Shown piece by piece: positions 1-64,000 of a stretch of DNA of 64,000 bases. Made by a program: the position numbers and the translations under genes. Below the pieces are notes generated by a model. It searched no databases, had not been told where the DNA came from, and saw only the letters and a program-made list of their open reading frames with translations. The stretch covers positions 62,001-126,000 of the forward strand of contig NZ_CP131935.1 of assembly GCF_030704305.1 (NCBI RefSeq), written 5' to 3'. The DNA comes from Massilia sp. R2A-15 (lineage in GTDB: Bacteria; Pseudomonadota; Gammaproteobacteria; Burkholderiales; Burkholderiaceae_D). Within the stretch, counting starts at the first letter, position 1; each line of letters opens with the position of its first letter.

Positions 1-1555
1 CCTTCATCTCGACGGTCTGGACCTTGCCGGCGATGCGCACGTCGACCGGCATCGGAAACGGCTTGTCGCCCTCCGTCTTCCAGCGCAGCGCGAGCTTGCC
101 GTCGCTTGGGGTAGCCACCAGCTCCGGCAACTCCTTCTGGTACATGTACACGTCGAAGAACCAGTTCAGGTCGCGCCCGCTGGCCTGGTTGACGAAGCCG
201 ATGAACTCGCGCGTGCTGCCGTAGCGCGGCGCATTCTTGCCCGGCGCCGGCGCATCGGTACCATACACCAGCTCGCGCACCGCGCGGAAGAACGCCTCGT
301 CGCCCACCAGCCCGCGCAGCGTGTGCATCACCAGCGCGCCCTTGACGTAGATGTCCTGCCCCGGCCCGCCGCGTTTCTGGTCGTACACGTCTTCCTCGGC
401 GCGCGGCTTGCCCGACACCATCGGCGCCTTGTTGGAGACGGTCGAGCGCATCTTCATCAGGGTGGAGAAAAATTCCTGGTCGCCGCGCAGGTACTGCATG
501 TACAGCGGCTGCATGTAGCTGCCCAGGCCTTCGTGGATCCACATGTCGTCCCAGTTGGCGTTGGTCACCTGGTTGCCGAAGTACTCGTGGGCGAACTCGT
601 GCTGCAGCAGTTCGTCGTAGCCGTACATGGTCTTGGCGTAGCCGTTGCCGTAGGCGTTGATGGTCTGGTGCTCCATGCCCAGGTGCGGCGTTTCGACCAC
701 GCCCATCTTTTCGTCGCCGAACGGGTAGGGGCCGATGCTGCTCTCGAAAAAATCGAGCACCAGCGTGAATTCCTTCATCAGCTCCTTCGCCTTCGCTTCG
801 CTGGTCGGCAGATACCAGAAGCGCAGCGGGATGGTATTGCCGAAGCGGCTGCGGTAGTCCTCCGACAGCAGCTTGTACGGGCCGACGTTCACCGAGATGC
901 CGTAGGTGCTCGGGTTCTTCGCGCGCCAGTGGTACGTGCGCCAGCCGGCGGCTTCGTCCATGCCCATCGCCACGCCCGCGCCGGCCGCCACCAGCGGCGC
1001 CGGCACGGTGATGTGCTGATCGATCACGCGCGCCTTGCCCTGCGGATGATCGATGCAGGGCCAGAACAGGTCGCAGCCTTCGCCCTGCACGGCGCTGGCC
1101 ACCCACGGCTGGCCGTCCGGCGTGGTGGACCAGACGAAGCCGCCGTCCCACGGCGCCTTTTTCGCCACGTGCGGCGCGCCATGCCAGCGCACGCGCACGC
1201 CGAACTGCGCGCCGGCCGCGACCGGATGCGGCAGGGTGATCGCCAGGCGGCCGTCCGGATTGCTGTACGCGGCCGCCACTCCATCGACCGCGACCGCGTC
1301 GATGGTGAAGTTGTTGTCGAGGTCGAGCACGAAGCGCGACAGCGGCGCCGTCGCCATGAAGGTCAGGGTGGCGTCGCCGCGGATCGTGCGCGAGGACGGT
1401 TCGATGCGCAGCGCCAGGTCGGCCTTGTCGAACACGACGGCAAGCTGTTCGGGCGCGCGCTCGGCGCCGGAAGCGAGGGTGCGTTCGGTCAGTACCGGCG
1501 GACTGGCGCAGGCGGTCAACAACAGGCAGGCGCAAGCGATCAAAGTCTTTTTCAT
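1..1555 (-). CDS. M1 family metallopeptidase, lipoprotein (C-terminus beyond window)
   Basis: Aminopeptidase N-like zinc peptidase that would trim N-terminal residues from peptides at the cell envelope. Reading the minus strand from the ATG at 1555 gives a lipoprotein signal (MKKTLIACACLLLTAC), an N-terminal beta domain, then the zinc motif HEFAHEYFGNQ near 590-620, followed about 18 residues later by the third ligand Glu in WIHEGLGSY. The exopeptidase motif is present as GMEH rather than the classical GAMEN. The frame stays open to position 1, so the C-terminus is missing. It is divergent from the next gene with about 80 bp between them. Confidence 0.9.
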   Translation of the reverse strand, partial: MKKTLIACACLLLTACASPPVLTERTLASGAERAPEQLAVVFDKADLALRIEPSSRTIRGDATLTFMATAPLSRFVLDLDNNFTIDAVAVDGVAAAYSNPDGRLAITLPHPVAAGAQFGVRVRWHGAPHVAKKAPWDGGFVWSTTPDGQPWVASAVQGEGCDLFWPCIDHPQGKARVIDQHITVPAPLVAAGAGVAMGMDEAAGWRTYHWRAKNPSTYGISVNVGPYKLLSEDYRSRFGNTIPLRFWYLPTSEAKAKELMKEFTLVLDFFESSIGPYPFGDEKMGVVETPHLGMEHQTINAYGNGYAKTMYGYDELLQHEFAHEYFGNQVTNANWDDMWIHEGLGSYMQPLYMQYLRGDQEFFSTLMKMRSTVSNKAPMVSGKPRAEEDVYDQKRGGPGQDIYVKGALVMHTLRGLVGDEAFFRAVRELVYGTDAPAPGKNAPRYGSTREFIGFVNQASGRDLNWFFDVYMYQKELPELVATPSDGKLALRWKTEGDKPFPMPVDVRIAGKVQTVEMK

Positions 1556-1637
1556 GGGAGGCGGGCAAGTGATGGGTTGCGGAAATTTACCACAGGTCTG
1601 ATACAGTATTGCGCTTGAAGAACTCAGGCTGTCCACG

Positions 1638-2855
1638 ATGACTGTATGTACGCACCTTGCCAAACGCGCGCTCATGATTGCTAGCGTATCGACCACCCTG
1701 CTGGCCGCCGGCTGCGCCCAGCTGCCCGGCGCGGCCGGCCCGCAACTCGACCATGCGCGCTTCGCCGAGATCGACCGCGCGATCGAGACGGTGATTTCCG
1801 ACAAGCGCATGCCGGGCGCGGTATTCCACCTCGAGCGCAACGGCGAGTCGTACGAGAAAGCGTACGGGTCGGTCAGCTACGATAGCAATGCGCCAAAAGT
1901 GCGCCCCGACACCATCTACGACGCCGCCTCACTGTCGAAGATCGTTGCGACCGCGCCGTCCATCCTGCTGCTGGCCGAGCAGGGCAAGATCGACCTCGAA
2001 GCGCCGCTGATCCGCTATTTCCCCGAATGCGGCGGCAAGGGCAAGGACGGCATGACGATCCGCCACCTGCTGACCCACAGCTCCGGCCTGCCGGCGGGCA
2101 TTCCGGCACTGCCGGCGTGGGAAGGCCAGGCGGCGGCGCACGCGCTCGCCTGCGCGCGTGAAATCACCGACGCGCCCGGCACGGCGTTCCGCTATTCCGA
2201 CATCAATTTCATCCTGCTGGGTCAGCTGGTGCAGAAGGTCTCGGGCATGCCGCTCGACGAGTTCGCGCAACGCAATATCTTCACGCCGCTGAAGATGACC
2301 GACACCGGCTACCTGCCGCTGGCGCGGTTCCCGGCGAGCCGGATCGCGCCGACCCACGTGTCGCCGCTGAAGGTGGAGGACAAGGCGCTGCACCCGGAAC
2401 TGGAGCATGGCGAAGTGCTGCAGGGCGTGGTGCATGACCCGACCTCGCGCCGGATGGGCGGCGTGGCGGGATCGGCCGGCGTCTTTACCACCGCGCACGA
2501 CCTGGCGCGCTATGCCCGCATGCTGCTGGCCGGCGGCGAGCTGGAAGGCGTGCGCGTGCTGTCGCGCGAGAGCGTGCGGCTGCTGACGACGGTGCAGTCG
2601 CCGCCGGGCATCGCGCAGTTGCGCGGCATGGGCATGGACATCGATTCGCCGTTCGCGCGCCCGCGCGGCGCGCTGTTCCCGATCGGCAGCTACGGCCACA
2701 CCGGCTTCACCGGCTGCATCCTGTGGGTCGATCCGACCTCGCGCACCTTCTACGTGTTCCTGTCGAACCGCGTTTATCCGGATGACAAGGCGAATATCCT
2801 GCCGCTGTATGGGCAGCTGGGCACGCTCGCCGCGCAAGCGGGCATGGGACGTTAG
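1638..2855 (+). CDS. Serine hydrolase of the beta-lactamase (class C/esterase) family, lipoprotein
   Basis: A 405-aa member of the serine beta-lactamase/D-Ala-D-Ala carboxypeptidase fold, most likely an esterase or peptidase rather than a resistance enzyme. The N-terminus is a lipoprotein signal (LLAAGC at 21-26). The SxxK nucleophile motif is SLSK at 98-101, the second motif is YSDIN (YxN), and GHTGFTG near the C-terminus takes the place of the KTG box. The ATG at 1638 puts the signal peptide at the extreme N-terminus. The substrate cannot be told from sequence. Confidence 0.85.
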   Translation: MTVCTHLAKRALMIASVSTTLLAAGCAQLPGAAGPQLDHARFAEIDRAIETVISDKRMPGAVFHLERNGESYEKAYGSVSYDSNAPKVRPDTIYDAASLSKIVATAPSILLLAEQGKIDLEAPLIRYFPECGGKGKDGMTIRHLLTHSSGLPAGIPALPAWEGQAAAHALACAREITDAPGTAFRYSDINFILLGQLVQKVSGMPLDEFAQRNIFTPLKMTDTGYLPLARFPASRIAPTHVSPLKVEDKALHPELEHGEVLQGVVHDPTSRRMGGVAGSAGVFTTAHDLARYARMLLAGGELEGVRVLSRESVRLLTTVQSPPGIAQLRGMGMDIDSPFARPRGALFPIGSYGHTGFTGCILWVDPTSRTFYVFLSNRVYPDDKANILPLYGQLGTLAAQAGMGR

Positions 2856-2861
2856 AGCCCG

Positions 2862-2936
2862 TCATTCCTGCGGAGGCAGGAACCCATGCTGAGTGTGCTC
2901 ACCTTCAGCATAGGCTCCTGCCTGCGCAGGAGCGAC
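2862..2936. repeat. Long imperfect inverted repeat between convergent genes
   Basis: Two arms built from CCTGC..GGCAGGA and CCCATGCTGA face each other across a short loop, just after the stop at 2855 and just before the end of the convergent gene at 2938. There is no T run, so it looks more like a REP-type element than an intrinsic terminator, although it could limit read-through in both directions. Confidence 0.6.
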
Positions 2937-2937
2937 T

Positions 2938-3651
2938 TCATTTGCGGTGCTTGAGGAACCAGTCGAACAGCCCGGCCTCGGGACCGTAAGCGTAGACCCA
3001 GGCGTCCACGTGGCCCGCATCCGGCAGCACCGTGTACTTCACATCCCCGCCGGCCGCCTTCAGCGCGGCCACCATGCGCGCCGATTCCGACTCCGGCACC
3101 GCGTCGTCCTTCGCACCGTGAAACACCCAGGTCGGCACACGCTTCATCGCGCCCGCCATCACGGCGTTGCCGCCGCCGCAGATCGGCGCGACCGCGGCGA
3201 AATAATGGGGATAGCGGATCGCCAGGTCCCAGGCGCCGTATCCTCCCATCGACAGGCCGGTCAGGTAGACCCGGCTGCGGTCCACGTTGTACTTGGCCAG
3301 CACCTCGTCGAGCATTTCCTTGAGCAGGATGGCGTGGAACCATTCGCCGTCGGGCGCCTGCGGCGATACCACCATGAACGGGAAGTCCGGATCCTTTTCC
3401 GCCAGCGCGGGTGGGCCCCACGCCTTCACCTTGTTCAGGTCGGTGCCGCGCTCGCCGGACCCGTGCAGGAAAATAATCAGCGGCACCCCGGCGCCGGTCG
3501 GTGAGTAGGTCTTTGGCAGGAAGGCCAGGTAGCTGACCTTCGAATGCACGCCGATGGTGTGGGGTTTCTGTCGAGGCGCCGCGGGCGCTGACGGGACAAT
3601 CGTCAACGCACGGCCGGCGCCAAGTATATGGAAGAGCATGGATTTGATCAT
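2938..3651 (-). CDS. Alpha/beta hydrolase (prolyl-oligopeptidase / PHB-depolymerase-like esterase)
   Basis: A 237-aa predicted exported esterase of the dienelactone/feruloyl-esterase type. It has the oxyanion-hole region IFLHGSGERG, the nucleophile elbow GLSMGG, an Asp in the WVFHGAKDDAVPE strand and the catalytic His in DAGHVDAW. The N-terminus is hydrophobic (MLFHILGAGRALTIV), consistent with a signal sequence. The start could be MIKSM or the inner MLFH. It converges with the serine hydrolase gene. Substrate unknown. Confidence 0.85.
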   Translation of the reverse strand: MIKSMLFHILGAGRALTIVPSAPAAPRQKPHTIGVHSKVSYLAFLPKTYSPTGAGVPLIIFLHGSGERGTDLNKVKAWGPPALAEKDPDFPFMVVSPQAPDGEWFHAILLKEMLDEVLAKYNVDRSRVYLTGLSMGGYGAWDLAIRYPHYFAAVAPICGGGNAVMAGAMKRVPTWVFHGAKDDAVPESESARMVAALKAAGGDVKYTVLPDAGHVDAWVYAYGPEAGLFDWFLKHRK

Positions 3652-3666
3652 GATCGCAAGCCAGAT

Positions 3667-3693
3667 GGGGTCAGGTCCGCGGGACCAGACCCC
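3667..3693. repeat. Dispersed 27-bp palindrome, copy 1
   Basis: GGGGTCAGGTCC, a short GC core, then GGACCAGACCCC. It lies between the end of the PsiF gene and the start of the esterase gene. Member of the ten-copy intergenic family described under findings. Confidence 0.8.
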
Positions 3694-3699
3694 TGAGGA

Positions 3700-4086
3700 C
3701 TATTTCGCGCTCAGACAGGTCTTCATGAAGGCCTTGCGATCGTCGCCTTTCTTGCCGGTCGCTTCGGTATTGCAGGCCTTCATTTTCTCCTGCTGCGTCA
3801 TTGGCTTGTCGCTCAGGCAGGTCTTCATGAAGGCTTTGCGCTCGTCGCCTTTCTTGCCGGCGGCATCGGTATTGCAGGCCTTCATTTTTTCCTGCTGCGC
3901 CGTCATGGCGGGTTTCGCGCTCAGGCATTCCTTCATGAAGGTCTTGCGCTCGTCGCCTTTCTTGCCGGCCGCGTCGGCGTTGCAGGTCGCCATTTTGGAT
4001 TGCTGCGCGGTCTGGACGGCCGGTGCGGCGGCGAATGCGGCGGCGGACATCGACAACGCGATACAAGCAATGAAGAGTTGTTTCAT
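3700..4086 (-). CDS. PsiF repeat family protein
   Basis: A 128-aa periplasmic protein of unknown role; the E. coli namesake psiF is phosphate-starvation induced. After a signal peptide ending around AFA-AAP come three PsiF units, each with the pattern Q(E/S)KM..CN.(D/E)A.GKKGD(E/D)RK.FMK.CLS, with two cysteines per unit. The ATG at 4086 was chosen over the longer frame (4131) because it places the signal peptide (MKQLFIACIALSMSAAAFA) at the N-terminus. The repeats are also near-identical at DNA level. An inverted repeat lies 28 bp upstream. Confidence 0.9.
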   Translation of the reverse strand: MKQLFIACIALSMSAAAFAAAPAVQTAQQSKMATCNADAAGKKGDERKTFMKECLSAKPAMTAQQEKMKACNTDAAGKKGDERKAFMKTCLSDKPMTQQEKMKACNTEATGKKGDDRKAFMKTCLSAK

Positions 4087-4113
4087 GGTGTTTTCCCGTG
4101 GTGATTGAGCAAG

Positions 4114-4131
4114 ATGATGAAAAGTCATCAT
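4114..4131. promoter_or_regulatory. Inverted repeat upstream of psiF-like gene
   Basis: ATGATGA-aaag-TCATCAT, a perfect 7-bp dyad about 28 bp before the PsiF start. It could be an operator or an mRNA 5' hairpin. It does not match a Pho box as I know it. Confidence 0.35.
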
Positions 4132-4269
4132 GCAACCAATCTACAAAAATCTCAAGGGAAACACCGTTGACTCCACCAGCGCGCGCACGGCAGCGGCCAC
4201 TTGCCTTTTCGTCAATGGCTGCTAACCTAGACTCTCCATTCGATCGACGGACAATCAGGGAGAATCGCC

Positions 4270-4629
4270 ATGCCATATGTAGACGGATTTGTGGTCCCGG
4301 TGCCAAGGGAAAAGCTCGATGCCTACCGCGCCATGTCGCAGCGGTGCGGGGAAGTGTGGAAGGAATTCGGCGCGCTGCGGTTTCGCGAGTGCGTCGCCGA
4401 CGATGTGAAACCCGGCCAGTGGACCTCGTTCCCGCAGAGCGTGAAGCTGGAAGAGGGCGAAGTGGTGGTGTTCTCCTGGATCGAATATAACAACCGCGCG
4501 GAACGCGATGCGATCAACGAAAAGGTGATGAAGGACCCGCGCCTTGCCGACGTCATGAAGCCCGAGAACATGCCGTTCGACGGCAAGCGCATGATCTACG
4601 GCGGCTTCGAGACGATGGTCGACCTGTAG
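4270..4629 (+). CDS. DUF1428 family protein
   Basis: A 119-aa cytosolic protein covering the whole DUF1428 (YbaA-like) domain, a dimeric alpha-beta barrel-like fold of unknown activity. Hallmarks are MPYVDGFVVPVP at the N-terminus, the CVADDV segment, FSWIEY and the C-terminal DGKRMIYGGFE. A GGGAGAATCGCC stretch just before the ATG supplies the ribosome site. It is probably cotranscribed with the following gene (30-bp gap). Confidence 0.9.
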   Translation: MPYVDGFVVPVPREKLDAYRAMSQRCGEVWKEFGALRFRECVADDVKPGQWTSFPQSVKLEEGEVVVFSWIEYNNRAERDAINEKVMKDPRLADVMKPENMPFDGKRMIYGGFETMVDL

Positions 4630-4659
4630 CGCCGCCGTCCACCACGGGATCATCTGGCC

Positions 4660-6429
4660 ATGGTCCCGAAAATCGCCTGGGTTCTCGCGCCGCTGATCGC
4701 GTACGGCGCGCTGCTGGCGCTGGCGGCCGCGCGCGGACGGCTGCCGTCGCGCCAGTCGTTCAACGTGCAAACCAGCCTGCTGCTGATGGCCTACCTGCTC
4801 ACCACGGCGGGCCTGGGCATTTTCTGGGTGGCCAACCAGCAGCTGCCCGTCTTCGACTGGCACTACCTGTTCGGCTACTGCACGGTGCTGCTGGTCTCGA
4901 TTCACCTGTGGTTCAACTTCCCGCTGGCGTGGCGCTGGCTCCGCGGACCGAAGCGCGCGCACGCGTCGGCAGCCGGCGACGGCTTGTTCAAGGCGCTGGT
5001 CACGGCGGCAGCGCTGGTTGCGGCGTTCCTGCTCGGGACGCGCCAGGGCGGCGACACCGCCGCGCCGCTGCCGGCGGCCGACGCGATGGTGCGCTATCAC
5101 GAGCTGTCGTCCGATTCGCGCCGCAGCGTGTTCGCGCGCGCGCCAGGGATCGACTGGGGCGCGCCGCCACCCATGTTCAAGGCCTATCCCGGCGCGCGCC
5201 ACATTGCGCTGCCGCGCGATGAAGTCGGATCGACGTCGCTGGGCGAGGCGTTGCGCACGGTGCGGCCACGCATGGCGCCCTTGCGGCTGGCAGAACTGGG
5301 CGACATCCTGTTTTTGTCGGCCGGCGTCACGGCGCAGCGCGGCGGCAATGCGCTGCGCGCGGCGCCTTCCTCGGGCGCGCTGTTTTCGAGCGAACTGTAT
5401 GTGCTGGCGCGCGAGGTCGATGGTCTTCCGGCCGGCGTGTATCACTACGATCCCGACCAGCACCGCCTCGACGCCATCGGCCCGGCGCCCGCGCTGGCGG
5501 ACGCCGACGCCACCATCGTCGCCACCTCCGTGTTTCGCCGCACCGGCTACAAGTACCGCGACCGCGCCTACCGTTACGTGACAGCCGACACCGGCCACCT
5601 TCTGGAGAACCTGCGCCTCGCTGGCCGCGCGGCGGGGATGCAGGCGGAGCCGGTCGCGCGCTTCGACGAGGCGCAGCTGGCGCGCGCGGTGGGCGTGGAC
5701 GGCGTGGAGGAGGGCGTGCTGGCGGCGATGGCCTTGCGGCGCGGCGAAGCGCGGGCGCCGGCGCCGCGCCTGGTGGGGACGACGGCCGGGGCGCCTGGCG
5801 CGCTTGGCGTGAGGGGCGCGGTGCAGCAGGCGACATCGCTGCGCTTGGCCGCGGACCGGGACGCTGATAATGCGATCGCGCTGCCGGCGCCGCGGCCGGC
5901 CGCCATGCCGCTGCGGCGTGCGATCGGCGAGCGCCGCAGCCAGCGCCGCTTCCATGCCGGCCCGGTGCCGCTCGCCGCGCTGTCGGCTATTCTGGCCGGC
6001 ATGGCGCAGCCGCCGCAGCTGTCGGACGCGGTTCGCATCCACATTGTCGTCAACCGCGTGGACGGCCTGGAGCCCGGCGTCTACCGCTATCTCGCGCGTC
6101 ACGCGCTCGAACGCGTGCGCGCGGGCGACTTTTCGGCCGCGGCGCAGTCGGCCGCGCTGTCGCAGGAAGTCATTGGCGGCGCGGCGGTGGTGCTGGTGCT
6201 GTCGGCCGAGCGCGCGCCGATGCTGGGAGAGGGCGCGCGCGGCTATCGGCAGGGCTACTTGGAAGCGGGCATGGTGGGCGAACGCTGGTTGCTGGGTGCG
6301 GTCGCGCACGGGCTGGCGGCGTGCCCGGTGGGTGCGTTTTACGACGACGAGGCCGCGGCGCTGATCGGCGTGGACCCGAAGCGGCAATGGGTGCTGCACT
6401 TCGCGGCACTGGGCCTGCCTGCGACATAG
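4660..6429 (+). CDS. Membrane-anchored SagB/ThcOx-type protein with two nitroreductase domains
   Basis: A 589-aa fusion. Residues 1-135 hold about four membrane helices (one with an HYLFGYCTVLLVSIHLWF segment suggestive of a cytochrome-b-like fold), followed by two tandem nitroreductase-like domains at about 170-375 and 410-585. The first contains the SagB pattern S(S)GALFSSELYVLAREVDGLPAGVYHYDP; the second has RRSQRRF and a GERWLLGAVAHGLAACPVGAF end. SagB-type enzymes are FMN-dependent azoline dehydrogenases that act with YcaO cyclodehydratases, but no YcaO or precursor peptide is visible nearby, so the role here is open. Confidence 0.75.
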   Translation: MVPKIAWVLAPLIAYGALLALAAARGRLPSRQSFNVQTSLLLMAYLLTTAGLGIFWVANQQLPVFDWHYLFGYCTVLLVSIHLWFNFPLAWRWLRGPKRAHASAAGDGLFKALVTAAALVAAFLLGTRQGGDTAAPLPAADAMVRYHELSSDSRRSVFARAPGIDWGAPPPMFKAYPGARHIALPRDEVGSTSLGEALRTVRPRMAPLRLAELGDILFLSAGVTAQRGGNALRAAPSSGALFSSELYVLAREVDGLPAGVYHYDPDQHRLDAIGPAPALADADATIVATSVFRRTGYKYRDRAYRYVTADTGHLLENLRLAGRAAGMQAEPVARFDEAQLARAVGVDGVEEGVLAAMALRRGEARAPAPRLVGTTAGAPGALGVRGAVQQATSLRLAADRDADNAIALPAPRPAAMPLRRAIGERRSQRRFHAGPVPLAALSAILAGMAQPPQLSDAVRIHIVVNRVDGLEPGVYRYLARHALERVRAGDFSAAAQSAALSQEVIGGAAVVLVLSAERAPMLGEGARGYRQGYLEAGMVGERWLLGAVAHGLAACPVGAFYDDEAAALIGVDPKRQWVLHFAALGLPAT

Positions 6430-6451
6430 TTCAAGCCGCAGACCAAGGGCC

Positions 6452-6478
6452 GGGGTCAGGTCCGGCGGACCTGACCCC
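6452..6478. repeat. Dispersed 27-bp palindrome, copy 2
   Basis: GGGGTCAGGTCC / GGACCTGACCCC arms, a near-perfect dyad followed by ATTTT. It starts 23 bp after the stop of the SagB-type gene and lies between it and the convergent DUF4197 gene. Confidence 0.8.
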
Positions 6479-6541
6479 ATTTTGGTTTGGCCTCTCAACT
6501 ATCGCTGCACTGGGCCGCCCTCGGACTGCCTGCGGGGGCGG

Positions 6542-7231
6542 CTAGCGCAGCGCGCCGAACACCTTGCCGATGATCTTGCTGCCGCTGCCGATCGGGTCGC
6601 GCCGGATCGCCTTCTCTTCTTCGCCGATCATGGTGAACAGGCCATCGAGCGCGCGCTGGGTGACGTAGTCCTCGACCGTCGCCTGCTGCCCGCCGACGCC
6701 GAGCGGCCCGGCCTGGCGCATGACGCCGTTGTACTTGGCCGACAGGTCGGAGCGGTCGGTGACCTTCTTCACCACCGGCAGGAATTTGACGGTGAGCTGG
6801 GGCGCCGTCTTGGCGCGGAAGAAATCGGTCACCGAGGTGTCGCCGCCGGTCAGGATATTTTTGGCGTCGGTCACCGACATCGACCGTACGGCGTCTAGCA
6901 GCATCGGCTTGGCCAGCGGAACCGCAGCCTCTGCCGCATGGTTCATCGCCACCACAAGATCGTCGAGCTGCTGGCCGCGCCCGGTCATCTTGAGCAGGGG
7001 GCGCGCTTTCTCGAGCGGCCCGGGCAGGCCGATCTTTACCTTGTCGTTATTCAGGAAACCGTTCTCGACGCCGAGCTTGGCCACGGCCGCCAGCGAGCCT
7101 TTTTCCAGCGCGGCCTTGAGGCCATTGCTGGCGTCCTGGTTCGACAGGTCGGCCAGCGACAGCGCCGAGGCCGCCGTCGCGACCAGGCAGAGCGACATCA
7201 TCCAGGCACGGGGAAATTGGCGCATCGACAT
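6542..7231 (-). CDS. DUF4197 domain-containing exported protein
   Basis: A protein of about 229 aa with a signal peptide (MSMRQFPRAWMMSLCLVATAASA) followed by the DUF4197 domain. Typical stretches are LSNQDASNGLKAALEKG, GFLNNDKVKIGLP, the TDFFR segment and a C-terminal LDGLFTMIGEEEKAIRRDP. Function is unknown in the family. The ATG at 7231 has GGAG at good spacing and was preferred over the upstream start at 7258. Confidence 0.9.
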   Translation of the reverse strand: MSMRQFPRAWMMSLCLVATAASALSLADLSNQDASNGLKAALEKGSLAAVAKLGVENGFLNNDKVKIGLPGPLEKARPLLKMTGRGQQLDDLVVAMNHAAEAAVPLAKPMLLDAVRSMSVTDAKNILTGGDTSVTDFFRAKTAPQLTVKFLPVVKKVTDRSDLSAKYNGVMRQAGPLGVGGQQATVEDYVTQRALDGLFTMIGEEEKAIRRDPIGSGSKIIGKVFGALR

Positions 7232-7309
7232 ATTGGCTCCGTTTCGGTCTGAGGACAATTCATCCTACTCCGATTCGACGCCAGGGCAAGCGGCGCCTGC
7301 GCTGAAAAT

Positions 7310-7336
7310 GGGGTCAGGTCCGCAGGACCAGACCCC
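7310..7336. repeat. Dispersed 27-bp palindrome, copy 3
   Basis: AAAAT then GGGGTCAGGTCC / GGACCAGACCCC. It lies between two minus-strand genes, 13 bp past the amidohydrolase stop. Confidence 0.8.
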
Positions 7337-7348
7337 GGCATGCGGCCG

Positions 7349-8812
7349 CTAGCGGATGCCGACCATCCCGCGCACCGATGCGTTGAGCTTCGCCGGGTCG
7401 TAGCCGACGCCGTCCTTGAAGACGATTTCGACGTTCTCGACGTCGGCGATGCGGCGGGACGGATCGCCCTTTAGCACCACGATGTCGGCCTGCTTGCCCG
7501 GCTCGATGGTGCCGATGCGGTCCAGCCGGCCCAGGTAGCGCGCGCCGTTGGCGGTGGCGATGCGGATCGCTTCGACCGGCGTGAAGCCCGCTTCCACCAG
7601 CAGCTGCAGTTCGCGCTGGTCGCCGAAGCCGGGCAGCACGCCGCCGTTGCCGGTCGGGTCGGGGCCGGCCAGCAGCAGGCCGCCCGCGCGCACGAACGCC
7701 AGTTCGAACGCCATCTCCTTTTTCAACGCCGCTTCCGCCTTCGCCGCGCGCTCGGGCGCGGTGGCGGCAGCGGCGCGCGCCGCCAGATGGCTGCGCAGCG
7801 ATTCGGACGACATCATCGCCATCTGCCGGCGCGACAGCAGCGGCCGGGTTGCGACGAACGACTCGAACACCGGCAGCGTGGACGTGACGGCGACCTTGCG
7901 CGCGACCAGGTCGCGGATCAGCGCCTGCACCGGTTCGCTGGCCAGGTCGCGCGACTCCCACGACGCGGCAATCGCGGCGCCGGACGGGCACACGTCCTTC
8001 TTGCGGTTGGAGACGAATTCGCTGTCGGTGAAGATGGGGCCGTGTTCGAGGTTGTCGATGCCGAGCGCCGCGGCCTGGCGCCAGTCCACCGCGCACAGGT
8101 GGCCGGTCACCTTGGTGCCGTGCTTGTGCGCCTCGTCGATCGCCGCGCCCAGCACCGGCGCCGAGATGTTCATGTAGGCCTTGAACGAGGTCATGCCCTG
8201 GCCGGCCCAGAACGCGACGGTCTTGCGCACCTGGCCGGTTTCTTCCATCAGGGCCAGTTGCGGGAAGAAGCTGTCGCGGCCTTCCAGGTAGGGGCCGGTG
8301 ACGTCGATGTGTGGCCCGGGGATCTGCTGCGCATCGATCATGCGGCGGATATTCAGGTCGGTGTACGGTTCGATGCTGCCGGTGGTGCGCATGGTGGTCA
8401 CGCCGGCCGCCAGGTACATGCGCGGTGCGCTGAACGCCAGCTCGGTGACGAAGAAGCCGGGCGGCGGGATCTTGTCGTCTTCGTCCATGTTGATCGACGC
8501 GGTGTACATCAGGTGGTTGTGCATGCCGACCAGGCCAGGCATCACGCTGCGTCCCGCCAGGTCGATCACATGGGCGCCGGCCGGCGGCGCCTGCGCGGCG
8601 TCGGTGATGGCCTCGATGCGGCCGTTCTTCAGGATGACCGTGCGGTGTTCACGGGCCGGGGCGCCGGTGCCGTCGATCACCGTCACGTCGGCCAGCGCGA
8701 TCAGCGGCTGGTCGAAGCGGATGAACTTGCGCACTTCGGGAGACGCCGTTTGCGCCACCGCGCCGGCGCTGATGAACGCCGCCAGGAAAACCAGTTTGCC
8801 GCCGAATCGCAT
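7349..8812 (-). CDS. Amidohydrolase family protein (imidazolonepropionase-like), exported
   Basis: A 487-aa metal-dependent hydrolase with a signal peptide (MRFGGKLVFLAAFISAGAVAQ). The composite beta-sandwich strand LIALADVTVIDGTGAP is followed by the metal-binding HNH in VGMHNHLMY, GHLCAVDW, LEHG, and an Asp in LLAGPDPTG. The C-terminal sandwich ends in IGTIEPGKQADIVVLKGDP. The family hydrolyses amide or cyclic bonds (Xaa-Pro dipeptides, imidazolonepropionate, organophosphate-like compounds); the substrate here is unknown. Confidence 0.85.
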   Translation of the reverse strand: MRFGGKLVFLAAFISAGAVAQTASPEVRKFIRFDQPLIALADVTVIDGTGAPAREHRTVILKNGRIEAITDAAQAPPAGAHVIDLAGRSVMPGLVGMHNHLMYTASINMDEDDKIPPPGFFVTELAFSAPRMYLAAGVTTMRTTGSIEPYTDLNIRRMIDAQQIPGPHIDVTGPYLEGRDSFFPQLALMEETGQVRKTVAFWAGQGMTSFKAYMNISAPVLGAAIDEAHKHGTKVTGHLCAVDWRQAAALGIDNLEHGPIFTDSEFVSNRKKDVCPSGAAIAASWESRDLASEPVQALIRDLVARKVAVTSTLPVFESFVATRPLLSRRQMAMMSSESLRSHLAARAAAATAPERAAKAEAALKKEMAFELAFVRAGGLLLAGPDPTGNGGVLPGFGDQRELQLLVEAGFTPVEAIRIATANGARYLGRLDRIGTIEPGKQADIVVLKGDPSRRIADVENVEIVFKDGVGYDPAKLNASVRGMVGIR

Positions 8813-8878
8813 TGCGCACTCCCGAAAAAGTCAGGAGCGCATCGTCCCACGGAAGAGGGCGCAAGGCAATAGAGCGGC

Positions 8879-9949
8879 TCAGGGCACGAGCCGGCGCAGC
8901 ATCGCCGCGGCGACTGCGCGAAAGCGCGGGCTGTGCAGGCAGACGGCGCCGGCGAAGCCCACCGAGCAGCCCAGCACCGTATCGAAGAAGCGCGCCTGGA
9001 TCAGCGCGTGCGCCTTGCCCTGGCCGAGCGTGGCCGCTTCGACCAGCAGGATCGTCAGCGGCGTGATGAAGATGGCGGCGACACCGTAGTTGCGCACGAC
9101 GGTCATTTCGACGATGAAGGCGAGCGCCATCATGGCCAGCGAGACCGTCCATTTATCGAGCGGCAGCAGCAGGATCGCCCAGGCGAGCAGCAGCCCGATG
9201 GCGGTGCCGGTCACACGGTGCAGCTGCCGGTTCCATACCGCGCGCAGCGACTGGCCCTGGATCACCGCCAGGCAGCTGACCGGCACCCAGTAAGCCTTCT
9301 CCAGCCGGAACGCCTGCGCGAGCGCCAGCGAGATCCCCACGAACAGGCCGATCACCACCGAGTCCACCACGAGGAAGTCGAAGCCGGGCTGCGGCAGCGG
9401 CTCCACGGGCTTGGGCGGGTGGCGGCGCAGCATGAACAGGCTGTAGAAGAAGCCGACCAGGCAGGCCAGCAGGCAACCGAGGGCGACCAGGCCGACGAAG
9501 GTCGGCAGCTGCATCACATCGAGCGGGGAGTAGGCGCCGATCGCCGCGGCCATGATGAAGAACAGGCTGCCCGGCGGGCCCACGCCGTAGAAGCGGCAGG
9601 CCATGGTCGCCATGATCGCGGTGAACACCAGCACCGGCATCATCGACCAGGGCAAGAAATGGCTCATCACGCCGAGCGTGTAGCACCCGGTCAGCGCGAA
9701 CGACGAGGCCATCACCGCGACCATCCGGTGGTGCAGCGGGGTGGCGGGCAGGTAGAGGAACACCAGGCCGCCGAGCGACGACGCCAGTCCGTACGCCATG
9801 TGGTCGAACCAGGCGCCGATCAGCAAGGGCAAGCCGGACGCGAGCGCCGCGGCGAACGGCATCTGCCATACGCGGTCGCTGGGATGGAAGGCAGTCAAAT
9901 GGCGCAGCTCGGCCAGCAGCAGCGATTGCAGTTTGTTCGGGCGCGTCAT
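8879..9949 (-). CDS. FUSC family inner-membrane protein
   Basis: A 356-aa polytopic protein with about ten hydrophobic helices in two halves separated by a cytoplasmic loop near residue 180 (RRHPPKPVEPLPQPGFDF). The second half carries the FUSC-like signature KAYWVPVSCLAVIQGQSLRAVWNRQLHRVTGTAIG. Fusaric acid resistance-like proteins are proposed aromatic-acid or xenobiotic effluxers. It lacks the large cytoplasmic domain of the AaeB type. It stands alone between the amidohydrolase and a diguanylate cyclase. Confidence 0.8.
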   Translation of the reverse strand: MTRPNKLQSLLLAELRHLTAFHPSDRVWQMPFAAALASGLPLLIGAWFDHMAYGLASSLGGLVFLYLPATPLHHRMVAVMASSFALTGCYTLGVMSHFLPWSMMPVLVFTAIMATMACRFYGVGPPGSLFFIMAAAIGAYSPLDVMQLPTFVGLVALGCLLACLVGFFYSLFMLRRHPPKPVEPLPQPGFDFLVVDSVVIGLFVGISLALAQAFRLEKAYWVPVSCLAVIQGQSLRAVWNRQLHRVTGTAIGLLLAWAILLLPLDKWTVSLAMMALAFIVEMTVVRNYGVAAIFITPLTILLVEAATLGQGKAHALIQARFFDTVLGCSVGFAGAVCLHSPRFRAVAAAMLRRLVP

Positions 9950-10001
9950 CGATCGGCCTTCTCCGGCAGTTCCAGCCGGTCATTCTAGCCGAGGGCGCGG
10001 C

Positions 10002-11171
10002 TCAGATGACGAATTCGGGGGCGGTCCTTCCCGCGCGGACGGCGAGGTGGCCGCTGTTGCAGACCACGCGATTGCGCCCGCCGGACTTGGCCAGGTACAG
10101 CGCCTCGTCGGCGCGCGCGATCATCTGCGCGATCGTTTCGCCGTCGCGGTATTGGGCCACGCCGATCGACACCGACAGGCAAAGCTCTTCGCGGATATCG
10201 GGGAACGCCAGCGTTTCGACGTGCGCGCGGATGCGTTCGACCAGCAGGCAGGCGGCATCGAGCCGGGTCTCGGGCAGCATCAGCAGGAACTCTTCGCCGC
10301 CGTAGCGCCCGAACGAGTCGATGTCGCGCACCTGCGCCGCGACGGCGTGGGCAAACGTACGCAGCACGGTGTCGCCGGCCGAGTGGCCGTAGGTGTCGTT
10401 GACGCGCTTGAAGAAGTCGATATCGAGCAGGCAGACGCAGAACGGCCGGCCGGCGCGCGCGCTGCGGTGCTGCTCGCGTTCGATCAGTTCGAGCAGGTGG
10501 CGCCGGTTATGGCTGCCCGTGAGCTCGTCGCGGATGGCCAGCGCGTTGATGTAGTCGAGCGCCTTTTCGAGCTTGACGAAGCCCTGCGTCTTGGTCACTT
10601 CGAACAGCAGCACGAAGCTCACGACGATCACGAACAGTCCCAGTTCGCACAGGATGCGCAGCAGCGCCATGTTCTCGACCGGCACTGGCGGCAGCGCCAC
10701 GCCCATCAGCGGCAGCACGTGCAGCGCGATGATTGCCGCGCAGCTCATGGCCAGCCAGAACATCGCGGTGCCGATGCCGCCAATGAGCATCGCCGCCACG
10801 GGCGGGGTGATGAGCCAGCTGGTGGTCGGCGCGCTGACGCCGCCCAGGTGGTAGCTGAGCCAGACGAAATTGAAGAAGGCGGCGCTGACGAACATCTCGC
10901 GCGCCAGGAAGATGCTGCCGCGCGCGCGCAGCAGGAAGGGCGCGGCGAACATGAAGGCGCAGCAGGCGAGGATTTCGACGGTGGCGACGGGGAATCCGAG
11001 GAGATAGTAGAGCAGCGCGTAGAACGGCCCGGACAGCGCCGCCATCAGCGCGGCGTTGACCACATTCTGCGCGCGGCTGAGCAACTCGGGCGAGCGCCGC
11101 GCCGCTGGCGGAATGAACCACTCGATGGCCAGCACATAGCGGCGCATCCAGTGTGAACCTGGATTTTTCAT
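10002..11171 (-). CDS. Diguanylate cyclase, membrane-bound GGDEF protein
   Basis: A protein of about 389 aa that should make cyclic di-GMP. Residues 30-210 form about six membrane helices (a MASE-like sensor not assigned to a named type). The GGDEF domain contains the active-site GGEEF in FGRYGGEEFLLMLPE. RDID sits five residues before GGEEF and matches the RxxD inhibitory site, so product feedback is likely. The ATG at 11171 (MKNPGSHWMRR) was chosen over the longer frame at 11207. Confidence 0.9.
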   Translation of the reverse strand: MKNPGSHWMRRYVLAIEWFIPPAARRSPELLSRAQNVVNAALMAALSGPFYALLYYLLGFPVATVEILACCAFMFAAPFLLRARGSIFLAREMFVSAAFFNFVWLSYHLGGVSAPTTSWLITPPVAAMLIGGIGTAMFWLAMSCAAIIALHVLPLMGVALPPVPVENMALLRILCELGLFVIVVSFVLLFEVTKTQGFVKLEKALDYINALAIRDELTGSHNRRHLLELIEREQHRSARAGRPFCVCLLDIDFFKRVNDTYGHSAGDTVLRTFAHAVAAQVRDIDSFGRYGGEEFLLMLPETRLDAACLLVERIRAHVETLAFPDIREELCLSVSIGVAQYRDGETIAQMIARADEALYLAKSGGRNRVVCNSGHLAVRAGRTAPEFVI

Positions 11172-11361
11172 GGATATTTCTGTCCCGTTGGTCCACGCGC
11201 CGCGCAATATCCTGAAGCGCGGTCCGCACTGTTGTCGTCGATATAAAGGCTTATTCGGCGACTCGTTATCTATTACTTAATAGTAACATGTTAATCCAGC
11301 CGGAAACATATGGGCGGGTTTTATTTGTGCGAATCGCGCCTGGGACATCCCTTTTTTCTAG

Positions 11362-11390
11362 TTTGACGGCTGAGGCGCCAACGAAGATAC
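11362..11390 (+). promoter_or_regulatory. Candidate sigma-70 promoter for the M28 peptidase gene
   Basis: TTGACG, a 17-bp spacer, then GATACT, ending about 35 bp before the proposed TTG start. Confidence 0.4.
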
Positions 11391-11422
11391 TGTGTGCACC
11401 CAATTTTAATCGGAGACACCTT

Positions 11423-13072
11423 TTGAAAAACGCCACCCTCGTTCTTCTTGCCTGTGCCGCGGCCAGCGCCGGCGCCGCCGACGCGCCCAGGTTCGACCCC
11501 CACCGCCTGTCGCAGGACGTCAAGGTCCTGGCCTCGGATGAATTCGAGGGCCGCGGACCGCACACCGCGGGCGAAACCAAGACCGTCGCCTACCTGATCG
11601 CGCAGTTCAAGGCGGCAGGCCTCAAGCCGGGCGGCGAGCTGGTCGACGGCAAGCGCGGCTGGACCCAGGACGTGCCGCTGGGCCGGTTCGAGATCAAGGG
11701 ACCGGTCAAGCTGACCGTCAACGACGGCAAGCGCAGCCAGTCGTACACGCAGGGCGCCGAGATGGCCGTGCGCGCGGCGATGAACGGCGAACGCATGGTC
11801 GACTTCAAGAACGCGCCGCTGGTGTTCGTCGGTTACGGCGTCACGGCGCCGGAGCGCAAGTGGGACGATTTCAAGGGCGCCGACCTGAGGGGCAAGCTGG
11901 CGGTGGTGCTGATCAACGACCCCGATTTCGAAACGGGCGAGGGCGAATTCGGCGGCAAGGCGATGACCTATTACGGCCGCTGGACCTATAAATACGAAGA
12001 GATGGCGCGGCGCGGCGCACTCGGCACGATCATCGTGCACGAAACGGCGCCGGCCTCGTACGGCTGGGCGACGGTGAAGAACTCCAACACCAACGTCATG
12101 TACGACATCGTGCGCAAGGAGCCTGCCAAGGCGCACGGCGCGATGGAAGCGTGGATCCAGCGCGATGCGGCCGCCGATCTGTTCAAGCGCGCCGGCCTCG
12201 ATTTCGACGCCGCCAAGAAGCAGGCGCAAAGCCGCGACTTCAAGCCGGTGGAGCTGAAAGGCGTGACGCTGTCGGCGCACTACGCGGTCGATGCGCAGGT
12301 GATCAAGTCGAAGAACGTGGCGGCGCTGCGCGAAGGTAGCGAGCGCCCGAACGAGTACGTGCTGTACAGCGCGCACTGGGATCACCTCGGCGTTGGCCTG
12401 CCCGATGCGAAGGGCGACAGGATCTACAACGGCGCGATCGACAACGGCACCGGCGTGGCGGCCTTGCTGGAACTGGCGCGCGGCTTCGCGAAGCAGCCGG
12501 CGCCGCAGCGCAGCGTGGTGTTCCTGGCGGTGACGGCGGAAGAAAAGGGCCTGCTCGGATCGGAATACTATGCGTCCAATCCGCTGTATCCGCTGGCCGC
12601 GACCGCGGCCATGATCAACATGGATGGGCTGAATCCGGAAGGGCCGTCGCGCAACTTCACCATCTCGGGTAATGCGAAGCTGGACCTGCTCGACCAGCTG
12701 ACGGCGAAGGCGAAGCAGTGGAACCTGGTGTATTCGCCCGATCCGAAGCCGGAAGCGGGCTACTTCTTCCGGTCGGACCACTTCCCGATGGCCAGGCAAG
12801 GCGTGCCGGCGATTTCGTTCGGGTCCGGGAACGACTGGGTCGATGGCGGGGTCAAGGCCGGCAAGGCCTGGATCGAAGGCTACACGACCAATCACTACCA
12901 TCAACCGTCGGACGAGTGGAGCGCGAAGTGGAGCTTCACCGGCATGGCGCGCGACCTGGAGATCCTGTACGCGCTCGGCGCGGACCTCGCCAATTCCAAG
13001 GCGTGGCCGAACTGGTCGCAGGATTCCGAATTCCGCGCCAAGCGGGACGAGAGCGCGGCGCAGCGCAAGTAA
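11423..13072 (+). CDS. M28 family metallopeptidase with PA-like insert, exported
   Basis: A 549-aa co-catalytic zinc aminopeptidase. I chose TTG at 11423: GGAG lies 8-10 bases upstream and the start gives a proper signal peptide (KNATLVLLACAAASAGAA). The family arrangement is visible: a protease-associated-like segment (about 130-290) that includes LVFVGYGVTAPE, then the M28 zinc ligands in SAHWDHLGVG, IDNGTG, TAEEKGLLGSEYY and NMDG, with the last His in TTNHYHQPSDEW. It would degrade peptides in the periplasm. Confidence 0.9.
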   Translation: MKNATLVLLACAAASAGAADAPRFDPHRLSQDVKVLASDEFEGRGPHTAGETKTVAYLIAQFKAAGLKPGGELVDGKRGWTQDVPLGRFEIKGPVKLTVNDGKRSQSYTQGAEMAVRAAMNGERMVDFKNAPLVFVGYGVTAPERKWDDFKGADLRGKLAVVLINDPDFETGEGEFGGKAMTYYGRWTYKYEEMARRGALGTIIVHETAPASYGWATVKNSNTNVMYDIVRKEPAKAHGAMEAWIQRDAAADLFKRAGLDFDAAKKQAQSRDFKPVELKGVTLSAHYAVDAQVIKSKNVAALREGSERPNEYVLYSAHWDHLGVGLPDAKGDRIYNGAIDNGTGVAALLELARGFAKQPAPQRSVVFLAVTAEEKGLLGSEYYASNPLYPLAATAAMINMDGLNPEGPSRNFTISGNAKLDLLDQLTAKAKQWNLVYSPDPKPEAGYFFRSDHFPMARQGVPAISFGSGNDWVDGGVKAGKAWIEGYTTNHYHQPSDEWSAKWSFTGMARDLEILYALGADLANSKAWPNWSQDSEFRAKRDESAAQRK

Positions 13073-13082
13073 GAGTGGAGTG

Positions 13083-13109
13083 GGGGTCTGGTCCTGCGGA
13101 CATGACCCC
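13083..13109. repeat. Dispersed 27-bp palindrome, copy 4
   Basis: GGGGTCTGGTCC / GGACATGACCCC arms, one mismatch in the dyad, 11 bp after the M28 stop. A further GGGGAC..GTCCCC hairpin follows at 13138-13154. The remaining bases up to 13309 hold no gene that I can support. Confidence 0.75.
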
Positions 13110-13309
13110 ATCTCGAAGTGCGACGTAACAGCAACATGGGGACTCGGCGTCCCCGTCGCTCCGCAGCACCAGACCCCGCCCTCCGATCCGCCTGTTCCCA
13201 CAAAACTGCACTCTGTCGCGCCAAACTGGCGGGCTGGTGCGCGATCCGCTACAGTGCCTGCCTTGCAAGCTGGGGGTGCCCGGCCTTGAATCATATTGGA
13301 GAAAATATA

Positions 13310-15373
13310 ATGAAACGAACTTTGTGCAGCAGCGTGATCGCGGGCCTGCTGGCCGGCATGGCGTACGCCAATGCGGCCGCTCCGTCGGCGACCGTCGCGG
13401 CCAGCGCCGCCGCGCCGATTTCCGGCGTCGATGTGGCGTCGATCGACCGCAGCGTGCGCTCGCAGGACGATTTCTTCCGCTACTCGCAGGGCAAGTGGCT
13501 GCAGGACGTCGAGATCCCGTCGGACCGCGCGAGCTGGGGCGCCTTCAACATCGCGCAGGACACGGTGGAAACCCAGATCCGCACGCTGATCGAGCAGGCG
13601 GACCAGGACAAGAACAAGAAGGCCGGCTCCGACGCCCAGAAGATGGGCGATTTCTACGCCAGCTACATGAACGAGCAGCGCCGCAATGAACTAGGCCTGG
13701 CGCCGTTGAAAGCGGAGCTGGGCCGCGTGGCGGCGCTGCGCGACAAGAAGGAGCTCGGCGCGCTGGCCGCCCGCTTCGGCAAGATCGGCGTGGGCGCTCC
13801 GTTCGAGATGGGCGTCCACCAGGATAACAAGGCATCGACCCGCTACGTCGTCGATATCGCGCAGTCGGGCCTGGGCATGCCGAACCGCGACTACTACATC
13901 ACGCCGGACGACGCCAAGCTGGCCGACACCCGCGCCAAGTACCAGGCGCACGTGGAGAAGATGCTGGCGCTGGCCGGCCACGCCAACGCCGCCGCCGAAG
14001 CGGCGCAGATCGTCGCGCTCGAGACCGACATCGCGAAAGCGCAATGGAGCGCGGTCGAGAACCGCGATCCCGTCAAGGCCTACAACAAGGTCAGCATCGC
14101 GCAGCTGAAGGCGCTGGCGCCGAGCATCGACTGGACCGCTTACCTCAAGGGCGCCGGCGTGGCTGGCAAGGTCGATTCGCTGATCGTCAGCCAGCCGACC
14201 TACCTGCAACGCCTCGACGCCGTCGTGAAGGCGACGCCGCTCGATGCGTGGAAGTCCTACTTCGAATTCCGCCTGATCAGCGCCTACGCGCCGTACCTGT
14301 CGCAGCCGTTCGTCGACGAGAGCTTCGCGTTCCGCGGCGCGGTGCTGTCGGGCGCCAAGGTCAATCGTCCGCTGCAGAAGCGCGCGATCGCCGAAGTCAA
14401 TCGTTCGCTGGGCGAAGTGGTCGGCAAGGCCTACGTCGAGCATCACTTCCCGGCCGAGCGCAAGCAGCAGGTCGAAACGATGGTGCAGAACTTCCTGGCC
14501 GCGTTCAAGGAAGGCATCGAGACGCTGGACTGGATGACCGAGGCGACCAAGAAGCAGGCGCAGGTGAAGCTTTCCAAGATCAAGGTCAAGGTCGGCTACC
14601 CGAACCGCTGGCGCGACTACTCGGCGCTGGCGATCGCGCGCGACGACGTGGTCGGCAACGTGATGCGCGCGCGCGAGTTCGCGCACCATTTCGACATCAA
14701 CAAGCTGGGCAAGCCGGTCGACCGCGACGAGTGGGGCATGACGCCGCAAACCGTCAACGCCTACTACAATCCGGAGATGAACGAAGTGGTGTTCCCGGCG
14801 GCGCGACTGCAATCGCCGCTCTACGATGCGAACGCCGAGCCGGCGATCAACTACGGCGCGGTCGGCATCTCGATCGGCCATGAGATCAGCCATGCGTTCG
14901 ACGACCAGGGCGCGCAGTTCGACGGCGACGGCAACCTGCGCAACTGGTGGAGCGACGAAGACCGCAAGCAGTTCGCCGCGCGCGGCAAGGTGCTGGTGAA
15001 TCAGTACGGCGCCTACAGCCCGCTGCCTGGCTACACCCTGAACGGCGAGCTGACGCTGGGCGAAAACATCGCCGACAATGCCGGCGCCATCATGGCCACG
15101 CGCGCCTACAAGATCTCCCTGCACGGCAAGCCGGCGCCGGTGATCGACGGCTTCACGGCCGAACAGCGCCTGTTCATGGGGCTGGCCCAGGCGCGCCGCG
15201 GCAAGGCGCGCGATCCGGCGCTGATCGCGCAAGTGAAGTCGGACCCGCATTCGCCCGCCGAATTCCGCGTCAACGGCAGCCTGCGCAACCACCCGGGCTT
15301 CTATGAGGCCTTCGACGTCAAGCCGGGCGACAAGATGTACCTGGCGCCGGAGCAGCGCGTCATCTTCTGGTAA
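13310..15373 (+). CDS. M13 family metallopeptidase (neprilysin/PepO-like), exported
   Basis: A 687-aa zinc endopeptidase. The ATG at 13310 follows GGAGAAAATATA and opens a signal peptide (MKRTLCSSVIAGLLAGMAYANAAA). The long N-terminal M13 domain starts with DDFFRYSQGKWL. The catalytic part has NAYYNP, the zinc motif HEISHAFDD, the third ligand Glu in ENIADNAG, and the C-terminal RVNGSLRNHPGFYEAF. The last residues are VIFW, a common family terminus. It lies directly after the M28 gene but with a 237-bp gap. Confidence 0.93.
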   Translation: MKRTLCSSVIAGLLAGMAYANAAAPSATVAASAAAPISGVDVASIDRSVRSQDDFFRYSQGKWLQDVEIPSDRASWGAFNIAQDTVETQIRTLIEQADQDKNKKAGSDAQKMGDFYASYMNEQRRNELGLAPLKAELGRVAALRDKKELGALAARFGKIGVGAPFEMGVHQDNKASTRYVVDIAQSGLGMPNRDYYITPDDAKLADTRAKYQAHVEKMLALAGHANAAAEAAQIVALETDIAKAQWSAVENRDPVKAYNKVSIAQLKALAPSIDWTAYLKGAGVAGKVDSLIVSQPTYLQRLDAVVKATPLDAWKSYFEFRLISAYAPYLSQPFVDESFAFRGAVLSGAKVNRPLQKRAIAEVNRSLGEVVGKAYVEHHFPAERKQQVETMVQNFLAAFKEGIETLDWMTEATKKQAQVKLSKIKVKVGYPNRWRDYSALAIARDDVVGNVMRAREFAHHFDINKLGKPVDRDEWGMTPQTVNAYYNPEMNEVVFPAARLQSPLYDANAEPAINYGAVGISIGHEISHAFDDQGAQFDGDGNLRNWWSDEDRKQFAARGKVLVNQYGAYSPLPGYTLNGELTLGENIADNAGAIMATRAYKISLHGKPAPVIDGFTAEQRLFMGLAQARRGKARDPALIAQVKSDPHSPAEFRVNGSLRNHPGFYEAFDVKPGDKMYLAPEQRVIFW

Positions 15374-15383
15374 CTCGGACCGT

Positions 15384-15416
15384 GGGTCTGGGGTCTGACC
15401 CCGCGGGGTCAGACCC
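15384..15416. repeat. Dispersed palindrome, copy 5 (elongated)
   Basis: A variant with an extra GGGTCTG at the left: GGGTCTGACCCC, GC core, GGGGTCAGACCC. It sits 10 bp after the M13 stop. Confidence 0.75.
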
Positions 15417-15473
15417 TGGTGTAGCCGCCATCTTTTGCTATGCTGTCGGAAAATCCAATCACGGAGTAGCAAA

Positions 15474-16010
15474 ATGGTTTCGTTACAAGAGCAGTTCCTG
15501 AAAGCCGGCTTGGTCGACAAGAACAAGGTAAAGCAGGCCAACCAGGAAAAGAGCAAGCAGAAGAAGGTCGAGCGGCGCACCGGCACGCAGACCGTCGAGG
15601 AGTCGCGCCTGGCCGCCCTCGAGATGCAGCGCAAGAACGCCGAGCGCGCGCGCGAAGCGAATGCCCAGCGCGACGCGGCCGCCAATCAGAAGGCGATCGC
15701 CGCGCAAATCGCGCAGATGGTGCAGAAGAACCGCCAGAGCAAGGGCGCAGGCGACATCGCCTACAACTTCACCCACGGCACCAAAATCGAGCGGATCTAT
15801 GTGTCGGCGGCGGTGCAGGAGCACCTGAAGGCAGGGCGCCTGGTGATCGTGCGCCTCGGCGACACCACCGAGCTGGTGCCGCGGGTTATCGCCGACAAGA
15901 TCGAAGAGCGCGATCCTGCGCTGGTGGTGCGGGTCAAGAAGGCCAGCACCGCGGTGGAGGAGGACGATCCGTACGCCGCATTCCAGATCCCCGATGATCT
16001 GATGTGGTAG
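15474..16010 (+). CDS. DUF2058 family protein
   Basis: A 178-aa highly charged cytosolic protein (YaiL-like). The N-terminal half is a basic coiled coil (KNKVKQANQEKSKQKKVERR); the C-terminal half carries the conserved YNFTHGTKIERIYV and LGDTTELVPRVIADKI segments. Function is unknown, and nucleic-acid binding is a guess from charge. The ATG at 15474 follows GGAGTAGCAAA and is preferred to the in-frame ATG 39 bp upstream. Confidence 0.88.
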   Translation: MVSLQEQFLKAGLVDKNKVKQANQEKSKQKKVERRTGTQTVEESRLAALEMQRKNAERAREANAQRDAAANQKAIAAQIAQMVQKNRQSKGAGDIAYNFTHGTKIERIYVSAAVQEHLKAGRLVIVRLGDTTELVPRVIADKIEERDPALVVRVKKASTAVEEDDPYAAFQIPDDLMW

Positions 16011-16019
16011 AGGCAAAAT

Positions 16020-16046
16020 GGGGCCAGGCCTGCAGGACCAGGCCCC
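16020..16046. repeat. Dispersed 27-bp palindrome, copy 6
   Basis: GGGGCCAGGCC / GGACCAGGCCCC, the most diverged member, between the convergent DUF2058 and bestrophin genes. The T-to-C change in the left arm is matched by a change in the right arm, so pairing is kept. Confidence 0.75.
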
Positions 16047-16050
16047 GGTA

Positions 16051-16986
16051 TCACGACAGGAAGTAATCCACCGGCTTCAGCGGCGCCGGCACGTCGGGGT
16101 CGCCTAGCGCTTCGCGCAAGTCAATCTCGATGGTGCGGCAGACCGCATCGAGCGCCAGGTCGTTGGCGGCGGCCCCGAACGGTTCCTCGATCTCGTCGCC
16201 CAGCGCGTCCAGCCCAAAGAAGGTGTACGCCACGATCGCCACCACGAACGGCGTCATGAAGCCTATCGTGTCCACCAGGCCGAACGGAAGCAGGAAGCAG
16301 TACAGGTAGGCCGTGCGGTGCAGCAGCAGGGTGTACGAAAACGGGATGGGCGTGTTCTTGATGCGCTCGCACGCGGCGCCCGAGCCGACGAGTCCCGACA
16401 TGGTCGTGTCGATCGACGCGGCCAGGCAACTGTCCACCTGGCCGGCGCGGATGCAGTCGCGCAGGTCCGCGCCCATCCGGATCATGAGGAAATGTGGCTG
16501 GTTCGACGCCTTCTGCAAATCCTCCCACTCGCCCGCCGCCAGCAGGGGCTTCAGATCCCCGGCGGCGCTGGTCTCGCGCAGGCGGTGGCGCAGCGCGTGG
16601 GCGTAGGCGATGGCCCGGTAGATCATGCGCGCGCGAACATCGGTCAGCGCGCATTCGACCGGCACGCCGGTGTCGATCAGGCTCAGGCACTGCCGCGCGA
16701 GATTGCGGCTTTTGAGCACCACATCCCCCCACAGCTTTCGTCCTTCCCAATATCGGTCGTAGGCGGAGTTGTTGCGAAAGCCGAGGAAAATCGCCAGCGG
16801 TAATCCCATCAGTGTGAAGGGAATCGTGGTGAGCGTGATTTTGTGGTGCAGCAGCGCGCCGCCGGTCCAGGTCACGGCGATCGCCAGCAGCGTGGTCACC
16901 AGCAGGCTTTTCCAGATCCGCCCCAGGATCGAGCCGCGCATCGTCAGGAACAGCCGCAGCCCGGAAGGGCGGTCACGCACGATCAT
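16051..16986 (-). CDS. Bestrophin family (UPF0187/YneE-like) ion channel protein
   Basis: A 311-aa membrane protein expected to form a pentameric anion or cation channel. Typical features are the N-terminal basic stretch, the first helices with WKSLLVTTLLAIAVTW and FTLMGLPLAIFLGFRNNSAYDRYWEGRKLWG, and the acidic C-terminal DALGDEIEEPFGAAANDLALDAVCRTIEIDLRE. The FRNNSAYDRYWEGR block is a family signature. The ATG at 16986 has GGAG upstream; the open frame extends to 17055 without family similarity. Confidence 0.9.
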   Translation of the reverse strand: MIVRDRPSGLRLFLTMRGSILGRIWKSLLVTTLLAIAVTWTGGALLHHKITLTTIPFTLMGLPLAIFLGFRNNSAYDRYWEGRKLWGDVVLKSRNLARQCLSLIDTGVPVECALTDVRARMIYRAIAYAHALRHRLRETSAAGDLKPLLAAGEWEDLQKASNQPHFLMIRMGADLRDCIRAGQVDSCLAASIDTTMSGLVGSGAACERIKNTPIPFSYTLLLHRTAYLYCFLLPFGLVDTIGFMTPFVVAIVAYTFFGLDALGDEIEEPFGAAANDLALDAVCRTIEIDLREALGDPDVPAPLKPVDYFLS

Positions 16987-17160
16987 GGTGGACTCCATCG
17001 AATTCGGAATGACGATTATGGCCGCTGGCGCTGGTTTTGGAAAATGCCATGCCATCGACGGCCCATTCCTTCAATTCTGCAATCTGTCGCACATCGCGGG
17101 AAAAAAACGGCGCGTGCAGACAAAATATCGCTCATCAATTACAACAATAAGGTGAAGATC

Positions 17161-17925
17161 ATGTCCCTCCGTCAAATTGCAGCACAGCGTCCCGTCCTTG
17201 CCGCCGTGCTGTGCGCCGGCCTCCAGTTCCTGATCACGGGACTCATCATCCAGGCGGGAATCGCCTTCGCGCCCGCGGCCGCTTTCGGCAAGGTCAAACT
17301 GGTGGCCTTCGCGTCCACCGTGATTTTTCCGCTGGCGATGGCGCAGGCGCTCGGGCTGTGGCGCCAGGTCGGCCTTGAATGGAGCAAGGCGCGGCCTGGC
17401 CACGTCTTCTTCGCCAGCATGCTGCTGTGCGTCCTGTTCGCGTCGATGGGCTTTCATGCGAACGACCAGCATCCGTTCGCTCCCGAAGTGCTGATCCAGT
17501 TCATCAACGCGTTTGGCGAGGAACTGCTGTTCCGCGGCGTCATATTCGCGATCCTGCTGAGCCTTCCGCGCTGGCAGGCCATCGTGATCTCCGGTGTCCT
17601 GTTCGGCGCCATGCACCTGATGCATGGCTTCATGGACGGCAACTGGAATCACGCGATGTGGTGGGCGGCGGCGACCTGCCTGTCCGGTGCGATGTTCGCG
17701 GCGGTGCGCTATGGCACGGGCAGCCTGTGGCTTGTCATCGTCCTGCACATGGTGCTGAACCTGTGCAAAATCTACTCGAACATCGAATTTGCCGCCGGTC
17801 CGAACGCGCTGCTGATCGCCGAGCGCGTGGCGTACGGGTTCGAGATTGCCCTGACCGCGTACGTGATTTTCATGGGATCGGCGCGCGAGAAACTGGTGCA
17901 GGTTCGTTCAGCCAGCGTTCAATAA
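17161..17925 (+). CDS. CPBP family intramembrane glutamic endopeptidase
   Basis: A 254-aa membrane protein with about seven helices. It has the CPBP (Rce1-like) motif 1 as GEELLFRGVIFAILL, followed by the phenylalanine/His motif around GVLFGAMHLMHG and the last motif VLHMVLNL. In bacteria these proteases act in bacteriocin immunity or in maturation of membrane substrates; no partner is visible here. The ATG at 17161 follows AAGGTGAAGATC. It is 22 bp from the next gene. Confidence 0.88.
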   Translation: MSLRQIAAQRPVLAAVLCAGLQFLITGLIIQAGIAFAPAAAFGKVKLVAFASTVIFPLAMAQALGLWRQVGLEWSKARPGHVFFASMLLCVLFASMGFHANDQHPFAPEVLIQFINAFGEELLFRGVIFAILLSLPRWQAIVISGVLFGAMHLMHGFMDGNWNHAMWWAAATCLSGAMFAAVRYGTGSLWLVIVLHMVLNLCKIYSNIEFAAGPNALLIAERVAYGFEIALTAYVIFMGSAREKLVQVRSASVQ

Positions 17926-17947
17926 GCAGCGACGAAGGAGGCGAACC

Positions 17948-18586
17948 ATGAGCGTCGACCTGGATCTGCTCGAACGCTGGCTGGCGGGATGGAGCTTGTC
18001 GCGGGGACTGCCGCTGCCTGCGCGCGCCGGCGGCGGACTGGTGGTCGAAGTCGGCTGGCCGGATCAGCTGCGCCGCCACGTGTTCGTCGATGCCGGCCGC
18101 GCGCTGCAGGAATGCGCGGCGCGCATCCACGCTCCTTTCATCCACCTGAAGGCCGCGGTCGATGCGGACGCCATGCGGCGCGCGCTGCCCGCGCACTGGC
18201 AACTTGACGCTGCGCGCTATGTGATGAGCTGTCCTTCGGCGATGGAGAGGCGGGGCGCGCTTCCACCTGGTTACCGCGCTTTCGTGGGAAAGGAAAACGG
18301 CGTGGGCGTTGTGCGCATCGCCGACGCGGATGGCCAGGCGGCGGCTTCAGGGTATGTCGTGCTGAATCAGGGAACGGCGATCTTCGACCGCATCGAAACG
18401 CTCGCGCCCCATCGCCGCAAGGGGCTGGGCAGCGCTTTGATGCGCGAACTGGACGCCCTGGCGGCAGAAGCCGGCGTGGTCGAACGGCTGCTGGTCGCGA
18501 CCGCGGAGGGAAGGGCGCTGTACGAGCGCCTCGGATGGCAGGTGCTGGCGCCGTATTCGACCGCAGTCTTCGCTGGGCCGCCGTAA
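17948..18586 (+). CDS. GNAT family N-acetyltransferase
   Basis: A 212-aa predicted acetyl-CoA-dependent acyltransferase. The N-terminal 90 residues are specific to the family; the GNAT core at about 105-205 has the acetyl-CoA loop APHRRKGLGSALM (R/Q-x-x-G-x-G/A) and the C-terminal ALYERLGWQVLAPYS. A strong AAGGAGG lies just upstream of the ATG. The substrate is unknown. It is probably in one transcript with the CPBP gene. Confidence 0.85.
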   Translation: MSVDLDLLERWLAGWSLSRGLPLPARAGGGLVVEVGWPDQLRRHVFVDAGRALQECAARIHAPFIHLKAAVDADAMRRALPAHWQLDAARYVMSCPSAMERRGALPPGYRAFVGKENGVGVVRIADADGQAAASGYVVLNQGTAIFDRIETLAPHRRKGLGSALMRELDALAAEAGVVERLLVATAEGRALYERLGWQVLAPYSTAVFAGPP

Positions 18587-18599
18587 CCAGCTTCGCAGC

Positions 18600-20108
18600 T
18601 CAGAGTGTGGGCATCGGCAGGCGCACCGAAAACGAGCTTCCGCGATCGACGCCGGCGCTTTCGGCAGTCACGGTGCCATCGTGCGCTTCCACCAAGTTCC
18701 GGACCAGCGCCAGGCCGAGTCCGAGTCCGCCTTCTCGACCGTTTTTCGGCCGCTCCGCCTGGACGTACAGTTCGAACAGGTTCGGCATCAGGTCCGGCGC
18801 AATGCCGATGCCGTTGTCGGCGACCGTGATGACCACGACGCGGTCGATCACCTGGAGGTTCAGCGAGATGCGGCCGCCCTCCGGGGTATAGCGAACGGCG
18901 TTGGTCAGCAGGTTGCCCACCACCTGGAGCAAGCGCGTGCGATCGCCGTGCACGATCGATGGCGTCGAAGGGATGGCAATGTGGAGGGTATGATCCTTGC
19001 GGCCCGCAAATGGCGTGACCTGTTCGATCGCATCGTTGATGACCTCATTGACGTCGATGGCGGCGCGTTCGATCAGCACCTGGCCGCGGCTGATGCGCGA
19101 AATATCGAGCAGGTCTTCGACCAGGCGCGTCATGTGCCCGACCTGGCGCGCGACGATCTTCCCGACCTGCGCCGCGCGCTCCGCGGAGGGGCCGGCCAGC
19201 AGCACCTGCGCCGCCATGCCGGCGGCGGACAAGGGGCCGCGCAGCTCGTGGCTGAGGATCGACATGAACTCGTTCTTGCTGTCGTCGGCCGCCACCAGCA
19301 TGCGCGCTTTCTGCGCCAGCACCGCGTTGACCGTTTCGATGCGCTGGTTGGTCTCTTCGAGGCGCGCCGAGACGATCATCAATTCTTCCTGGCGCGTGTG
19401 CAGATCGCCGAGCGCCGTCTCGAGTTCGCGATTGTGCTGTCGCGCGTCGGACAGCGCCAGGTTGTTGGGCAGTTCTCCCAGTTGCGCCAATAGTGTTTCG
19501 ATGGTGCGATCGCTGACGCGCGCCGCGTTTGCCGGCAGGGTCTTGGCGGCGATGATTTCCGTGCCGACGTCAGCCTCGGTCTTAATTTCGAAGCGGTCCA
19601 TTAGCCGGCGCGCCGAAAGAATGCCCACGCCCAGTCCGGCGGCGGAGCGGTAGCGGCCTTCGATGATCGCATCGAGATCGGCAATGCCTGGTCCCTCATC
19701 GCGCACCGTCACCACCAGCTGTTGGATCGCGCCCGGCTGCACGATTGAGAAAGCCACGGCGCCCGTCCCCGCATACTGAAAGACATTGCGCGCCAGTTCG
19801 GAGACCACGGTCGAAATGCGCGATTGGTCCAGCATCGCGAACCCCAGCAAGGCCGCGATCTGTTTCGCGCGCTGCCGCGAGGCGAAGACGTCGTGTTCGT
19901 TCTTGATCCTGATGCTGAGGATCGGATACGCCTGCGCCGCGCGGTCCTTGGCGACGGGGGCGGTGAATTTTGGCGGCGTCGTGGTGCATGAGCCCGTGCG
20001 GGCGTACAACCGATGTAGAAGGACATGCGGTCCAGTGGTCTTACGGGGGAGATATTTCAATGGGACCTTTCCGGTCGCGCGAGGTGCTGCTTGACTGGCG
20101 GGATGCAT
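18600..20108 (-). CDS. Hybrid protein: RsbT/RsbW-like ATPase domain followed by a histidine kinase
   Basis: A protein of about 502 aa with two ATPase modules. Residues about 60-190 form an anti-sigma-type HATPase (ISTVVSELARNVFQYAG N box, DEGPGIADLDAI, GLGVGILSARRLMDRFEI). After a coiled coil (about 210-290) come a HisKA domain with the phospho-acceptor in FMSILSHELRGPL and a HATPase_c domain with NLLTNAVRYTPEGG, VADNGIGI and GLGLGLALVRNLVEAH. There is no membrane segment. The start is uncertain: the frame opens as far as GTG 20228, ATG 20108 is used here, and TTG 20060 has GGAAAGG upstream. The signal is unknown. Confidence 0.8.
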   Translation of the reverse strand: MHPASQAAPRATGKVPLKYLPRKTTGPHVLLHRLYARTGSCTTTPPKFTAPVAKDRAAQAYPILSIRIKNEHDVFASRQRAKQIAALLGFAMLDQSRISTVVSELARNVFQYAGTGAVAFSIVQPGAIQQLVVTVRDEGPGIADLDAIIEGRYRSAAGLGVGILSARRLMDRFEIKTEADVGTEIIAAKTLPANAARVSDRTIETLLAQLGELPNNLALSDARQHNRELETALGDLHTRQEELMIVSARLEETNQRIETVNAVLAQKARMLVAADDSKNEFMSILSHELRGPLSAAGMAAQVLLAGPSAERAAQVGKIVARQVGHMTRLVEDLLDISRISRGQVLIERAAIDVNEVINDAIEQVTPFAGRKDHTLHIAIPSTPSIVHGDRTRLLQVVGNLLTNAVRYTPEGGRISLNLQVIDRVVVITVADNGIGIAPDLMPNLFELYVQAERPKNGREGGLGLGLALVRNLVEAHDGTVTAESAGVDRGSSFSVRLPMPTL

Positions 20109-20304
20109 CGGACGAATCCCTGCGCCAATCGAAGGGATTATACAGTGGACGGTGTTGGGAGCTTCTTTTGCTCTGGATGAACCCGTGCAACCTCCAGTCA
20201 AGCGTACGCAGCAACAAGCGAAGTACACTTCATGATCGGAAACAATTGTCTAGGATATGAGTTCGTGGCAGGGGGCGATCGAAACAGAATAATTGGAGTG
20301 GGCG

Positions 20305-20535
20305 ATGGATATTTCAGTGCATTCACTGATGCTTGCGATTAAGGCTCTGCAACGAGATATTGATCATCATAAAGCGCAGATGGGCGATCAGTTATCGGAT
20401 GAGGATCATGATTATCACGGTCGCTATGTCCTCGATCTAATGCGCGCGTTGGGTGAGATCGGCGATGTCTACGAGCGATCTCGGGCACGGGCCCCGGAAG
20501 CGCCCGCGCTGGAGCAATTATTGAATGGTGGTTGA
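20305..20535 (+). CDS. Small hypothetical protein, 76 aa
   Basis: I do not recognise this protein. The ATG at 20305 has GGAG (20295-20299) at good spacing. It is acidic and mostly helical (IKALQRDIDHHKAQMGDQLSDEDHDYHGRYVLDLMRALGEIGDVYERS), with His and Asp clusters and no membrane segment. It is divergent from the hybrid kinase gene, so a regulatory link is possible but not shown. Confidence 0.6.
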   Translation: MDISVHSLMLAIKALQRDIDHHKAQMGDQLSDEDHDYHGRYVLDLMRALGEIGDVYERSRARAPEAPALEQLLNGG

Positions 20536-20945
20536 CGACGCGGCAACGACGTTGGTATCGAACGCGATCATTCGAATCTCAGCGATGCGCCGGGAGTCTT
20601 GTCCCTGACGGCAAGCGTGCCAGCGAACCAAAGCTTCTTTCGGGTACACATTTGCGCACCGCTTTTGCGTTGCCGGCGATGCGCCGCGCTGCCCTCTCCC
20701 AGACCCCGCACTCAAGCCATTTTCCGCTCCGCGTTGACGAAGCTCATCGGCGCGCGCAGAACTCAGCCCTGCAGTTCCGGGTCAAAGTGAAGCGTCCTGT
20801 ATTTCGGATCACGCGCATCGCGGTTATCGGGGTACGGGCGCATCCATGCGCCGATCCTCGGTCGGAGCATGATTATCCTGTGCTGTCGGGACACCGCAAC
20901 GCGGCTGCCGAAGACGGGTTCTTCATCCTTCACCTGGGGAAAAAA
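20536..20945. other. Intergenic region with no gene supported
   Basis: About 410 bp upstream of the HAF-repeat gene. A frame stays open through it but has no ribosome site, signal peptide or protein-like composition. I see no repeat, RNA gene or clear promoter. Confidence 0.5.
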
Positions 20946-22928
20946 ATGCGATCCATGAGTTCAACAGAAGGAACAGGACGGCGCTCGATCTGGTTGCTGC
21001 CGTGCTTGCTTGCGGCCCTCGCGATCGCAGGTGCGGCCGGCGCCGGGCAGGCCCCAACGCAGGCCGACGCGGGGGCCGACATTCGCGCTGCCGCGCCGAC
21101 GACCTATCGCGTCATCAACCTCGGCGCGGGGGATATTGCCACGCTGCCGGCAATCAATGACAGTGGCCAGGTGTCTTTCTCGCTGCAAACCGACGTCGGC
21201 GTTGCAGGGTTCTTCTATGACGGCAAAGCCTCCCGGGATATTGGCACGCTGGGCGGTGGCACCACCTATGCGGTCGGGTTGAACAACGCGGGGCAGGTAG
21301 TCGGCAGCTCCACGACCCCGGCCGGTTTCGGCCATGCGTTCGTGTGGAGCCGCGCCGGCGGCCTGATCGATCTTGGCACCCTCCCGCAGCGGGACAGTTC
21401 AGGTGCGAATGCGATCAATAACCGCGGCGTTGTGGTCGGCAATTCAGACGGGGTGCCATTTACTCCCACGCGTGCGTTTCGGTGGAGCGCCGTTGGCGGC
21501 ATGGAAGATTTGGGCGCGTTCACGCCAGGAATTGACAGCTTCTCCAACGCCGTAGCGCTCAACGATCCGGGCCTCATAGCAGGCACTTCGTCCACCGCCG
21601 ACCTGAACCTGGACGCATTCGTGTGGACGCCGGGGCGCGGGCTGATCGATATCTCCCCTGCGGGCAGCGTCGCAGCCCTGCCTGTCGCAGTCGACGCCAA
21701 GGGGCAAGTCGGCGGCGCGATCGCTGTCCCTGTGCCGGGCAGTCCCACCGCTTACCACGCATCCTTGTGGACCCGCGCGAATGGCATGCTCGATCTCGGA
21801 ACGGCGGGGGGCACAGAATCGTTTGTGCTGGCGATGAGCTCTGATGGACACGTGACCGGTGTCATCAATCTCGCCAGCGGCGATCAGCATGCGATGACAT
21901 GGACGCGGTCTGGCGGAATGGTGGATATCGGCACGCTTGGCGGAGCGTCCTCGCGTGCCCTCGGCATCAACAACTACGGGCAAATAGTTGGCTCGGCCAG
22001 CGACAAGAGCGGCGATTTCCGCGCGTTTCTCTGGACCGCCAAGCAAGGCATGGTCGACCTGAACAAGCGCCTGCGGAACGCTCCCGTAGGCCTCGTGGTG
22101 GACGCGGCAGTGGTGATCAACGACAACGGTGCGATCGTGGCAACCTCGAACGCCGGGCTGGTGTTGTTGCAGCCCGTCGACGGCCGCAAGGGGCCGCACG
22201 CGCTCGGCCCGATAGCGGCGGCCGACCTGGTGAAGGTGGGCGCGCCGCTGGACGCATCGGTCAGCTTTGCCGATGAAGACCTGGTCGGCACGCGCGGCGT
22301 CACCTGGTCCTGGGGCGACGGCAGCGGCGGCCAGGCCGGCAAAGTGCGCGAGAGCGGCGGCGCCGGCAATGCCACGGCCAGCCACAGTTACGCCGCGCCG
22401 GGCATCTATTCGGTGCGGGCCACGGTGGTCGATAAAGCCGGCAACAGCGCGGCGGTCAGCCGCAAGGTCATCGTCTACGAGCCGTCCGGCGGCTTTGTTG
22501 GGGGCAGCGGCGTGGTCATGTCGCCGCAGGGGGCGGTCAAAAAGGCACCTATCCAGGCCGGCAGGGCGAGCTTTAGTTTCGCCGGGCCATTGAACATGAG
22601 TGCACAGCTCACGGGCAGCAAAGCGCAGCTGCACTTTGACGTTGCCGGGCTGAGTTTTCGTAGCAACAATGTAAGAACGGTAGCGCTGAAGGGAGTGACT
22701 GGACAGTTCGAGGGCAGCGGCGCGGTCAATGGCGCCGGCGGCTACAAGTTCACCCTGGCCACGACGGCAGGCGCAGCGGCGAATCCGGGCGACCGAGGGC
22801 GCTTCAGCCTGAAGATCTGGCATACCGACCCCGCGACCAGGAAAGACGTGGTCGATTACGATAGCCAAGGGGCGCGCCAGGGAGTCGCCACTGGTTCAAT
22901 TGTGGAGGGGCGGATGCTGCTGGAGTAG
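20946..22928 (+). CDS. Secreted HAF-repeat protein with PKD domain
   Basis: A 660-aa exported protein. The ATG at 20946 opens a signal peptide (RSIWLLPCLLAALAIAGAAGAG). Residues about 55-380 contain around seven HAF-type repeats, recognisable by D(I/L)GTLGG, (A/G)(I/L)N(N/D).GQ(V)VG and HAF(V/L)W; these are probably blades of a beta-propeller. A PKD-like domain follows (GVTWSWGDGSGG.. ATASHSYAAPGIYSVRATVVDKAGN, about 430-510). The last 130 residues (GQFEGSGAVNGAGGYKF) resemble a domain found at the ends of such surface proteins. The role is unknown. The frame extends upstream to 20532 but is unlikely to be translated. Confidence 0.8.
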   Translation: MRSMSSTEGTGRRSIWLLPCLLAALAIAGAAGAGQAPTQADAGADIRAAAPTTYRVINLGAGDIATLPAINDSGQVSFSLQTDVGVAGFFYDGKASRDIGTLGGGTTYAVGLNNAGQVVGSSTTPAGFGHAFVWSRAGGLIDLGTLPQRDSSGANAINNRGVVVGNSDGVPFTPTRAFRWSAVGGMEDLGAFTPGIDSFSNAVALNDPGLIAGTSSTADLNLDAFVWTPGRGLIDISPAGSVAALPVAVDAKGQVGGAIAVPVPGSPTAYHASLWTRANGMLDLGTAGGTESFVLAMSSDGHVTGVINLASGDQHAMTWTRSGGMVDIGTLGGASSRALGINNYGQIVGSASDKSGDFRAFLWTAKQGMVDLNKRLRNAPVGLVVDAAVVINDNGAIVATSNAGLVLLQPVDGRKGPHALGPIAAADLVKVGAPLDASVSFADEDLVGTRGVTWSWGDGSGGQAGKVRESGGAGNATASHSYAAPGIYSVRATVVDKAGNSAAVSRKVIVYEPSGGFVGGSGVVMSPQGAVKKAPIQAGRASFSFAGPLNMSAQLTGSKAQLHFDVAGLSFRSNNVRTVALKGVTGQFEGSGAVNGAGGYKFTLATTAGAAANPGDRGRFSLKIWHTDPATRKDVVDYDSQGARQGVATGSIVEGRMLLE

Positions 22929-23004
22929 CCAGCGTTTAGCGGCTACGCGCCACACGCCGCAACGGTGCTGCGCGCACTGGCGGCGGAATGCGCGTTCCAA
23001 TAAC

Positions 23005-23031
23005 AAAAACGCCACCCGATGGTGGCGTTTT
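23005..23031. terminator. Bidirectional terminator; probably the ancestral tRNA-Phe terminator
   Basis: AACGCCACC-cgat-GGTGGCG with A run on one side and TTTT on the other. Read on the minus strand it directly follows the tRNA-Phe 3'-end remnant at 23037-23055, so before the element inserted it probably terminated the tRNA gene. It also serves the upstream HAF-repeat gene. Confidence 0.8.
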
Positions 23032-23036
23032 ATTTG

Positions 23037-23055
23037 TTCTTGGTGGCCCGGGGCG
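23037..23055. repeat. Left attachment site (copy of tRNA-Phe 3' end)
   Basis: TTCTTGGTGGCCCGGGGCG matches 29539-29557 exactly (19 bp), and the match continues imperfectly for about 9 bp (AACCGAAC against AATCGAAC). It contains the complement of the tRNA 3' CCA end. This marks the left border of the integrated element. Confidence 0.9.
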
Positions 23056-23102
23056 CAACCGAACGCAAGCCCGCTCTAAGGCTACGATCGTGTTCCATAG
23101 TG

Positions 23103-23126
23103 AGTTGCCCCATCAAAGTTGCCCCA
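23103..23126. promoter_or_regulatory. Probable integrase arm-type sites, left end
   Basis: Two direct copies of AGTTGCCCCA (23103-23112 and 23117-23126), 14 bp apart. The same motif in inverse orientation lies near the right end (29380-29427). Confidence 0.65.
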
Positions 23127-23402
23127 ATTACCAACTCTCTAGCAAATTCGATTCACGAAATTCATCTTCCAACGTCGGTCGAATCCTTACTCATGTTAGA
23201 TGCCACAGGGAGATTTTTCAAGTCGATGTACAGTGCTCAGTACGGCGATACTTGTAAAAGATGTCTATGAAAATAAGAAAAATGATCGACAAGCGCATCA
23301 ATTACAACGCAGGGTTGCGGCGACAGGCTAAATCGGTAGCTGATCGCTGCCGTTCTCTAAATTCCGCTTCCGACCCATAGGGGACCTCGCGCAGCAACGC
23401 GA
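23127..23402. other. Left-end intergenic region of the element
   Basis: AT-richer than the surroundings. It contains one half copy of the TCCGCTTCYGGCC repeat (23361-23376). A short plus-strand frame ending at 23270 looks weakly protein-like but has no start signal of its own. Confidence 0.4.
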
Positions 23403-23690
23403 TTAAAGGGCAGCCTCACCGAACACGCGAGCATGCCAGTACATTTGGGGTGCGGCAAACCAATTTTCATTCTTGGTCGTTCGGAATTGAGCAAGTTGAG
23501 CCATCGGTATTTGATAGCGACTGAACAAAGCTAACAGGTCTCTGAGGGACGCCTGTGAGAGGTTCGTTCTGACAACCAATGAATCTTGTTCCCACCGAAG
23601 AACGCCAGGAATCTGGGTTGCCCACTCAAACATATGCCTCTCGTCGAGCTGCGAACCAAAATGCACGCCTGAGCAGTCGAGAGAAATCAT
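23403..23690 (-). CDS. Small hypothetical cargo protein, 95 aa
   Basis: Unrecognised protein starting MISLDCSGVHFGSQLDERHMFEWA. AAGGAG lies 6-7 bases before the ATG at 23690, which decides the start over the longer frame beginning at 23789 (that extension is made of repeat sequence). It is soluble, with a pattern of strand and helix (VLRWEQDSLVVRTNLSQASLRDLLALFSRYQIPM), and its size and style resemble immunity-like single-domain proteins, but I cannot assign a family. It is flanked by copies of the palindromic repeat (23361-23376, 23711-23724). Confidence 0.65.
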   Translation of the reverse strand: MISLDCSGVHFGSQLDERHMFEWATQIPGVLRWEQDSLVVRTNLSQASLRDLLALFSRYQIPMAQLAQFRTTKNENWFAAPQMYWHARVFGEAAL

Positions 23691-23710
23691 TGGTCTCCTT
23701 GTCTTTCTAA

Positions 23711-23782
23711 GTCCGCTTCTGGCCGTTTGCTGACTATTGTACTCAACACCCGGCTGGCTGTGTCCGCTTCCGCCGAAGCGGG
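23711..23782. repeat. Palindromic cargo repeat, two adjacent copies
   Basis: GTCCGCTTCTGGCC at 23711-23724, then TGTCCGCTTCCGCCGAAGC starting at 23761. Both relate to the dyad GTCCGCTTC-TGGCC-GAAGCGGAC that also occurs at 24271 and 24713. They fall between the 95-aa gene and the broken gene upstream. Confidence 0.65.
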
Positions 23783-23785
23783 CGG

Positions 23786-24197
23786 TCATGCAGTTTCATA
23801 CGCTTTGATCAGTTGATCCTCACACTGCGCCGTGGAAATGTGAAGAAGTATCGTACGTTGTAGATCGACGATCGAATGGACTGCGACGTTCTTGGAAAAC
23901 CAAAAAACTTCCTCCAATGGCTCATCTGTGTGCCAGGTGGTTGTGACGAAACCGTCATCCGGAATTGGTTCCTCGCTATACTTATCGATATTCGCCCAGT
24001 CTACTGAGTCATCCCAAGAACTGCACTCGGTTCCCCGCGCCTAGGCAGCCAGACCGAACAATCCAATCGCTTACCAATGACTGCCACTCGGGCGACACTT
24101 CCGCATCAGCAATTACGACCATCCGAGTTGGCTCGTTGGCGATTTCGGGGAGCGATGATTCAGGTTCCAGATGGAGATAAATTATTCGGTCGGACAC
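23786..24197 (-). pseudogene. Frameshifted gene (DUF7684-like)
   Basis: Two open frames join within the sequence. The first runs from GTG 24197 (AAGG upstream) through SDRIIYLHLEPESSLPEI, VVIADAEVSPEWQSLVSDWIVRSGCL, and then hits a stop at 24009. The second frame picks up at CSSWDDSVDWANIDKYSEE, PIPDDGFVTTTWHTDEPLEE and ends with KAYETA at 23786. As I recall this family, a YMMAWG-like stretch should join them; the coding sequence at the junction fits loss of about 8 bases near 24035. The intact family is small, cytosolic and uncharacterised. Confidence 0.75.
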
Positions 24198-24270
24198 GAA
24201 GTCACCTTGAATATCGAATGACGGCTCCTGGCCGCTTGTACCCGTTCGCACTGTTGAGCGGCACCGGCGC

Positions 24271-24292
24271 CTTCTGGCCCGAAGCGGACATT
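24271..24292. repeat. Palindromic cargo repeat
   Basis: CTTCTGGCCC-GAAGCGGACA dyad directly at the end of the next gene: the TGA stop (24292-24294) touches it. Same family as 23711 and 24713. Confidence 0.65.
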
Positions 24293-24648
24293 CAAGTGCC
24301 GCTCAGCCAGCCTGAATCGAATGACCGCCCGGCACGCGCTTTAATAATAACTCTGGTGTGCAGGGAGTACCCTTGAACACCCCAAGGCGCCGGGGTTGCA
24401 TGCAATACCACCGACGACACATCTGCTTCTTCAAACTCATGCTTGCGCAATATCGCAAGGGTTGTTGAGTGGAGCGATGCCAACGCGAGTCGAAGCGGGC
24501 GGAGTTCCGCAATATGATCGGGATAGGGTTCAGCGACTAAAAGTTCAATGCTTGTCGTTTGAAGTCCTGCCTCCCGCAGAGCTAACGCTAAATGAGGGGA
24601 AATATAGCTCAACCCGCTTGCCGCATGATGCGCAATATCGTGTGCCAC
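24292..24648 (-). CDS. Small hypothetical cargo protein, 118 aa, possibly 5'-truncated
   Basis: Unrecognised soluble protein with VAHDIAHHAASGLSYISPHLALALREAG near the N-terminus, SIELLVAEPYPDHIAELRPLRLAL in the middle and a VIIKARAGRSFDSGWLSGT end. A GTG at 24648 is the first start codon, yet the frame upstream of it still looks coding (FEDFSTGRVSVLAG) with no ATG, GTG or TTG before it reaches the palindromic repeat at 24713. The natural start may therefore have been lost to the repeat. It has no good ribosome site. Confidence 0.55.
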   Translation of the reverse strand: MAHDIAHHAASGLSYISPHLALALREAGLQTTSIELLVAEPYPDHIAELRPLRLALASLHSTTLAILRKHEFEEADVSSVVLHATPAPWGVQGYSLHTRVIIKARAGRSFDSGWLSGT

Positions 24649-24712
24649 GCCCGCGAGAACGGAGACTCTTCCCGTACTAAAATCCTCAAAAGCTGGTTTG
24701 GCGAGTTTGATC

Positions 24713-24740
24713 GTCTGCTTCTGGCCGGAAGCGGAAGTTC
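24713..24740. repeat. Palindromic cargo repeat
   Basis: GTCTGCTTCTGGCC-GGAAGCGGAAGTTC at the 5' side of the 118-aa gene. It bounds the cargo run on the right. Confidence 0.65.
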
Positions 24741-25059
24741 GGCACGCTTCAGTCTACGTCATTTGTTGCCTTTTGGGTAAATCGCTGGTCTTGTTGGAGA
24801 TGCTAAATCGAGCCTGATGTTACTAATCCAACGGTGTTTTTACCGACTCAAATTTCGGTGTTTCCTTCAACACCTGTACGCAATCGGTCTTACCTGCCGG
24901 TTCTGCAGTTTTAATTCGATTCCGTTGGCGGGGAGAGAATAGGCGCGGGCGACGAACGATCCGGCAGGTAGGCGTTTCTGCCGTACTCGACTTTGCAAAC
25001 TCTTGTACCGGTAAATCTGCCCGCGGGGGCGATTCGAGCCGAGCGAAGGCGAGGAAGCC

Positions 25060-25106
25060 CGTTAGGGCGCACCCCCGCGTATCACGGTGCTCCTCGAGAG
25101 CACCGT
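25060..25106 (-). other. Candidate origin of transfer (oriT)
   Basis: On the minus strand a perfect 9-bp inverted repeat (ACGGTGCTC / GAGCACCGT, 25084-25106, 5-nt loop) is followed after about 11 bases by GTGCGCCCTAAC. RSF1010/R1162-type oriT has, as I remember it, a hairpin followed shortly by a TGCGCCCT nick region. The relaxase gene 0.8 kb away has the matching IncQ-like architecture. The exact nick site cannot be fixed from sequence alone. Confidence 0.6.
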
Positions 25107-25204
25107 CCGCTGGGCGATGCCGGACGGCGCATGGTGTTCCTTAGGCCGTCGAATGAATTTGCGTTTGCGTTCGCATGCTGTGCGGGAGAAAGGACAGCTT
25201 GGCG

Positions 25205-25220
25205 AGATCACATGTGATCT
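25205..25220. promoter_or_regulatory. Perfect 16-bp palindrome, candidate operator
   Basis: AGATCACATGTGATCT, about 290 bp before mobC. Its symmetry suggests a dimeric regulator site; which protein binds it is unknown. Confidence 0.4.
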
Positions 25221-25508
25221 GATCATTGCTGCCTCTTGAACCCGGCTTCGTGTTGAGGCCGTCGCGTGATTTTCTGTCGGCGGTGTCAATAGCGCAAGTG
25301 TCGCCCGCGGGAAATTTGCTGTTGTGGAATTGCTAACGCCGCTTGATGCAGCTCATCAGCCACCGGTGCAGTCCGATTACAGTGGTGGTCGACGAGTCGC
25401 TGGTTAGGAGCAAGCCATGTTTTCGCTTCGCTCAAACGGCTTGCCCTGCGGGGCCATCTCTCGCTGCGCTCGCCAGAACCCAAAATAAAAATCATCCGTC
25501 CGCGCATC

Positions 25509-25898
25509 ATGCCGCCCGATGTCTCCACGCCCAAATCCGCCGGCGGCCGTCCCAAGGGCGACCCCGCAGCTGTTCGCAGCGCAACGATCGGCGTCCGTGT
25601 TTCAGCCGGCGAGTACGCAATGCTGCGGGCCAAAGCCGCACGAATGCACATGGCGCCGGCCCAGTGGCTGCGCGAGGCGGCCCTTGCACGGCGCCTGCCA
25701 TCTCCCCCGGTCGCTGCGATTAATCGCGAGCAGTACGCCGAATTGGCCAGGCTGTCCGCAAACATCAATCAGCTGGCCAAGCTTGCCAATGAAGGCGCGA
25801 GAGTCACCGTTGCAAAGACGCTGCTCATGGCCATCGGCGCAGAGACCAAGCGATTACGCCTGGCCCTGCTCGGGATCGAAGCAGACCATGATCGCTAA
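25509..25898 (+). CDS. mobC: MobC-like relaxosome accessory protein
   Basis: A 129-aa DNA-binding protein thought to help the relaxase melt or recognise oriT. The ribbon-helix-helix-like part is SATIGVRVSAGEYAMLRAKAARMHMAPAQWLREAAL, followed by the MobC-typical NREQYAELARLSANINQLAKLANEG segment (NQLAK..N signature), and a helical tail. It starts at ATG 25509 with no strong ribosome site and overlaps the relaxase start by 11 bp, which implies translational coupling. Confidence 0.85.
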   Translation: MPPDVSTPKSAGGRPKGDPAAVRSATIGVRVSAGEYAMLRAKAARMHMAPAQWLREAALARRLPSPPVAAINREQYAELARLSANINQLAKLANEGARVTVAKTLLMAIGAETKRLRLALLGIEADHDR

Positions 25899-27747
25899 GG
25901 CAGTGAAGGGGACTGGATTTCGTGGGGTCCTTCAATACGACTTGGAGAAGGACCAGAGCCGCATCATCGACACCAATATGGAAGGCCGCAATGCACGCGA
26001 CCTGGCCGCGGAGTTTGGCGAGATTAGGAAGTTGCGCCCGGGGCTTGGCAAAGCGGTACTGCACGTCTCGTTGTCTGCCGCACCTGGCGAACATCTGGAT
26101 GACACGCAATGGACGCAAATAGCCCACCGCTATTTGAATGGAATGGGTCTGGACCAGAATCAGTACGTCGCCACGCGCCACGTCGATACGGACCATGAGC
26201 ATATTCACCTGATCGTGAATCGCATTCAATTCAACGGCGACGTCACGAGCGACAGTCACGACTACCGCCGCCAGCAGTTGATCATGCGCGAAGTGGAGCG
26301 AGACATGGGACTGCGCCAGGTAGCGTTGTCGTTCCAAGCGGAGCGACATGCGGCGACACGTGGCGAGATAGAGGAGGGGCTGCGCACCGGCATTCCGTCG
26401 ACGCGCCAGCAACTGCAGCAGCTTTGTGATGCCGCGGCGCGGGGCTGCCCAAGCTTCACGGAATACGCGTCGCGACTCGAAGCAGCTGGTGTGGACCTGT
26501 TGCCGGTAACGCAGTTAGAGGGATCGAAGTTGTCGGGCCTTTCGTACCGCCTGGATGGCGTCATGATGAAAGGGAGCGATCTGGGCAAGCGCTACAGCCC
26601 GGCCGGACTATCGAAGCTAGGAGTAGGGTATGTCAAAGAGCGAGACCTTGAAGCAGTTAGCCGCAGCATCGAACGCAGCGCGATTGGCGGAAATGGGGCA
26701 GCAGATCGCAGCATTGCGGAGGGCGCGCATCGAGAGCGCGGAGCAATTGGCGGAGATGCTCGAGCCGTTGGCGCGATCGATGGCCGCGCTGGCGGTCGAG
26801 ACGACCGAGACACTGTCGACAATCGGGCAGCGCAGCCGTCAGCTCGGCGAACAATTTCAGAGAGAGACGCAAGCCGCGACGGCGTCTTTGGAGAAGGCTT
26901 CGACGATGGCGCACATCGCGGCCGGCCGCCTAGCCGAGGAGAGCCGGAGATCGATCTGGAGCCGCCATCTGATCGCGCTGGCGACGGGAGTGACGAGCGC
27001 GATCCTCGTGAGCGTATTCTGGCTTTGGCTGGCCCCGCCGATAATCAACAACCAGGTGGACGTGGGGGAGATCGTGCGTCAGCTAAAGCCAGAGATCGCA
27101 GCCTTGAAGCCATCGAAAGGCAAATAGCAGCGATGGGGATTGAGCACTTTGATGTGCGAATTACGAACGTCGCGCGAGGAACGCGAATGGAGCGGAATTG
27201 GTCTCGGCAGGAGTTGCGACGCAGCGTTCCTTGGCTGAAGCGAATGAACGCGCTGGGTCATGATATCGGGCTTCGTCCCTCGGACCCGCATGGACTCATT
27301 CTGATCTCGAATCTCGATCGAGCAACGCTGGTGAAGGTGCGAGCCTTGGGACTTTCGCCGGCAGTCACCTTGGAGACCAGTCCGAACGAATATGATGCAT
27401 GGATCAAGCTATCCGATACGCCGGTAACGGATAACATTCGGGCCGCCATTTTGGCCGGCGCAAGACGCCACCTGAAACTTTGTGAGACCGGCAGCGACAT
27501 CAACCCGTATGGGTACCTTGCCGGTCTGACGAATCACACGGCGGCATTGAGGGACCGCGGCCCGAGCAGGTTCGTGATTGCGCGCACGGCGGGTGGTGCG
27601 GTCGCGGAAAGCGGTAAAAAACTAGTCGACGCTCTTGAGGTGAGCAACGGCCGCCCTGTCGCACCGCCCGCGCAGGAAAGGAACAAGCTTAACGAGCCTC
27701 AAATTACCGGCCGAACCGCGCAGCGCGAGCGGGGGCCATCGCGATGA
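25888..27747 (+). CDS. mobA: MobA-type relaxase with RepB-like primase C-terminal domain
   Basis: A 619-aa relaxase that should nick oriT and stay covalently attached to the strand. The probable nicking tyrosine is Tyr17 (GVLQYDLEKD), motif II is around His59 (VLHVSLSAAPGEHL), and the metal-binding motif III is HVDTDHEHIHLIVNRI (His98, His103, His105, His107). A low-complexity, Arg/Gly/Asp-rich linker spans about 255-405, exactly where the nested gene lies. Residues about 405-560 (MGIEHFDVRI, WSRQELRRSVPWLKRMNALGHDIGLRP, VTLETSPNEYDAWIKL) match RepB-like primases as fused to MobA in IncQ plasmids. The start ATG 25888 lies inside the end of mobC. Confidence 0.9.
   Translation: MIAKAVKGTGFRGVLQYDLEKDQSRIIDTNMEGRNARDLAAEFGEIRKLRPGLGKAVLHVSLSAAPGEHLDDTQWTQIAHRYLNGMGLDQNQYVATRHVDTDHEHIHLIVNRIQFNGDVTSDSHDYRRQQLIMREVERDMGLRQVALSFQAERHAATRGEIEEGLRTGIPSTRQQLQQLCDAAARGCPSFTEYASRLEAAGVDLLPVTQLEGSKLSGLSYRLDGVMMKGSDLGKRYSPAGLSKLGVGYVKERDLEAVSRSIERSAIGGNGAADRSIAEGAHRERGAIGGDARAVGAIDGRAGGRDDRDTVDNRAAQPSARRTISERDASRDGVFGEGFDDGAHRGRPPSRGEPEIDLEPPSDRAGDGSDERDPRERILALAGPADNQQPGGRGGDRASAKARDRSLEAIERQIAAMGIEHFDVRITNVARGTRMERNWSRQELRRSVPWLKRMNALGHDIGLRPSDPHGLILISNLDRATLVKVRALGLSPAVTLETSPNEYDAWIKLSDTPVTDNIRAAILAGARRHLKLCETGSDINPYGYLAGLTNHTAALRDRGPSRFVIARTAGGAVAESGKKLVDALEVSNGRPVAPPAQERNKLNEPQITGRTAQRERGPSR
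26630..27127 (+). CDS. mobB: MobB-like membrane protein nested inside mobA in another frame
   Basis: A 165-aa protein read wholly within the relaxase gene in the +2 frame. TAGGAG precedes the ATG by 7 bases. Residues 1-105 are a long helical coiled coil (LKQLAAASNAARLAEMGQQ.. QLGEQFQRETQAATASLEKAS), then a membrane helix at about 111-135 (HLIALATGVTSAILVSVFWLWLAPP), then a short tail ending LKPEIAALKPSKGK. In RSF1010, mobB likewise lies inside mobA and encodes a membrane protein that improves mobilization. The overlapping mobA segment is a low-complexity linker, which fits the constraint of coding twice. Confidence 0.82.
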   Translation: MSKSETLKQLAAASNAARLAEMGQQIAALRRARIESAEQLAEMLEPLARSMAALAVETTETLSTIGQRSRQLGEQFQRETQAATASLEKASTMAHIAAGRLAEESRRSIWSRHLIALATGVTSAILVSVFWLWLAPPIINNQVDVGEIVRQLKPEIAALKPSKGK

Positions 27748-27767
27748 ACCAATTTTGGCGGCAACCC

Positions 27768-27796
27768 TGGACATTTCGCTCGTCTCATGCTATATT
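27768..27796 (+). promoter_or_regulatory. Candidate sigma-70 promoter of the 38-aa peptide unit
   Basis: TGGACA, 17-bp spacer, TATATT. The predicted start at about 27803 leaves a 183-nt leader before the peptide gene. Confidence 0.6.
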
Positions 27797-27802
27797 CTCA
27801 CG

Positions 27803-27985
27803 GCTTAAGTCGGCATAGACTTGCAGCAGCCGAATTCAGCGCTTCCCTTAATATCAATTTCAAAGCAAAGGCAAGCATTACAGCTGAAGGTGTAACACGG
27901 CGGGGTCCGATTCCCCATAGTGACAACCATAAAGGATCAAAGAAGCGTAGTAAAAAACTCAACTCTACTTGTAAAGGAGCCCACC
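27803..27985 (+). ncRNA. Structured 5' leader of the 38-aa peptide gene
   Basis: The leader contains TTCAGC..GCTGAA pairing around 27836-27890 and a GGGG-tccgatt-CCCC hairpin at 27902-27916 followed by ATAGTGACAACCA, reminiscent of a tRNA T arm but without the rest of a tRNA. It may be a regulatory leader; no known family was recognised. Confidence 0.4.
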
Positions 27986-28102
27986 ATGGCAAATAAATCC
28001 AATCGTAAGACTGGTTTCAAAGGGTGGGGGAGTGCTCGGATTCTGTCGCTACTTGGAAGTGTGGTCATTACCCTGCACTTCTATGCCGATTTAGCAAATT
28101 AG
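27986..28102 (+). CDS. 38-aa basic/hydrophobic peptide
   Basis: The gene has a near-ideal ribosome site (AAAGGAGCCCACC then ATG) and a terminator right after its stop, so it is very likely translated. The N-terminus is basic and glycine-rich (MANKSNRKTGFKGWGSARIL), followed by one hydrophobic segment (LSLLGSVVITLHFYADLA). It could be a type I toxin-like peptide, a leader peptide or a small membrane regulator. It lies between the relaxase and integrase genes. Family not recognised. Confidence 0.6.
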   Translation: MANKSNRKTGFKGWGSARILSLLGSVVITLHFYADLAN

Positions 28103-28124
28103 CCACCCTCGAGGTGGCTTTTTT
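28101..28124 (+). terminator. Intrinsic terminator after the 38-aa peptide gene
   Basis: GCCACC-ctcga-GGTGGC followed by six T. It overlaps the stop codon of the peptide gene. Confidence 0.85.
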
Positions 28125-28167
28125 GCATTTAAACCCGTTGGCGACCAGCTCCAACCGTCGAACTCAA

Positions 28168-29364
28168 TTATTGGGCAACCTCACCCGAGCGCAATGTGTC
28201 CAAATAGTTTGCCCATTGCTGCATCATCGCAGTACGCTCCGGAAGATGCGCGGTGCGATTGTAGGCGCGGCCATGCGGATCGCGCACGGCATGAGCCAAC
28301 TGGTGCTCGATCAAATCTGGACGAACCCCCAGCACTTCGTCCAAGATCGTCCGCGCCATCGCGCGAAAGCCATGCCCGGTCATCACGTCACGCTCGATCC
28401 CCATGCGACGCATGGCGGCGAGAATCGCGTTGTCGCTCATTGGCCGGTCGGTCGTTCTGCCACAGGGGAAGACGTAGATGCCCGTCCCTGTGAGCGGCCG
28501 CAGTTCCGAGAGGATGGCGATCGCCTGGCGTGAAAGCGGCACAATGTGGGGTGTCTTGGTCTTGCTGGAGGTAAAGCGCCACAGAGCGTTTGCGAGGTCG
28601 ATGTCCGCCCACTTCGCTGTGCGCAATTCTCCCGGCCGGACGAACACCAACGGCGCCAAGCGCATCGCGCACGACACGATGAAGCTTCCCTTATAGCCGT
28701 GCAGGGTTCGCAGCAGCAGGGCCACTTCGTCCGGCTCGATCACGGCGGGGAAGTGGCGTACCTTCGCCGGCGGGATTGCGCCGCGCAGATCCACCGTAGG
28801 ATCGCGCTCGGCGCGTTGCGTGGCCACGGCATAGCGAAACACCTGGCTGCAGTTTTCACGCGCCCTGTGTGCCGTCTCGATGGCGCCGCGTTCCTCGATG
28901 CGGCGCAGGACCGCCAGCAACATCGCAGGACTAATCTGCCCCGCGTTCTTCGATCCGATCCAGGGGAAGACATCGCGCTCCAGCCGACGAATGATCCGCA
29001 CCGCGTGCGACTCGGCCCAATTCGGAGAGAACTTCGCGAACCACTCGCGTGCGACGGATTCGAAGCTGTCAGGATCTCCGTCCCTGCAAGTCACCTTGTT
29101 CTTCGCTTTGCGCTGCGCGCCGGGGTCGACGCCATCGTCCAACAGCTGGCGGGCTTCATCGCGTTTCATGCGCGCTGCCTTTAGGCCGACCTTCGGATAT
29201 ACGCCGAGGGATAGGCGCTTCTCCTTTCCGTCGAAGTGGTATCGGAAGCGCCACCACTTACCGCCGCTGACGGCTACCTCAAGGTAAAGGCCTGGGCTGT
29301 CGGACAGCCGGTAGTTCTTGTCGGCTGGCTTTGCCGCGCGTATCGCCAAGTCGTTCAGGGGCAT
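28168..29364 (-). CDS. Tyrosine recombinase, P4-type integrase
   Basis: A 398-aa site-specific recombinase that should integrate and excise the element at tRNA-Phe. The N-terminal DUF4102 arm-binding domain is clear (LNDLAIRAAKPADKNYRLSD..GLYLEV, GKEKRLSLGVYPKVGLKAAR). The catalytic domain has Arg in VRPGELRTAKW, the HGFRAMA box (H-x-x-R), His in HQLAHAVRD and the nucleophile Tyr in YNRTAHL, so it looks intact. It is transcribed away from the tRNA, 179 bp from its 3' end, with repeats of TGGGGCAACT just upstream. Confidence 0.95.
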   Translation of the reverse strand: MPLNDLAIRAAKPADKNYRLSDSPGLYLEVAVSGGKWWRFRYHFDGKEKRLSLGVYPKVGLKAARMKRDEARQLLDDGVDPGAQRKAKNKVTCRDGDPDSFESVAREWFAKFSPNWAESHAVRIIRRLERDVFPWIGSKNAGQISPAMLLAVLRRIEERGAIETAHRARENCSQVFRYAVATQRAERDPTVDLRGAIPPAKVRHFPAVIEPDEVALLLRTLHGYKGSFIVSCAMRLAPLVFVRPGELRTAKWADIDLANALWRFTSSKTKTPHIVPLSRQAIAILSELRPLTGTGIYVFPCGRTTDRPMSDNAILAAMRRMGIERDVMTGHGFRAMARTILDEVLGVRPDLIEHQLAHAVRDPHGRAYNRTAHLPERTAMMQQWANYLDTLRSGEVAQ

Positions 29365-29379
29365 GTCACACCTCCAGGT

Positions 29380-29428
29380 TGGGGCAACTTTATCCGGGCT
29401 GGGGCAACTGCTCTTGATGTTGCCCCAA
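29380..29428. promoter_or_regulatory. Probable integrase arm-type sites, right end
   Basis: TGGGGCAACT at 29380-29389 and 29400-29409, plus the opposite-facing TGTTGCCCCA at 29418-29427. They match the motif at 23103-23126 and overlap the integrase promoter region, so integrase may repress its own transcription. Confidence 0.65.
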
Positions 29429-29473
29429 AAAGTGACTGGAAGTTGGCGGACCGTGGCGGACTTATGCGGACGT

Positions 29474-29510
29474 AAAAAAACCGCATTCTCCTATGAGAAA
29501 TGCGGTTTTT
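29474..29510 (-). terminator. Terminator for tRNA-Phe carried by the element
   Basis: On the minus strand, AACCGCATT..AATGCGGTT with a run of seven T. It lies inside the element border and replaces the displaced chromosomal terminator at 23005-23031. Confidence 0.8.
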
Positions 29511-29538
29511 GCGTTCACCCGAGACGGGCTGAACATAA

Positions 29539-29557
29539 TTCTTGGTGGCCCGGGGCG
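29539..29557. repeat. Right attachment site within tRNA-Phe
   Basis: TTCTTGGTGGCCCGGGGCG, identical to 23037-23055; overlaps the 3' end of the intact tRNA gene. Confidence 0.9.
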
Positions 29558-29618
29558 GAATCGAACCACCGACACAAGGATTTTCAATCCTCTGCTCTAC
29601 CGACTGAGCTACCAGGCC
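29543..29618 (-). tRNA. tRNA-Phe (GAA)
   Basis: A 76-nt cloverleaf on the minus strand: GGCCTGG acceptor start, D arm TAGCTCAGTCGGTAGAGCA, anticodon loop TTGAAAA (anticodon GAA), T arm GGTTCGATTCC, and encoded CCA. The 3' end is the insertion site of the mobile element and is intact. Confidence 0.97.
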
Positions 29619-29735
29619 AAGAGGCATGATTATAGACAGCCCAACCCATCTTTGCAAGTCCGGGCGACAACTTCTTTAATAATTGCTGCCGGTCGGCGCA
29701 AAACCGCCGCCTTTCAAGCCGCTATAATGCGTCGG

Positions 29736-30959
29736 ATGAACAGCCAACCTACCTCCACCGCGCGGCACGACAGCGACGTCTGCATCGTCGGCAACGGCGC
29801 GATCGCCAAGACCACCGCGCTCGGGTTCGCCCAGGCCGGCCACCGCGTCACCTTGCTCATTCCGCCGTCCGCCCCCCAGCCGCCCGCGCCGCAGCTTGGC
29901 GCCGAACAGCCCTGGGACGTGCGCGTCTATGCCGTCAACCACACTGCGCACACGCTGCTGTCTTCTCTTAAAGTATGGGGCGCGCTCGACGCGGCCCGCG
30001 TGGCGCCGGTCGAGTCGATGGTCATCAACGGCGACGGCAAACAGCCGGGCGACCTGGCGTTCGACGCATTCGGCGCGCACGTCGGCTCGCTGGCGTGGAT
30101 CGTCGAGGACCGCAACCTGAACCAGGCGCTGGACGCCGCGCTCAAGTTCGCACCGAACGTCAACATCGTCAGCGGCCGCGCCACCGGCCTTGCCGCCAAT
30201 GCGGACGGCGCCACCGTCACGCTCGATGACGGCGCCGTCATCGCCAGCGCGCTCATCGTGGGCGCCGACGGCGGCCAGTCCTGGGTGCGCGGCCATTGCG
30301 ACATCGGCCTCGATTACCGCTCCTACCACCAGCGCGCCGTGGTCGCCAATTTCAGCTGCGAGAAGCCGCACCACGGCGTCGCCTATCAGTGGTTCACCGG
30401 CCATGAGGGCATCGTCGCGCTGCTGCCGCTGCCCGGCGACCGCGTCTCGCTGGTATGGTCGGCTCCCGATGCGCTGGCCGAGACCCTGATGCGCGAGACG
30501 CTGTCGGAACTGGCGGTGCGCCTGGCGGTGCTGAGCGAGGACAAGCTGGGCGCGCTGCGGCCGCTGCAGCCCGAGTGCGTGAAGGACCTGCCGCTGGCGC
30601 TGATCCGCCCGCACGCGATCACCGCGCCGCGCGTGGCGCTGGTGGGCGACGCGGCCCACGTGGTGCATCCGCTGGCCGGCCACGGCATGAACCTCGGTTT
30701 CGCCGACGTCGCCGCGCTGCTCGACACCATCGCCGCGCGCGAAGGCCATCGCAGCATCGGCGACGAGCGCGTGCTGGCGCGCTACGCCCGCGCGCGCAAG
30801 GAAGACGTGCTGCTGATGCAGCTCGCCACCGACGGTTTGGCGCGCCTGTTTGGCACCGATCTCGAACCGGTGCGCGTGGTGCGCAATTTGGGGCTAAACT
30901 TGCTGGATAAGTTGCCCATGCTCAAGCGTCGGCTGATGGCCCAGGCGATGGGCAAATGA
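29736..30959 (+). CDS. UbiH/UbiF/VisC family FAD-dependent hydroxylase
   Basis: A 407-aa flavin monooxygenase of ubiquinone biosynthesis type. The N-terminal FAD motif is CIVGNGAIAKTTALGFAQAGH (G-x-G-x-x-A). DG-type and second FAD motifs are in VGADGGQSWVRG and LVGDAAHVVHPLAGHGMNLGFADV. Which ring position it hydroxylates cannot be told from sequence. ATG 29736 is used; another ATG lies 9 bp upstream. A TATAAT lies 8 bp before 29736, so the message may be leaderless. Confidence 0.88.
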   Translation: MNSQPTSTARHDSDVCIVGNGAIAKTTALGFAQAGHRVTLLIPPSAPQPPAPQLGAEQPWDVRVYAVNHTAHTLLSSLKVWGALDAARVAPVESMVINGDGKQPGDLAFDAFGAHVGSLAWIVEDRNLNQALDAALKFAPNVNIVSGRATGLAANADGATVTLDDGAVIASALIVGADGGQSWVRGHCDIGLDYRSYHQRAVVANFSCEKPHHGVAYQWFTGHEGIVALLPLPGDRVSLVWSAPDALAETLMRETLSELAVRLAVLSEDKLGALRPLQPECVKDLPLALIRPHAITAPRVALVGDAAHVVHPLAGHGMNLGFADVAALLDTIAAREGHRSIGDERVLARYARARKEDVLLMQLATDGLARLFGTDLEPVRVVRNLGLNLLDKLPMLKRRLMAQAMGK

Positions 30960-30987
30960 ACATTTTAGTAACGAAGACGGGAAAATA

Positions 30988-31713
30988 ATGCGTAAATCAC
31001 AAATCGCGGTGCTGCTCGCCGCCACCCTGGTGGCAGCATGCGCCGGCGCCGAGTCGCCGGTCGAAGCGAACATCAAGAAGGTCGTCGAGCCGCGCCTCGG
31101 TCCCGGCGTAAAGATCGATTCGGTCAAGGAAACCCCATACGCGGGCCTGTATGAAGTGCGCGCCGCCGGCGACATCCTCTACACCGACAAGAAGGGCGAG
31201 TACCTGATCATCGGCCACGTCTACAACGCCAAGACCACCGAGGACCTGACCAAGGCGCGCATCGACGAGATCAACAAGATCAAGTTCTCCGACCTGCCGT
31301 TCGAGTCGGCGCTCAAGCAGGTCAAGGGCGACGGCAAGCGCGTGATCGCCGTGTTCGAAGACCCGAACTGCGGCTACTGCAAGCGCCTGCGCCAGACCAC
31401 GCTGAAGGAAATCGACAACGTCACCATTTACACCTTCATGTTCAACATTCTGTCCGACGATTCCTTCGTCAAGTCGAAGAACATCTGGTGTGCGCCGGAC
31501 CGCGCCAAGGCCTGGGACGACTGGATGATCTCCGGTAAAGCGGCTCCCGCCGCGCCGGCCAACTGCACCACGCCGAACGACAAGGTGCTCGCGCTGGGCC
31601 AGAAGCTGCGCATCCAGGGCACCCCGGCGATCTTCTTCGCCGATGGCAGCCGCATTCCAGGCGCAGTGGACGCCAAGACGCTCGAAGCGAAGCTCTCCAG
31701 CATCAAGCAGTAA
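30988..31713 (+). CDS. dsbC: Thiol:disulfide interchange protein DsbC
   Basis: A 241-aa periplasmic disulfide isomerase. Signal peptide (MRKSQIAVLLAATLVAACAGA; the cysteine in LVAAC could even act as a lipobox), N-terminal dimerisation domain (about 25-85, with the YEVRAAGDILYTDKKGEYLIIGHVYN pattern), linker helix, then a thioredoxin fold with the active site NCGYCKRL and the cis-Pro loop in GTPAIFF. The structural disulfide partners lie around WCAPDRA and NCTTP. It directly follows the UbiH-type gene. Confidence 0.93.
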   Translation: MRKSQIAVLLAATLVAACAGAESPVEANIKKVVEPRLGPGVKIDSVKETPYAGLYEVRAAGDILYTDKKGEYLIIGHVYNAKTTEDLTKARIDEINKIKFSDLPFESALKQVKGDGKRVIAVFEDPNCGYCKRLRQTTLKEIDNVTIYTFMFNILSDDSFVKSKNIWCAPDRAKAWDDWMISGKAAPAAPANCTTPNDKVLALGQKLRIQGTPAIFFADGSRIPGAVDAKTLEAKLSSIKQ

Positions 31714-31719
31714 GATTTT

Positions 31720-31745
31720 GGGTCTGATCTCGCGGGGTCAGACCC
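31720..31745. repeat. Dispersed palindrome, copy 7 (26 bp)
   Basis: GGGTCTGATCT / GGGGTCAGACCC, 7 bp after the dsbC stop and before the oxidoreductase operon. Confidence 0.75.
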
Positions 31746-31793
31746 TGATATAAAAATAAATCAGACGCGCAGCGCCAAAACCAGGGGAACGAC

Positions 31794-32252
31794 ATGGTCA
31801 CACTGAACATCAACGGCCGCGACATGCAAGTGGACGCGGATCCATCCACCCCGGTCCTGTGGGCGCTGCGCGACAACCTCCATATGACGGGCACCAAATT
31901 CGGCTGCGGCGCGGCGCTGTGCGGCGCCTGCACCGTGCATCTGGACGGCGCCCCGATCCGCTCGTGCATCACGCCGATTTCGTCGGTCGCCGGAAAAAAA
32001 ATCACGACGATCGAGGCGATGGAGTCCGACAAGGTCGGCAAGGCGGTGCAAGACGCCTGGGTGAAGCACGACGTGCCGCAGTGCGGCTACTGCCAAAGCG
32101 GCCAGGTGATGAGCGCCACCGCGCTCCTGCGCACCAACAAGGCGCCGAGCGACGCCGACATCGATGGCGCGATGAGCGGGAACATCTGCCGCTGCGGCAC
32201 CTATCAACGGATCCGCGCGGCCATCAAGGACGCGGCGAAAACCCTGGCCTGA
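31794..32252 (+). CDS. (2Fe-2S) subunit of an isoquinoline 1-oxidoreductase-like enzyme
   Basis: A 152-aa small subunit of the xanthine oxidase family that carries electrons from the molybdenum site. The plant-ferredoxin cluster is bound by [11 protein letters not shown] plus a later Cys (IRSC), and the second cluster by CGYCQSGQ and ICRCGTY, all present. The length matches IorA. It is followed 11 bp later by the large subunit, so the two are expected to be made together. Confidence 0.92.
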
Positions 32253-32263
32253 GGAGAGCGATC

Positions 32264-34480
32264 GTGAGAGTCGAATGGATCAATCCCGAGGCGCTGGTGC
32301 GCCCGCTTGACGGCGGCATGTCGCGCCGCAGTTTCATCAAGGCCGGCGCGGTCGCCGGCGGCGGCCTGGTGCTGGGCTTCTTCATGCCCGGGGCGAACAA
32401 GTTCGCGCGCGCGGCCGATGCGCCAAAACCGGTCTATGCGCCGAATGCCTTCCTGCGCATCGCGCCGGACAACAGCGTCACCGTGATGGTCAACAGGCTT
32501 GAATTCGGCCAGGGCGTGCATACCTCGCTGCCGATGCTGCTGGCGGAGGACCTCGATTGCGACTGGTCGCAGATGCGCGGCGAACTGGCGCCGGCCGGCG
32601 ACGCGTACAAGGATCCGGCGTTCGGCATGCAGATGACCGGCGGCTCGGGCAGCGTCGCGCACTCCTATTTGCAGTACCGCGAAATCGGCGCCAAGGCCCG
32701 CGCGATGCTGATCGCCGCCGCGGCCGACCAGTGGAAAGTCAGGCCGGAGCAGTGCACCACGTCCAAGGGCGTGGTGATGGGGCCCGCCGGCCAAAAGGCC
32801 AGCTACGGATCGCTCGCCGACGCGGCGATGAAGCAGCCTGTCCCCGCCACAGTGGCGCTGAAGGATCCAAAGGACTTCAAGGTGATCGGCAAGCCGACCC
32901 GCCGCATCGATGCGCGCGCAAAGTCGACCGGCAAGCAGCAGTTCGGCATCGACTTCATGCCGCCGAACACCAAGGTCGCGGTGGTGGCGCGTCCGCCGGT
33001 GTTCGGCGCCAGGGTCGCCAAACTCGACGCCGGCAAGGCGAAGGCGATCAAGGGTGTGATCGATGTACTGGAAGTGCTGACCGACCGCGGCGGCCGCGGC
33101 GTGGCGGTGATCGCCGACGGCTACTGGCCGGCGAAGCAGGGCCGCGATGCGCTCGCCATCGAGTGGGATACCGGCAGCCTGGAGAAGGTCAATTCGAGCA
33201 GGCAGATGGCCGATTTCCTGGCGATGACGAAAACGCCCGGCGCCGTCGCCATCAAGGGCGACACCACGAAACTGGCCGCGGCGCCGAAGAAGATATCGGC
33301 CATCTATGAATTTCCATATTTGGCGCACGCGCCGATGGAGCCGCTCAACTGCGTGGTCGATCTGACCGCCAACAGCTGCACCGTGTGGGCCGGCACCCAG
33401 TTCCAGACCGCCGACCACGCTGCCGTCGCCGCGACCACGGGCCTGAAACCGGAACAGGTGACGGTCAACACCATGATGGCCGGCGGCGGCTTCGGCCGGC
33501 GCGCCGTGCCGACCTCCGACTACATCGTCGAAGCCGTCAATGTCGCCAAGGCGTATCGCGCCGCCGGCAAGACAGGCCCGGTGAAAGTGATCTGGAGCCG
33601 CGAAGACGATATCCGCGGCGGCTACTACCGGCCGTCGCATGTGCACCGCGCCGATATCGGGCTCGACGAGCATGGAAAGATCGTCGCCTGGGATCACGCC
33701 ATCGTGGGCCAGTCGATCATGGCGGGCACGCCGTTCGAAGCGTTCATGGTCAAGAACGGCGTGGACGGCACGATGGTCGAAGGAATGGGGGCGCCGTACG
33801 ACGTTCCCCTGAACCTGACCGCGCATACCGCCAAAGCCAATGTACCGGTGCTGTGGTGGCGCTCGGTCGGCTCGACCCACACCGCGTTCGTGATGGAGAC
33901 GCTGATCGACGAAGCCGCGCACATCGCGGGTATGGATCCGGTCGCGTACCGCAAGACGCTGATCAGCGCGAAGCACCAGCGCCACTTGGCCGCGCTCGAT
34001 CTCGCGGTCGCGAAGTCCGGCTACGGCAAGAAGAAGCTGCCGAAGGGCCGCGCGTACGGCGTCGCTCTGCACGAATCGTTCAATTCGGTCGTCGCCTACG
34101 TGGTCGAAGCATCGGTGGTCAAGGGCGTGCCGAAGCTGCACAAGGTGACGGCCGGCGTACACTGCAACCTCGCCGTCAATCCCTTGACCATCGAGGCGCA
34201 AGTGCAGGGCGCTGTGCTGATGGCGCTGGGGACCACACTGCCGGGCGCGGCGATCACCCTCAAGGACGGCGTCGTCGAACAGCAGAACTTCAGCGACTAC
34301 ACGGTGGCGCGCATGCCTGACATGCCGCACGTCGATGTGTTCATCGTGCCATCGGGCGACGCGCCGACCGGCATGGGCGAGCCGGGTGTCCCTCCGCTGG
34401 CGCCGGCGTTCGCCAACGCTATCTTCGCCTTGACTGGCAAGCGCCTGCGCAAGCTGCCCTTCGACCTGACGGCGGCGTAA
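32264..34480 (+). CDS. Molybdopterin-binding large subunit, isoquinoline 1-oxidoreductase (IorB) type
   Basis: A 738-aa aldehyde-oxidase/xanthine-dehydrogenase family subunit that hydroxylates an N-heterocycle or oxidises an aldehyde. GTG 32264 follows GAGGAGAGCG. A twin-arginine signal (MSRRSFIKAGAVAGGGLVLGFF) starts at about residue 20. Molybdopterin and active-site stretches include GGGFGRRA, GGYYRP and the C-terminal MGEPGVPPLAPAFANAIFALTGKRLR with the conserved Glu. No FAD subunit is seen, which is normal for this type. The substrate is unknown. Confidence 0.9.
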   Translation: MRVEWINPEALVRPLDGGMSRRSFIKAGAVAGGGLVLGFFMPGANKFARAADAPKPVYAPNAFLRIAPDNSVTVMVNRLEFGQGVHTSLPMLLAEDLDCDWSQMRGELAPAGDAYKDPAFGMQMTGGSGSVAHSYLQYREIGAKARAMLIAAAADQWKVRPEQCTTSKGVVMGPAGQKASYGSLADAAMKQPVPATVALKDPKDFKVIGKPTRRIDARAKSTGKQQFGIDFMPPNTKVAVVARPPVFGARVAKLDAGKAKAIKGVIDVLEVLTDRGGRGVAVIADGYWPAKQGRDALAIEWDTGSLEKVNSSRQMADFLAMTKTPGAVAIKGDTTKLAAAPKKISAIYEFPYLAHAPMEPLNCVVDLTANSCTVWAGTQFQTADHAAVAATTGLKPEQVTVNTMMAGGGFGRRAVPTSDYIVEAVNVAKAYRAAGKTGPVKVIWSREDDIRGGYYRPSHVHRADIGLDEHGKIVAWDHAIVGQSIMAGTPFEAFMVKNGVDGTMVEGMGAPYDVPLNLTAHTAKANVPVLWWRSVGSTHTAFVMETLIDEAAHIAGMDPVAYRKTLISAKHQRHLAALDLAVAKSGYGKKKLPKGRAYGVALHESFNSVVAYVVEASVVKGVPKLHKVTAGVHCNLAVNPLTIEAQVQGAVLMALGTTLPGAAITLKDGVVEQQNFSDYTVARMPDMPHVDVFIVPSGDAPTGMGEPGVPPLAPAFANAIFALTGKRLRKLPFDLTAA

Positions 34481-34487
34481 GCCTCGC

Positions 34488-35051
34488 ATGACCCCTGTCG
34501 GCATTTTGCTTGCAGCCGGCAGGGGCCGTCGCTTTGATCCATCCGGACAGCGCAACAAGCTGCTGCAGCCGCTGGCCGGCGGCGAGCCAGTCGTCGTCGC
34601 CAGTGCGCGTTCGCTACTCGCCGTTCTGCCGAAAGTGATCGCGGTGGTGCGCGACGACGACGTCGCGACGCTGCTGCGTGCGGCCGGCTGCGACGTGACC
34701 GTCTGCACCGATGCCGATCAGGGAATGGCGCGCTCGCTGGTCCACGCGGTGCGTCATTCCCTGCCCGCCGCGCGCTCATGGCTGATCGCCCTGGGCGACA
34801 TGCCGCACGTGAGCGAAGCGACCATCCGGGCGCTGTCCGATGCGGTGGCCCGCGGCGCGGCCATCGCGGCGCCTGTCGCTGCCGGCCGCCGCGGAAATCC
34901 GGTGGCGTTCGGCCATGCATGCCTTGACGACCTGCTGGCGCTGGAAGGCGACCAGGGCGCGCGCGGCGTGCTCAAGCTGCATCCGGTGACCGAAGTGCCG
35001 GTGGACGATCCGGGCATCTTCGCCGACATCGACCAGCCGTCCGTCCTGTAG
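34488..35051 (+). CDS. MocA/MobA-like nucleotidyltransferase for the molybdenum cofactor
   Basis: A 187-aa NTP transferase with the nucleotide motif LLAAGRGRRFD (G-x-G-x-R-(F)) and PADNKLL-like QRNKLLQPL, followed by the GDMPHVSEATI metal motif. MocA-type enzymes attach CMP to molybdopterin to make the cytosine dinucleotide cofactor used by xanthine-oxidase family enzymes of this type. It starts 7 bp after the large subunit, so it probably serves that enzyme. Confidence 0.88.
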   Translation: MTPVGILLAAGRGRRFDPSGQRNKLLQPLAGGEPVVVASARSLLAVLPKVIAVVRDDDVATLLRAAGCDVTVCTDADQGMARSLVHAVRHSLPAARSWLIALGDMPHVSEATIRALSDAVARGAAIAAPVAAGRRGNPVAFGHACLDDLLALEGDQGARGVLKLHPVTEVPVDDPGIFADIDQPSVL

Positions 35052-35104
35052 CTGCCGGAAAAATCCGGCTACACTAGCGACTCCTCAGCGGGAGAAAACA
35101 CACC

Positions 35105-36913
35105 ATGAAAAAAACAAACCCAAAAAAGCAGCCCGCCATCCAGTACACCATCGTGCCGCGGGACCTGGCCGGCCACCTGTTCGATGTGACCGTGACCGTC
35201 GCCTTGCCGTCGCCTGACGGACAGGTGTTCGCGCTGCCGGCCTGGATCCCTGGCAGCTACATGATCCGCGAATTCGCGCGCAACATCATCCGCATCCGCG
35301 CCGAATCGCACGGCAAGCCGGTTGCGCTGGCCAAGGTGGACAAGCATTCGTGGCGCGCCGCGCCCGTCGACGGTCCGCTGACGGTGAGCTACGAAGTCTA
35401 TGCCTGGGACCTGTCGGTGCGCGCCGCCCACCTCGACCAGACCCACGGCTTCTTCAACGGCACCAGCGTGTACCTGCGCGTGCTGGGGCAGGAGCACATG
35501 GCGCACCAGGTCGACATCCAGCGTCCGCACGACCCGGCCGCGAAATCGTGGCGCGTTGCGACCTCGCTGCCCGAGCTGGGCGCGAAGCGTTACGGCTTCG
35601 GCACCTACATCGCCGCCGATTACGACGACCTGATCGACCATCCGGTCGAAATGGGCGACTTCGCGCTGGCCACTTTCAAGGCGCATGGCGTCCCGCACGA
35701 CATCGTCATCACCGGCCGCGTGCCGAACCTGGACATGGCGCGCCTGCAGGCGGACCTGAAGGCGATCTGCGAAACCCAGATTGCGTTTTTCGAGCCGAAA
35801 TCGAAGAAGGCGCCGATGGATCGCTACGTCTTCCTGACGCTGGCGGTCGGCGACGGCTACGGCGGCCTCGAACACCGCGCCTCCACCGCGCTCATTTGCG
35901 CGCGTGCCGACCTGCCGGTGGCGAATACGCCGAAGCGGCTGGGGGCGGCCGACGGCTACCTGAAATTCCTGGGCTTGTGCAGCCATGAGTACTTCCACAC
36001 CTGGAACGTCAAGCGCATCAAACCGGCCGCCTTCGCGCCATACGATCTGCAGGCCGAAACGTACACCCCGCTGCTTTGGCTGTTCGAAGGCTTCACCAGC
36101 TACTACGACGACCTGATGCTGGTGCGCGCTGGCCTCGTCACCGAAGAGGCTTATCTCAAGCTGCAGGCCAAGACGGTGGCCAGCGTCCTGCGCGGCAGCG
36201 GCCGCACCAAGCAGAGCGTGGCCGATTCGAGCTTCGACGCCTGGAGCAAATACTACCGCCAGGACGAGAACGCGCCGAACGCCATCGTCAGCTACTACAC
36301 CAAGGGTTCGCTCGTTGCGCTGATGTTCGACCTGACCATCCGCGCCAAGACCAGCGGCAAGAAGACGCTGGACGACGTGATGCTGGCGCTGTGGCAGCGC
36401 TTCGGCCGCGACTTTTATGCGGCGGAAGCGCGCGGCGTCACGGAAGCGGAAGTCGAAGCGCTGTTCGACGAAATCAGCGGCCTGAAACTCAAGCCGCTGT
36501 TCGATCGCTACGTGCGCGGCACCGACGACCTGCCGCTGGCCAAGCTGTACGCGCCGTTCGGCGTGAAGCTGGCCGACGAACGCAAGGTGGCGAAGCCGTC
36601 GCTGGATGTGGCCACCGGCCGCGACGGCGCCGACTGCAAGCTGACGCAGGTGCACGAAGGCGGCGCGGCGCATCGGGCGGGATTGTCGGCCGGCGACGTG
36701 CTGGCCGCGCTCGACCGCGTGCGGGTGGCGGGCAATCCGTCCAATCTCGACTCGCTGCTGGGCCGCTACAGCGTCGGCGACACGGTCAAGGTCCACGCCT
36801 TCCGGCGCGACGAGCTGATGACGTTCAATGTGAAGCTGATGGGCGACCGCGTTCCCGGCATCGCGCTTGAAGTGACGGGCAGCGACAAGAAGCTCAAACG
36901 CCCGAGCGCGTAA
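35105..36913 (+). CDS. M61 family metallopeptidase with PDZ domain
   Basis: A 602-aa glycyl aminopeptidase-like zinc protease. An N-terminal beta domain (about 10-170) is followed by the thermolysin-like catalytic domain with HEYFHTWNVKRI and the third ligand in WLFEGFTSYYDD, then a C-terminal PDZ domain at about 500-590 (VHEGGAAHRAGLSAGDVLAALDRVRV). No signal peptide is visible (basic MKKTNPKKQ start), so it is probably cytoplasmic. ATG 35105 follows CGGGAGAAAACACACC. Confidence 0.9.
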   Translation: MKKTNPKKQPAIQYTIVPRDLAGHLFDVTVTVALPSPDGQVFALPAWIPGSYMIREFARNIIRIRAESHGKPVALAKVDKHSWRAAPVDGPLTVSYEVYAWDLSVRAAHLDQTHGFFNGTSVYLRVLGQEHMAHQVDIQRPHDPAAKSWRVATSLPELGAKRYGFGTYIAADYDDLIDHPVEMGDFALATFKAHGVPHDIVITGRVPNLDMARLQADLKAICETQIAFFEPKSKKAPMDRYVFLTLAVGDGYGGLEHRASTALICARADLPVANTPKRLGAADGYLKFLGLCSHEYFHTWNVKRIKPAAFAPYDLQAETYTPLLWLFEGFTSYYDDLMLVRAGLVTEEAYLKLQAKTVASVLRGSGRTKQSVADSSFDAWSKYYRQDENAPNAIVSYYTKGSLVALMFDLTIRAKTSGKKTLDDVMLALWQRFGRDFYAAEARGVTEAEVEALFDEISGLKLKPLFDRYVRGTDDLPLAKLYAPFGVKLADERKVAKPSLDVATGRDGADCKLTQVHEGGAAHRAGLSAGDVLAALDRVRVAGNPSNLDSLLGRYSVGDTVKVHAFRRDELMTFNVKLMGDRVPGIALEVTGSDKKLKRPSA

Positions 36914-36920
36914 AAAAGAC

Positions 36921-36947
36921 GGGGTCAGGTCCGCGGGACCTGACCCC
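36921..36947. repeat. Dispersed 27-bp palindrome, copy 8
   Basis: GGGGTCAGGTCC / GGACCTGACCCC, 7 bp after the M61 stop; a close pair with copy 9. Confidence 0.8.
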
Positions 36948-36969
36948 AAGTGTGCGGCCGCCGCGTATC

Positions 36970-36996
36970 GGGGTCTGGTCCCGCGGACCTGACCCC
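36970..36996. repeat. Dispersed 27-bp palindrome, copy 9
   Basis: GGGGTCTGGTCC / GGACCTGACCCC, 22 bp after copy 8, just before the end of the convergent membrane-protein gene. Confidence 0.8.
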
Positions 36997-37003
36997 ATGT
37001 TGC

Positions 37004-37588
37004 TCACGCCGGCCGCGCAATGCCGACTGCCGCGGAAATCCACAGCACCACGCCAAGCGCAATCCACGCGTAATTCGCTCCGGTAAGCCTGCTGTTGCGT
37101 GTCCCCTCGGGATCGCCGCAACTTTCATTGATCAGGCACTGCGCCTTGAAATAGAAAAACCACAGCGGAAAGATCATCGCCATCGACAGGTAATCCGTCA
37201 CCGGCGAGCCGATCGATTTCCGCGCCAGTTTGTCGAGCACGCTGGCGATGAGGATCAGGATGACCATGAAGGTCGCGTGCGCGCCGTTCTCCCATTCGTC
37301 CAGCGATCCGCCCGCGTGCGCCCTGACCCGCCGGAACAGCGAATGAAAGAAGAAGATCCCGAAAATCGCCCGCGCCACCGGCCAGAACTTGCGCTCCTTC
37401 GCGTCCGGCGGGGAGCTGACCTTGTAGCACGACCACTGCTTGTACATCCAATAGATGGAATACAGTCCCATCGTCGCGAGGAACAGGATCGTGAATTTCC
37501 GCTTCGCGACGATGTAGAACCGGTCGGCCTGCACGACGTGTGGCACGTCGGCTTCCGGGATATCGGGGCTGGCGGGGGCGTCGATCAT
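37004..37588 (-). CDS. Hypothetical inner-membrane protein, 194 aa
   Basis: Unassigned membrane protein with four to five hydrophobic segments (KRKFTILFLATMGLYSIYWMYKQW, FWPVARAIFGIFFF, TFMVILILIASVL, YLSMAMIFPLWFFYF, YAWIALGVVLWISAAVGIA). The FTILFLATMGLYSIYWMYKQW start resembles DUF4234-like proteins, but this is not firm. It has palindrome copies on both sides. Confidence 0.65.
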   Translation of the reverse strand: MIDAPASPDIPEADVPHVVQADRFYIVAKRKFTILFLATMGLYSIYWMYKQWSCYKVSSPPDAKERKFWPVARAIFGIFFFHSLFRRVRAHAGGSLDEWENGAHATFMVILILIASVLDKLARKSIGSPVTDYLSMAMIFPLWFFYFKAQCLINESCGDPEGTRNSRLTGANYAWIALGVVLWISAAVGIARPA

Positions 37589-37644
37589 TGTGAGGGGCTC
37601 ATGCGGTGATTAACCAATTGTTAATGTAGCACGAACGGAAAAAT

Positions 37645-37671
37645 GGGGTCTGGTCCTGCGGACCTGACCCC
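37645..37671. repeat. Dispersed 27-bp palindrome, copy 10
   Basis: AAAAAT then GGGGTCTGGTCC / GGACCTGACCCC then ATTTT, so the symmetry extends beyond the core. It lies between two minus-strand genes. Confidence 0.8.
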
Positions 37672-37692
37672 ATTTTGTTCGCCGCGATGCGC

Positions 37693-38208
37693 CTACTGCA
37701 CCGGCGCCAGCGTCCGCAGCTGGAATCGGTAATCGGCGTTGAACAGGAAGGTCTCGGAAAACGTCAGCGACTGGCCGGGCCCGCTAGCGAGATTGAAGGG
37801 CTTGGGCAGCGGCCCCGAGCGCTGCACCGACGCCAGCGCGACTTTCGAAGCATCGTCGTCGCGCGAGCGCTGCACGGATACTTTGGTCGGCGTGCCTGTG
37901 TGGTCCACCGTGATGCTCAGCACCACGACCGCCGGCAGCATCGGCGGCAGCTTGCCGCTGAAGGTGTGGGCGGCGTTCAGGCGCATGATCTGCTCGGCGA
38001 CGTCGGCCTTGTATGCGTCCACGCTGTCGAACGAGGTGCGCTGGCCCGGAAGCGGTGCGGGCGCGGAAACCGGCGCCTCCACCGCGGCATGCGGCGCTTC
38101 AGCTACCGCCGGCGCCGGCGCCGGCACGGCCGCCGGCGGTTGATGGCCGCACGCGGCCAGCAGCAGCATGCCCGCGCATGCTGCCTGGTACTTCACTACG
38201 GGTTTCAT
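37693..38208 (-). CDS. TonB C-terminal-like lipoprotein
   Basis: A 171-aa exported protein with a lipobox (MLLLAAC) and a Pro/Ala-rich spacer (about 22-55, PAAVPAPAPAVAEAP). The C-terminal part (about 80-165) has VVVLSITVDHTGTPTKVSVQRSRDDDASKVALASVQRSGPLPKP, the pattern of TonB/TolA C-terminal domains. It lacks an N-terminal TonB-type anchor helix, so it is not an ordinary TonB. It starts 2 bp after trpC, which suggests cotranscription. Confidence 0.75.
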   Translation of the reverse strand: MKPVVKYQAACAGMLLLAACGHQPPAAVPAPAPAVAEAPHAAVEAPVSAPAPLPGQRTSFDSVDAYKADVAEQIMRLNAAHTFSGKLPPMLPAVVVLSITVDHTGTPTKVSVQRSRDDDASKVALASVQRSGPLPKPFNLASGPGQSLTFSETFLFNADYRFQLRTLAPVQ

Positions 38209-38210
38209 GA

Positions 38211-39011
38211 TCAGTCGAACAGCCTGGCAAGTTCCATCCCGGGGTCGGGTTTGCGCATGAAGGCCTCGCCGACCAAAAATGCATGCACATCAGCGTCGCG
38301 CATGCGCCTGACGTCTTCCCGCGCCATGATGCCCGACTCGGTCACCACCAGCCGGTCGGCCGGAATGCGCGGCAACAGGCCGATCGTGGTGTCGAGCGAA
38401 GTCTCGAAGGTGCGCAGGTTTCGGTTATTGATGCCGACCAGTGGCGAACGCAGTTTCAGCGCCGCCGTTAACTCATCGCCATCATGTACTTCGACCAGCA
38501 CATCCATGCCGAGTTCCATTGCGCAGGCTTCTAATTCGGCCATCAGGCCATGATCGAGCGCAGCGACGATCAACAGGATCGCGTCGGCCCCCATCGCGCG
38601 CGCTTCGTACACCTGGTACATGTCGATCATGAAGTCCTTGCGGATCACCGGGATGTCCACGGCGGCGCGCGCCTGTTTCAGGTAGTCCACCGAGCCCTGG
38701 AAGAAGTGCACGTCGGTCAGCACCGACAGGCACGCGGCGCCGTGGCGCGCATAGGTTTCGGCGATGTTCGCCGGCCGGAAATCCGCGCGCAGCACGCCCT
38801 TCGACGGCGACGCCTTCTTCACTTCGGCGATCACGCCGGCGCGGCCGTCCGCGATATGGCGGCGCAGGCTCGCCTCGAAGCCGCGCAGGCCGGCGCGCAG
38901 GCCGGCGTCACCTTCGACCTCGCCGCGCAGGCTGGCCAGGCCGCGGTATTTTTTGGCGGCGGCGACTTCGTCGGCCTTGACGGCGAGGATCTTGTTGAGG
39001 ATATCGGACAT
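38211..39011 (-). CDS. trpC: Indole-3-glycerol phosphate synthase
   Basis: A 266-aa TIM barrel that closes the indole ring of tryptophan. Signatures: the N-terminal [20 protein letters not shown], the substrate-binding [13 protein letters not shown] (with catalytic Lys), [35 protein letters not shown] and [12 protein letters not shown]. It is monofunctional with no fused TrpF. It is the last biosynthetic gene of the trp block and is separated from trpD by a LysE exporter. Confidence 0.97.
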
Positions 39012-39021
39012 AGTTGACTAC

Positions 39022-39654
39022 TCAAGTAATTTTGGACAGGGCCAGCTTGACGCCGAGCCATGCGAAAAGGCCGCCGGTGGCGCGGTTCAGCCACAGCGAG
39101 GCGCGCGGATTGAGTTTCAGGCGTGAGCTGGCGCGCGCCGTGAACAGCGCCAGGCCGTTACACCACAACATGCCATTGATGTTGAAGATGCAGCCCAGGA
39201 TGATGAAGGCGACCGCCTTGTGCGGCGCGTCGGCGTCGATAAACTGCGGCACGAAGGCGAGGAAGAATAGCGCCACCTTCGGGTTCAGCACATTGGTCAG
39301 GAAGCCCTGCGCGAAGATTTTCGAGTAGGGCAGGGGCGCCAGCGCGACGGGCGCCACCGCGTCGCGCGGCTTGCTGCGCACCAGCCCGAACGCCAGGTAC
39401 AGGATGTAGGCGGCGCCGATGTATTTGACGACGCTGAAGGCGGTGGCGGAAGTCGACAGGATCGCCGACAGTCCCAGCGCCGCCGCGAAGATGTGCACAA
39501 ACGTGCCGGCGCCAATGCCCAGCGCCGCCGTGCAGCCGGCACGCGCGCCCTGGGTGGCGCTGCGCGTCATGATCAGGAGCGAATCCGGCCCCGGCATGAT
39601 GTTCAGCAGCAGTCCCGAAACGACGAACACGCCAAGGTCATGGATGCCGAACAT
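39022..39654 (-). CDS. LysE family translocator inside the trp operon
   Basis: A 210-aa RhtB/LysE exporter with about six helices. It starts with GIHDLGVFVVSGLLLNIMPGPDSLLIMTRSATQGARAG (PGPD motif) and ends in ATGGLFAWLGVKLAL. The gene begins next to the trpD stop and ends 10 bp before trpC, so it is transcribed with them. Export of tryptophan, anthranilate or a related amino acid is an inference from position. A TTG at 39663 is an alternative start. Confidence 0.88.
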   Translation of the reverse strand: MFGIHDLGVFVVSGLLLNIMPGPDSLLIMTRSATQGARAGCTAALGIGAGTFVHIFAAALGLSAILSTSATAFSVVKYIGAAYILYLAFGLVRSKPRDAVAPVALAPLPYSKIFAQGFLTNVLNPKVALFFLAFVPQFIDADAPHKAVAFIILGCIFNINGMLWCNGLALFTARASSRLKLNPRASLWLNRATGGLFAWLGVKLALSKIT

Positions 39655-39659
39655 GGCGC

Positions 39660-40694
39660 TCAACCCTGGCCGAGCTGCTGCGTGACCTGCACGAACTGCG
39701 CGAGCTTCGCCCGCGCCGCGCCCGACTGGATCGCCGCGCGCGCCTTGGCCAGGCCGTCCTCGATCGAACTGGCCACGCCCGCTGCATACAGCGCGGTGCC
39801 GGCGTTGAGCGCGACGATGTCGTAGGCGGCGCCCGGCTCGCCGTTCAGCGCCTCCATCATCATCGCCTTCGACCCGGCCGAATCGGACACCTTCAGGTTG
39901 CGGCTTGCGATCATCTGCAGGCCGAAGTCTTCCGGATGGATTTCGTATTCGCGGATTTCGCCGTCGATCAGCTCCCCGACCATGGTGGCCGCGCCGAGCG
40001 ACACTTCATCCATGTTGTCGCGTCCGTACACCACCACCGCATGTTGGGCGCCGAGGCGCTGCAGCACGCGCACCTGAATGCCCACCAAGTCGGCGTGGAA
40101 CACGCCCATCAGGATGTTCGGCGCGCCGGCCGGATTGGTCAGCGGACCGAGGATGTTGAAGATGGTGCGCACGCCCAGTTCGCGCCGCACCGGCGCCGCG
40201 TGCTTCATCGCCGCGTGGTGGTTGGGCGCGAACATGAAGCCGATCCCGGTCTGCGCGATCGACTGGGCGATCTGCTCCGGCTTCAGATTGATGTTGGCGC
40301 CCAGCGATTCGATCACGTCGGCGCTGCCGGACGAGGACGACACGCTGCGTCCGCCGTGCTTGGCCACGCGCGCGCCGGCCGCCGCGGCGACGAACATCGA
40401 CGCGGTCGAGATGTTGAAGGTGTGCGCGCCGTCGCCGCCGGTGCCGACGATGTCGAGCAGGTTGGTGGTGTCGGCCATCGGCACCTTGGTCGAGAATTCG
40501 CGCATCACTTGCGCGGCCGCGGCGATCTCGCCGATGGTTTCCTTCTTCACGCGCAGGCCCATGATCAGCGCCGCGACCAGGGTCGGCGACATTTCGCCCG
40601 ACATGATCTGGCGGAACAGGTGCAGCATCTCGTCGTGGAAAATCTCGCGGTGTTCGATACAGCGCAGCAGGGCTTCTTGTGGGGTGATCTTCAT
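39660..40694 (-). CDS. trpD: Anthranilate phosphoribosyltransferase
   Basis: A 344-aa enzyme that adds ribose-phosphate from PRPP to anthranilate. Signatures: the N-terminal helices [23 protein letters not shown] motif [13 protein letters not shown] (84-96), [18 protein letters not shown], the [13 protein letters not shown] and [20 protein letters not shown] blocks. It is not fused to TrpG, and starts 17 bp after it. Confidence 0.97.
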
Positions 40695-40711
40695 GGCGGT
40701 TTCCGGTGGTG

Positions 40712-41275
40712 TCAGCGTTCGAGGAAGTTCTGCAGCAGCTTGTGGCCGTGTTCGGACAGGATCGACTCGGGGTGGAACTGCACGCCCTCGATGTCGAACT
40801 CCTTGTGCCGCACGCCCATGATCTCGCCGTCGTCGGTCCACGCCGTCACTTCGAGGCAGGACGGCAGCGACGAGCGCTCGATCGCCAGCGAGTGGTAGCG
40901 GATCACCGTGAACGGGCTTGGCAGGCCCTTGAACACGCCGACGCCGGTGTGCGCGATCAGCGAGGTCTTGCCGTGCATGACCTGCTTGGCGCGGATCACG
41001 TTGCCGCCGAACGCGGCGCCGATGGCCTGGTGGCCGAGGCACACGCCCAGGATCGGCAGCTTGCCCTTGAATTCGCGCAGGATATCGACCGAGATGCCCG
41101 CCTGCGCCGGCGTCTTCGGCCCGGGCGAAATGCAGATCCGGTCCGGATTCATCGCCGTGATGTCGGCCAGCGTGATTTCGTCGTTGCGCACCGTGTGCAC
41201 ATGCTCGCCCAGCTCCCCGAAGTACTGCACCAGATTGTAGGTAAACGAGTCGTAGTTATCGATCATCAGCAGCAT
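40712..41275 (-). CDS. trpG: Anthranilate synthase component II (glutamine amidotransferase)
   Basis: A 187-aa class I amidotransferase that supplies ammonia to TrpE. It has [25 protein letters not shown], the nucleophile Cys79 in [10 protein letters not shown] and the His-Glu pair in [12 protein letters not shown] 41275 was preferred over the frame start at 41290 because it leaves one base after the trpE stop and matches the family N-terminus. It may also serve folate synthesis. Confidence 0.96.
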
Positions 41276-41276
41276 G

Positions 41277-42773
41277 TCAGAGCTCTCCATCCAGGCCGTC
41301 CTGGACCTGTTCGGCCGCGCGCAGAACCGCGCGCGCCTTGTTTTCGGTTTCCTGCCATTCCATCTCGGGGATCGAATCGGCCACGATGCCGGCTGCCGCC
41401 TGCACGTACAGCATGCCGTCCTTGATCACGCCGGTGCGGATCGCGATCGCCACGTCCATCTCGCCGCCGAAGCTCAGGTAGCCGCAGGCGCCGCCGTAGA
41501 TGCCGCGCTTGGTGGGCTCGAGTTCGTCGATGATCTCCATCGCCCGCACCTTCGGCGCGCCGGTCAGCGTCCCGGCGGGGAAGGTGGCGCGCAGCACGTC
41601 CAGGTTGGACATGCCGTCTTTCAGCTTGCCCTCGACGTTCGATACGATGTGCTGCACGTGCGAGTATTTTTCCACCACCAGACGCTCGGTGACGTTGACG
41701 CTGCCGGTCTGCGAGATGCGGCCGAGGTCGTTGCGCGCCAGGTCGATCAGCATTACGTGTTCGGCGATTTCCTTCGGGTCGGCCAGCAGCTCCTTCGACA
41801 GTTCGGCGTCGCGCTCGGGCGTGCTGCCGCGCGGACGGGTGCCGGCGATCGGGCGCAGCGTGACCTTCTTGCCGCCGTCCGGCGCGGTCTCGTTGCGCAC
41901 CAAAATCTCGGGCGAGGCACCGACGATCTGCATGTCGCCGAAATTGTAGTAGTACATGTACGGCGACGGATTCAGCGAACGCAGCGCGCGGTACAAGGTT
42001 AGCGGCGAATCGACGTAGGGCTTGCGGATGCGCTGGCCGATCTGCACCTGCATCAGGTCGCCGGCCATCACGTATTCGTGGGCGCGCGCCACCGCCTTCA
42101 GGTAGTCCGCCTTGTCGAAGTCGCGGATCGCCTCGGTGCGCACCGAGCTCGATGTGACCGGCGCATCGACGCCTCGCCGCAGCATCATGCGCAGGTCCTT
42201 CAGGCGCTGGCGCGCTTTCGCGTAGGCCTCGGGCTGGGTCGGGTCGGCGTACACGATCAGGTACAGCTTGCCCGACAGGTTGTCGATCACCGCCAGTTCT
42301 TCGGTGACCATCAGCTGGATGTCGGGCAGGCCCAGGTCGTCCTTCGGCGCACTGCCCGCCAGCTTGCGCTCGATGTGGCGCACGGTGTCGTAGCCGAAGT
42401 AGCCGGCCAGGCCGCCGCAGAAGCGCGGCAGGCCCGGACGCAGCGCCACCTTGAAGCGCGCCTGGAATGCTTCGATGAAGTCGAGCGGATTGCCTTCGTG
42501 GGTCTCGATCACGCTGCCGTTCCTGACGATCTCGGTGCGCGTGCCGAAGTTGCGCAGCACCGTGTTGGCGGGCAGGCCGATGAAGGAGTAGCGCCCGAAG
42601 CGCTCGCCGCCGACCACCGATTCGAGCAGGAAGGTGTTCTTGCCGGTGTTCTGGGTCTGGGCCAGCTTCAGGTACAGCGTGAGCGGGGTTTCGAGGTCGG
42701 CAAACGCTTCCGAGATGAGCGGAATGCGGTTGTAGCCTTCGTTGGCCAACGATTTGAATTCGAGTTCGGTCAT
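41277..42773 (-). CDS. trpE: Anthranilate synthase component I
   Basis: A 498-aa chorismate-using enzyme. The N-terminal tryptophan feedback region has [18 protein letters not shown]. The C-terminal chorismate-binding domain has [71 protein letters not shown] and [28 protein letters not shown]. It is the first structural gene after the leader peptide and attenuator. Confidence 0.97.
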
Positions 42774-42818
42774 GCTTTTCTCCAGGCCGCCGGGGGAGGG
42801 ATGGCAGCGTTGGGTTTC

Positions 42819-42850
42819 AAAAAACCTGCCGGCGCGCGAGCGCAGGCAGC
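42819..42850 (-). terminator. trp attenuator (intrinsic terminator)
   Basis: On the minus strand, CTGCC..GGCAGG with a GC-rich inner stem and a run of six T, 46 bp before trpE and just after the Trp-rich leader peptide. This is the arrangement of a classical transcription attenuator. Confidence 0.88.
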
Positions 42851-42862
42851 AATCGACGGGGG

Positions 42863-42949
42863 TTACTTAGCCCAGGATTGCCAGCGTCGCCAAAGCCAGG
42901 CCTCAAGGGCGCCGGGTTGGTTGACAGTGTGTTTTTTGGTGAAAAACAT
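42863..42949 (-). CDS. trpL: trp operon leader peptide
   Basis: A 28-aa open frame starting [13 protein letters not shown] and rich in tryptophan at its end: Trp at 18, 20, 23 and 26, then AK and a TAA stop. It starts 11 bp after the gph stop and is followed by the terminator hairpin 13-44 bp downstream of its own stop. Ribosome stalling at the four Trp codons when charged tRNA-Trp is scarce would favour an antiterminator and allow trpE expression. There is no obvious ribosome site, so translation may be coupled to gph. Confidence 0.88.
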
Positions 42950-42960
42950 GTGTGTTTGCG

Positions 42961-43659
42961 TCAGTTTGCGGTGTGGTTATGCGAACTTATCAGGGTTGCC
43001 GCTTGCAGCAGCGATTCCACTATACCATCGGATTCGATTTCGTGTACAGGCTGCCCGTGGTTATAACCATATGGCACAGTGAGCACGAAGCAGCCGGCCG
43101 CGCGCGCCGCTTCGGCGTCGTTCGACGAGTCGCCAATCGCCACCACCTGCCCAGGGGGCAGCGCGAAATCGGCGCACACCTGCAGCAGCGGCATCGGGTC
43201 GGGCTTCTTGCGCGGCAGGCACTCGCCGCCGTAGACAACTTCAAAATAGGACGCGAGGCCCTTCTTTTCCAGCAGCGGCGCGGCAAACGCGATCGGCTTG
43301 TTGGTCACGCAGGCCATGCGCAGGCCCATGGACTTCATGGCATCGAGGCCGGCCAGCACGCCGTCGTACAGCGCGCTGTGGTCCCCGTTGATGGCGAGGT
43401 AGTGGCGCTGGTAGGCGGCCATCGCGTCGCTGATGCGCTGCTCCACGCCGGCCCCATCGAAATCGATCGCCAGCACGCCGCGGATCAGGTTCTCCGAGCC
43501 TTTGCCCACCAGCTGCTCGATGCGCTCGTGGCTGATGGCGTCCAGGCCGAAGTCCGCGCGCATGCGGTTGATCGCCACGTGGAAGTCCGGCACCGTGTCG
43601 AGCATGGTGCCGTCCAGGTCCACGATCACGCCGCGGATCGCCGCGTGCCCGGCTTTCAT
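42961..43659 (-). CDS. gph: Phosphoglycolate phosphatase
   Basis: A 232-aa HAD hydrolase that removes 2-phosphoglycolate. Motif I is VIVDLDGTMLDT (nucleophile Asp), motif II VTNK, motif III KKPDPMPLL with its Lys, and motif IV IGDSSNDAEAARAAGC. The ATG touches the rpe stop, showing cotranscription. As in many betaproteobacteria it lies between rpe and trpE. Confidence 0.93.
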   Translation of the reverse strand: MKAGHAAIRGVIVDLDGTMLDTVPDFHVAINRMRADFGLDAISHERIEQLVGKGSENLIRGVLAIDFDGAGVEQRISDAMAAYQRHYLAINGDHSALYDGVLAGLDAMKSMGLRMACVTNKPIAFAAPLLEKKGLASYFEVVYGGECLPRKKPDPMPLLQVCADFALPPGQVVAIGDSSNDAEAARAAGCFVLTVPYGYNHGQPVHEIESDGIVESLLQAATLISSHNHTAN

Positions 43660-44331
43660 TTACTTGCCGACCTTGGCCAGTTCGGCGCGCATCGCGTCGA
43701 TCACGCCCTTGTAGTCGGGCTGGCCGAAGATCGCCGAGCCGGCCACGAAGGTGTCGGCGCCAGCTTCCGCTGCGGCGGCGATGTTGTCGACCTTGATGCC
43801 GCCGTCGACTTCCAGCAGGATGTCGCGGCCCGATTCGTTGATCATGCGGCGCGCGATCGTCAGCTTCTTGAGCGCTTCGCCGATGAACGACTGGCCGCCG
43901 AAGCCAGGGTTCACCGACATGATGAGGATCATGTCGATCTTGTCCATCACGTGGTTCAGGTAGTGCATCGGGGTGCCCGGGTTGAACACCAGGCCGGCCT
44001 TGCAGCCGCTGTCGCGGATCAGCTGCAGGGTGCGGTCGATGTGCTCGGACGCTTCAGGGTGGAAGGTGATGATGTCGGCGCCGGCCTTGGCGAAGTCCGG
44101 GATGATGCGGTCGACCGGCTTGACCATCAGGTGCACGTCGATCGGCACCTGCACGTGCGGGCGGATCGCCTGGCATACCAGCGGGCCGATGGTCAGGTTC
44201 GGCACATAATGGTTGTCCATCACGTCGAAGTGGATGATGTCGGCGCCGGCGGCGACGACGTTGCGCACTTCCTCGCCGAGACGGGCGAAGTCGGCGGACA
44301 GGATGCTGGGGGCGATCTGGAATTTGGTCAT
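43660..44331 (-). CDS. rpe: Ribulose-phosphate 3-epimerase
   Basis: A 223-aa TIM barrel converting ribulose 5-phosphate and xylulose 5-phosphate. It has [17 protein letters not shown], the metal-binding [42 protein letters not shown] and [14 protein letters not shown] 44331 is the family start; the frame extends four codons upstream. It is divergent from apaG with about 150 bp between them. Confidence 0.96.
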
Positions 44332-44482
44332 GGCAAAGTGCAAAGCAAAAAAATGGAATGCGCTATTTTACGCTGTTGCCGGCCGTTGCCTTGCGCGCCA
44401 GCCGGTTTTGTTGTGCAATGTATGATGGATGTCCCGGCCACGCTGCCGATGCATCTAATCAACAACAATACGAGGAAACGCG

Positions 44483-44857
44483 ATGGCCGCCTACGACTTT
44501 ACTGTTTCCGTCAGGACTCAATACATCCCGGAGCAGTCCGACCCGGACCGCACCAATTACGTGTTCACCTATTCGATCACGATCAAGAACACCGGCACCG
44601 TGGCCGCGCAGCTGATTTCGCGACACTGGGTCATCACGGACGCCAACAACCATATTCAGGAAGTGCGCGGGCTCGGCGTGGTCGGCCACCAGCCGCTGCT
44701 GCAGCCGGGCGAGCAGTTCGAATACACCAGCGGCACCCAGCTGGCGACGCCGCAAGGCTCGATGACCGGCGAATACTTCTGCGTCGCTGAAGACGGCCAC
44801 CGGTTCGAGGCAACGATCCCGGAGTTCGTGCTCACCATGCCGCACACGCTGCACTGA
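44483..44857 (+). CDS. apaG: ApaG protein
   Basis: A 124-aa fibronectin-III-like fold protein linked in enterobacteria to Co2+/Mg2+ homeostasis and diadenosine tetraphosphate metabolism. Typical segments are QYIPEQSDPDRTNYVFTYSITIKN, SRHWVITDANNHIQEVRGLGVVGHQPLLQPGE, YTSGTQLATPQGSMTGEY and a FVLTMPHTLH end. AGGAAACGCG precedes the ATG. Confidence 0.95.
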   Translation: MAAYDFTVSVRTQYIPEQSDPDRTNYVFTYSITIKNTGTVAAQLISRHWVITDANNHIQEVRGLGVVGHQPLLQPGEQFEYTSGTQLATPQGSMTGEYFCVAEDGHRFEATIPEFVLTMPHTLH

Positions 44858-44977
44858 TCAGCGCTTTTCGTCTTCGGATTCGTCGTGGCCGGGCTTCGGC
44901 CCCTGGTACATGGTCCACCACACGATAAACACCAGCAGGCACATCGCCACGCCTGCTTCCAGAATTAATAGCCACAT
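44858..44977 (-). CDS. 39-aa single-pass membrane peptide
   Basis: Starts at ATG 44977 with AAGGATAATT upstream and ends right at the apaG stop on the other strand. It is one membrane helix (WLLILEAGVAMCLLVFIVWWTMY) followed by a charged tail (QGPKPGHDESEDEKR). Function unknown. Its start is only 10 bp from that of mltA on the opposite strand, so the two ribosome-site regions overlap. Confidence 0.7.
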   Translation of the reverse strand: MWLLILEAGVAMCLLVFIVWWTMYQGPKPGHDESEDEKR

Positions 44978-44987
44978 AATTATCCTT

Positions 44988-46193
44988 ATGATTTCTACTC
45001 GCCGCAGTTTACTCGCTTCGCTGGGCGCCGTCGCCCTCGCAATGTCAGCCTGCACCACGGCGCCGCCCAAACCGGAGCCGCGCCCGCCGGTGGTCATGCC
45101 CACGCCTGTGGGCCCGACCGCGGTTCCCGCGCCGGCTCCGGTTGCCACGCCGCTGATGACGCCGACCACCTTCGAAGCGCTGCCCGGCTGGCAGCAGGAC
45201 GACCTGCGCGAAGCCTGGCCGGCCTTCGTCAACTCCTGCAAGGTCCTGGTGCGCAAGGATGACTGGCGCGAGGCGTGCACCGCGTCGGCTGGCGTTGATC
45301 CGGCCGACGGCGCCGCGATCCGCGCCTTCTTCGAAAGCCGCTTCGTGCCGAACCAGGTGCGTGCGGCCGACGGCGCCGACACGGGCCTGATCACCGGCTA
45401 TTACGAGCCGATGCTGCGCGGCGCCCGCAAGCGCGGCGGATCGTTCCAGACCCCTCTGTATAAGGTGCCGGACGATCTGCTGACCGTCGACCTGGGCGGC
45501 GTGTATCCGGAGCTGAAGAACATGCGCCTGCGCGGCCGGCTGGTCGGCAAGAAGGTGGTCCCGTACAACACCCGCGCGGAGATCGAGCGCGCCGTCATGC
45601 CGGGCAAGGAGCTGCTGTGGGTGGACGATCCGGTCGAGGCGTTCTTCCTCGAGGTGCAGGGATCGGGCCGCGTGCAGCTGATGGACACCGGCGAAATCGT
45701 GCGCGTGGCGTTCGCCGACCAGAACGGCCATCCGTACAAGGCAATCGGCCGCTGGCTGGTCGAGCAGGGCGAGCTGCCGGCGGCGCAGGTGTCCGCGCAG
45801 AGCATCAAGTCCTGGATCGCCAGCCATCCGGAGCGCCGCCAGGAACTGTTCAACGCCAACCCGAGCTACATCTTCTTCAAGGAGGAGCGTCTGCCCGATC
45901 CGTCGGTCGGCCCGAAAGGCGCGCTCGGCGTGCCGCTGACGCCTGCGCGCTCGGTGGCGGTGGACCAGCAGTTCCTGCCGCTCGGGGCGCCAATCTGGCT
46001 GGCGACCACGCGCGCCGGCAGCGAGGCGCCGATGCAGCGCCTGATGATGGGGCAGGATACCGGCGGCGCGATCCGCGGCGCGGTGCGGGCCGACTTCTTC
46101 TACGGCTTCGGCAAGGATGCGGCGGACAGCGCCGGCCTGATGAAGCAGCGCGGCCAGATATGGGTGCTGCTGCCGAAGGCCGCGGCGCGCTGA
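44988..46193 (+). CDS. mltA: Membrane-bound lytic murein transglycosylase A
   Basis: A 401-aa lipoprotein that cleaves peptidoglycan glycan strands. N-terminal MISTRRSLLASLGAVALAMSAC lipobox, Pro-rich linker (about 25-65), MltA domain with TGYYEPMLRGARKRGGSFQTPLY, VQGSGRVQL, and the 3D domain with catalytic Asp in MGQDTGGAIRGAVRADFFYG. The ATG at 44988 puts the lipobox cysteine at a normal distance. Confidence 0.93.
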   Translation: MISTRRSLLASLGAVALAMSACTTAPPKPEPRPPVVMPTPVGPTAVPAPAPVATPLMTPTTFEALPGWQQDDLREAWPAFVNSCKVLVRKDDWREACTASAGVDPADGAAIRAFFESRFVPNQVRAADGADTGLITGYYEPMLRGARKRGGSFQTPLYKVPDDLLTVDLGGVYPELKNMRLRGRLVGKKVVPYNTRAEIERAVMPGKELLWVDDPVEAFFLEVQGSGRVQLMDTGEIVRVAFADQNGHPYKAIGRWLVEQGELPAAQVSAQSIKSWIASHPERRQELFNANPSYIFFKEERLPDPSVGPKGALGVPLTPARSVAVDQQFLPLGAPIWLATTRAGSEAPMQRLMMGQDTGGAIRGAVRADFFYGFGKDAADSAGLMKQRGQIWVLLPKAAAR

Positions 46194-46244
46194 CCGGCTA
46201 CAATCGCGGATTGACTTCTTCACAAACATAAGAGGGGATAGCCC

Positions 46245-47021
46245 ATGGAATACACAGACCTGCTGATCGAGACCCACGGCCGCGTGGCCGTGATCCGCCT
46301 GAACCGTCCGAAGGCGCTCAACGCCCTGAACGACAACATGATGAACGAGCTCGGTCACGCGCTCTACAAGTTCGATGCCGACAAGGACATCGGCTGCATC
46401 GTCCTGACCGGCAGCGAAAAGGCCTTTGCAGCCGGCGCCGATATCGCGGCGATGGCGGAGTACACCTACGCCGACACCTACCCGGACAACTACATCGGCC
46501 GCAACTGGGAGCACATCCTCAACGTGAGGAAGCCGGTGATCGGCGCGGTGGCCGGCTTCTGCCTGGGCGGCGGCTGCGAACTGGCGATGATGTGCGACTT
46601 CCTGATCGCCGCCGACAGCGCGCGCTTCGGCCAGCCTGAAATCAAGGTCGGCGTCACGCCCGGCGCCGGCGGCACGCAGCGCCTTCCGCGCACCATCGGC
46701 AAATCGAAGGCGATGGACCTGCTGCTGACGGCGCGCATGATCGACTCCGCGGAAGCCGAGCGCACCGGACTGGTGTCGCGCGTGGTCCCGGCTGACAAGC
46801 TGATGGAAGAGGCGATCGCGGCGGCCACGGTTGTCGCGTCGATGTCGGTCAGTGTCGCGATGGCGATCAAGGACAGCGTCAACCGCGCCTTCGAGACCAC
46901 CCTGACCGAAGGCGTGCGCTACGAGCGCCGCTATTTCCACGCCGCGTTCGGCACGCCGGCGCAGAAGGAGGGCATGTCGGCCTTCCTGGCCAAGCGTCCG
47001 CCGAACTTCGGCGGGCTGTAG
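46245..47021 (+). CDS. Enoyl-CoA hydratase
   Basis: A 258-aa crotonase-fold enzyme hydrating trans-2-enoyl-CoA in fatty-acid breakdown. The oxyanion-hole motifs are [10 protein letters not shown] and [17 protein letters not shown], and catalytic glutamates are in CELAM and [22 protein letters not shown]. The full sequence is close to the FadB-type short-chain hydratase (PaaF/Ech) length. GAGGGGATAGCCC precedes the ATG. Confidence 0.93.
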
Positions 47022-47039
47022 CCGGACGCCAGGCCACCC

Positions 47040-48560
47040 ATGCGCGCGCGGTGGCTTGCTGCCGGCCTGTTGGCCGCGATCCTGAGCGCCGGTTGCGCCG
47101 GCCTGCCTTCGCTGGAAGGGCGCGGCGCATCGAGGGCATTCACCGACACGGCGGGCGCGCCGCTTGGGATGGCGGTAGCGCCGCTGGTCGCGGCCCATCC
47201 CGGGCAGTCCGGGGTGTACGCGCTGGCCGACGGACGCGATGCGTTCGCCGCCAGGGCGGTCCTGGCGAATGCGGCCACGCGCAGCCTCGACATTCAATAC
47301 TACATCTGGCGCAACGACATTACCGGCGCGCTGCTGTTCGATGTCTTGCGCACCGCTGCGGCCCGCGGCGTTCGGGTGCGGCTCCTGCTGGACGATAACA
47401 ACACGTCCGGGCTCGATGCCACTCTGGCGCAGCTCGACGCCCATCCGAATATCGAAGTGCGCCTGTTTAATCCGTTTGCGATGCGGCGCGCGCGCCTGCT
47501 CGGCTATCTCACCGACTTCGCGCGCCTGAACCGGCGCATGCACAATAAATCGTTCACCATCGATGGCCAGGCGACCATCATCGGCGGGCGCAATATCGGC
47601 GACGAATACTTTGGCGCCGCCGGCGACGTGCTGTTTTCGGACCTCGATGTGCTGGCCGTCGGCCCGGTGGTGCGATCGGTATCGGACGATTTCGATCGTT
47701 ATTGGAACAGCGCGTCGGCGTATCCGCTGAAGCTGATCGTCGCCGCGCCGGATGCCGCGGTCGCCTCGGCATCGATCGAACCGGCGCCGGCGGCGCAAGC
47801 CTATCTGGTGGCGATGCGCGAATCGAACTTCGTCGCCGAGCTGGTCGCACGCCACCTTCCGCTCGAGTGGGCTGCGACCCGCCTGGTCAGCGACGATCCC
47901 GCCAAGGCGCTGGAGCGGGAGGCGCGGGAGAGCCGGGTCGGACCGCAGCTGAGGGAATCGATCGGCGAACCCGCGCGCAGCGTCGATCTGGTGTCCTCGT
48001 ATTTTGTGCCTGGGAAAACCGGCACCGAAGCGTTGTCGGCGCTTGCCGTACGCGGAGTCGCGGTGCGCGTGCTGACCAACTCGCTGGAGGCCACCGACGT
48101 CGCCGCGGTGCATGCGGGCTATGCCAAGTGGCGCAAGCCTTTGCTGGCGGCCGGCGTGAAGCTTTACGAATTGCGCCGCTCCTGGCCGCAGGATGTCGGC
48201 CCCAGGCTGGCCGGCTCGCTGGGCAGTTCGGGATCGAGCCTGCATGCCAAGACCTTCGCGGTCGATGGCGAACGCGTATTTGTCGGGTCCTTCAATTTCG
48301 ATCCGCGATCGGCGCGCCTGAATACGGAGATGGGGCTGGTGATCGACAGCCCCGCCATGGCGCGGCAACTGGCGGCGACGCTCGATCGCAGTGTCGCCGA
48401 GCGGGCCTACGAAGTGCGCCTGGCTCCGGATGGCCGCTTGTACTGGATCGAGCGAAAGCAAGGCGTCGCAATCCGCCACGACACCGAACCAGGCGCGAGC
48501 TTCTGGCGCAGGGTGGCTGTGCAGGTCCTGTCGTGGCTGCCGATCGATTGGCTGTTGTGA
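47040..48560 (+). CDS. Phospholipase D family protein (cardiolipin-synthase-like), lipoprotein
   Basis: A 506-aa PLD superfamily protein with two HxK motifs: HNKSFTIDGQATIIGGRN and HAKTFAVDGERVFVGSFNFDPRS. The N-terminus is a lipoprotein signal (LLAAILSAGCAG). This is the ClsC/YmdC-like arrangement, so phosphatidyl transfer or phospholipid hydrolysis at the envelope is likely. It starts 18 bp after the hydratase gene and is the last gene before the rRNA operon. Confidence 0.88.
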   Translation: MRARWLAAGLLAAILSAGCAGLPSLEGRGASRAFTDTAGAPLGMAVAPLVAAHPGQSGVYALADGRDAFAARAVLANAATRSLDIQYYIWRNDITGALLFDVLRTAAARGVRVRLLLDDNNTSGLDATLAQLDAHPNIEVRLFNPFAMRRARLLGYLTDFARLNRRMHNKSFTIDGQATIIGGRNIGDEYFGAAGDVLFSDLDVLAVGPVVRSVSDDFDRYWNSASAYPLKLIVAAPDAAVASASIEPAPAAQAYLVAMRESNFVAELVARHLPLEWAATRLVSDDPAKALEREARESRVGPQLRESIGEPARSVDLVSSYFVPGKTGTEALSALAVRGVAVRVLTNSLEATDVAAVHAGYAKWRKPLLAAGVKLYELRRSWPQDVGPRLAGSLGSSGSSLHAKTFAVDGERVFVGSFNFDPRSARLNTEMGLVIDSPAMARQLAATLDRSVAERAYEVRLAPDGRLYWIERKQGVAIRHDTEPGASFWRRVAVQVLSWLPIDWLL

Positions 48561-48570
48561 CAGAAAAGCC

Positions 48571-48599
48571 TTGCAGGCTATTTCGGCGTTTGCTATAGT
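48571..48599 (+). promoter_or_regulatory. rRNA operon promoter P1
   Basis: TTGCAG, 17-bp spacer, TATAGT, followed by a GC-rich CCCCGC..GCGGGG stretch. It starts 10 bp after the preceding gene stop. Confidence 0.7.
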
Positions 48600-48677
48600 T
48601 CGCCTCCCCGCAAATCGCGGGGCGCTTTGAAGGTGTAGCGGAGGTCTCGGACCGAAGCGGCACACGAAAAAAAGGGC

Positions 48678-48706
48678 GTGACAGGATCGGCGAAATGCTT
48701 CATAAT
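48678..48706 (+). promoter_or_regulatory. rRNA operon promoter P2
   Basis: GTGACA, 17-bp spacer, CATAAT. A boxA-like TTCTTTAACA follows at 48771-48780, as expected for the antitermination leader. No gene lies between 48561 and the 16S start. Confidence 0.65.
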
Positions 48707-48946
48707 CTCGCCTCTCTGCTGATGAACACAACGCTTCATCGAAACGCAGGGCAAGCAGTACCGAACAAAGTTCTTTAACAATTAACAGTCGATAAGTGTG
48801 GGCGTTTGATGAAGGTGCCAGTGACTTCGGTCACTGAATACTTAAATTATCAAATGTTCACAAAAAAGAAATATAGGCGCTACGAAAGTAGTGGCCTGTC
48901 AGTATTTTGAGTGAGCGATCTGTCCGCAAGGACATTAAACAGAGAT

Positions 48947-50479
<1,533 letters not shown>

Positions 50480-50556
50480 GAGTTGCACTAGGCAGAGATG
50501 CCAATCATTGAGCGTCCACTCTTATCGACTGTTAATAAAGATAAAGAACAGCATTT

Positions 50557-50633
50557 GGGGCTGTAGCTCAGCTGGTTAGAGCACCGTGTTGATAACGCGG
50601 GGGTCGTTGGTTCGAGTCCAACCAGCCCTACCA
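50557..50633 (+). tRNA. tRNA-Ile (GAT)
   Basis: A 77-nt cloverleaf in the 16S-23S spacer: GGGGCTG acceptor paired with CAGCCCT, anticodon loop TTGATAA, encoded CCA. Confidence 0.97.
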
Positions 50634-50654
50634 GTTTTAGCGCGTATTACCCAC

Positions 50655-50730
50655 GGGGGATTAGCTCAGCTGGGAGAGCACCTGCTTTGCAAGCAGGGGG
50701 TCGTCGGTTCGATCCCGTCATCCTCCACCA
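50655..50730 (+). tRNA. tRNA-Ala (TGC)
   Basis: A 76-nt cloverleaf with anticodon loop TTTGCAA, T arm GGTTCGATCCC and encoded CCA, 21 bp after tRNA-Ile. Confidence 0.97.
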
Positions 50731-50802
50731 AAAGTTCAAACGTAAATCAGCGCAGATGGCGCCGGGATTTAGGTTTGATCTTTTAGAGATTAATTGCTGT
50801 TC

Positions 50803-50814
50803 GTTCTTTAACAA
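50803..50814 (+). promoter_or_regulatory. boxA-like antitermination element before 23S
   Basis: GTTCTTTAACAAT repeats the boxA-like sequence of the 16S leader (48770-48782). Confidence 0.55.
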
Positions 50815-50958
50815 TCTGGAAGAAGTAAAGTTTTATGTCAATCTGTGAAAGCAGTTTGGCAGGGTAATGATTGTATGTATCAAAACAAGCAACAACGCTG
50901 TACTTTCTTATCTCTGTAGCGTCTTTCGGCTTAGTCGGCTGAGAGGTTAACGTTATAG

Positions 50959-53832
<2,874 letters not shown>

Positions 53833-53969
53833 TAACCTTAGCAGGTACAGAGATGAGAAAGACCGTTGTGGCTTGTTCTGATTCATACTCATTACCCAGT
53901 AATACGAAACTTACTTTTTCCAGATTCTAGGAATTGCTGCCCAATCGGGAGCAAGGCCTGTACAAGTTA

Positions 53970-54085
53970 TGCCTGATGACCATAGTAACTCGGTACCACC
54001 CCTTCCCATCCCGAACAGGACCGTGAAACGAGATTACGCCGATGATAGTGCTGCAACCAGTGTGAAAGTAGGTTATCGTCAGGCT
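53970..54085 (+). rRNA. rrf: 5S ribosomal RNA
   Basis: About 116 nt from TGCCTGATGACC to GTCAGGCT, whose ends pair. It contains CCCATCCCGAACAGG and GTGAAACG-type conserved loops. Confidence 0.94.
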
Positions 54086-54096
54086 AGTTACAAGAG

Positions 54097-54129
54097 AAAA
54101 ACCCAAGCAGAAATGCTTGGGTTTTTTTT
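54097..54129 (+). terminator. rRNA operon terminator
   Basis: AACCCAAGC-agaaat-GCTTGGGTT followed by a run of eight T, 12 bp after the 5S gene. Confidence 0.92.
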
Positions 54130-54255
54130 CGTCTGGCGGTTTTGGGGGAAAGTGCTCCCGCTTGCGGGCCAGACCCGGTCGGAAATGCTTCAAATCAAGC
54201 TCTTTCCTGAGAAAGCAGGCACTATCTGACTTTCTCTTCAGAAAGGACGCCGCAG

Positions 54256-55920
54256 ATGACTCCGTTCCGATCGATTCCCATTGCGAGTATCGTGCTGTTT
54301 TCCGCGAGCTTGCACGCGCACGCGCTACCGGGCGGCGTGAAAGACGCGTTGGCCGGCGAACGCATCGGCCTCCTGGATGCAGGCGGACTCAGGCTGACCA
54401 ACGGGAAGTGCCGCGACTGCGCCAGCTCACGCCAATCGTTATGGTATTTCGAGGACGATCTGATCGCCGCCCCCGCATCGGCCGCGGTCGCTGCCGGCGT
54501 GAATGCGCAGCTCGATCGCAATGACGATGTTCGCCAGTGGGCCGCCACCGCCCCGGCGCGCGAGCTTGTGTACCCATCCGTGACCTGGATCGGCTCTCCT
54601 CAGATCATCGACAGCGCGGCCATCGATTCCGCCGGCGCCGCCGTGACTCCCGCCGGCGGCCAGGCGATCGCCCTGGCCCTGACGCCGAAGCTGTCCACCA
54701 ACCGGTCCTACGCCGATGCGTCGACGATCCGGTATTTCAATCAGCGCCCTCTGCGCATGCGCGGCGCCATGACCGAAAAAAATGGCAAGCCAACCTTCGT
54801 CGCGCGCACCATCTGGCCGACCGACTACGCGATCGACGCCGTCCGCCTGCCGCTCAAACCATTGGCGGGCATCGCCGATTTGCGCGGCTTCGTTCGTGAC
54901 GATAGCCTCGGGCGCGACGGGACGCTGTCGAGCCGCCTGGTGTGGGAACGCTCGCCCGGCGCCGGCCGGCAGTTGGCCGGCAAGCCGGTCCTCGGCTTCA
55001 TGCTGAACGGCGCGCAAGGCGATGACGACGAGGCGATGGGAGGGCATTTCGCCATCGCCACCGGACGCTTCGGCGCCAAAGGCGAGTGGGCCGACTGGGC
55101 CGTCAACAATTTCTACAACCTCGATTCGGTAAGCGAGAAGGGCATCGTCGCGGCGACCCTGCCGATGGATAACTACCTGATGGACCTGAACAGCGGGCAG
55201 CAGTATTACCGGCCCTCGTACATGCTGGTCGCGATCCTCAACAAGGACCGCACCGCGGTTGCCTACCAGGGTGGCGTCCAGCGCACCATGAACCACTTTT
55301 ACCGGCACGACCTCACTTATGCGCACGCCGCGAACAACTGTGCGGGGATCAGCATGGATGTGTTCCGTGCGTTGGGCTGGAACGTGCCCACCCGTGGTGC
55401 GACGGGCCACATCAAGGCGCTCGGGGCTTACGCCTACGTCGCCGCGAAGGAAGCGAGCCTGAAAAAGGGCCGCAGCATCTACGATTACCTGACGGAGGAA
55501 ACCACGCGTCTTTATCCGGGCATCGCGTTCGAGGCGGCCGGTGCGGATCTGCTCGAGCTGGTCGGCGCCATGGCCGCGAAGCCGAGAGTGCGCACGCCAT
55601 ACGAACAGCAGCTCGCGGAAGACGTCGACGCCATCATCCTGGTCAAGATTCCGCAGATTCCTTCGAGCCGTGTAGCCGGTTCCAGCCCGGCGTTCTCTTT
55701 CGACGAGTACATGGCGCGCGTGCCGGCGGACCATGCGAAGTGGAAGGTCGTGCCGGTAGCGCCGCGGCCGTTCCCCGCGGCGCTGCGCGAGAGCGGAACG
55801 GCGCTGCCTGCGGCGACGTCGGTGGTGCCGCTGCCGGTTGCGGCCATCGGCGCGGCCGGTCTGTTTGGAGGGGGCGCCCTGTGGAGGCGCCGCAAGAAGA
55901 AAGCCACGGCCAAAACGTAA
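54256..55920 (+). CDS. Hypothetical exported protein with C-terminal anchor-like tail
   Basis: A 554-aa protein I cannot assign. Signal peptide (IPIASIVLFSASLHAHA); a long central region with GGHFAIATGRFG, NNFYNLDSVSEKGIVAATLPMDNYLMDLNSGQQYYRPSYML and YAHAANNCAGISMDVFRALGW, where His and Cys in HAANNC and the GGHF His could form a papain-like (permuted) active site. The C-terminus is a short hydrophobic helix then Arg/Lys (PLPVAAIGAAGLFGGGALWRRRKKK), the layout of sorting or anchoring tails such as PEP-CTERM, though the motif is not canonical. Confidence 0.7.
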   Translation: MTPFRSIPIASIVLFSASLHAHALPGGVKDALAGERIGLLDAGGLRLTNGKCRDCASSRQSLWYFEDDLIAAPASAAVAAGVNAQLDRNDDVRQWAATAPARELVYPSVTWIGSPQIIDSAAIDSAGAAVTPAGGQAIALALTPKLSTNRSYADASTIRYFNQRPLRMRGAMTEKNGKPTFVARTIWPTDYAIDAVRLPLKPLAGIADLRGFVRDDSLGRDGTLSSRLVWERSPGAGRQLAGKPVLGFMLNGAQGDDDEAMGGHFAIATGRFGAKGEWADWAVNNFYNLDSVSEKGIVAATLPMDNYLMDLNSGQQYYRPSYMLVAILNKDRTAVAYQGGVQRTMNHFYRHDLTYAHAANNCAGISMDVFRALGWNVPTRGATGHIKALGAYAYVAAKEASLKKGRSIYDYLTEETTRLYPGIAFEAAGADLLELVGAMAAKPRVRTPYEQQLAEDVDAIILVKIPQIPSSRVAGSSPAFSFDEYMARVPADHAKWKVVPVAPRPFPAALRESGTALPAATSVVPLPVAAIGAAGLFGGGALWRRRKKKATAKT

Positions 55921-55933
55921 ATGAGTGGCCCGC

Positions 55934-56938
55934 TCAATCCGGCTGTTCGACCTGGTAGCCCTTTGCCTGTAATGCCGCGACCATGCCGTTCGGATTGAGG
56001 ATTTGGGCTACCGGCAGCACTGCGAACGTCGATTGGTTCGTCGCCAGGGCTTTTTCGGCCGCGGCCACCCACGAATCGCGCAGGCGCTGCTCGATTGCGC
56101 CTGCGGCCGGCAGCGTTTTTATCATCCACGCGCTGTTGAACACGGCCGAATTGCAGGCTTCCACCTGGTCCGGATAGGTCAGTTTGCGCATTACTTCGAC
56201 ATCGCCCACCGCCCACGCGTTTGCACGCACGCGCATCGCCTCGAGATCCGTCTCGAGCCGGTCGATCGTCTTGGTGAAGCAGGCCAGGTCGTCGAGCGAG
56301 GACTTCTTGAAATCCCTTAGTGCGCCGCGGGGATTCTCAAGCTGCATCGAGAATCCCGTCGCCGTAAATTTGATCTTGTTTTGCCTGGAGATCTTCTTGA
56401 TCTGCTCCTGCACCTCGCGGTCGCTTCCCAGCGCGGACTTGTCCAGTGCCTTGTCGAACAGCGCACCGGCGGCGAAGATCGGCCGTTCGGACTCGATGCC
56501 GGAATCGTCGCCGATATATTTCGCTTTCAGCACCGTCCATCGGGCGTAGACATCGGCGGGAACGACATCCTTCAGATGCGCGCCATCCGCATTTTTCTTG
56601 AAGCCGATCACGAATGGCAGGGCTGTCACGATATTGAAGGAGTTTGCCCATCCGACGCCGATGCCGGCCGAGGGAGAGCCGAGGAATTCCTGGGATTGCG
56701 CGATGATTTTCTCCACCTGCGCCGATCGCCACGTCATCTTCTTGGGCAGCGGCGAATAGGTCCCGAAAATCCACAGCACGTGGTCGTCCTTGGTGACCTT
56801 CCATAGACCCGGGCCAGGGCGCTGGCCGACGACCAGGATTTTCTCGCCTTCAGCGACTGGCGGGGGCGGTTCGTTCTGCGACCATGCCGGCACAGCGAGC
56901 AGGCACAAGCAAAGTACGGTCAAACGGTGGTCGAGCAT
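55934..56938 (-). CDS. TraB/GumN family protein, exported
   Basis: A 334-aa protein with signal peptide (LTVLCLCLLAVPAWS). It has the family start GLWKVTKDDHVLWIFGTYSPLPKKMTW (the H in GTxH is replaced by Y here) and DLACFTKTIDRLETDLEAM, and the C-terminal pattern NQSTFAVLPVAQILNPNGMVAALQAKGYQVEQPD. TraB/GumN proteins are related to the Tiki metalloproteases; loss of the first GTxH histidine raises doubt about catalysis. ATG 56938 has GGGGAA upstream. Confidence 0.82.
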   Translation of the reverse strand: MLDHRLTVLCLCLLAVPAWSQNEPPPPVAEGEKILVVGQRPGPGLWKVTKDDHVLWIFGTYSPLPKKMTWRSAQVEKIIAQSQEFLGSPSAGIGVGWANSFNIVTALPFVIGFKKNADGAHLKDVVPADVYARWTVLKAKYIGDDSGIESERPIFAAGALFDKALDKSALGSDREVQEQIKKISRQNKIKFTATGFSMQLENPRGALRDFKKSSLDDLACFTKTIDRLETDLEAMRVRANAWAVGDVEVMRKLTYPDQVEACNSAVFNSAWMIKTLPAAGAIEQRLRDSWVAAAEKALATNQSTFAVLPVAQILNPNGMVAALQAKGYQVEQPD

Positions 56939-57032
56939 CGGGTTCCCCGGTGATGGTGACAAGCGATATTACCGTTTCCTCATCATTGCGTTTAAGTGAG
57001 TAACATGTTGTTACTATGGCATGCATACATGC

Positions 57033-57797
57033 TCATCGCGCCGGAACGAAAATGCGGCGGCCCTCGTGCACGACAATGTCGACCGGATGGCCAAGATAGC
57101 GGCTGACCGTAGGCGCGGTCATGACCTGGCCGATCGGACCGGCTTCCCACGAGCCGTCTCCCATCAGCAGCAGCGCATGGCTGCAGGCCTGCTCGGCGAG
57201 ATTCAGGTCGTGCCCGATCATCACCGCCGTCTTGCCCTTCTCGCGGCACAGCTTCGCGATCAGCTGCATCATGCCCACCTGGTGCGCCAGGTCCAGCGCG
57301 TTGGCCGGCTCGTCGAGCAGCAGCAGCGGCGTGTCCTGCGCCAGCATGGCGGCGATGGCCACGCGTTGCCGCTCGCCGCCGGACAGGCTGCGCACGTCGC
57401 GCTGCGCCAGTTCCGCCACTTCCATCGACGCGAGCGCCGCCATCGCGATCGCGTGATCGTCGCTGTCCTCCCAATAGCGCTGGCCGTGATAGGGGTGGCG
57501 CGCCGCCAGCACGGTTTCGAGCACGCGGTAGGCGAAGGCATCGCTGCGCGTTTGCGGAAGATACGCCCGCTGGCGCGCCAGTTCGTCCAGCGGCCAGTCG
57601 GCAAGCGGACGGCCGGCGATCTTCACGCGGCCCGCATCGGGCTGGCGCAGTCCGGCCAGCGTGCGCATCAGGGTACTCTTGCCGGCGCCATTGCGGCCGA
57701 TCACGCACCAGCACTCGCCGGCGCTCACGCGCCAGTTAAGCTGATCGACGAGGACGCGCGCGCCGGCTTGCAGGCAAAGCGATTCGGTAGCGATCAT
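57033..57797 (-). CDS. ABC transporter ATP-binding protein (FecE/BtuD type)
   Basis: A 254-aa ATPase with Walker A GRNGAGKST, Q loop LPQTRSDAF, signature LSGGERQRVAIA, Walker B LLLLDEP and the switch His in MIGHDLNLAEQ. The ATG at 57797 overlaps the permease stop (ATGA), so the two are coupled. It energises uptake of a siderophore, haem or cobalamin-like substrate; no binding protein is adjacent. The long frame to 58457 is a shadow of the permease gene. Confidence 0.92.
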   Translation of the reverse strand: MIATESLCLQAGARVLVDQLNWRVSAGECWCVIGRNGAGKSTLMRTLAGLRQPDAGRVKIAGRPLADWPLDELARQRAYLPQTRSDAFAYRVLETVLAARHPYHGQRYWEDSDDHAIAMAALASMEVAELAQRDVRSLSGGERQRVAIAAMLAQDTPLLLLDEPANALDLAHQVGMMQLIAKLCREKGKTAVMIGHDLNLAEQACSHALLLMGDGSWEAGPIGQVMTAPTVSRYLGHPVDIVVHEGRRIFVPAR

Positions 57798-58819
57798 GAG
57801 CGGCGCAGCTGGTGAAGCTGGTAGAGGAAGAACGGCGCGCCGACCAGCGCGGTGACCACGCCGACCGGCAGCTGTTGCGGCGCCAGCGCGGTGCGCGCCA
57901 CGATATCGGCCAGCACCAGGAAGGTGCCGCCGGCGAGCGTGGCGACCGGGACCAGCAGTCGGTGATCCGGCCCGATCGCGAAGCGGCAGGCGTGCGGCAC
58001 GATCAGGCCGACGAAGCCAATGCTGCCGGCGCTGGTGACGGCGCTGGCAGTGAGGATGCCGGAGCAGAAGAACAATCCCTTGCGCAGCGCGCCGACCCGC
58101 ACACCGAGCGTCGCCGCGGCTTCCGCGTGCAGCGCAAGCACGTTCAGCGAGCGCGCGCTGCGCAATGCGAACAGCAGCGCGCCGCCCAGCACCACCCACG
58201 GCAGCACGCGCACTGGCGCGCCGGCGAGGTCGCCGATCATCCAGAACACCATGCCGCGCAGGCGGCTTTCGGGCGCGATCGACAGCAGCAGCGTCACCAT
58301 CGCCATGCATGCCGACGACAGGATCACGCCGGTCAGCAGCAGCACCGATGCGCCGCCCGCCGCGGCGGACCCGCCGGCCAGGTCGCGCCGCGCCAGCAGG
58401 TAGAGCATCATCGACACGGCCACCGCGCCGGCGAACGCCGATGCATCGACCATCCACAAGGCGCCCATCGTCAGCAGTGCGACCAGCGCGCCGACCGACG
58501 AGCCGGCCGAGATGCCCAGCACATAGGGGTCGGCGAGCGGATTGCGCAGCAGCGCCTGCATCATCACGCCGGCCAGCGACAGGGCGGCGCCTGTGACGAA
58601 GGCCACCGCCGCGCGCGACAGGCGCAGTTCGAGCAAGGTCGCGGCCATCGAATCGGCGCGGCCGTGCAGGAGTTGGGATAGGGCGCCGGGCAGTTCGGAC
58701 GGCGCGACGCCGACCGAGCCGGTCATGCCGGACAGGCCGAGGCTACAAATGGCGAGCGCGGCGAGCGCGCCGACGACCAGGATCGACCGTTGGCGCGGGT
58801 CGTGGAAAATCGGATGCAT
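57794..58819 (-). CDS. FecCD/BtuC family ABC transporter permease
   Basis: A 341-aa permease with about ten helices. Family motifs include LRLSRAAVAFVTGAALSLAGVMMQALLRNPLADPYVLGISAGSSVGAL, SAGSIGFVGLIVPHACRFAIGPDHRLLVP and LPVGVVTALVGAPFFLYQL. ATG 58819 gives the normal length; upstream starts in the same frame lack similarity. The partner ATPase overlaps by 4 bp. A TonB receptor lies 3 kb away on the same strand and may belong to the same uptake system. Confidence 0.92.
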   Translation of the reverse strand: MHPIFHDPRQRSILVVGALAALAICSLGLSGMTGSVGVAPSELPGALSQLLHGRADSMAATLLELRLSRAAVAFVTGAALSLAGVMMQALLRNPLADPYVLGISAGSSVGALVALLTMGALWMVDASAFAGAVAVSMMLYLLARRDLAGGSAAAGGASVLLLTGVILSSACMAMVTLLLSIAPESRLRGMVFWMIGDLAGAPVRVLPWVVLGGALLFALRSARSLNVLALHAEAAATLGVRVGALRKGLFFCSGILTASAVTSAGSIGFVGLIVPHACRFAIGPDHRLLVPVATLAGGTFLVLADIVARTALAPQQLPVGVVTALVGAPFFLYQLHQLRRS

Positions 58820-58958
58820 CGAGATCCATGGGCGGGCACAAAACCCGGCCATTATACGGCCTTGCGACAAATGCAAGCCGGGCCGCCGCACCATGCGCGG
58901 CCAAAGTACGGCACAATTGGCACATCAATATTGTCGTTGTATCCAACCCGGAACGGAC

Positions 58959-60389
58959 ATGAACGAAAAGGTGGCGAGGGATGTCGTGCTGGTGCGCGCA
59001 ATCGAGACGATGGATCGGAACCACGAGATCCTCAGCGACGACGACCGACTGTACGCCAGCCGCAGCGCGAAGGAACTGGCGGAGTGGGCTGCGGCGGACA
59101 GCAAGTCGGCGGTCACGCCCGACCATTTTCTGCAGCAGCGCGCGGAACTGATACTCAAGCGGCTGGCCGAGCGCATGCCGCCGTTCCGCGCATTCCAGGA
59201 GCGCGGCACGGGCTGGACGCTGCTCTCGGCCGGCCTGCCGCTGCTCGCGCTGATCGTCGGCGCCGGTGTCGACCGCATCAGCGATCCGCATCGCGTCGAC
59301 TTGTTATCCGCGCCGCTGCTCGCGATCATCGGCTGGAACCTGGTCGTGTACCTGGTGCTGCTGGCGTGGCTGTTGGTGCCGGGATCGAAGAGCGGCTGGG
59401 CCAGCGCGGGCATGCTGCGCCGGCTGGCTGCCGGCAGGGCGGCGCTGCCGCGCAAGCTGCCCTCGACGCTGACCGCGGCGCTGGTCGAGTTCATGGCCGA
59501 ATGGACGCGCCTGAGCGCCAGGCTCACACACGCGCGTCTTGCGCGCACGATGCACCTGGCCGCAGCCTTGTTCGCGGCCGGCGCAATTGTGTCGCTGCTG
59601 GCGCGCGGCCTGCTGACGCAGTATGTCGCCGGCTGGGAGAGCACCTTTCTCGACGCGCCCCAGGTGCATGCGGTGCTGGCGGTCCTGTTCGCACCCGCCA
59701 CCTGGGTTTTTCAGCTGCCGGGATTTTCCGTGGCCGACATCGAGGCGTTGCGGTTTTCTCACGCACCTTCGATGACCGGCGGCCGGCGCTGGGTGCTGCT
59801 GTACGCCGCGACGCTGATGCTGCTGGTGGTGCTGCCGCGCCTCGCCCTCGCGGCGCTGGCCCATTGGCGCGCGCGCCGCATGGCCAGGCACTTTCCGCTC
59901 GACCTGGACGAGCCATACTTTCGCAGGCTGCGCGGCAAGATGGGCGGCCCGCCCGGCGTGCTGCGCGTGCTGCCTTACAGCTTCACGCTGGACGAAGCGC
60001 GCGACCGCGGGCTGGCGACGGTGGCCGCGATGCTGCTCGGCGAGCAGGCCAGCGTGATGCTGCGCCCATCGAGCGCATACGGCGATGATCCGGGCGATGT
60101 GTTCGGCGATGCGAACGTCAGCCTGACCGCAGCCTTGTTCAACCTTGCCGCGACGCCGGAGAAAGAAAATCACGGCGCCTTCATCGAACACCTGGTGCGC
60201 CAATCGCCGCGCACAATGGTGCTTATCGACGAATCGTCGCTGGCCGAGCGGCTCGGCGCGCAGGCGGGGAGAAGCCGGATCGACGAGCGCATCATATTGT
60301 GGCAGCAGTTCTGTGCGCATCACCACGCCAGCGCGACGGTGGTGAACCTGCTCGATCCGCACGCGCGCCCGCTGGAGCAAGCGGCATGA
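58959..60389 (+). CDS. DUF2868 membrane protein
   Basis: A 476-aa protein with a soluble N-terminal helical region (1-75, RDVVLVRAIETMDRNHEILSDDDR), four to five membrane helices between about 85 and 300 (TGWTLLSAGLPLLALIVGAGVDR, LLAIIGWNLVVYLVLLAWLLVPG, AALFAAGAIVSLLARGL, WVLLYAATLMLLVVLPRLALAAL) and a C-terminal soluble domain with RVLPYSFTLDEAR and PRTMVLIDESSLAERL. Its stop overlaps the start of the next gene (ATGA), so they act together. Role unknown. Confidence 0.88.
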   Translation: MNEKVARDVVLVRAIETMDRNHEILSDDDRLYASRSAKELAEWAAADSKSAVTPDHFLQQRAELILKRLAERMPPFRAFQERGTGWTLLSAGLPLLALIVGAGVDRISDPHRVDLLSAPLLAIIGWNLVVYLVLLAWLLVPGSKSGWASAGMLRRLAAGRAALPRKLPSTLTAALVEFMAEWTRLSARLTHARLARTMHLAAALFAAGAIVSLLARGLLTQYVAGWESTFLDAPQVHAVLAVLFAPATWVFQLPGFSVADIEALRFSHAPSMTGGRRWVLLYAATLMLLVVLPRLALAALAHWRARRMARHFPLDLDEPYFRRLRGKMGGPPGVLRVLPYSFTLDEARDRGLATVAAMLLGEQASVMLRPSSAYGDDPGDVFGDANVSLTAALFNLAATPEKENHGAFIEHLVRQSPRTMVLIDESSLAERLGAQAGRSRIDERIILWQQFCAHHHASATVVNLLDPHARPLEQAA

Positions 60390-61858
60390 GCGGGGTGACG
60401 ATCCAGTTCGCGCTGATTTCGCACACCAACAATGGCAAGACCACGCTGGCGCGCACCTTGGTGGGAATGGATGTTGGCGAAGTGCGCGACGCAGCCCATG
60501 TCACAGTGTTCGCCGAATCGCACACGCTCCTGACAACAAGCCAGGGCGACTCGTTGCAGCTGTGGGACACGCCTGGCTTCGGCGACTCCGTGCGCCTGCT
60601 GCGCCGGCTCGCGCTGGCTGGCAATCCGATCGGCTGGTTCCTGCGCGAGGTGGTGGACCGCTACCGCGACCGCACTTTCTGGCTTAGCCAAAATGCGCTG
60701 CGCACCGCCCGCGACGCGGCCGACGTGGTGCTCTACCTGGTCAATTCGTCCGAACATCCGCGCGACGCCGGCTATCTGCCAGCCGAGATGAAGATCCTCG
60801 AGTGGCTCGGCAAGCCGGTCGTGGTGCTGCTGAACCAGATGGGCCCACCGCGTCCCGCGCCGGAGGAACTGGCCGAGCAGGCCACCTGGAAGCAGCACTT
60901 GGCCCAGTACCCGATCGTGCGCGAGGTGCTCGCGCTGGACGCCTTCGCGCGTTGCTGGGTGCATGAGCGCGTGTTCTACGAAGCGGTCGGCAAGCTGATC
61001 GAGCCGGCCGGCCGGGAAGGGTATGCGCGCCTGTTCGCCGCCTGGGAGGCGAACAACACCGACCGCTTCCGGCGCGCGATGGACATCACCACGCAGCAGT
61101 TGCTGGCCGCGGCGCGCGACAACGAACCGGTCGAGGAGGAGAAAAAGAGCGTGCTGCGTTCGGCGATGAATGCGGTCGGCCTGCGCAAGGACGCCGAAAA
61201 GCGCGCGGAAAAGGCCATGGCCGCCATGCTCGAACGCCTCAATGGACAAGTCGGCGCGGCCACCGGACGCCTGCTGGCGCTGCACCAGCTCGATCCGGGC
61301 GAAGCGGCGAAGATCAATGCGCGGGTGCGGCAGAATTTCGCCATTCGCGCCCCGGTCGACAAGGCGCAGGCGGGCCTGATCGGCGCCATCGTCTCGGGCG
61401 CCGCAACGGGCTTGTCGGCCGACCTGATGGCGGGCGGCTTGACGCTCGGCGGCGGCGCGCTGCTGGGCGGCCTGGTGGGCGCGCTCACGTTTGCCGGCGC
61501 CGCCTGGGGCTTCAACGCAAGCACCGACCGCAACCATCCGACAGTGCAGTTCGCCGACGACTTCCTCAAGTCGCTGCTGGTGTCCAGCATCCTGCGCTAT
61601 CTCGCGGTCGCCCATTTCGGCCGCGGCCGCGGAAATTTTGTCGACAGCGAGGCGCCGGCCTTCTGGCAGGCCGAAGTCGAACGCGCGGTGGCGATGCACG
61701 ACGACGTTCTCGGCCCTGCCTGGCGGGAGGCCCGCATGGAGCCCGATGCGGTCAAGGCCAAGGCGCGGCTAGATCAGCTTGTGACGGCAGTTGCGGCCCG
61801 CACGCTGGAACAGCTGTATCCCTCGGTGACTGCCGTACCTGGCCGCGCGACGATTTAG
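60386..61858 (+). CDS. GTPase with DUF3482 domain
   Basis: A 490-aa P-loop GTPase. The G1 loop is SHTNNGKTTLART, the G3 region LWDTPGFGDSVRL, and G4 is VLLNQMGP instead of NKxD. The C-terminal DUF3482 part (about 270-470) includes a glycine-rich hydrophobic stretch (GLIGAIVSGAATGLSADLMAGGLTLGGGALLGGLVGALTFAGAAWGF) that may insert in the membrane. It is translationally coupled to the DUF2868 protein; together they look like a membrane GTPase module of unknown purpose. Confidence 0.9.
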   Translation: MSGVTIQFALISHTNNGKTTLARTLVGMDVGEVRDAAHVTVFAESHTLLTTSQGDSLQLWDTPGFGDSVRLLRRLALAGNPIGWFLREVVDRYRDRTFWLSQNALRTARDAADVVLYLVNSSEHPRDAGYLPAEMKILEWLGKPVVVLLNQMGPPRPAPEELAEQATWKQHLAQYPIVREVLALDAFARCWVHERVFYEAVGKLIEPAGREGYARLFAAWEANNTDRFRRAMDITTQQLLAAARDNEPVEEEKKSVLRSAMNAVGLRKDAEKRAEKAMAAMLERLNGQVGAATGRLLALHQLDPGEAAKINARVRQNFAIRAPVDKAQAGLIGAIVSGAATGLSADLMAGGLTLGGGALLGGLVGALTFAGAAWGFNASTDRNHPTVQFADDFLKSLLVSSILRYLAVAHFGRGRGNFVDSEAPAFWQAEVERAVAMHDDVLGPAWREARMEPDAVKAKARLDQLVTAVAARTLEQLYPSVTAVPGRATI

Positions 61859-63972
61859 AACACGTGCGCCACGCTGGCGCCGAGCATCCAGTTGCGGCCC
61901 GGCGCGGCCTCGTAATAGCGTTTGTTCGTGTCACCGACGATCAACGACCCAACGTATTTTCGGTCCGCCAGGTTGTTTACCCGAACGAACTGCTTGAAGC
62001 GCCATGCGCCCATCTGCTCATTGGCGGTCAGGCGCGCATTGATGATTGCGTAGCCCGGCGCCGGGATCTCGCTGTTCGCATCTTCAGCATAGATCCGGCT
62101 GTTCGCGACCGATTCCACCGCGGCGCCGAGGCGCCCGGCCGGATCCTTCCACGCCAGCTCGGCGAACAGGTTCGCATTCGGCACGCCCGGCAGACGGCTG
62201 CCGGCCTGCACGTTGCCGAACCCCTGATCGTACACGGCGCGCAGCGCGGTCAGCGCCAGGCGCCCGGTGAAGCCGCCAGCGAGCGTGGTGTCGAGCGACA
62301 GTTCGGCGCCCTGGCGCAGGGTCTTGCCCGCGTTCTTGTAGCTGGTGCGCCCGCCGGACGAACTGTCGACCACCAGCTCGTCGGTGGTACGCACCTGGAA
62401 CAGCGCGGTGTTGACGCGCGTGTGGTCGCCGATGCTCGCCTTCACGCCAGCTTCGACGTGCGTGCTTTCCGCGGCGCGCAGCCCGAAATTGAATCCTCCT
62501 CCCACGCCCGAGTAGAACAGTTCGTTCAAGGTCGGCGTCTCGAAGCCGCGCGCCGCGCTGGCGTACACATTGAGCGTGGTGCCGATCTTGTAGAGCGCCC
62601 CGATCACCGGCGTCGTGTGGCGATATTCGACGCCGCCGCTGTCGTTGCCGTTGACGAGGAAACGGTCGCCCACGCTCACCGTCATGCGCGTGTGACGGGC
62701 GCCGGCGGTGAGTACCCAGGGGCCGGCCTGCCATTCCGCCTGGAGGTAGGGATCGAGGCTGGACAGAAGGTCCTGCTCGTCGCGCCGCAGCGCGCCCTGC
62801 ACGCCGAACTGGTTGCCGATGAAGTTTTCATAGCCTTTGCGGTCGTCGTTCGAATGGCCGTAGTCGATTCCGGCCGTCGCCGTCAGTTTGCCGCCGCCCA
62901 GACGCCGCACCGCGACCCAATTCACATCCGCGCCGTAGAAATCGCGATCGAAGTCCACTACTCCGCCCGAATGCGTCGCCGGCGCCTGAAAGCCTTTCGA
63001 AAACGGCTGGTACTGCGTCACCCGGCGGTTGCCGCCGTAAATCATCACGTGCAGGCGGTCATCGCCAAAGTGCTGATCGTAGGCCATCCCGATCTGCTGA
63101 TGCTCGATATTCTTGCGCGTGTCGTAGCGTTCTGCGAAGGTGCGCTGGGGCGTCGCGGTATCGGTCGCATCGATCTCGCCGGCACGCGAATCGCGCTGGT
63201 AGGTGGCCCAGCTCACGCCGAGCGGATCCTGGGTCCCGAACTGGCGCAGCGAATTGGCCACCAGCGTCAGCTTGCCGCCGTCGGCGGGCCGCATGGTCAG
63301 CTTGGCGAAACCCTGGTCGCGCGTGGCGGCGCTGTGCGTGCGAAAGCCGTCCGTCTCGAAACGGGAGGCGTCGATGACATAGCCGATTGCGCCGCTGGCG
63401 CCTTGGGCGCTGATGTCGGCCTTGCGCGCGCTGTCGCTGCCGGCGGATAGGGAAAGATCCAGTGTGGGCCGGCCCTGGCCGTCGCGCGTGAACAGCTGGA
63501 TCACGCCGCCGGAGTGATTGCCGTAGATTGCCGAAAACGGCCCGCGCAGCACTTCGATGCGTTCTGCCATGTCGAGGTTGAAGGCCGATGGCTGGCCCTG
63601 GCCGTCCGGCATGCTGGCCGGGACGCCGTCGCTGACCAGGCGCACGCCGCGCACGCCGAACGCTGATCGGGCGCCGAAGCCGCGCGACGAGATCTGCAGA
63701 TCCTGGGCGTAGTTGCCGCGGTTTTGCGCCACCAGCCCAGGCACTGCGGCAAGCGCCTCGGAAGCATTCACCCGCATCTGGCCGTCGCGAATCCGCGCGG
63801 CGCCGACCACGTCGATGGCGGCCGGCAGGTCGAAGCTGGTGTGCTCGACGCGGCTGGCGCTGATCACCACCACGTCGACCAGAGGCTGCGTATCCGCGGC
63901 GCGAGCCGATGCTGCCAGGGCGCTGGCGGCGAACAGGCTGGCGATGGCCTTCAGGCGAAACGGGTGCGGCAT
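61855..63972 (-). CDS. TonB-dependent outer-membrane receptor
   Basis: A 705-aa receptor with signal peptide (LKAIASLFAASALAASARA), TonB box near VDVVVISASR, plug domain (about 45-160, with ISSRGFGARSAFGVRGVRLVSDGVPASMPDGQGQ and IEVLRGPFSAIYGNHSGGVIQLFT) and a 22-strand barrel ending in GASVAHVF with terminal Phe. The plug resembles the YncD/PqqU group or ferric-siderophore receptors; the ligand is not certain. GGAGACCCGTC precedes the ATG. Its end overlaps the DUF3482 gene by 4 bp on the other strand. Confidence 0.92.
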   Translation of the reverse strand: MPHPFRLKAIASLFAASALAASARAADTQPLVDVVVISASRVEHTSFDLPAAIDVVGAARIRDGQMRVNASEALAAVPGLVAQNRGNYAQDLQISSRGFGARSAFGVRGVRLVSDGVPASMPDGQGQPSAFNLDMAERIEVLRGPFSAIYGNHSGGVIQLFTRDGQGRPTLDLSLSAGSDSARKADISAQGASGAIGYVIDASRFETDGFRTHSAATRDQGFAKLTMRPADGGKLTLVANSLRQFGTQDPLGVSWATYQRDSRAGEIDATDTATPQRTFAERYDTRKNIEHQQIGMAYDQHFGDDRLHVMIYGGNRRVTQYQPFSKGFQAPATHSGGVVDFDRDFYGADVNWVAVRRLGGGKLTATAGIDYGHSNDDRKGYENFIGNQFGVQGALRRDEQDLLSSLDPYLQAEWQAGPWVLTAGARHTRMTVSVGDRFLVNGNDSGGVEYRHTTPVIGALYKIGTTLNVYASAARGFETPTLNELFYSGVGGGFNFGLRAAESTHVEAGVKASIGDHTRVNTALFQVRTTDELVVDSSSGGRTSYKNAGKTLRQGAELSLDTTLAGGFTGRLALTALRAVYDQGFGNVQAGSRLPGVPNANLFAELAWKDPAGRLGAAVESVANSRIYAEDANSEIPAPGYAIINARLTANEQMGAWRFKQFVRVNNLADRKYVGSLIVGDTNKRYYEAAPGRNWMLGASVAHVF

Positions 63973-64000
63973 GACGGGTCTCCATTGATTGGAATCGTGG

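Follow-up and report, generated by a model that had tools for sequence, protein, structure and literature searches.

A mobB gene dual-coded inside the relaxase gene of a probably mobilizable element at tRNA-Phe in Massilia

Sequence comparisons confirm that the open reading frame at 26630..27127 of the window (the whole 64,000-nucleotide stretch of Massilia sp. R2A-15 DNA analyzed here) is a real second gene, mobB, dual-coded inside the relaxase gene mobA. The full account, which we regard as very probably correct, is of a mobilizable element situated at a tRNA-Phe gene, whose chimaeric mobA is of MOBP type, carries the nested mobB, and encodes a fused primase that has decayed in the integrated lineage.

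The mobB ORF, on the forward strand, starts with ATG and lies entirely within the mobA ORF (25888..27747, forward strand, 619 aa), where its offset of 742 nt places it in the +1 frame. A ribosome-binding site, TAGGAG (26618..26623, forward strand), was read from the sequence 6 nt 5′ of this ATG, and the relatives have a purine-rich stretch at the equivalent position. Within mobA, the nested gene covers the codons for a linker between the relaxase domain (Pfam match to residues 20–142, with conservation reaching approximately residue 247) and a primase-like part (approximately residues 400–581). The preliminary description had proposed both a full nested gene with its own TAGGAG and its position over a mobA linker; frame, start, site, and conservation agree on the former, and the domain limits place the frame where the latter had it. 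The product (165 aa) is helical by prediction, and residues 114–132 form its one strongly hydrophobic stretch (mean Kyte-Doolittle value 2.14), a predicted membrane helix near the C terminus of the kind expected of the IncQ MobB family. An AlphaFold2 model was nearly all-helical and of low confidence (mean pLDDT 65, pTM 0.29), adding little to the membrane-helix call, and a Foldseek search of viral structure models with it yielded nothing at E ≤ 0.001.

ORF length was rejected as proof of a gene, as the window value lies within chance. The ORF by itself is unconvincing because, when the window mobA was shuffled among synonymous codons, the longest +1 ORF reached at least 165 codons in 383 of 2000 shuffles, and the exact 26630–27127 interval remained open in 150 of 2000 (this test was applied to 6 of 20 loci). 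Among relatives, the nested ATG was found at offset 742 in all 19 with an intact mobA start (748 in L038), with nested ORFs of 139–167 codons. The frame is also open in L032 (168 codons), where the mobA start is in a different frame from the other loci, and in L031, L041, and L052 (166 codons each); in L042 it ends after 89 codons. Nested-frame similarity was greater than in all 1000 synonymous resamplings in 19 of 19 comparisons (z 8.0–12.2), which are not independent because the window was the common partner throughout and several loci are near copies. In pairwise comparison of loci, from which 9 of 190 pairs with divergence under 5% were removed, the codon-position pattern of differences was inverted within the overlap. 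The codon-position, shuffle, resampling, and constraint tests excluded L031, L032, L041, L042, L047, and L048 (mobA cut or disrupted), L052 (sharing the module of L051), and L043–L046, L049, L006, and L011 (without a tblastn match to the window MobB), some of which were used in wider-clade scans. Conservation of the nested frame beyond what mobA constraint accounts for is thus confirmed at the level of sequence. Selection in both frames across homologues had been put forward beforehand as the way to check the gene, and stop codons in most close homologues as the finding that would speak against it; resampling and codon positions revealed nested-frame constraint, and the early stop in L042 stands beside open frames in the other loci listed above.

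The nested product belongs to the IncQ MobB family, as judged by both profile and nesting: it matches Pfam PF17511 with 35.9 bits (curated cut-off 27), bearing out the earlier suggestion of kinship with the mobB nested in IncQ mobA. A tblastn search with the window MobB returned 27 records at E ≤ 0.01, similar to MobB of IncQ-type plasmids; 3 are close relatives of the window module, and the 3 inspected among the other 24 were all typed IncQ1. A profile built from 20 nested proteins matched IncQ-1 MobB at 3e-22 (best of 1100 shuffles, 0.21), L043 at 4e-13, and L045 at 5e-4, and was weak on pTM18-1, pWES-1, L049, and pAHH04 (0.019–0.6); nested products of pGXY040, L044, and L091 were absent among its best 30 matches. 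Across 369 genomes of the class, PF17511 was found in the window genome and otherwise only in G276, under the cut-off. Direct homologues of the window mobB product in Telluria, Duganella, Plesiomonas, Chitinibacter, and Serratia already bear the NCBI name "IncQ-type mobilization protein MobB", with nothing beyond a name attached. Among the papers listed by literature searches that covered few subscription titles, none was recognised as dealing with these named homologues, and none was seen to describe a nested IncQ-type mobB on an integrated element of MOBP type. The nested-mobB arrangement is therefore already known, and the window module departs from it in details. No relative of the module was confirmed in the viral contigs searched.

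The element spans approximately 6.5 kb and comprises an integrase, 28-bp att repeats, an oriT-like block, mobC, mobA, and mobB. The left att repeat (23037..23064) is identical at 26 of 28 positions to the right one (29539..29566), which falls within the 3′ end of an intact tRNA-Phe gene (gaa; 29543..29618, reverse strand; ARAGORN and Rfam), the integration target and the sole match of an Rfam scan. A tyrosine integrase (28168..29364, reverse strand) has Arm-DNA-bind_3, Phage_int_M, and Phage_integrase domains. The NikA-like accessory gene mobC (25509..25898, forward strand; PF21983 50.6 bits, PF05713 24.4 bits) overlaps the mobA start. Upstream of it, the oriT-like block (25409..25453) has a perfect 7-bp inverted repeat, GCAAGCC (25410–25416) and GGCTTGC (25438–25444); its candidate function is assigned from conservation and position. 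When up to 2 mismatches are allowed, a 20-mer from this block is present 5′ of mobC in 26 of the 30 loci inspected, in agreement with an alignment, and single-strand folding gave z values of −2.62 (25405–25450) and −1.43 (25400–25460). The hexamer ATCCTG, a nic motif of MOBP systems, was present upstream of mobC in only 5 of 22 loci, with the window not among them. Two possible cargo ORFs (23403..23789, 128 aa, and 24292..24648, 118 aa, both on the reverse strand) have no family and gave no match in PADLOC.

In G001, G002, and G004, all of the same genus, the 35–52 bp left of the left att repeat directly adjoin the tRNA-side repeat. These matches are short (72–89 nt, 73–78%) with flank, tRNA, repeat, and other flank continuous, and look like an unoccupied tRNA-Phe site; G008 was ambiguous in this respect because several copies occur there. 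Two VirB4 matches were found in the Massilia genome, both away from the element. The combination of integrase, att repeats, apparent unoccupied site, relaxase, and candidate oriT, with no mating-pair genes, points to an integrative mobilizable element, and the earlier placement at a tRNA gene fits the repeats, the intact tRNA-Phe, and the unoccupied-like site in relatives. A broken second copy lies elsewhere in the genome.

The MobA relaxase domain (approximately residues 1–247) matches PF03432 with 116.9 bits (cut-off 24.6), and H98, H103, H105, and H107 are invariant among 17 sequences. A three-histidine motif is a hallmark of MOBP relaxases, and by profile and histidines the window relaxase is assigned to MOBP; PF03389 (MOBQ) had no match in it at E ≤ 0.1. 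In MobA of the IncQ-1 plasmid pDN1, PF03389 scored 124.9 bits and PF03432 was weak (E 0.0013, 19.5 bits, under the cut-off). When the pDN1 protein was compared with the window in halves, the relaxase half gave no match at E ≤ 1, and the primase half matched at 3e-31; the match of P0001 to the pDN1 record was likewise limited to residues 287–580 (E 1e-32). The primase-like part also matches PF16793 (31.1 bits) and the RepB′ chains 3h25 and 3h20 (6e-33 and 4e-32). The mobA gene looks chimaeric, with a relaxase domain of MOBP type fused to an IncQ-1-like segment of mobB and RepB-type primase, because the relaxase is MOBP and only mobB and the fused primase are IncQ-1-like. The earlier description of an IncQ-like mobilization module stands for mobB, the nesting, and the primase, but not for the relaxase.

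The Asp-Asp pair of RepB-type primases is catalytic. In the window MobA, which has the primase domain and lacks the C-terminal domain PF22448, its place (D77–D78 of the RepB′ chain) is occupied by S474–N475 (codons 27307..27312, forward strand), and the active site seems lost. The pair is kept in 38 of 40 proteins of at least 690 aa, pDN1 included, and missing in 94 of 101 shorter ones (7 short ones keep it). In a relaxase tree, for which 53 of 140 relaxases were thinned out, a set of 26 (24 with the pair) was separated from a set of 61 (59 without) with support 98. Constraint ratios for the C-terminal part of mobA were 0.70 in 8 integrated versus 0.38 in 7 plasmid-like forms, and for the N-terminal part 0.37 versus 0.35 (L036, L037, and L038, without primase, and the near copies L005 and L027 were dropped). 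A tyrosine integrase was found in 10 of 10 short-mobA loci, and three integrase queries matched in none of 8 long-mobA loci; 6 of these 8 are called plasmid-like solely as 3.8–12-kb contigs without an integrase match, L051 and L053 being complete plasmid records. The integrated lineage has lost the Asp pair and the C-terminal domain from its primase while relaxase and mobB stayed constrained, plasmid-like relatives keeping both primase features, and this lends support to the change of lifestyle proposed earlier. IncQ RepA and RepC were absent from all 8 long-mobA loci, and therefore lost IncQ replication alone does not explain primase decay after integration. Searches of the window with pDN1 RepA and RepC gave best E values of 0.34 and 0.68, both outside the element, which by these proteins and by its RepB Asp pair does not appear to be an IncQ replicon.

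RSF1010/R1162 and pDN1 share with the window the nested mobB (pDN1 offset 748), PF17511, and the fused RepB-type primase. In RSF1010/R1162, according to the text available to us, mobB lies in another frame within mobA/repB and is required for mobilization, and mobC runs opposite to mobA (PMC2200642). These plasmids differ in their MOBQ relaxase (PF03389), replication with repA and repC, retained Asp pair, and opposite mobC, whereas the window has a MOBP relaxase, a different oriT-like block upstream of mobC, a NikA-like mobC on the mobA strand, an integrase, and a degenerate primase. A plain RSF1010/IncQ-1 module taken up by an integrase would account for the MobB family, nesting, and primase, and is very improbable in view of PF03432 in place of PF03389, the pDN1 relaxase half without a match, the upstream same-strand mobC, and the absence of RepA and RepC from the element. 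Relaxase class, pDN1 half matches, mobC, and the oriT-like block therefore argue for a MOBP module with an IncQ-1-like mobB/repB segment, not a relocated RSF1010 module. No domain swap would be needed if MOBP and MOBQ forms descended vertically from one ancestor with relaxase, nested mobB, and primase, the relaxase halves having diverged past recognition. The nested ORF does start at a near-identical codon (739–772 nt in MOBP clades, 748 in pDN1), and PF03432 reaches pDN1 MobA below its cut-off; yet the window and pDN1 primase halves are 34–37% identical (E about 1e-31) while the relaxase halves are undetectable by tblastn, though the relaxase is better conserved within the clade. We consider such descent unlikely, and prefer the chimaera.

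That the element is a decayed remnant with its mobility gone would agree with the degenerate primase and the broken second copy, but the frames of relaxase, mobB, mobC, and integrase are open, relaxase and mobB are constrained, the oriT-like block is conserved, and tRNA and att repeats are intact, so that we hold a remnant to be distinctly improbable. The nested ORF itself might be an untranslated by-product of a G+C-rich, Arg/Gly/Asp-rich linker, as the synonymous shuffles would allow. Against the excess over every resampling, the inverted codon-position pattern, the match to a curated family, and the fixed start codon in relatives, this is hardly credible, and a translated mobB is preferred.

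In the proposed working of the element, Int would excise it as a circle, whose oriT-like site 5′ of mobC would be bound and nicked by MobC together with the MOBP relaxase MobA. MobB, predicted to be mostly helical with one membrane anchor, may deliver the relaxosome to the type IV secretion system of a helper. Once the DNA has reached the recipient, Int would insert it at tRNA-Phe.

Judging from their ORFs, nesting is not confined to RSF1010-like relaxases, because distant MOBP relatives with different C-terminal parts have a +1 ORF at the same place in mobA. Plasmid pAHH04, presumably an IncQ-3 plasmid (MOB-suite label IncQ2), resembles the window in its MOBP relaxase (N-terminal identity of about 40%), upstream same-strand mobC, and +1 ORF (offset 772), and differs in its C-terminal part and longer nested ORF (227 aa, no PF17511 match). 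pGXY040 of Komagataeibacter, a RepA and RepC replicon, also has a MOBP relaxase, a co-directional mobC, a primase with C-terminal domain, and, at offset 745, a nested +1 ORF that encodes a hydrophobic stretch; unlike the window, it is a replicating plasmid and its nested product has no PF17511 match. In ColE1, mobB and mobD are fully nested, and ColE1-type MOBP5 systems have other Mob families and are not known to carry a primase. The IncQ-2 MobB is presumably a different protein from that of the window. Overlapping mob genes with a MOBP relaxase are described for ColE1-type MOBP5 in the accessible part of PMC3832669. IncQ-2 pTC-F14 shares with the window the fusion of relaxase (PF03432) and primase (PF16793), and has four accessory genes, mobB–E, with no nested gene mentioned in the part of the source available (PMC12375680). 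For IncQ-3-type plasmids, the available text gives a mobilization module of two genes, mobA and mobC, four core genes that include a hypothetical protein, and an oriT core, TTACACCTTGCT (PMC7557826). This core is the reverse complement of AGCAAGGTGTAA, which has AGCAAG in common with the window oriT-like block.

Resampling of 8 wider-clade loci gave 0 of 200 reaching the observed score in 18 of 28 pairs and 1 to 47 of 200 in the other 10, most in window versus L045; many middling z values may reflect a common coiled-coil and membrane composition. The nested frames of pAHH04 and pTM18-1 gave z 11.9 (0 of 200). In the IncQ-3 pair pWES-1/pAHH04, overlap differences at mobA positions 1, 2, and 3 were 6, 18, and 13, not the pattern expected of a constrained nested frame. 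The +1 ORFs of L044 and of Leptolyngbya L091 encode no strong hydrophobic stretch; L091 is one of 8 cyanobacterial relatives, the other 7 of which lacked any +1 ORF of at least 60 codons. Among 24 distant relaxase loci (L060–L083, of which L080 yielded no alignment), a +1 ORF started at 742–778 in L061 and L071 only, neither of which has a strongly hydrophobic segment in it. We tentatively suggest, at somewhat less than even chance, that the nested +1 coiled-coil membrane gene is an old fixture of an entire MOBP clade in proteobacteria and desulfovibrios, anchored where the relaxase domain ends and kept as the C-terminal part was swapped or lost, and that IncQ-1 mobB/repB moved between MOBP and MOBQ by domain swap. 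If so, IncQ-3 resistance plasmids hold an overlooked mobB, and the integrated branch is a natural experiment in which a dual-coded stretch is held while the downstream primase decays.

A dual-coded mobB is thus placed outside MOBQ plasmids, in an apparently chimaeric MOBP relaxase gene and on chromosomal elements, with enough relatives for selection to be measured in both frames. This opens to testing the role of MobB for different relaxase classes and the keeping of a fused primase on plasmids and its loss upon integration. There is also a practical side, in that the three plasmid records inspected with the full module each have a resistance gene and are each typed "non-mobilizable".

A preliminary description had placed a complete gene inside the relaxase gene, and this is borne out: an ORF of 165 codons with an ATG start (mobB, 26630-27127, + strand) lies entirely within the ORF at 25888-27747, in its +1 frame, with TAGGAG six bases 5' of the ATG. 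The enclosing gene, mobA (25888-27747, + strand), matches the Pfam family PF03432 (Relaxase, 116.9 bits) and, weakly but above the cut-off, RepB_primase (31.1 bits against 24.3). The nested protein matches Mobilization_B, PF17511 (35.9 bits against a cut-off of 27); a 115-aa form of MobB (P0125) is given for this genome in the protein database. 5' of mobA, and overlapping its start, lies mobC (25509-25898; NikA-like and MobC in Pfam). The nested gene is real, and its nesting is itself ordinary in kind; in RSF1010, mobB likewise lies in another frame of mobA/repB, and is described as required for mobilization (PMC2200642). What is unusual is the combination of a MOBP (PF03432-class) relaxase, an IncQ-type MobB, an integrated element, and a decayed primase beside a neighbour that is still dual-coded.

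The length of the ORF alone does not exceed chance: when the codons of mobA were shuffled synonymously 2000 times, 383 of the shuffled genes had a +1 ORF of 165 codons or more. Comparison with relatives, by contrast, does go beyond chance. The loci sampled were 27 from genome contigs, one (L005) from a relative's genome, and three plasmids. In all 19 loci with an intact mobA start (L052 was excluded as a copy of L051), the nested ATG was found at mobA offset 742 (748 in L038), opening a frame of 139-167 codons. Among other loci where tblastn matched MobB in full, the frame is open for 166-168 codons in L031, L032, L041, and L052; an early stop was found in L042, where it halts after 89 codons. 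Selection in both frames, for which a test had been called for, was followed by codon position. In the N-terminal part of mobA, positions 1, 2, and 3 differ in 0.223, 0.181, and 0.496 of codon pairs (181 of 190 pairs), a pattern that inverts in the overlap (0.424, 0.351, and 0.327, for 181 of 190 pairs), where the most conserved position is the mobA third, i.e. the nested second. For resampling, the mobA protein of each homologue was held fixed, codons were redrawn 1000 times, and the nested frame was compared with that of the window. Nested-frame identity fell from the observed 37-55% to 19-24%, and the observed score was reached by 0 of 1000 draws in each of the 19 comparisons.

Plasmid records matching the nested protein at E ≤ 0.01 number 27. 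Three are closely related to the present module, and three others that were examined are all labelled IncQ1. A profile of 20 nested proteins matched IncQ-1 MobB at 3e-22, the best of 1100 shuffles giving 0.21. The mobA of the IncQ-1 plasmid pDN1 belongs to PF03389 (124.9 bits), and the window's MobA matched the pDN1 record at residues 287-580 only (34.5%, E 1e-32). The primase half of pDN1 MobA matched window positions 27106-27627 at 3e-31; its relaxase half gave no match in the window at E ≤ 1. The earlier suggestion of an IncQ-like module therefore stands for the MobB family and the primase half, but not for the relaxase, which is PF03432 rather than PF03389. The simplest reading of these matches puts a junction close to where the relaxase domain ends, at which a MOBP relaxase would have been joined to an IncQ-1-like mobB/repB segment. 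Its main rival is vertical descent, with a relaxase half that has diverged too far to be matched. A MOBP relaxase joined to a RepB-type primase, as in the MobA described here, is already known from IncQ-2 (PMC12375680).

Wider MOBP relaxases (pAHH04, pWES-1, pTM18-1, pGXY040, L043, L045, and L049) are 40-50% identical N-terminally, with unlike C-terminal parts. In all seven, a +1 ORF starts at mobA nucleotide 739-772, in three of them from an ATG internal to a longer frame; a hydrophobic stretch (1.87-2.6) was present in each of the six scored (all except pWES-1). Nested-frame comparison argues strongly that these ORFs are genes for pAHH04 with pTM18-1 (z 11.9) and L045 with L049 (z 7.2), and weakly or not at all for other pairs. 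Between pWES-1 and pAHH04, mobA codon positions 1, 2, and 3 differed 6, 18, and 13 times in the overlap, which does not match what a nested frame under constraint would be expected to give. Plasmid gene tables call them "hypothetical protein", and IncQ-3 is credited in one account with two mobilization genes (PMC7557826). The +1 ORF was missing from 7 of 8 cyanobacterial relatives examined. A Leptolyngbya relaxase locus (L091) has a coiled-coil-like +1 ORF of 191 codons (4668-5243) and, further along the same frame at mobA offset 1318, a second ORF, of 68 codons, that includes a hydrophobic stretch. Full-length mobA is missing from the gene tables of L050-L057 and L090, which show the nested ORF together with a C-terminal ORF entered separately, under the name primase in L050-L055 and L090; the PLSDB tables declare themselves incomplete.

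The claim that the element is integrated at a tRNA gene also held. A tyrosine integrase gene with three Pfam domains (28168-29364) lies between 28-bp att repeats (23037-23064 and 29539-29566; 26/28 identical, 6502 bp apart), the right copy falling in the 3' end of tRNA-Phe. In three genomes of the same genus (G001, G002, and G004), the right flank and tRNA are followed by the repeat and then directly by sequence found left of the left repeat, including the terminator-like hairpin of that flank. This looks like the unoccupied site, a grading set by the shortness of the matches (72-89 nt, 73-78% identity), which stop 35-52 bp past the repeat. In G008 the same junction adjoins a tRNA copy, but several copies are present. 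Multiple tRNA-Phe ends lie kilobases apart in G004:C525, G008:C45, and G001:C16, as if elements were stacked there. A 38-codon ORF between mobA and the integrase gene (27986-28102, + strand) has AAAGGAG as a strong ribosome site and encodes a hydrophobic stretch; tblastn found no match to it at E ≤ 0.01 among 33 related loci.

RepB' chains 3h20 and 3h25 align to MobA 400-582, placing D77-D78 (numbering counted from the alignment), reportedly catalytic (Geibel et al. 2009), at Ser474-Asn475. Across 141 proteins (120 search proteins, 20 loci, and pDN1), 38 of the 40 that reach 690 aa have the Asp pair, against 7 of the 101 shorter ones, among which L036 and L037, which have no primase, were counted; of the long proteins, P0088 and L038 lack it. 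The latter (10001-12229) has a long mobA plus mobB, with no Pfam primase match in the C-terminal part. A tree of 87 relaxase N-termini (quick method, midpoint root) gave two sets at SH-aLRT 98: of 26 members in one, 24 have the pair, and of 61 in the other, 59 lack it. There were 4 changes on the tree, versus 22.5 when labels were shuffled. A tyrosine integrase was found in all 10 short-mobA loci, 9 homologous to the window's and a different one in L037, and a tRNA gene adjoins it in 9, the exception (L005) being cut short; the tRNAs are Leu, Thr, Ser, and Met, with Phe in the window. Integrases of the window, L037, and L039 gave no matches in the 8 long-mobA loci. Within one gene, constraint was expressed as the mean for positions 1 and 2 divided by the value for position 3; for 8 integrated versus 7 plasmid-like forms this ratio was 0.37 versus 0.35 in the relaxase part, 1.27 versus 1.38 in the overlap, and 0.70 versus 0.38 in the primase part. 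Primase decay thus accompanies integration while the relaxase and mobB are spared, lending support to the change of lifestyle proposed at the outset. In L036 and L037 the primase is wholly lost and a 139-codon mobB retained. As IncQ RepA and RepC were not found in the long-mobA forms, what retains the primase in them may be a role in priming once DNA has been transferred; in R1162, the MobA-linked primase is said, in the title of a study, to be required for mobilization.

The block 5' of mobC, in which 25410-25416 and 25438-25444 form a perfect 7-bp inverted repeat, is read as a putative oriT. Of 30 loci examined, 26 (some of them from Desulfovibrio) have its 20-base core 5' of mobC with no more than 2 mismatches, and L044 has it with 3; it was not found 5' of mobC in pAHH04, pGXY040, or pTM18-1. 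The reverse complement of a published IncQ-3 oriT core has AGCAAG in common with it (PMC7557826). The same block is carried by a broken second relaxase in the window's genome (L011, G000:C1:3854986-3855534, - strand; 69% identical), which is a remnant of a sister element. Two VirB4-family genes elsewhere in this genome (G000:C1:1802725-1803342 and 3011974-3012573) point to possible helper elements; another relaxase (1813992) lies ~11 kb from one of them. Three plasmids labelled non-mobilizable by MOB-suite in PLSDB, L051 (NZ_CP027855.1), L052 (NZ_CP058628.1), and L053 (NZ_OQ821182.1), each bear the oriT-like block, mobC, mobA, and mobB.
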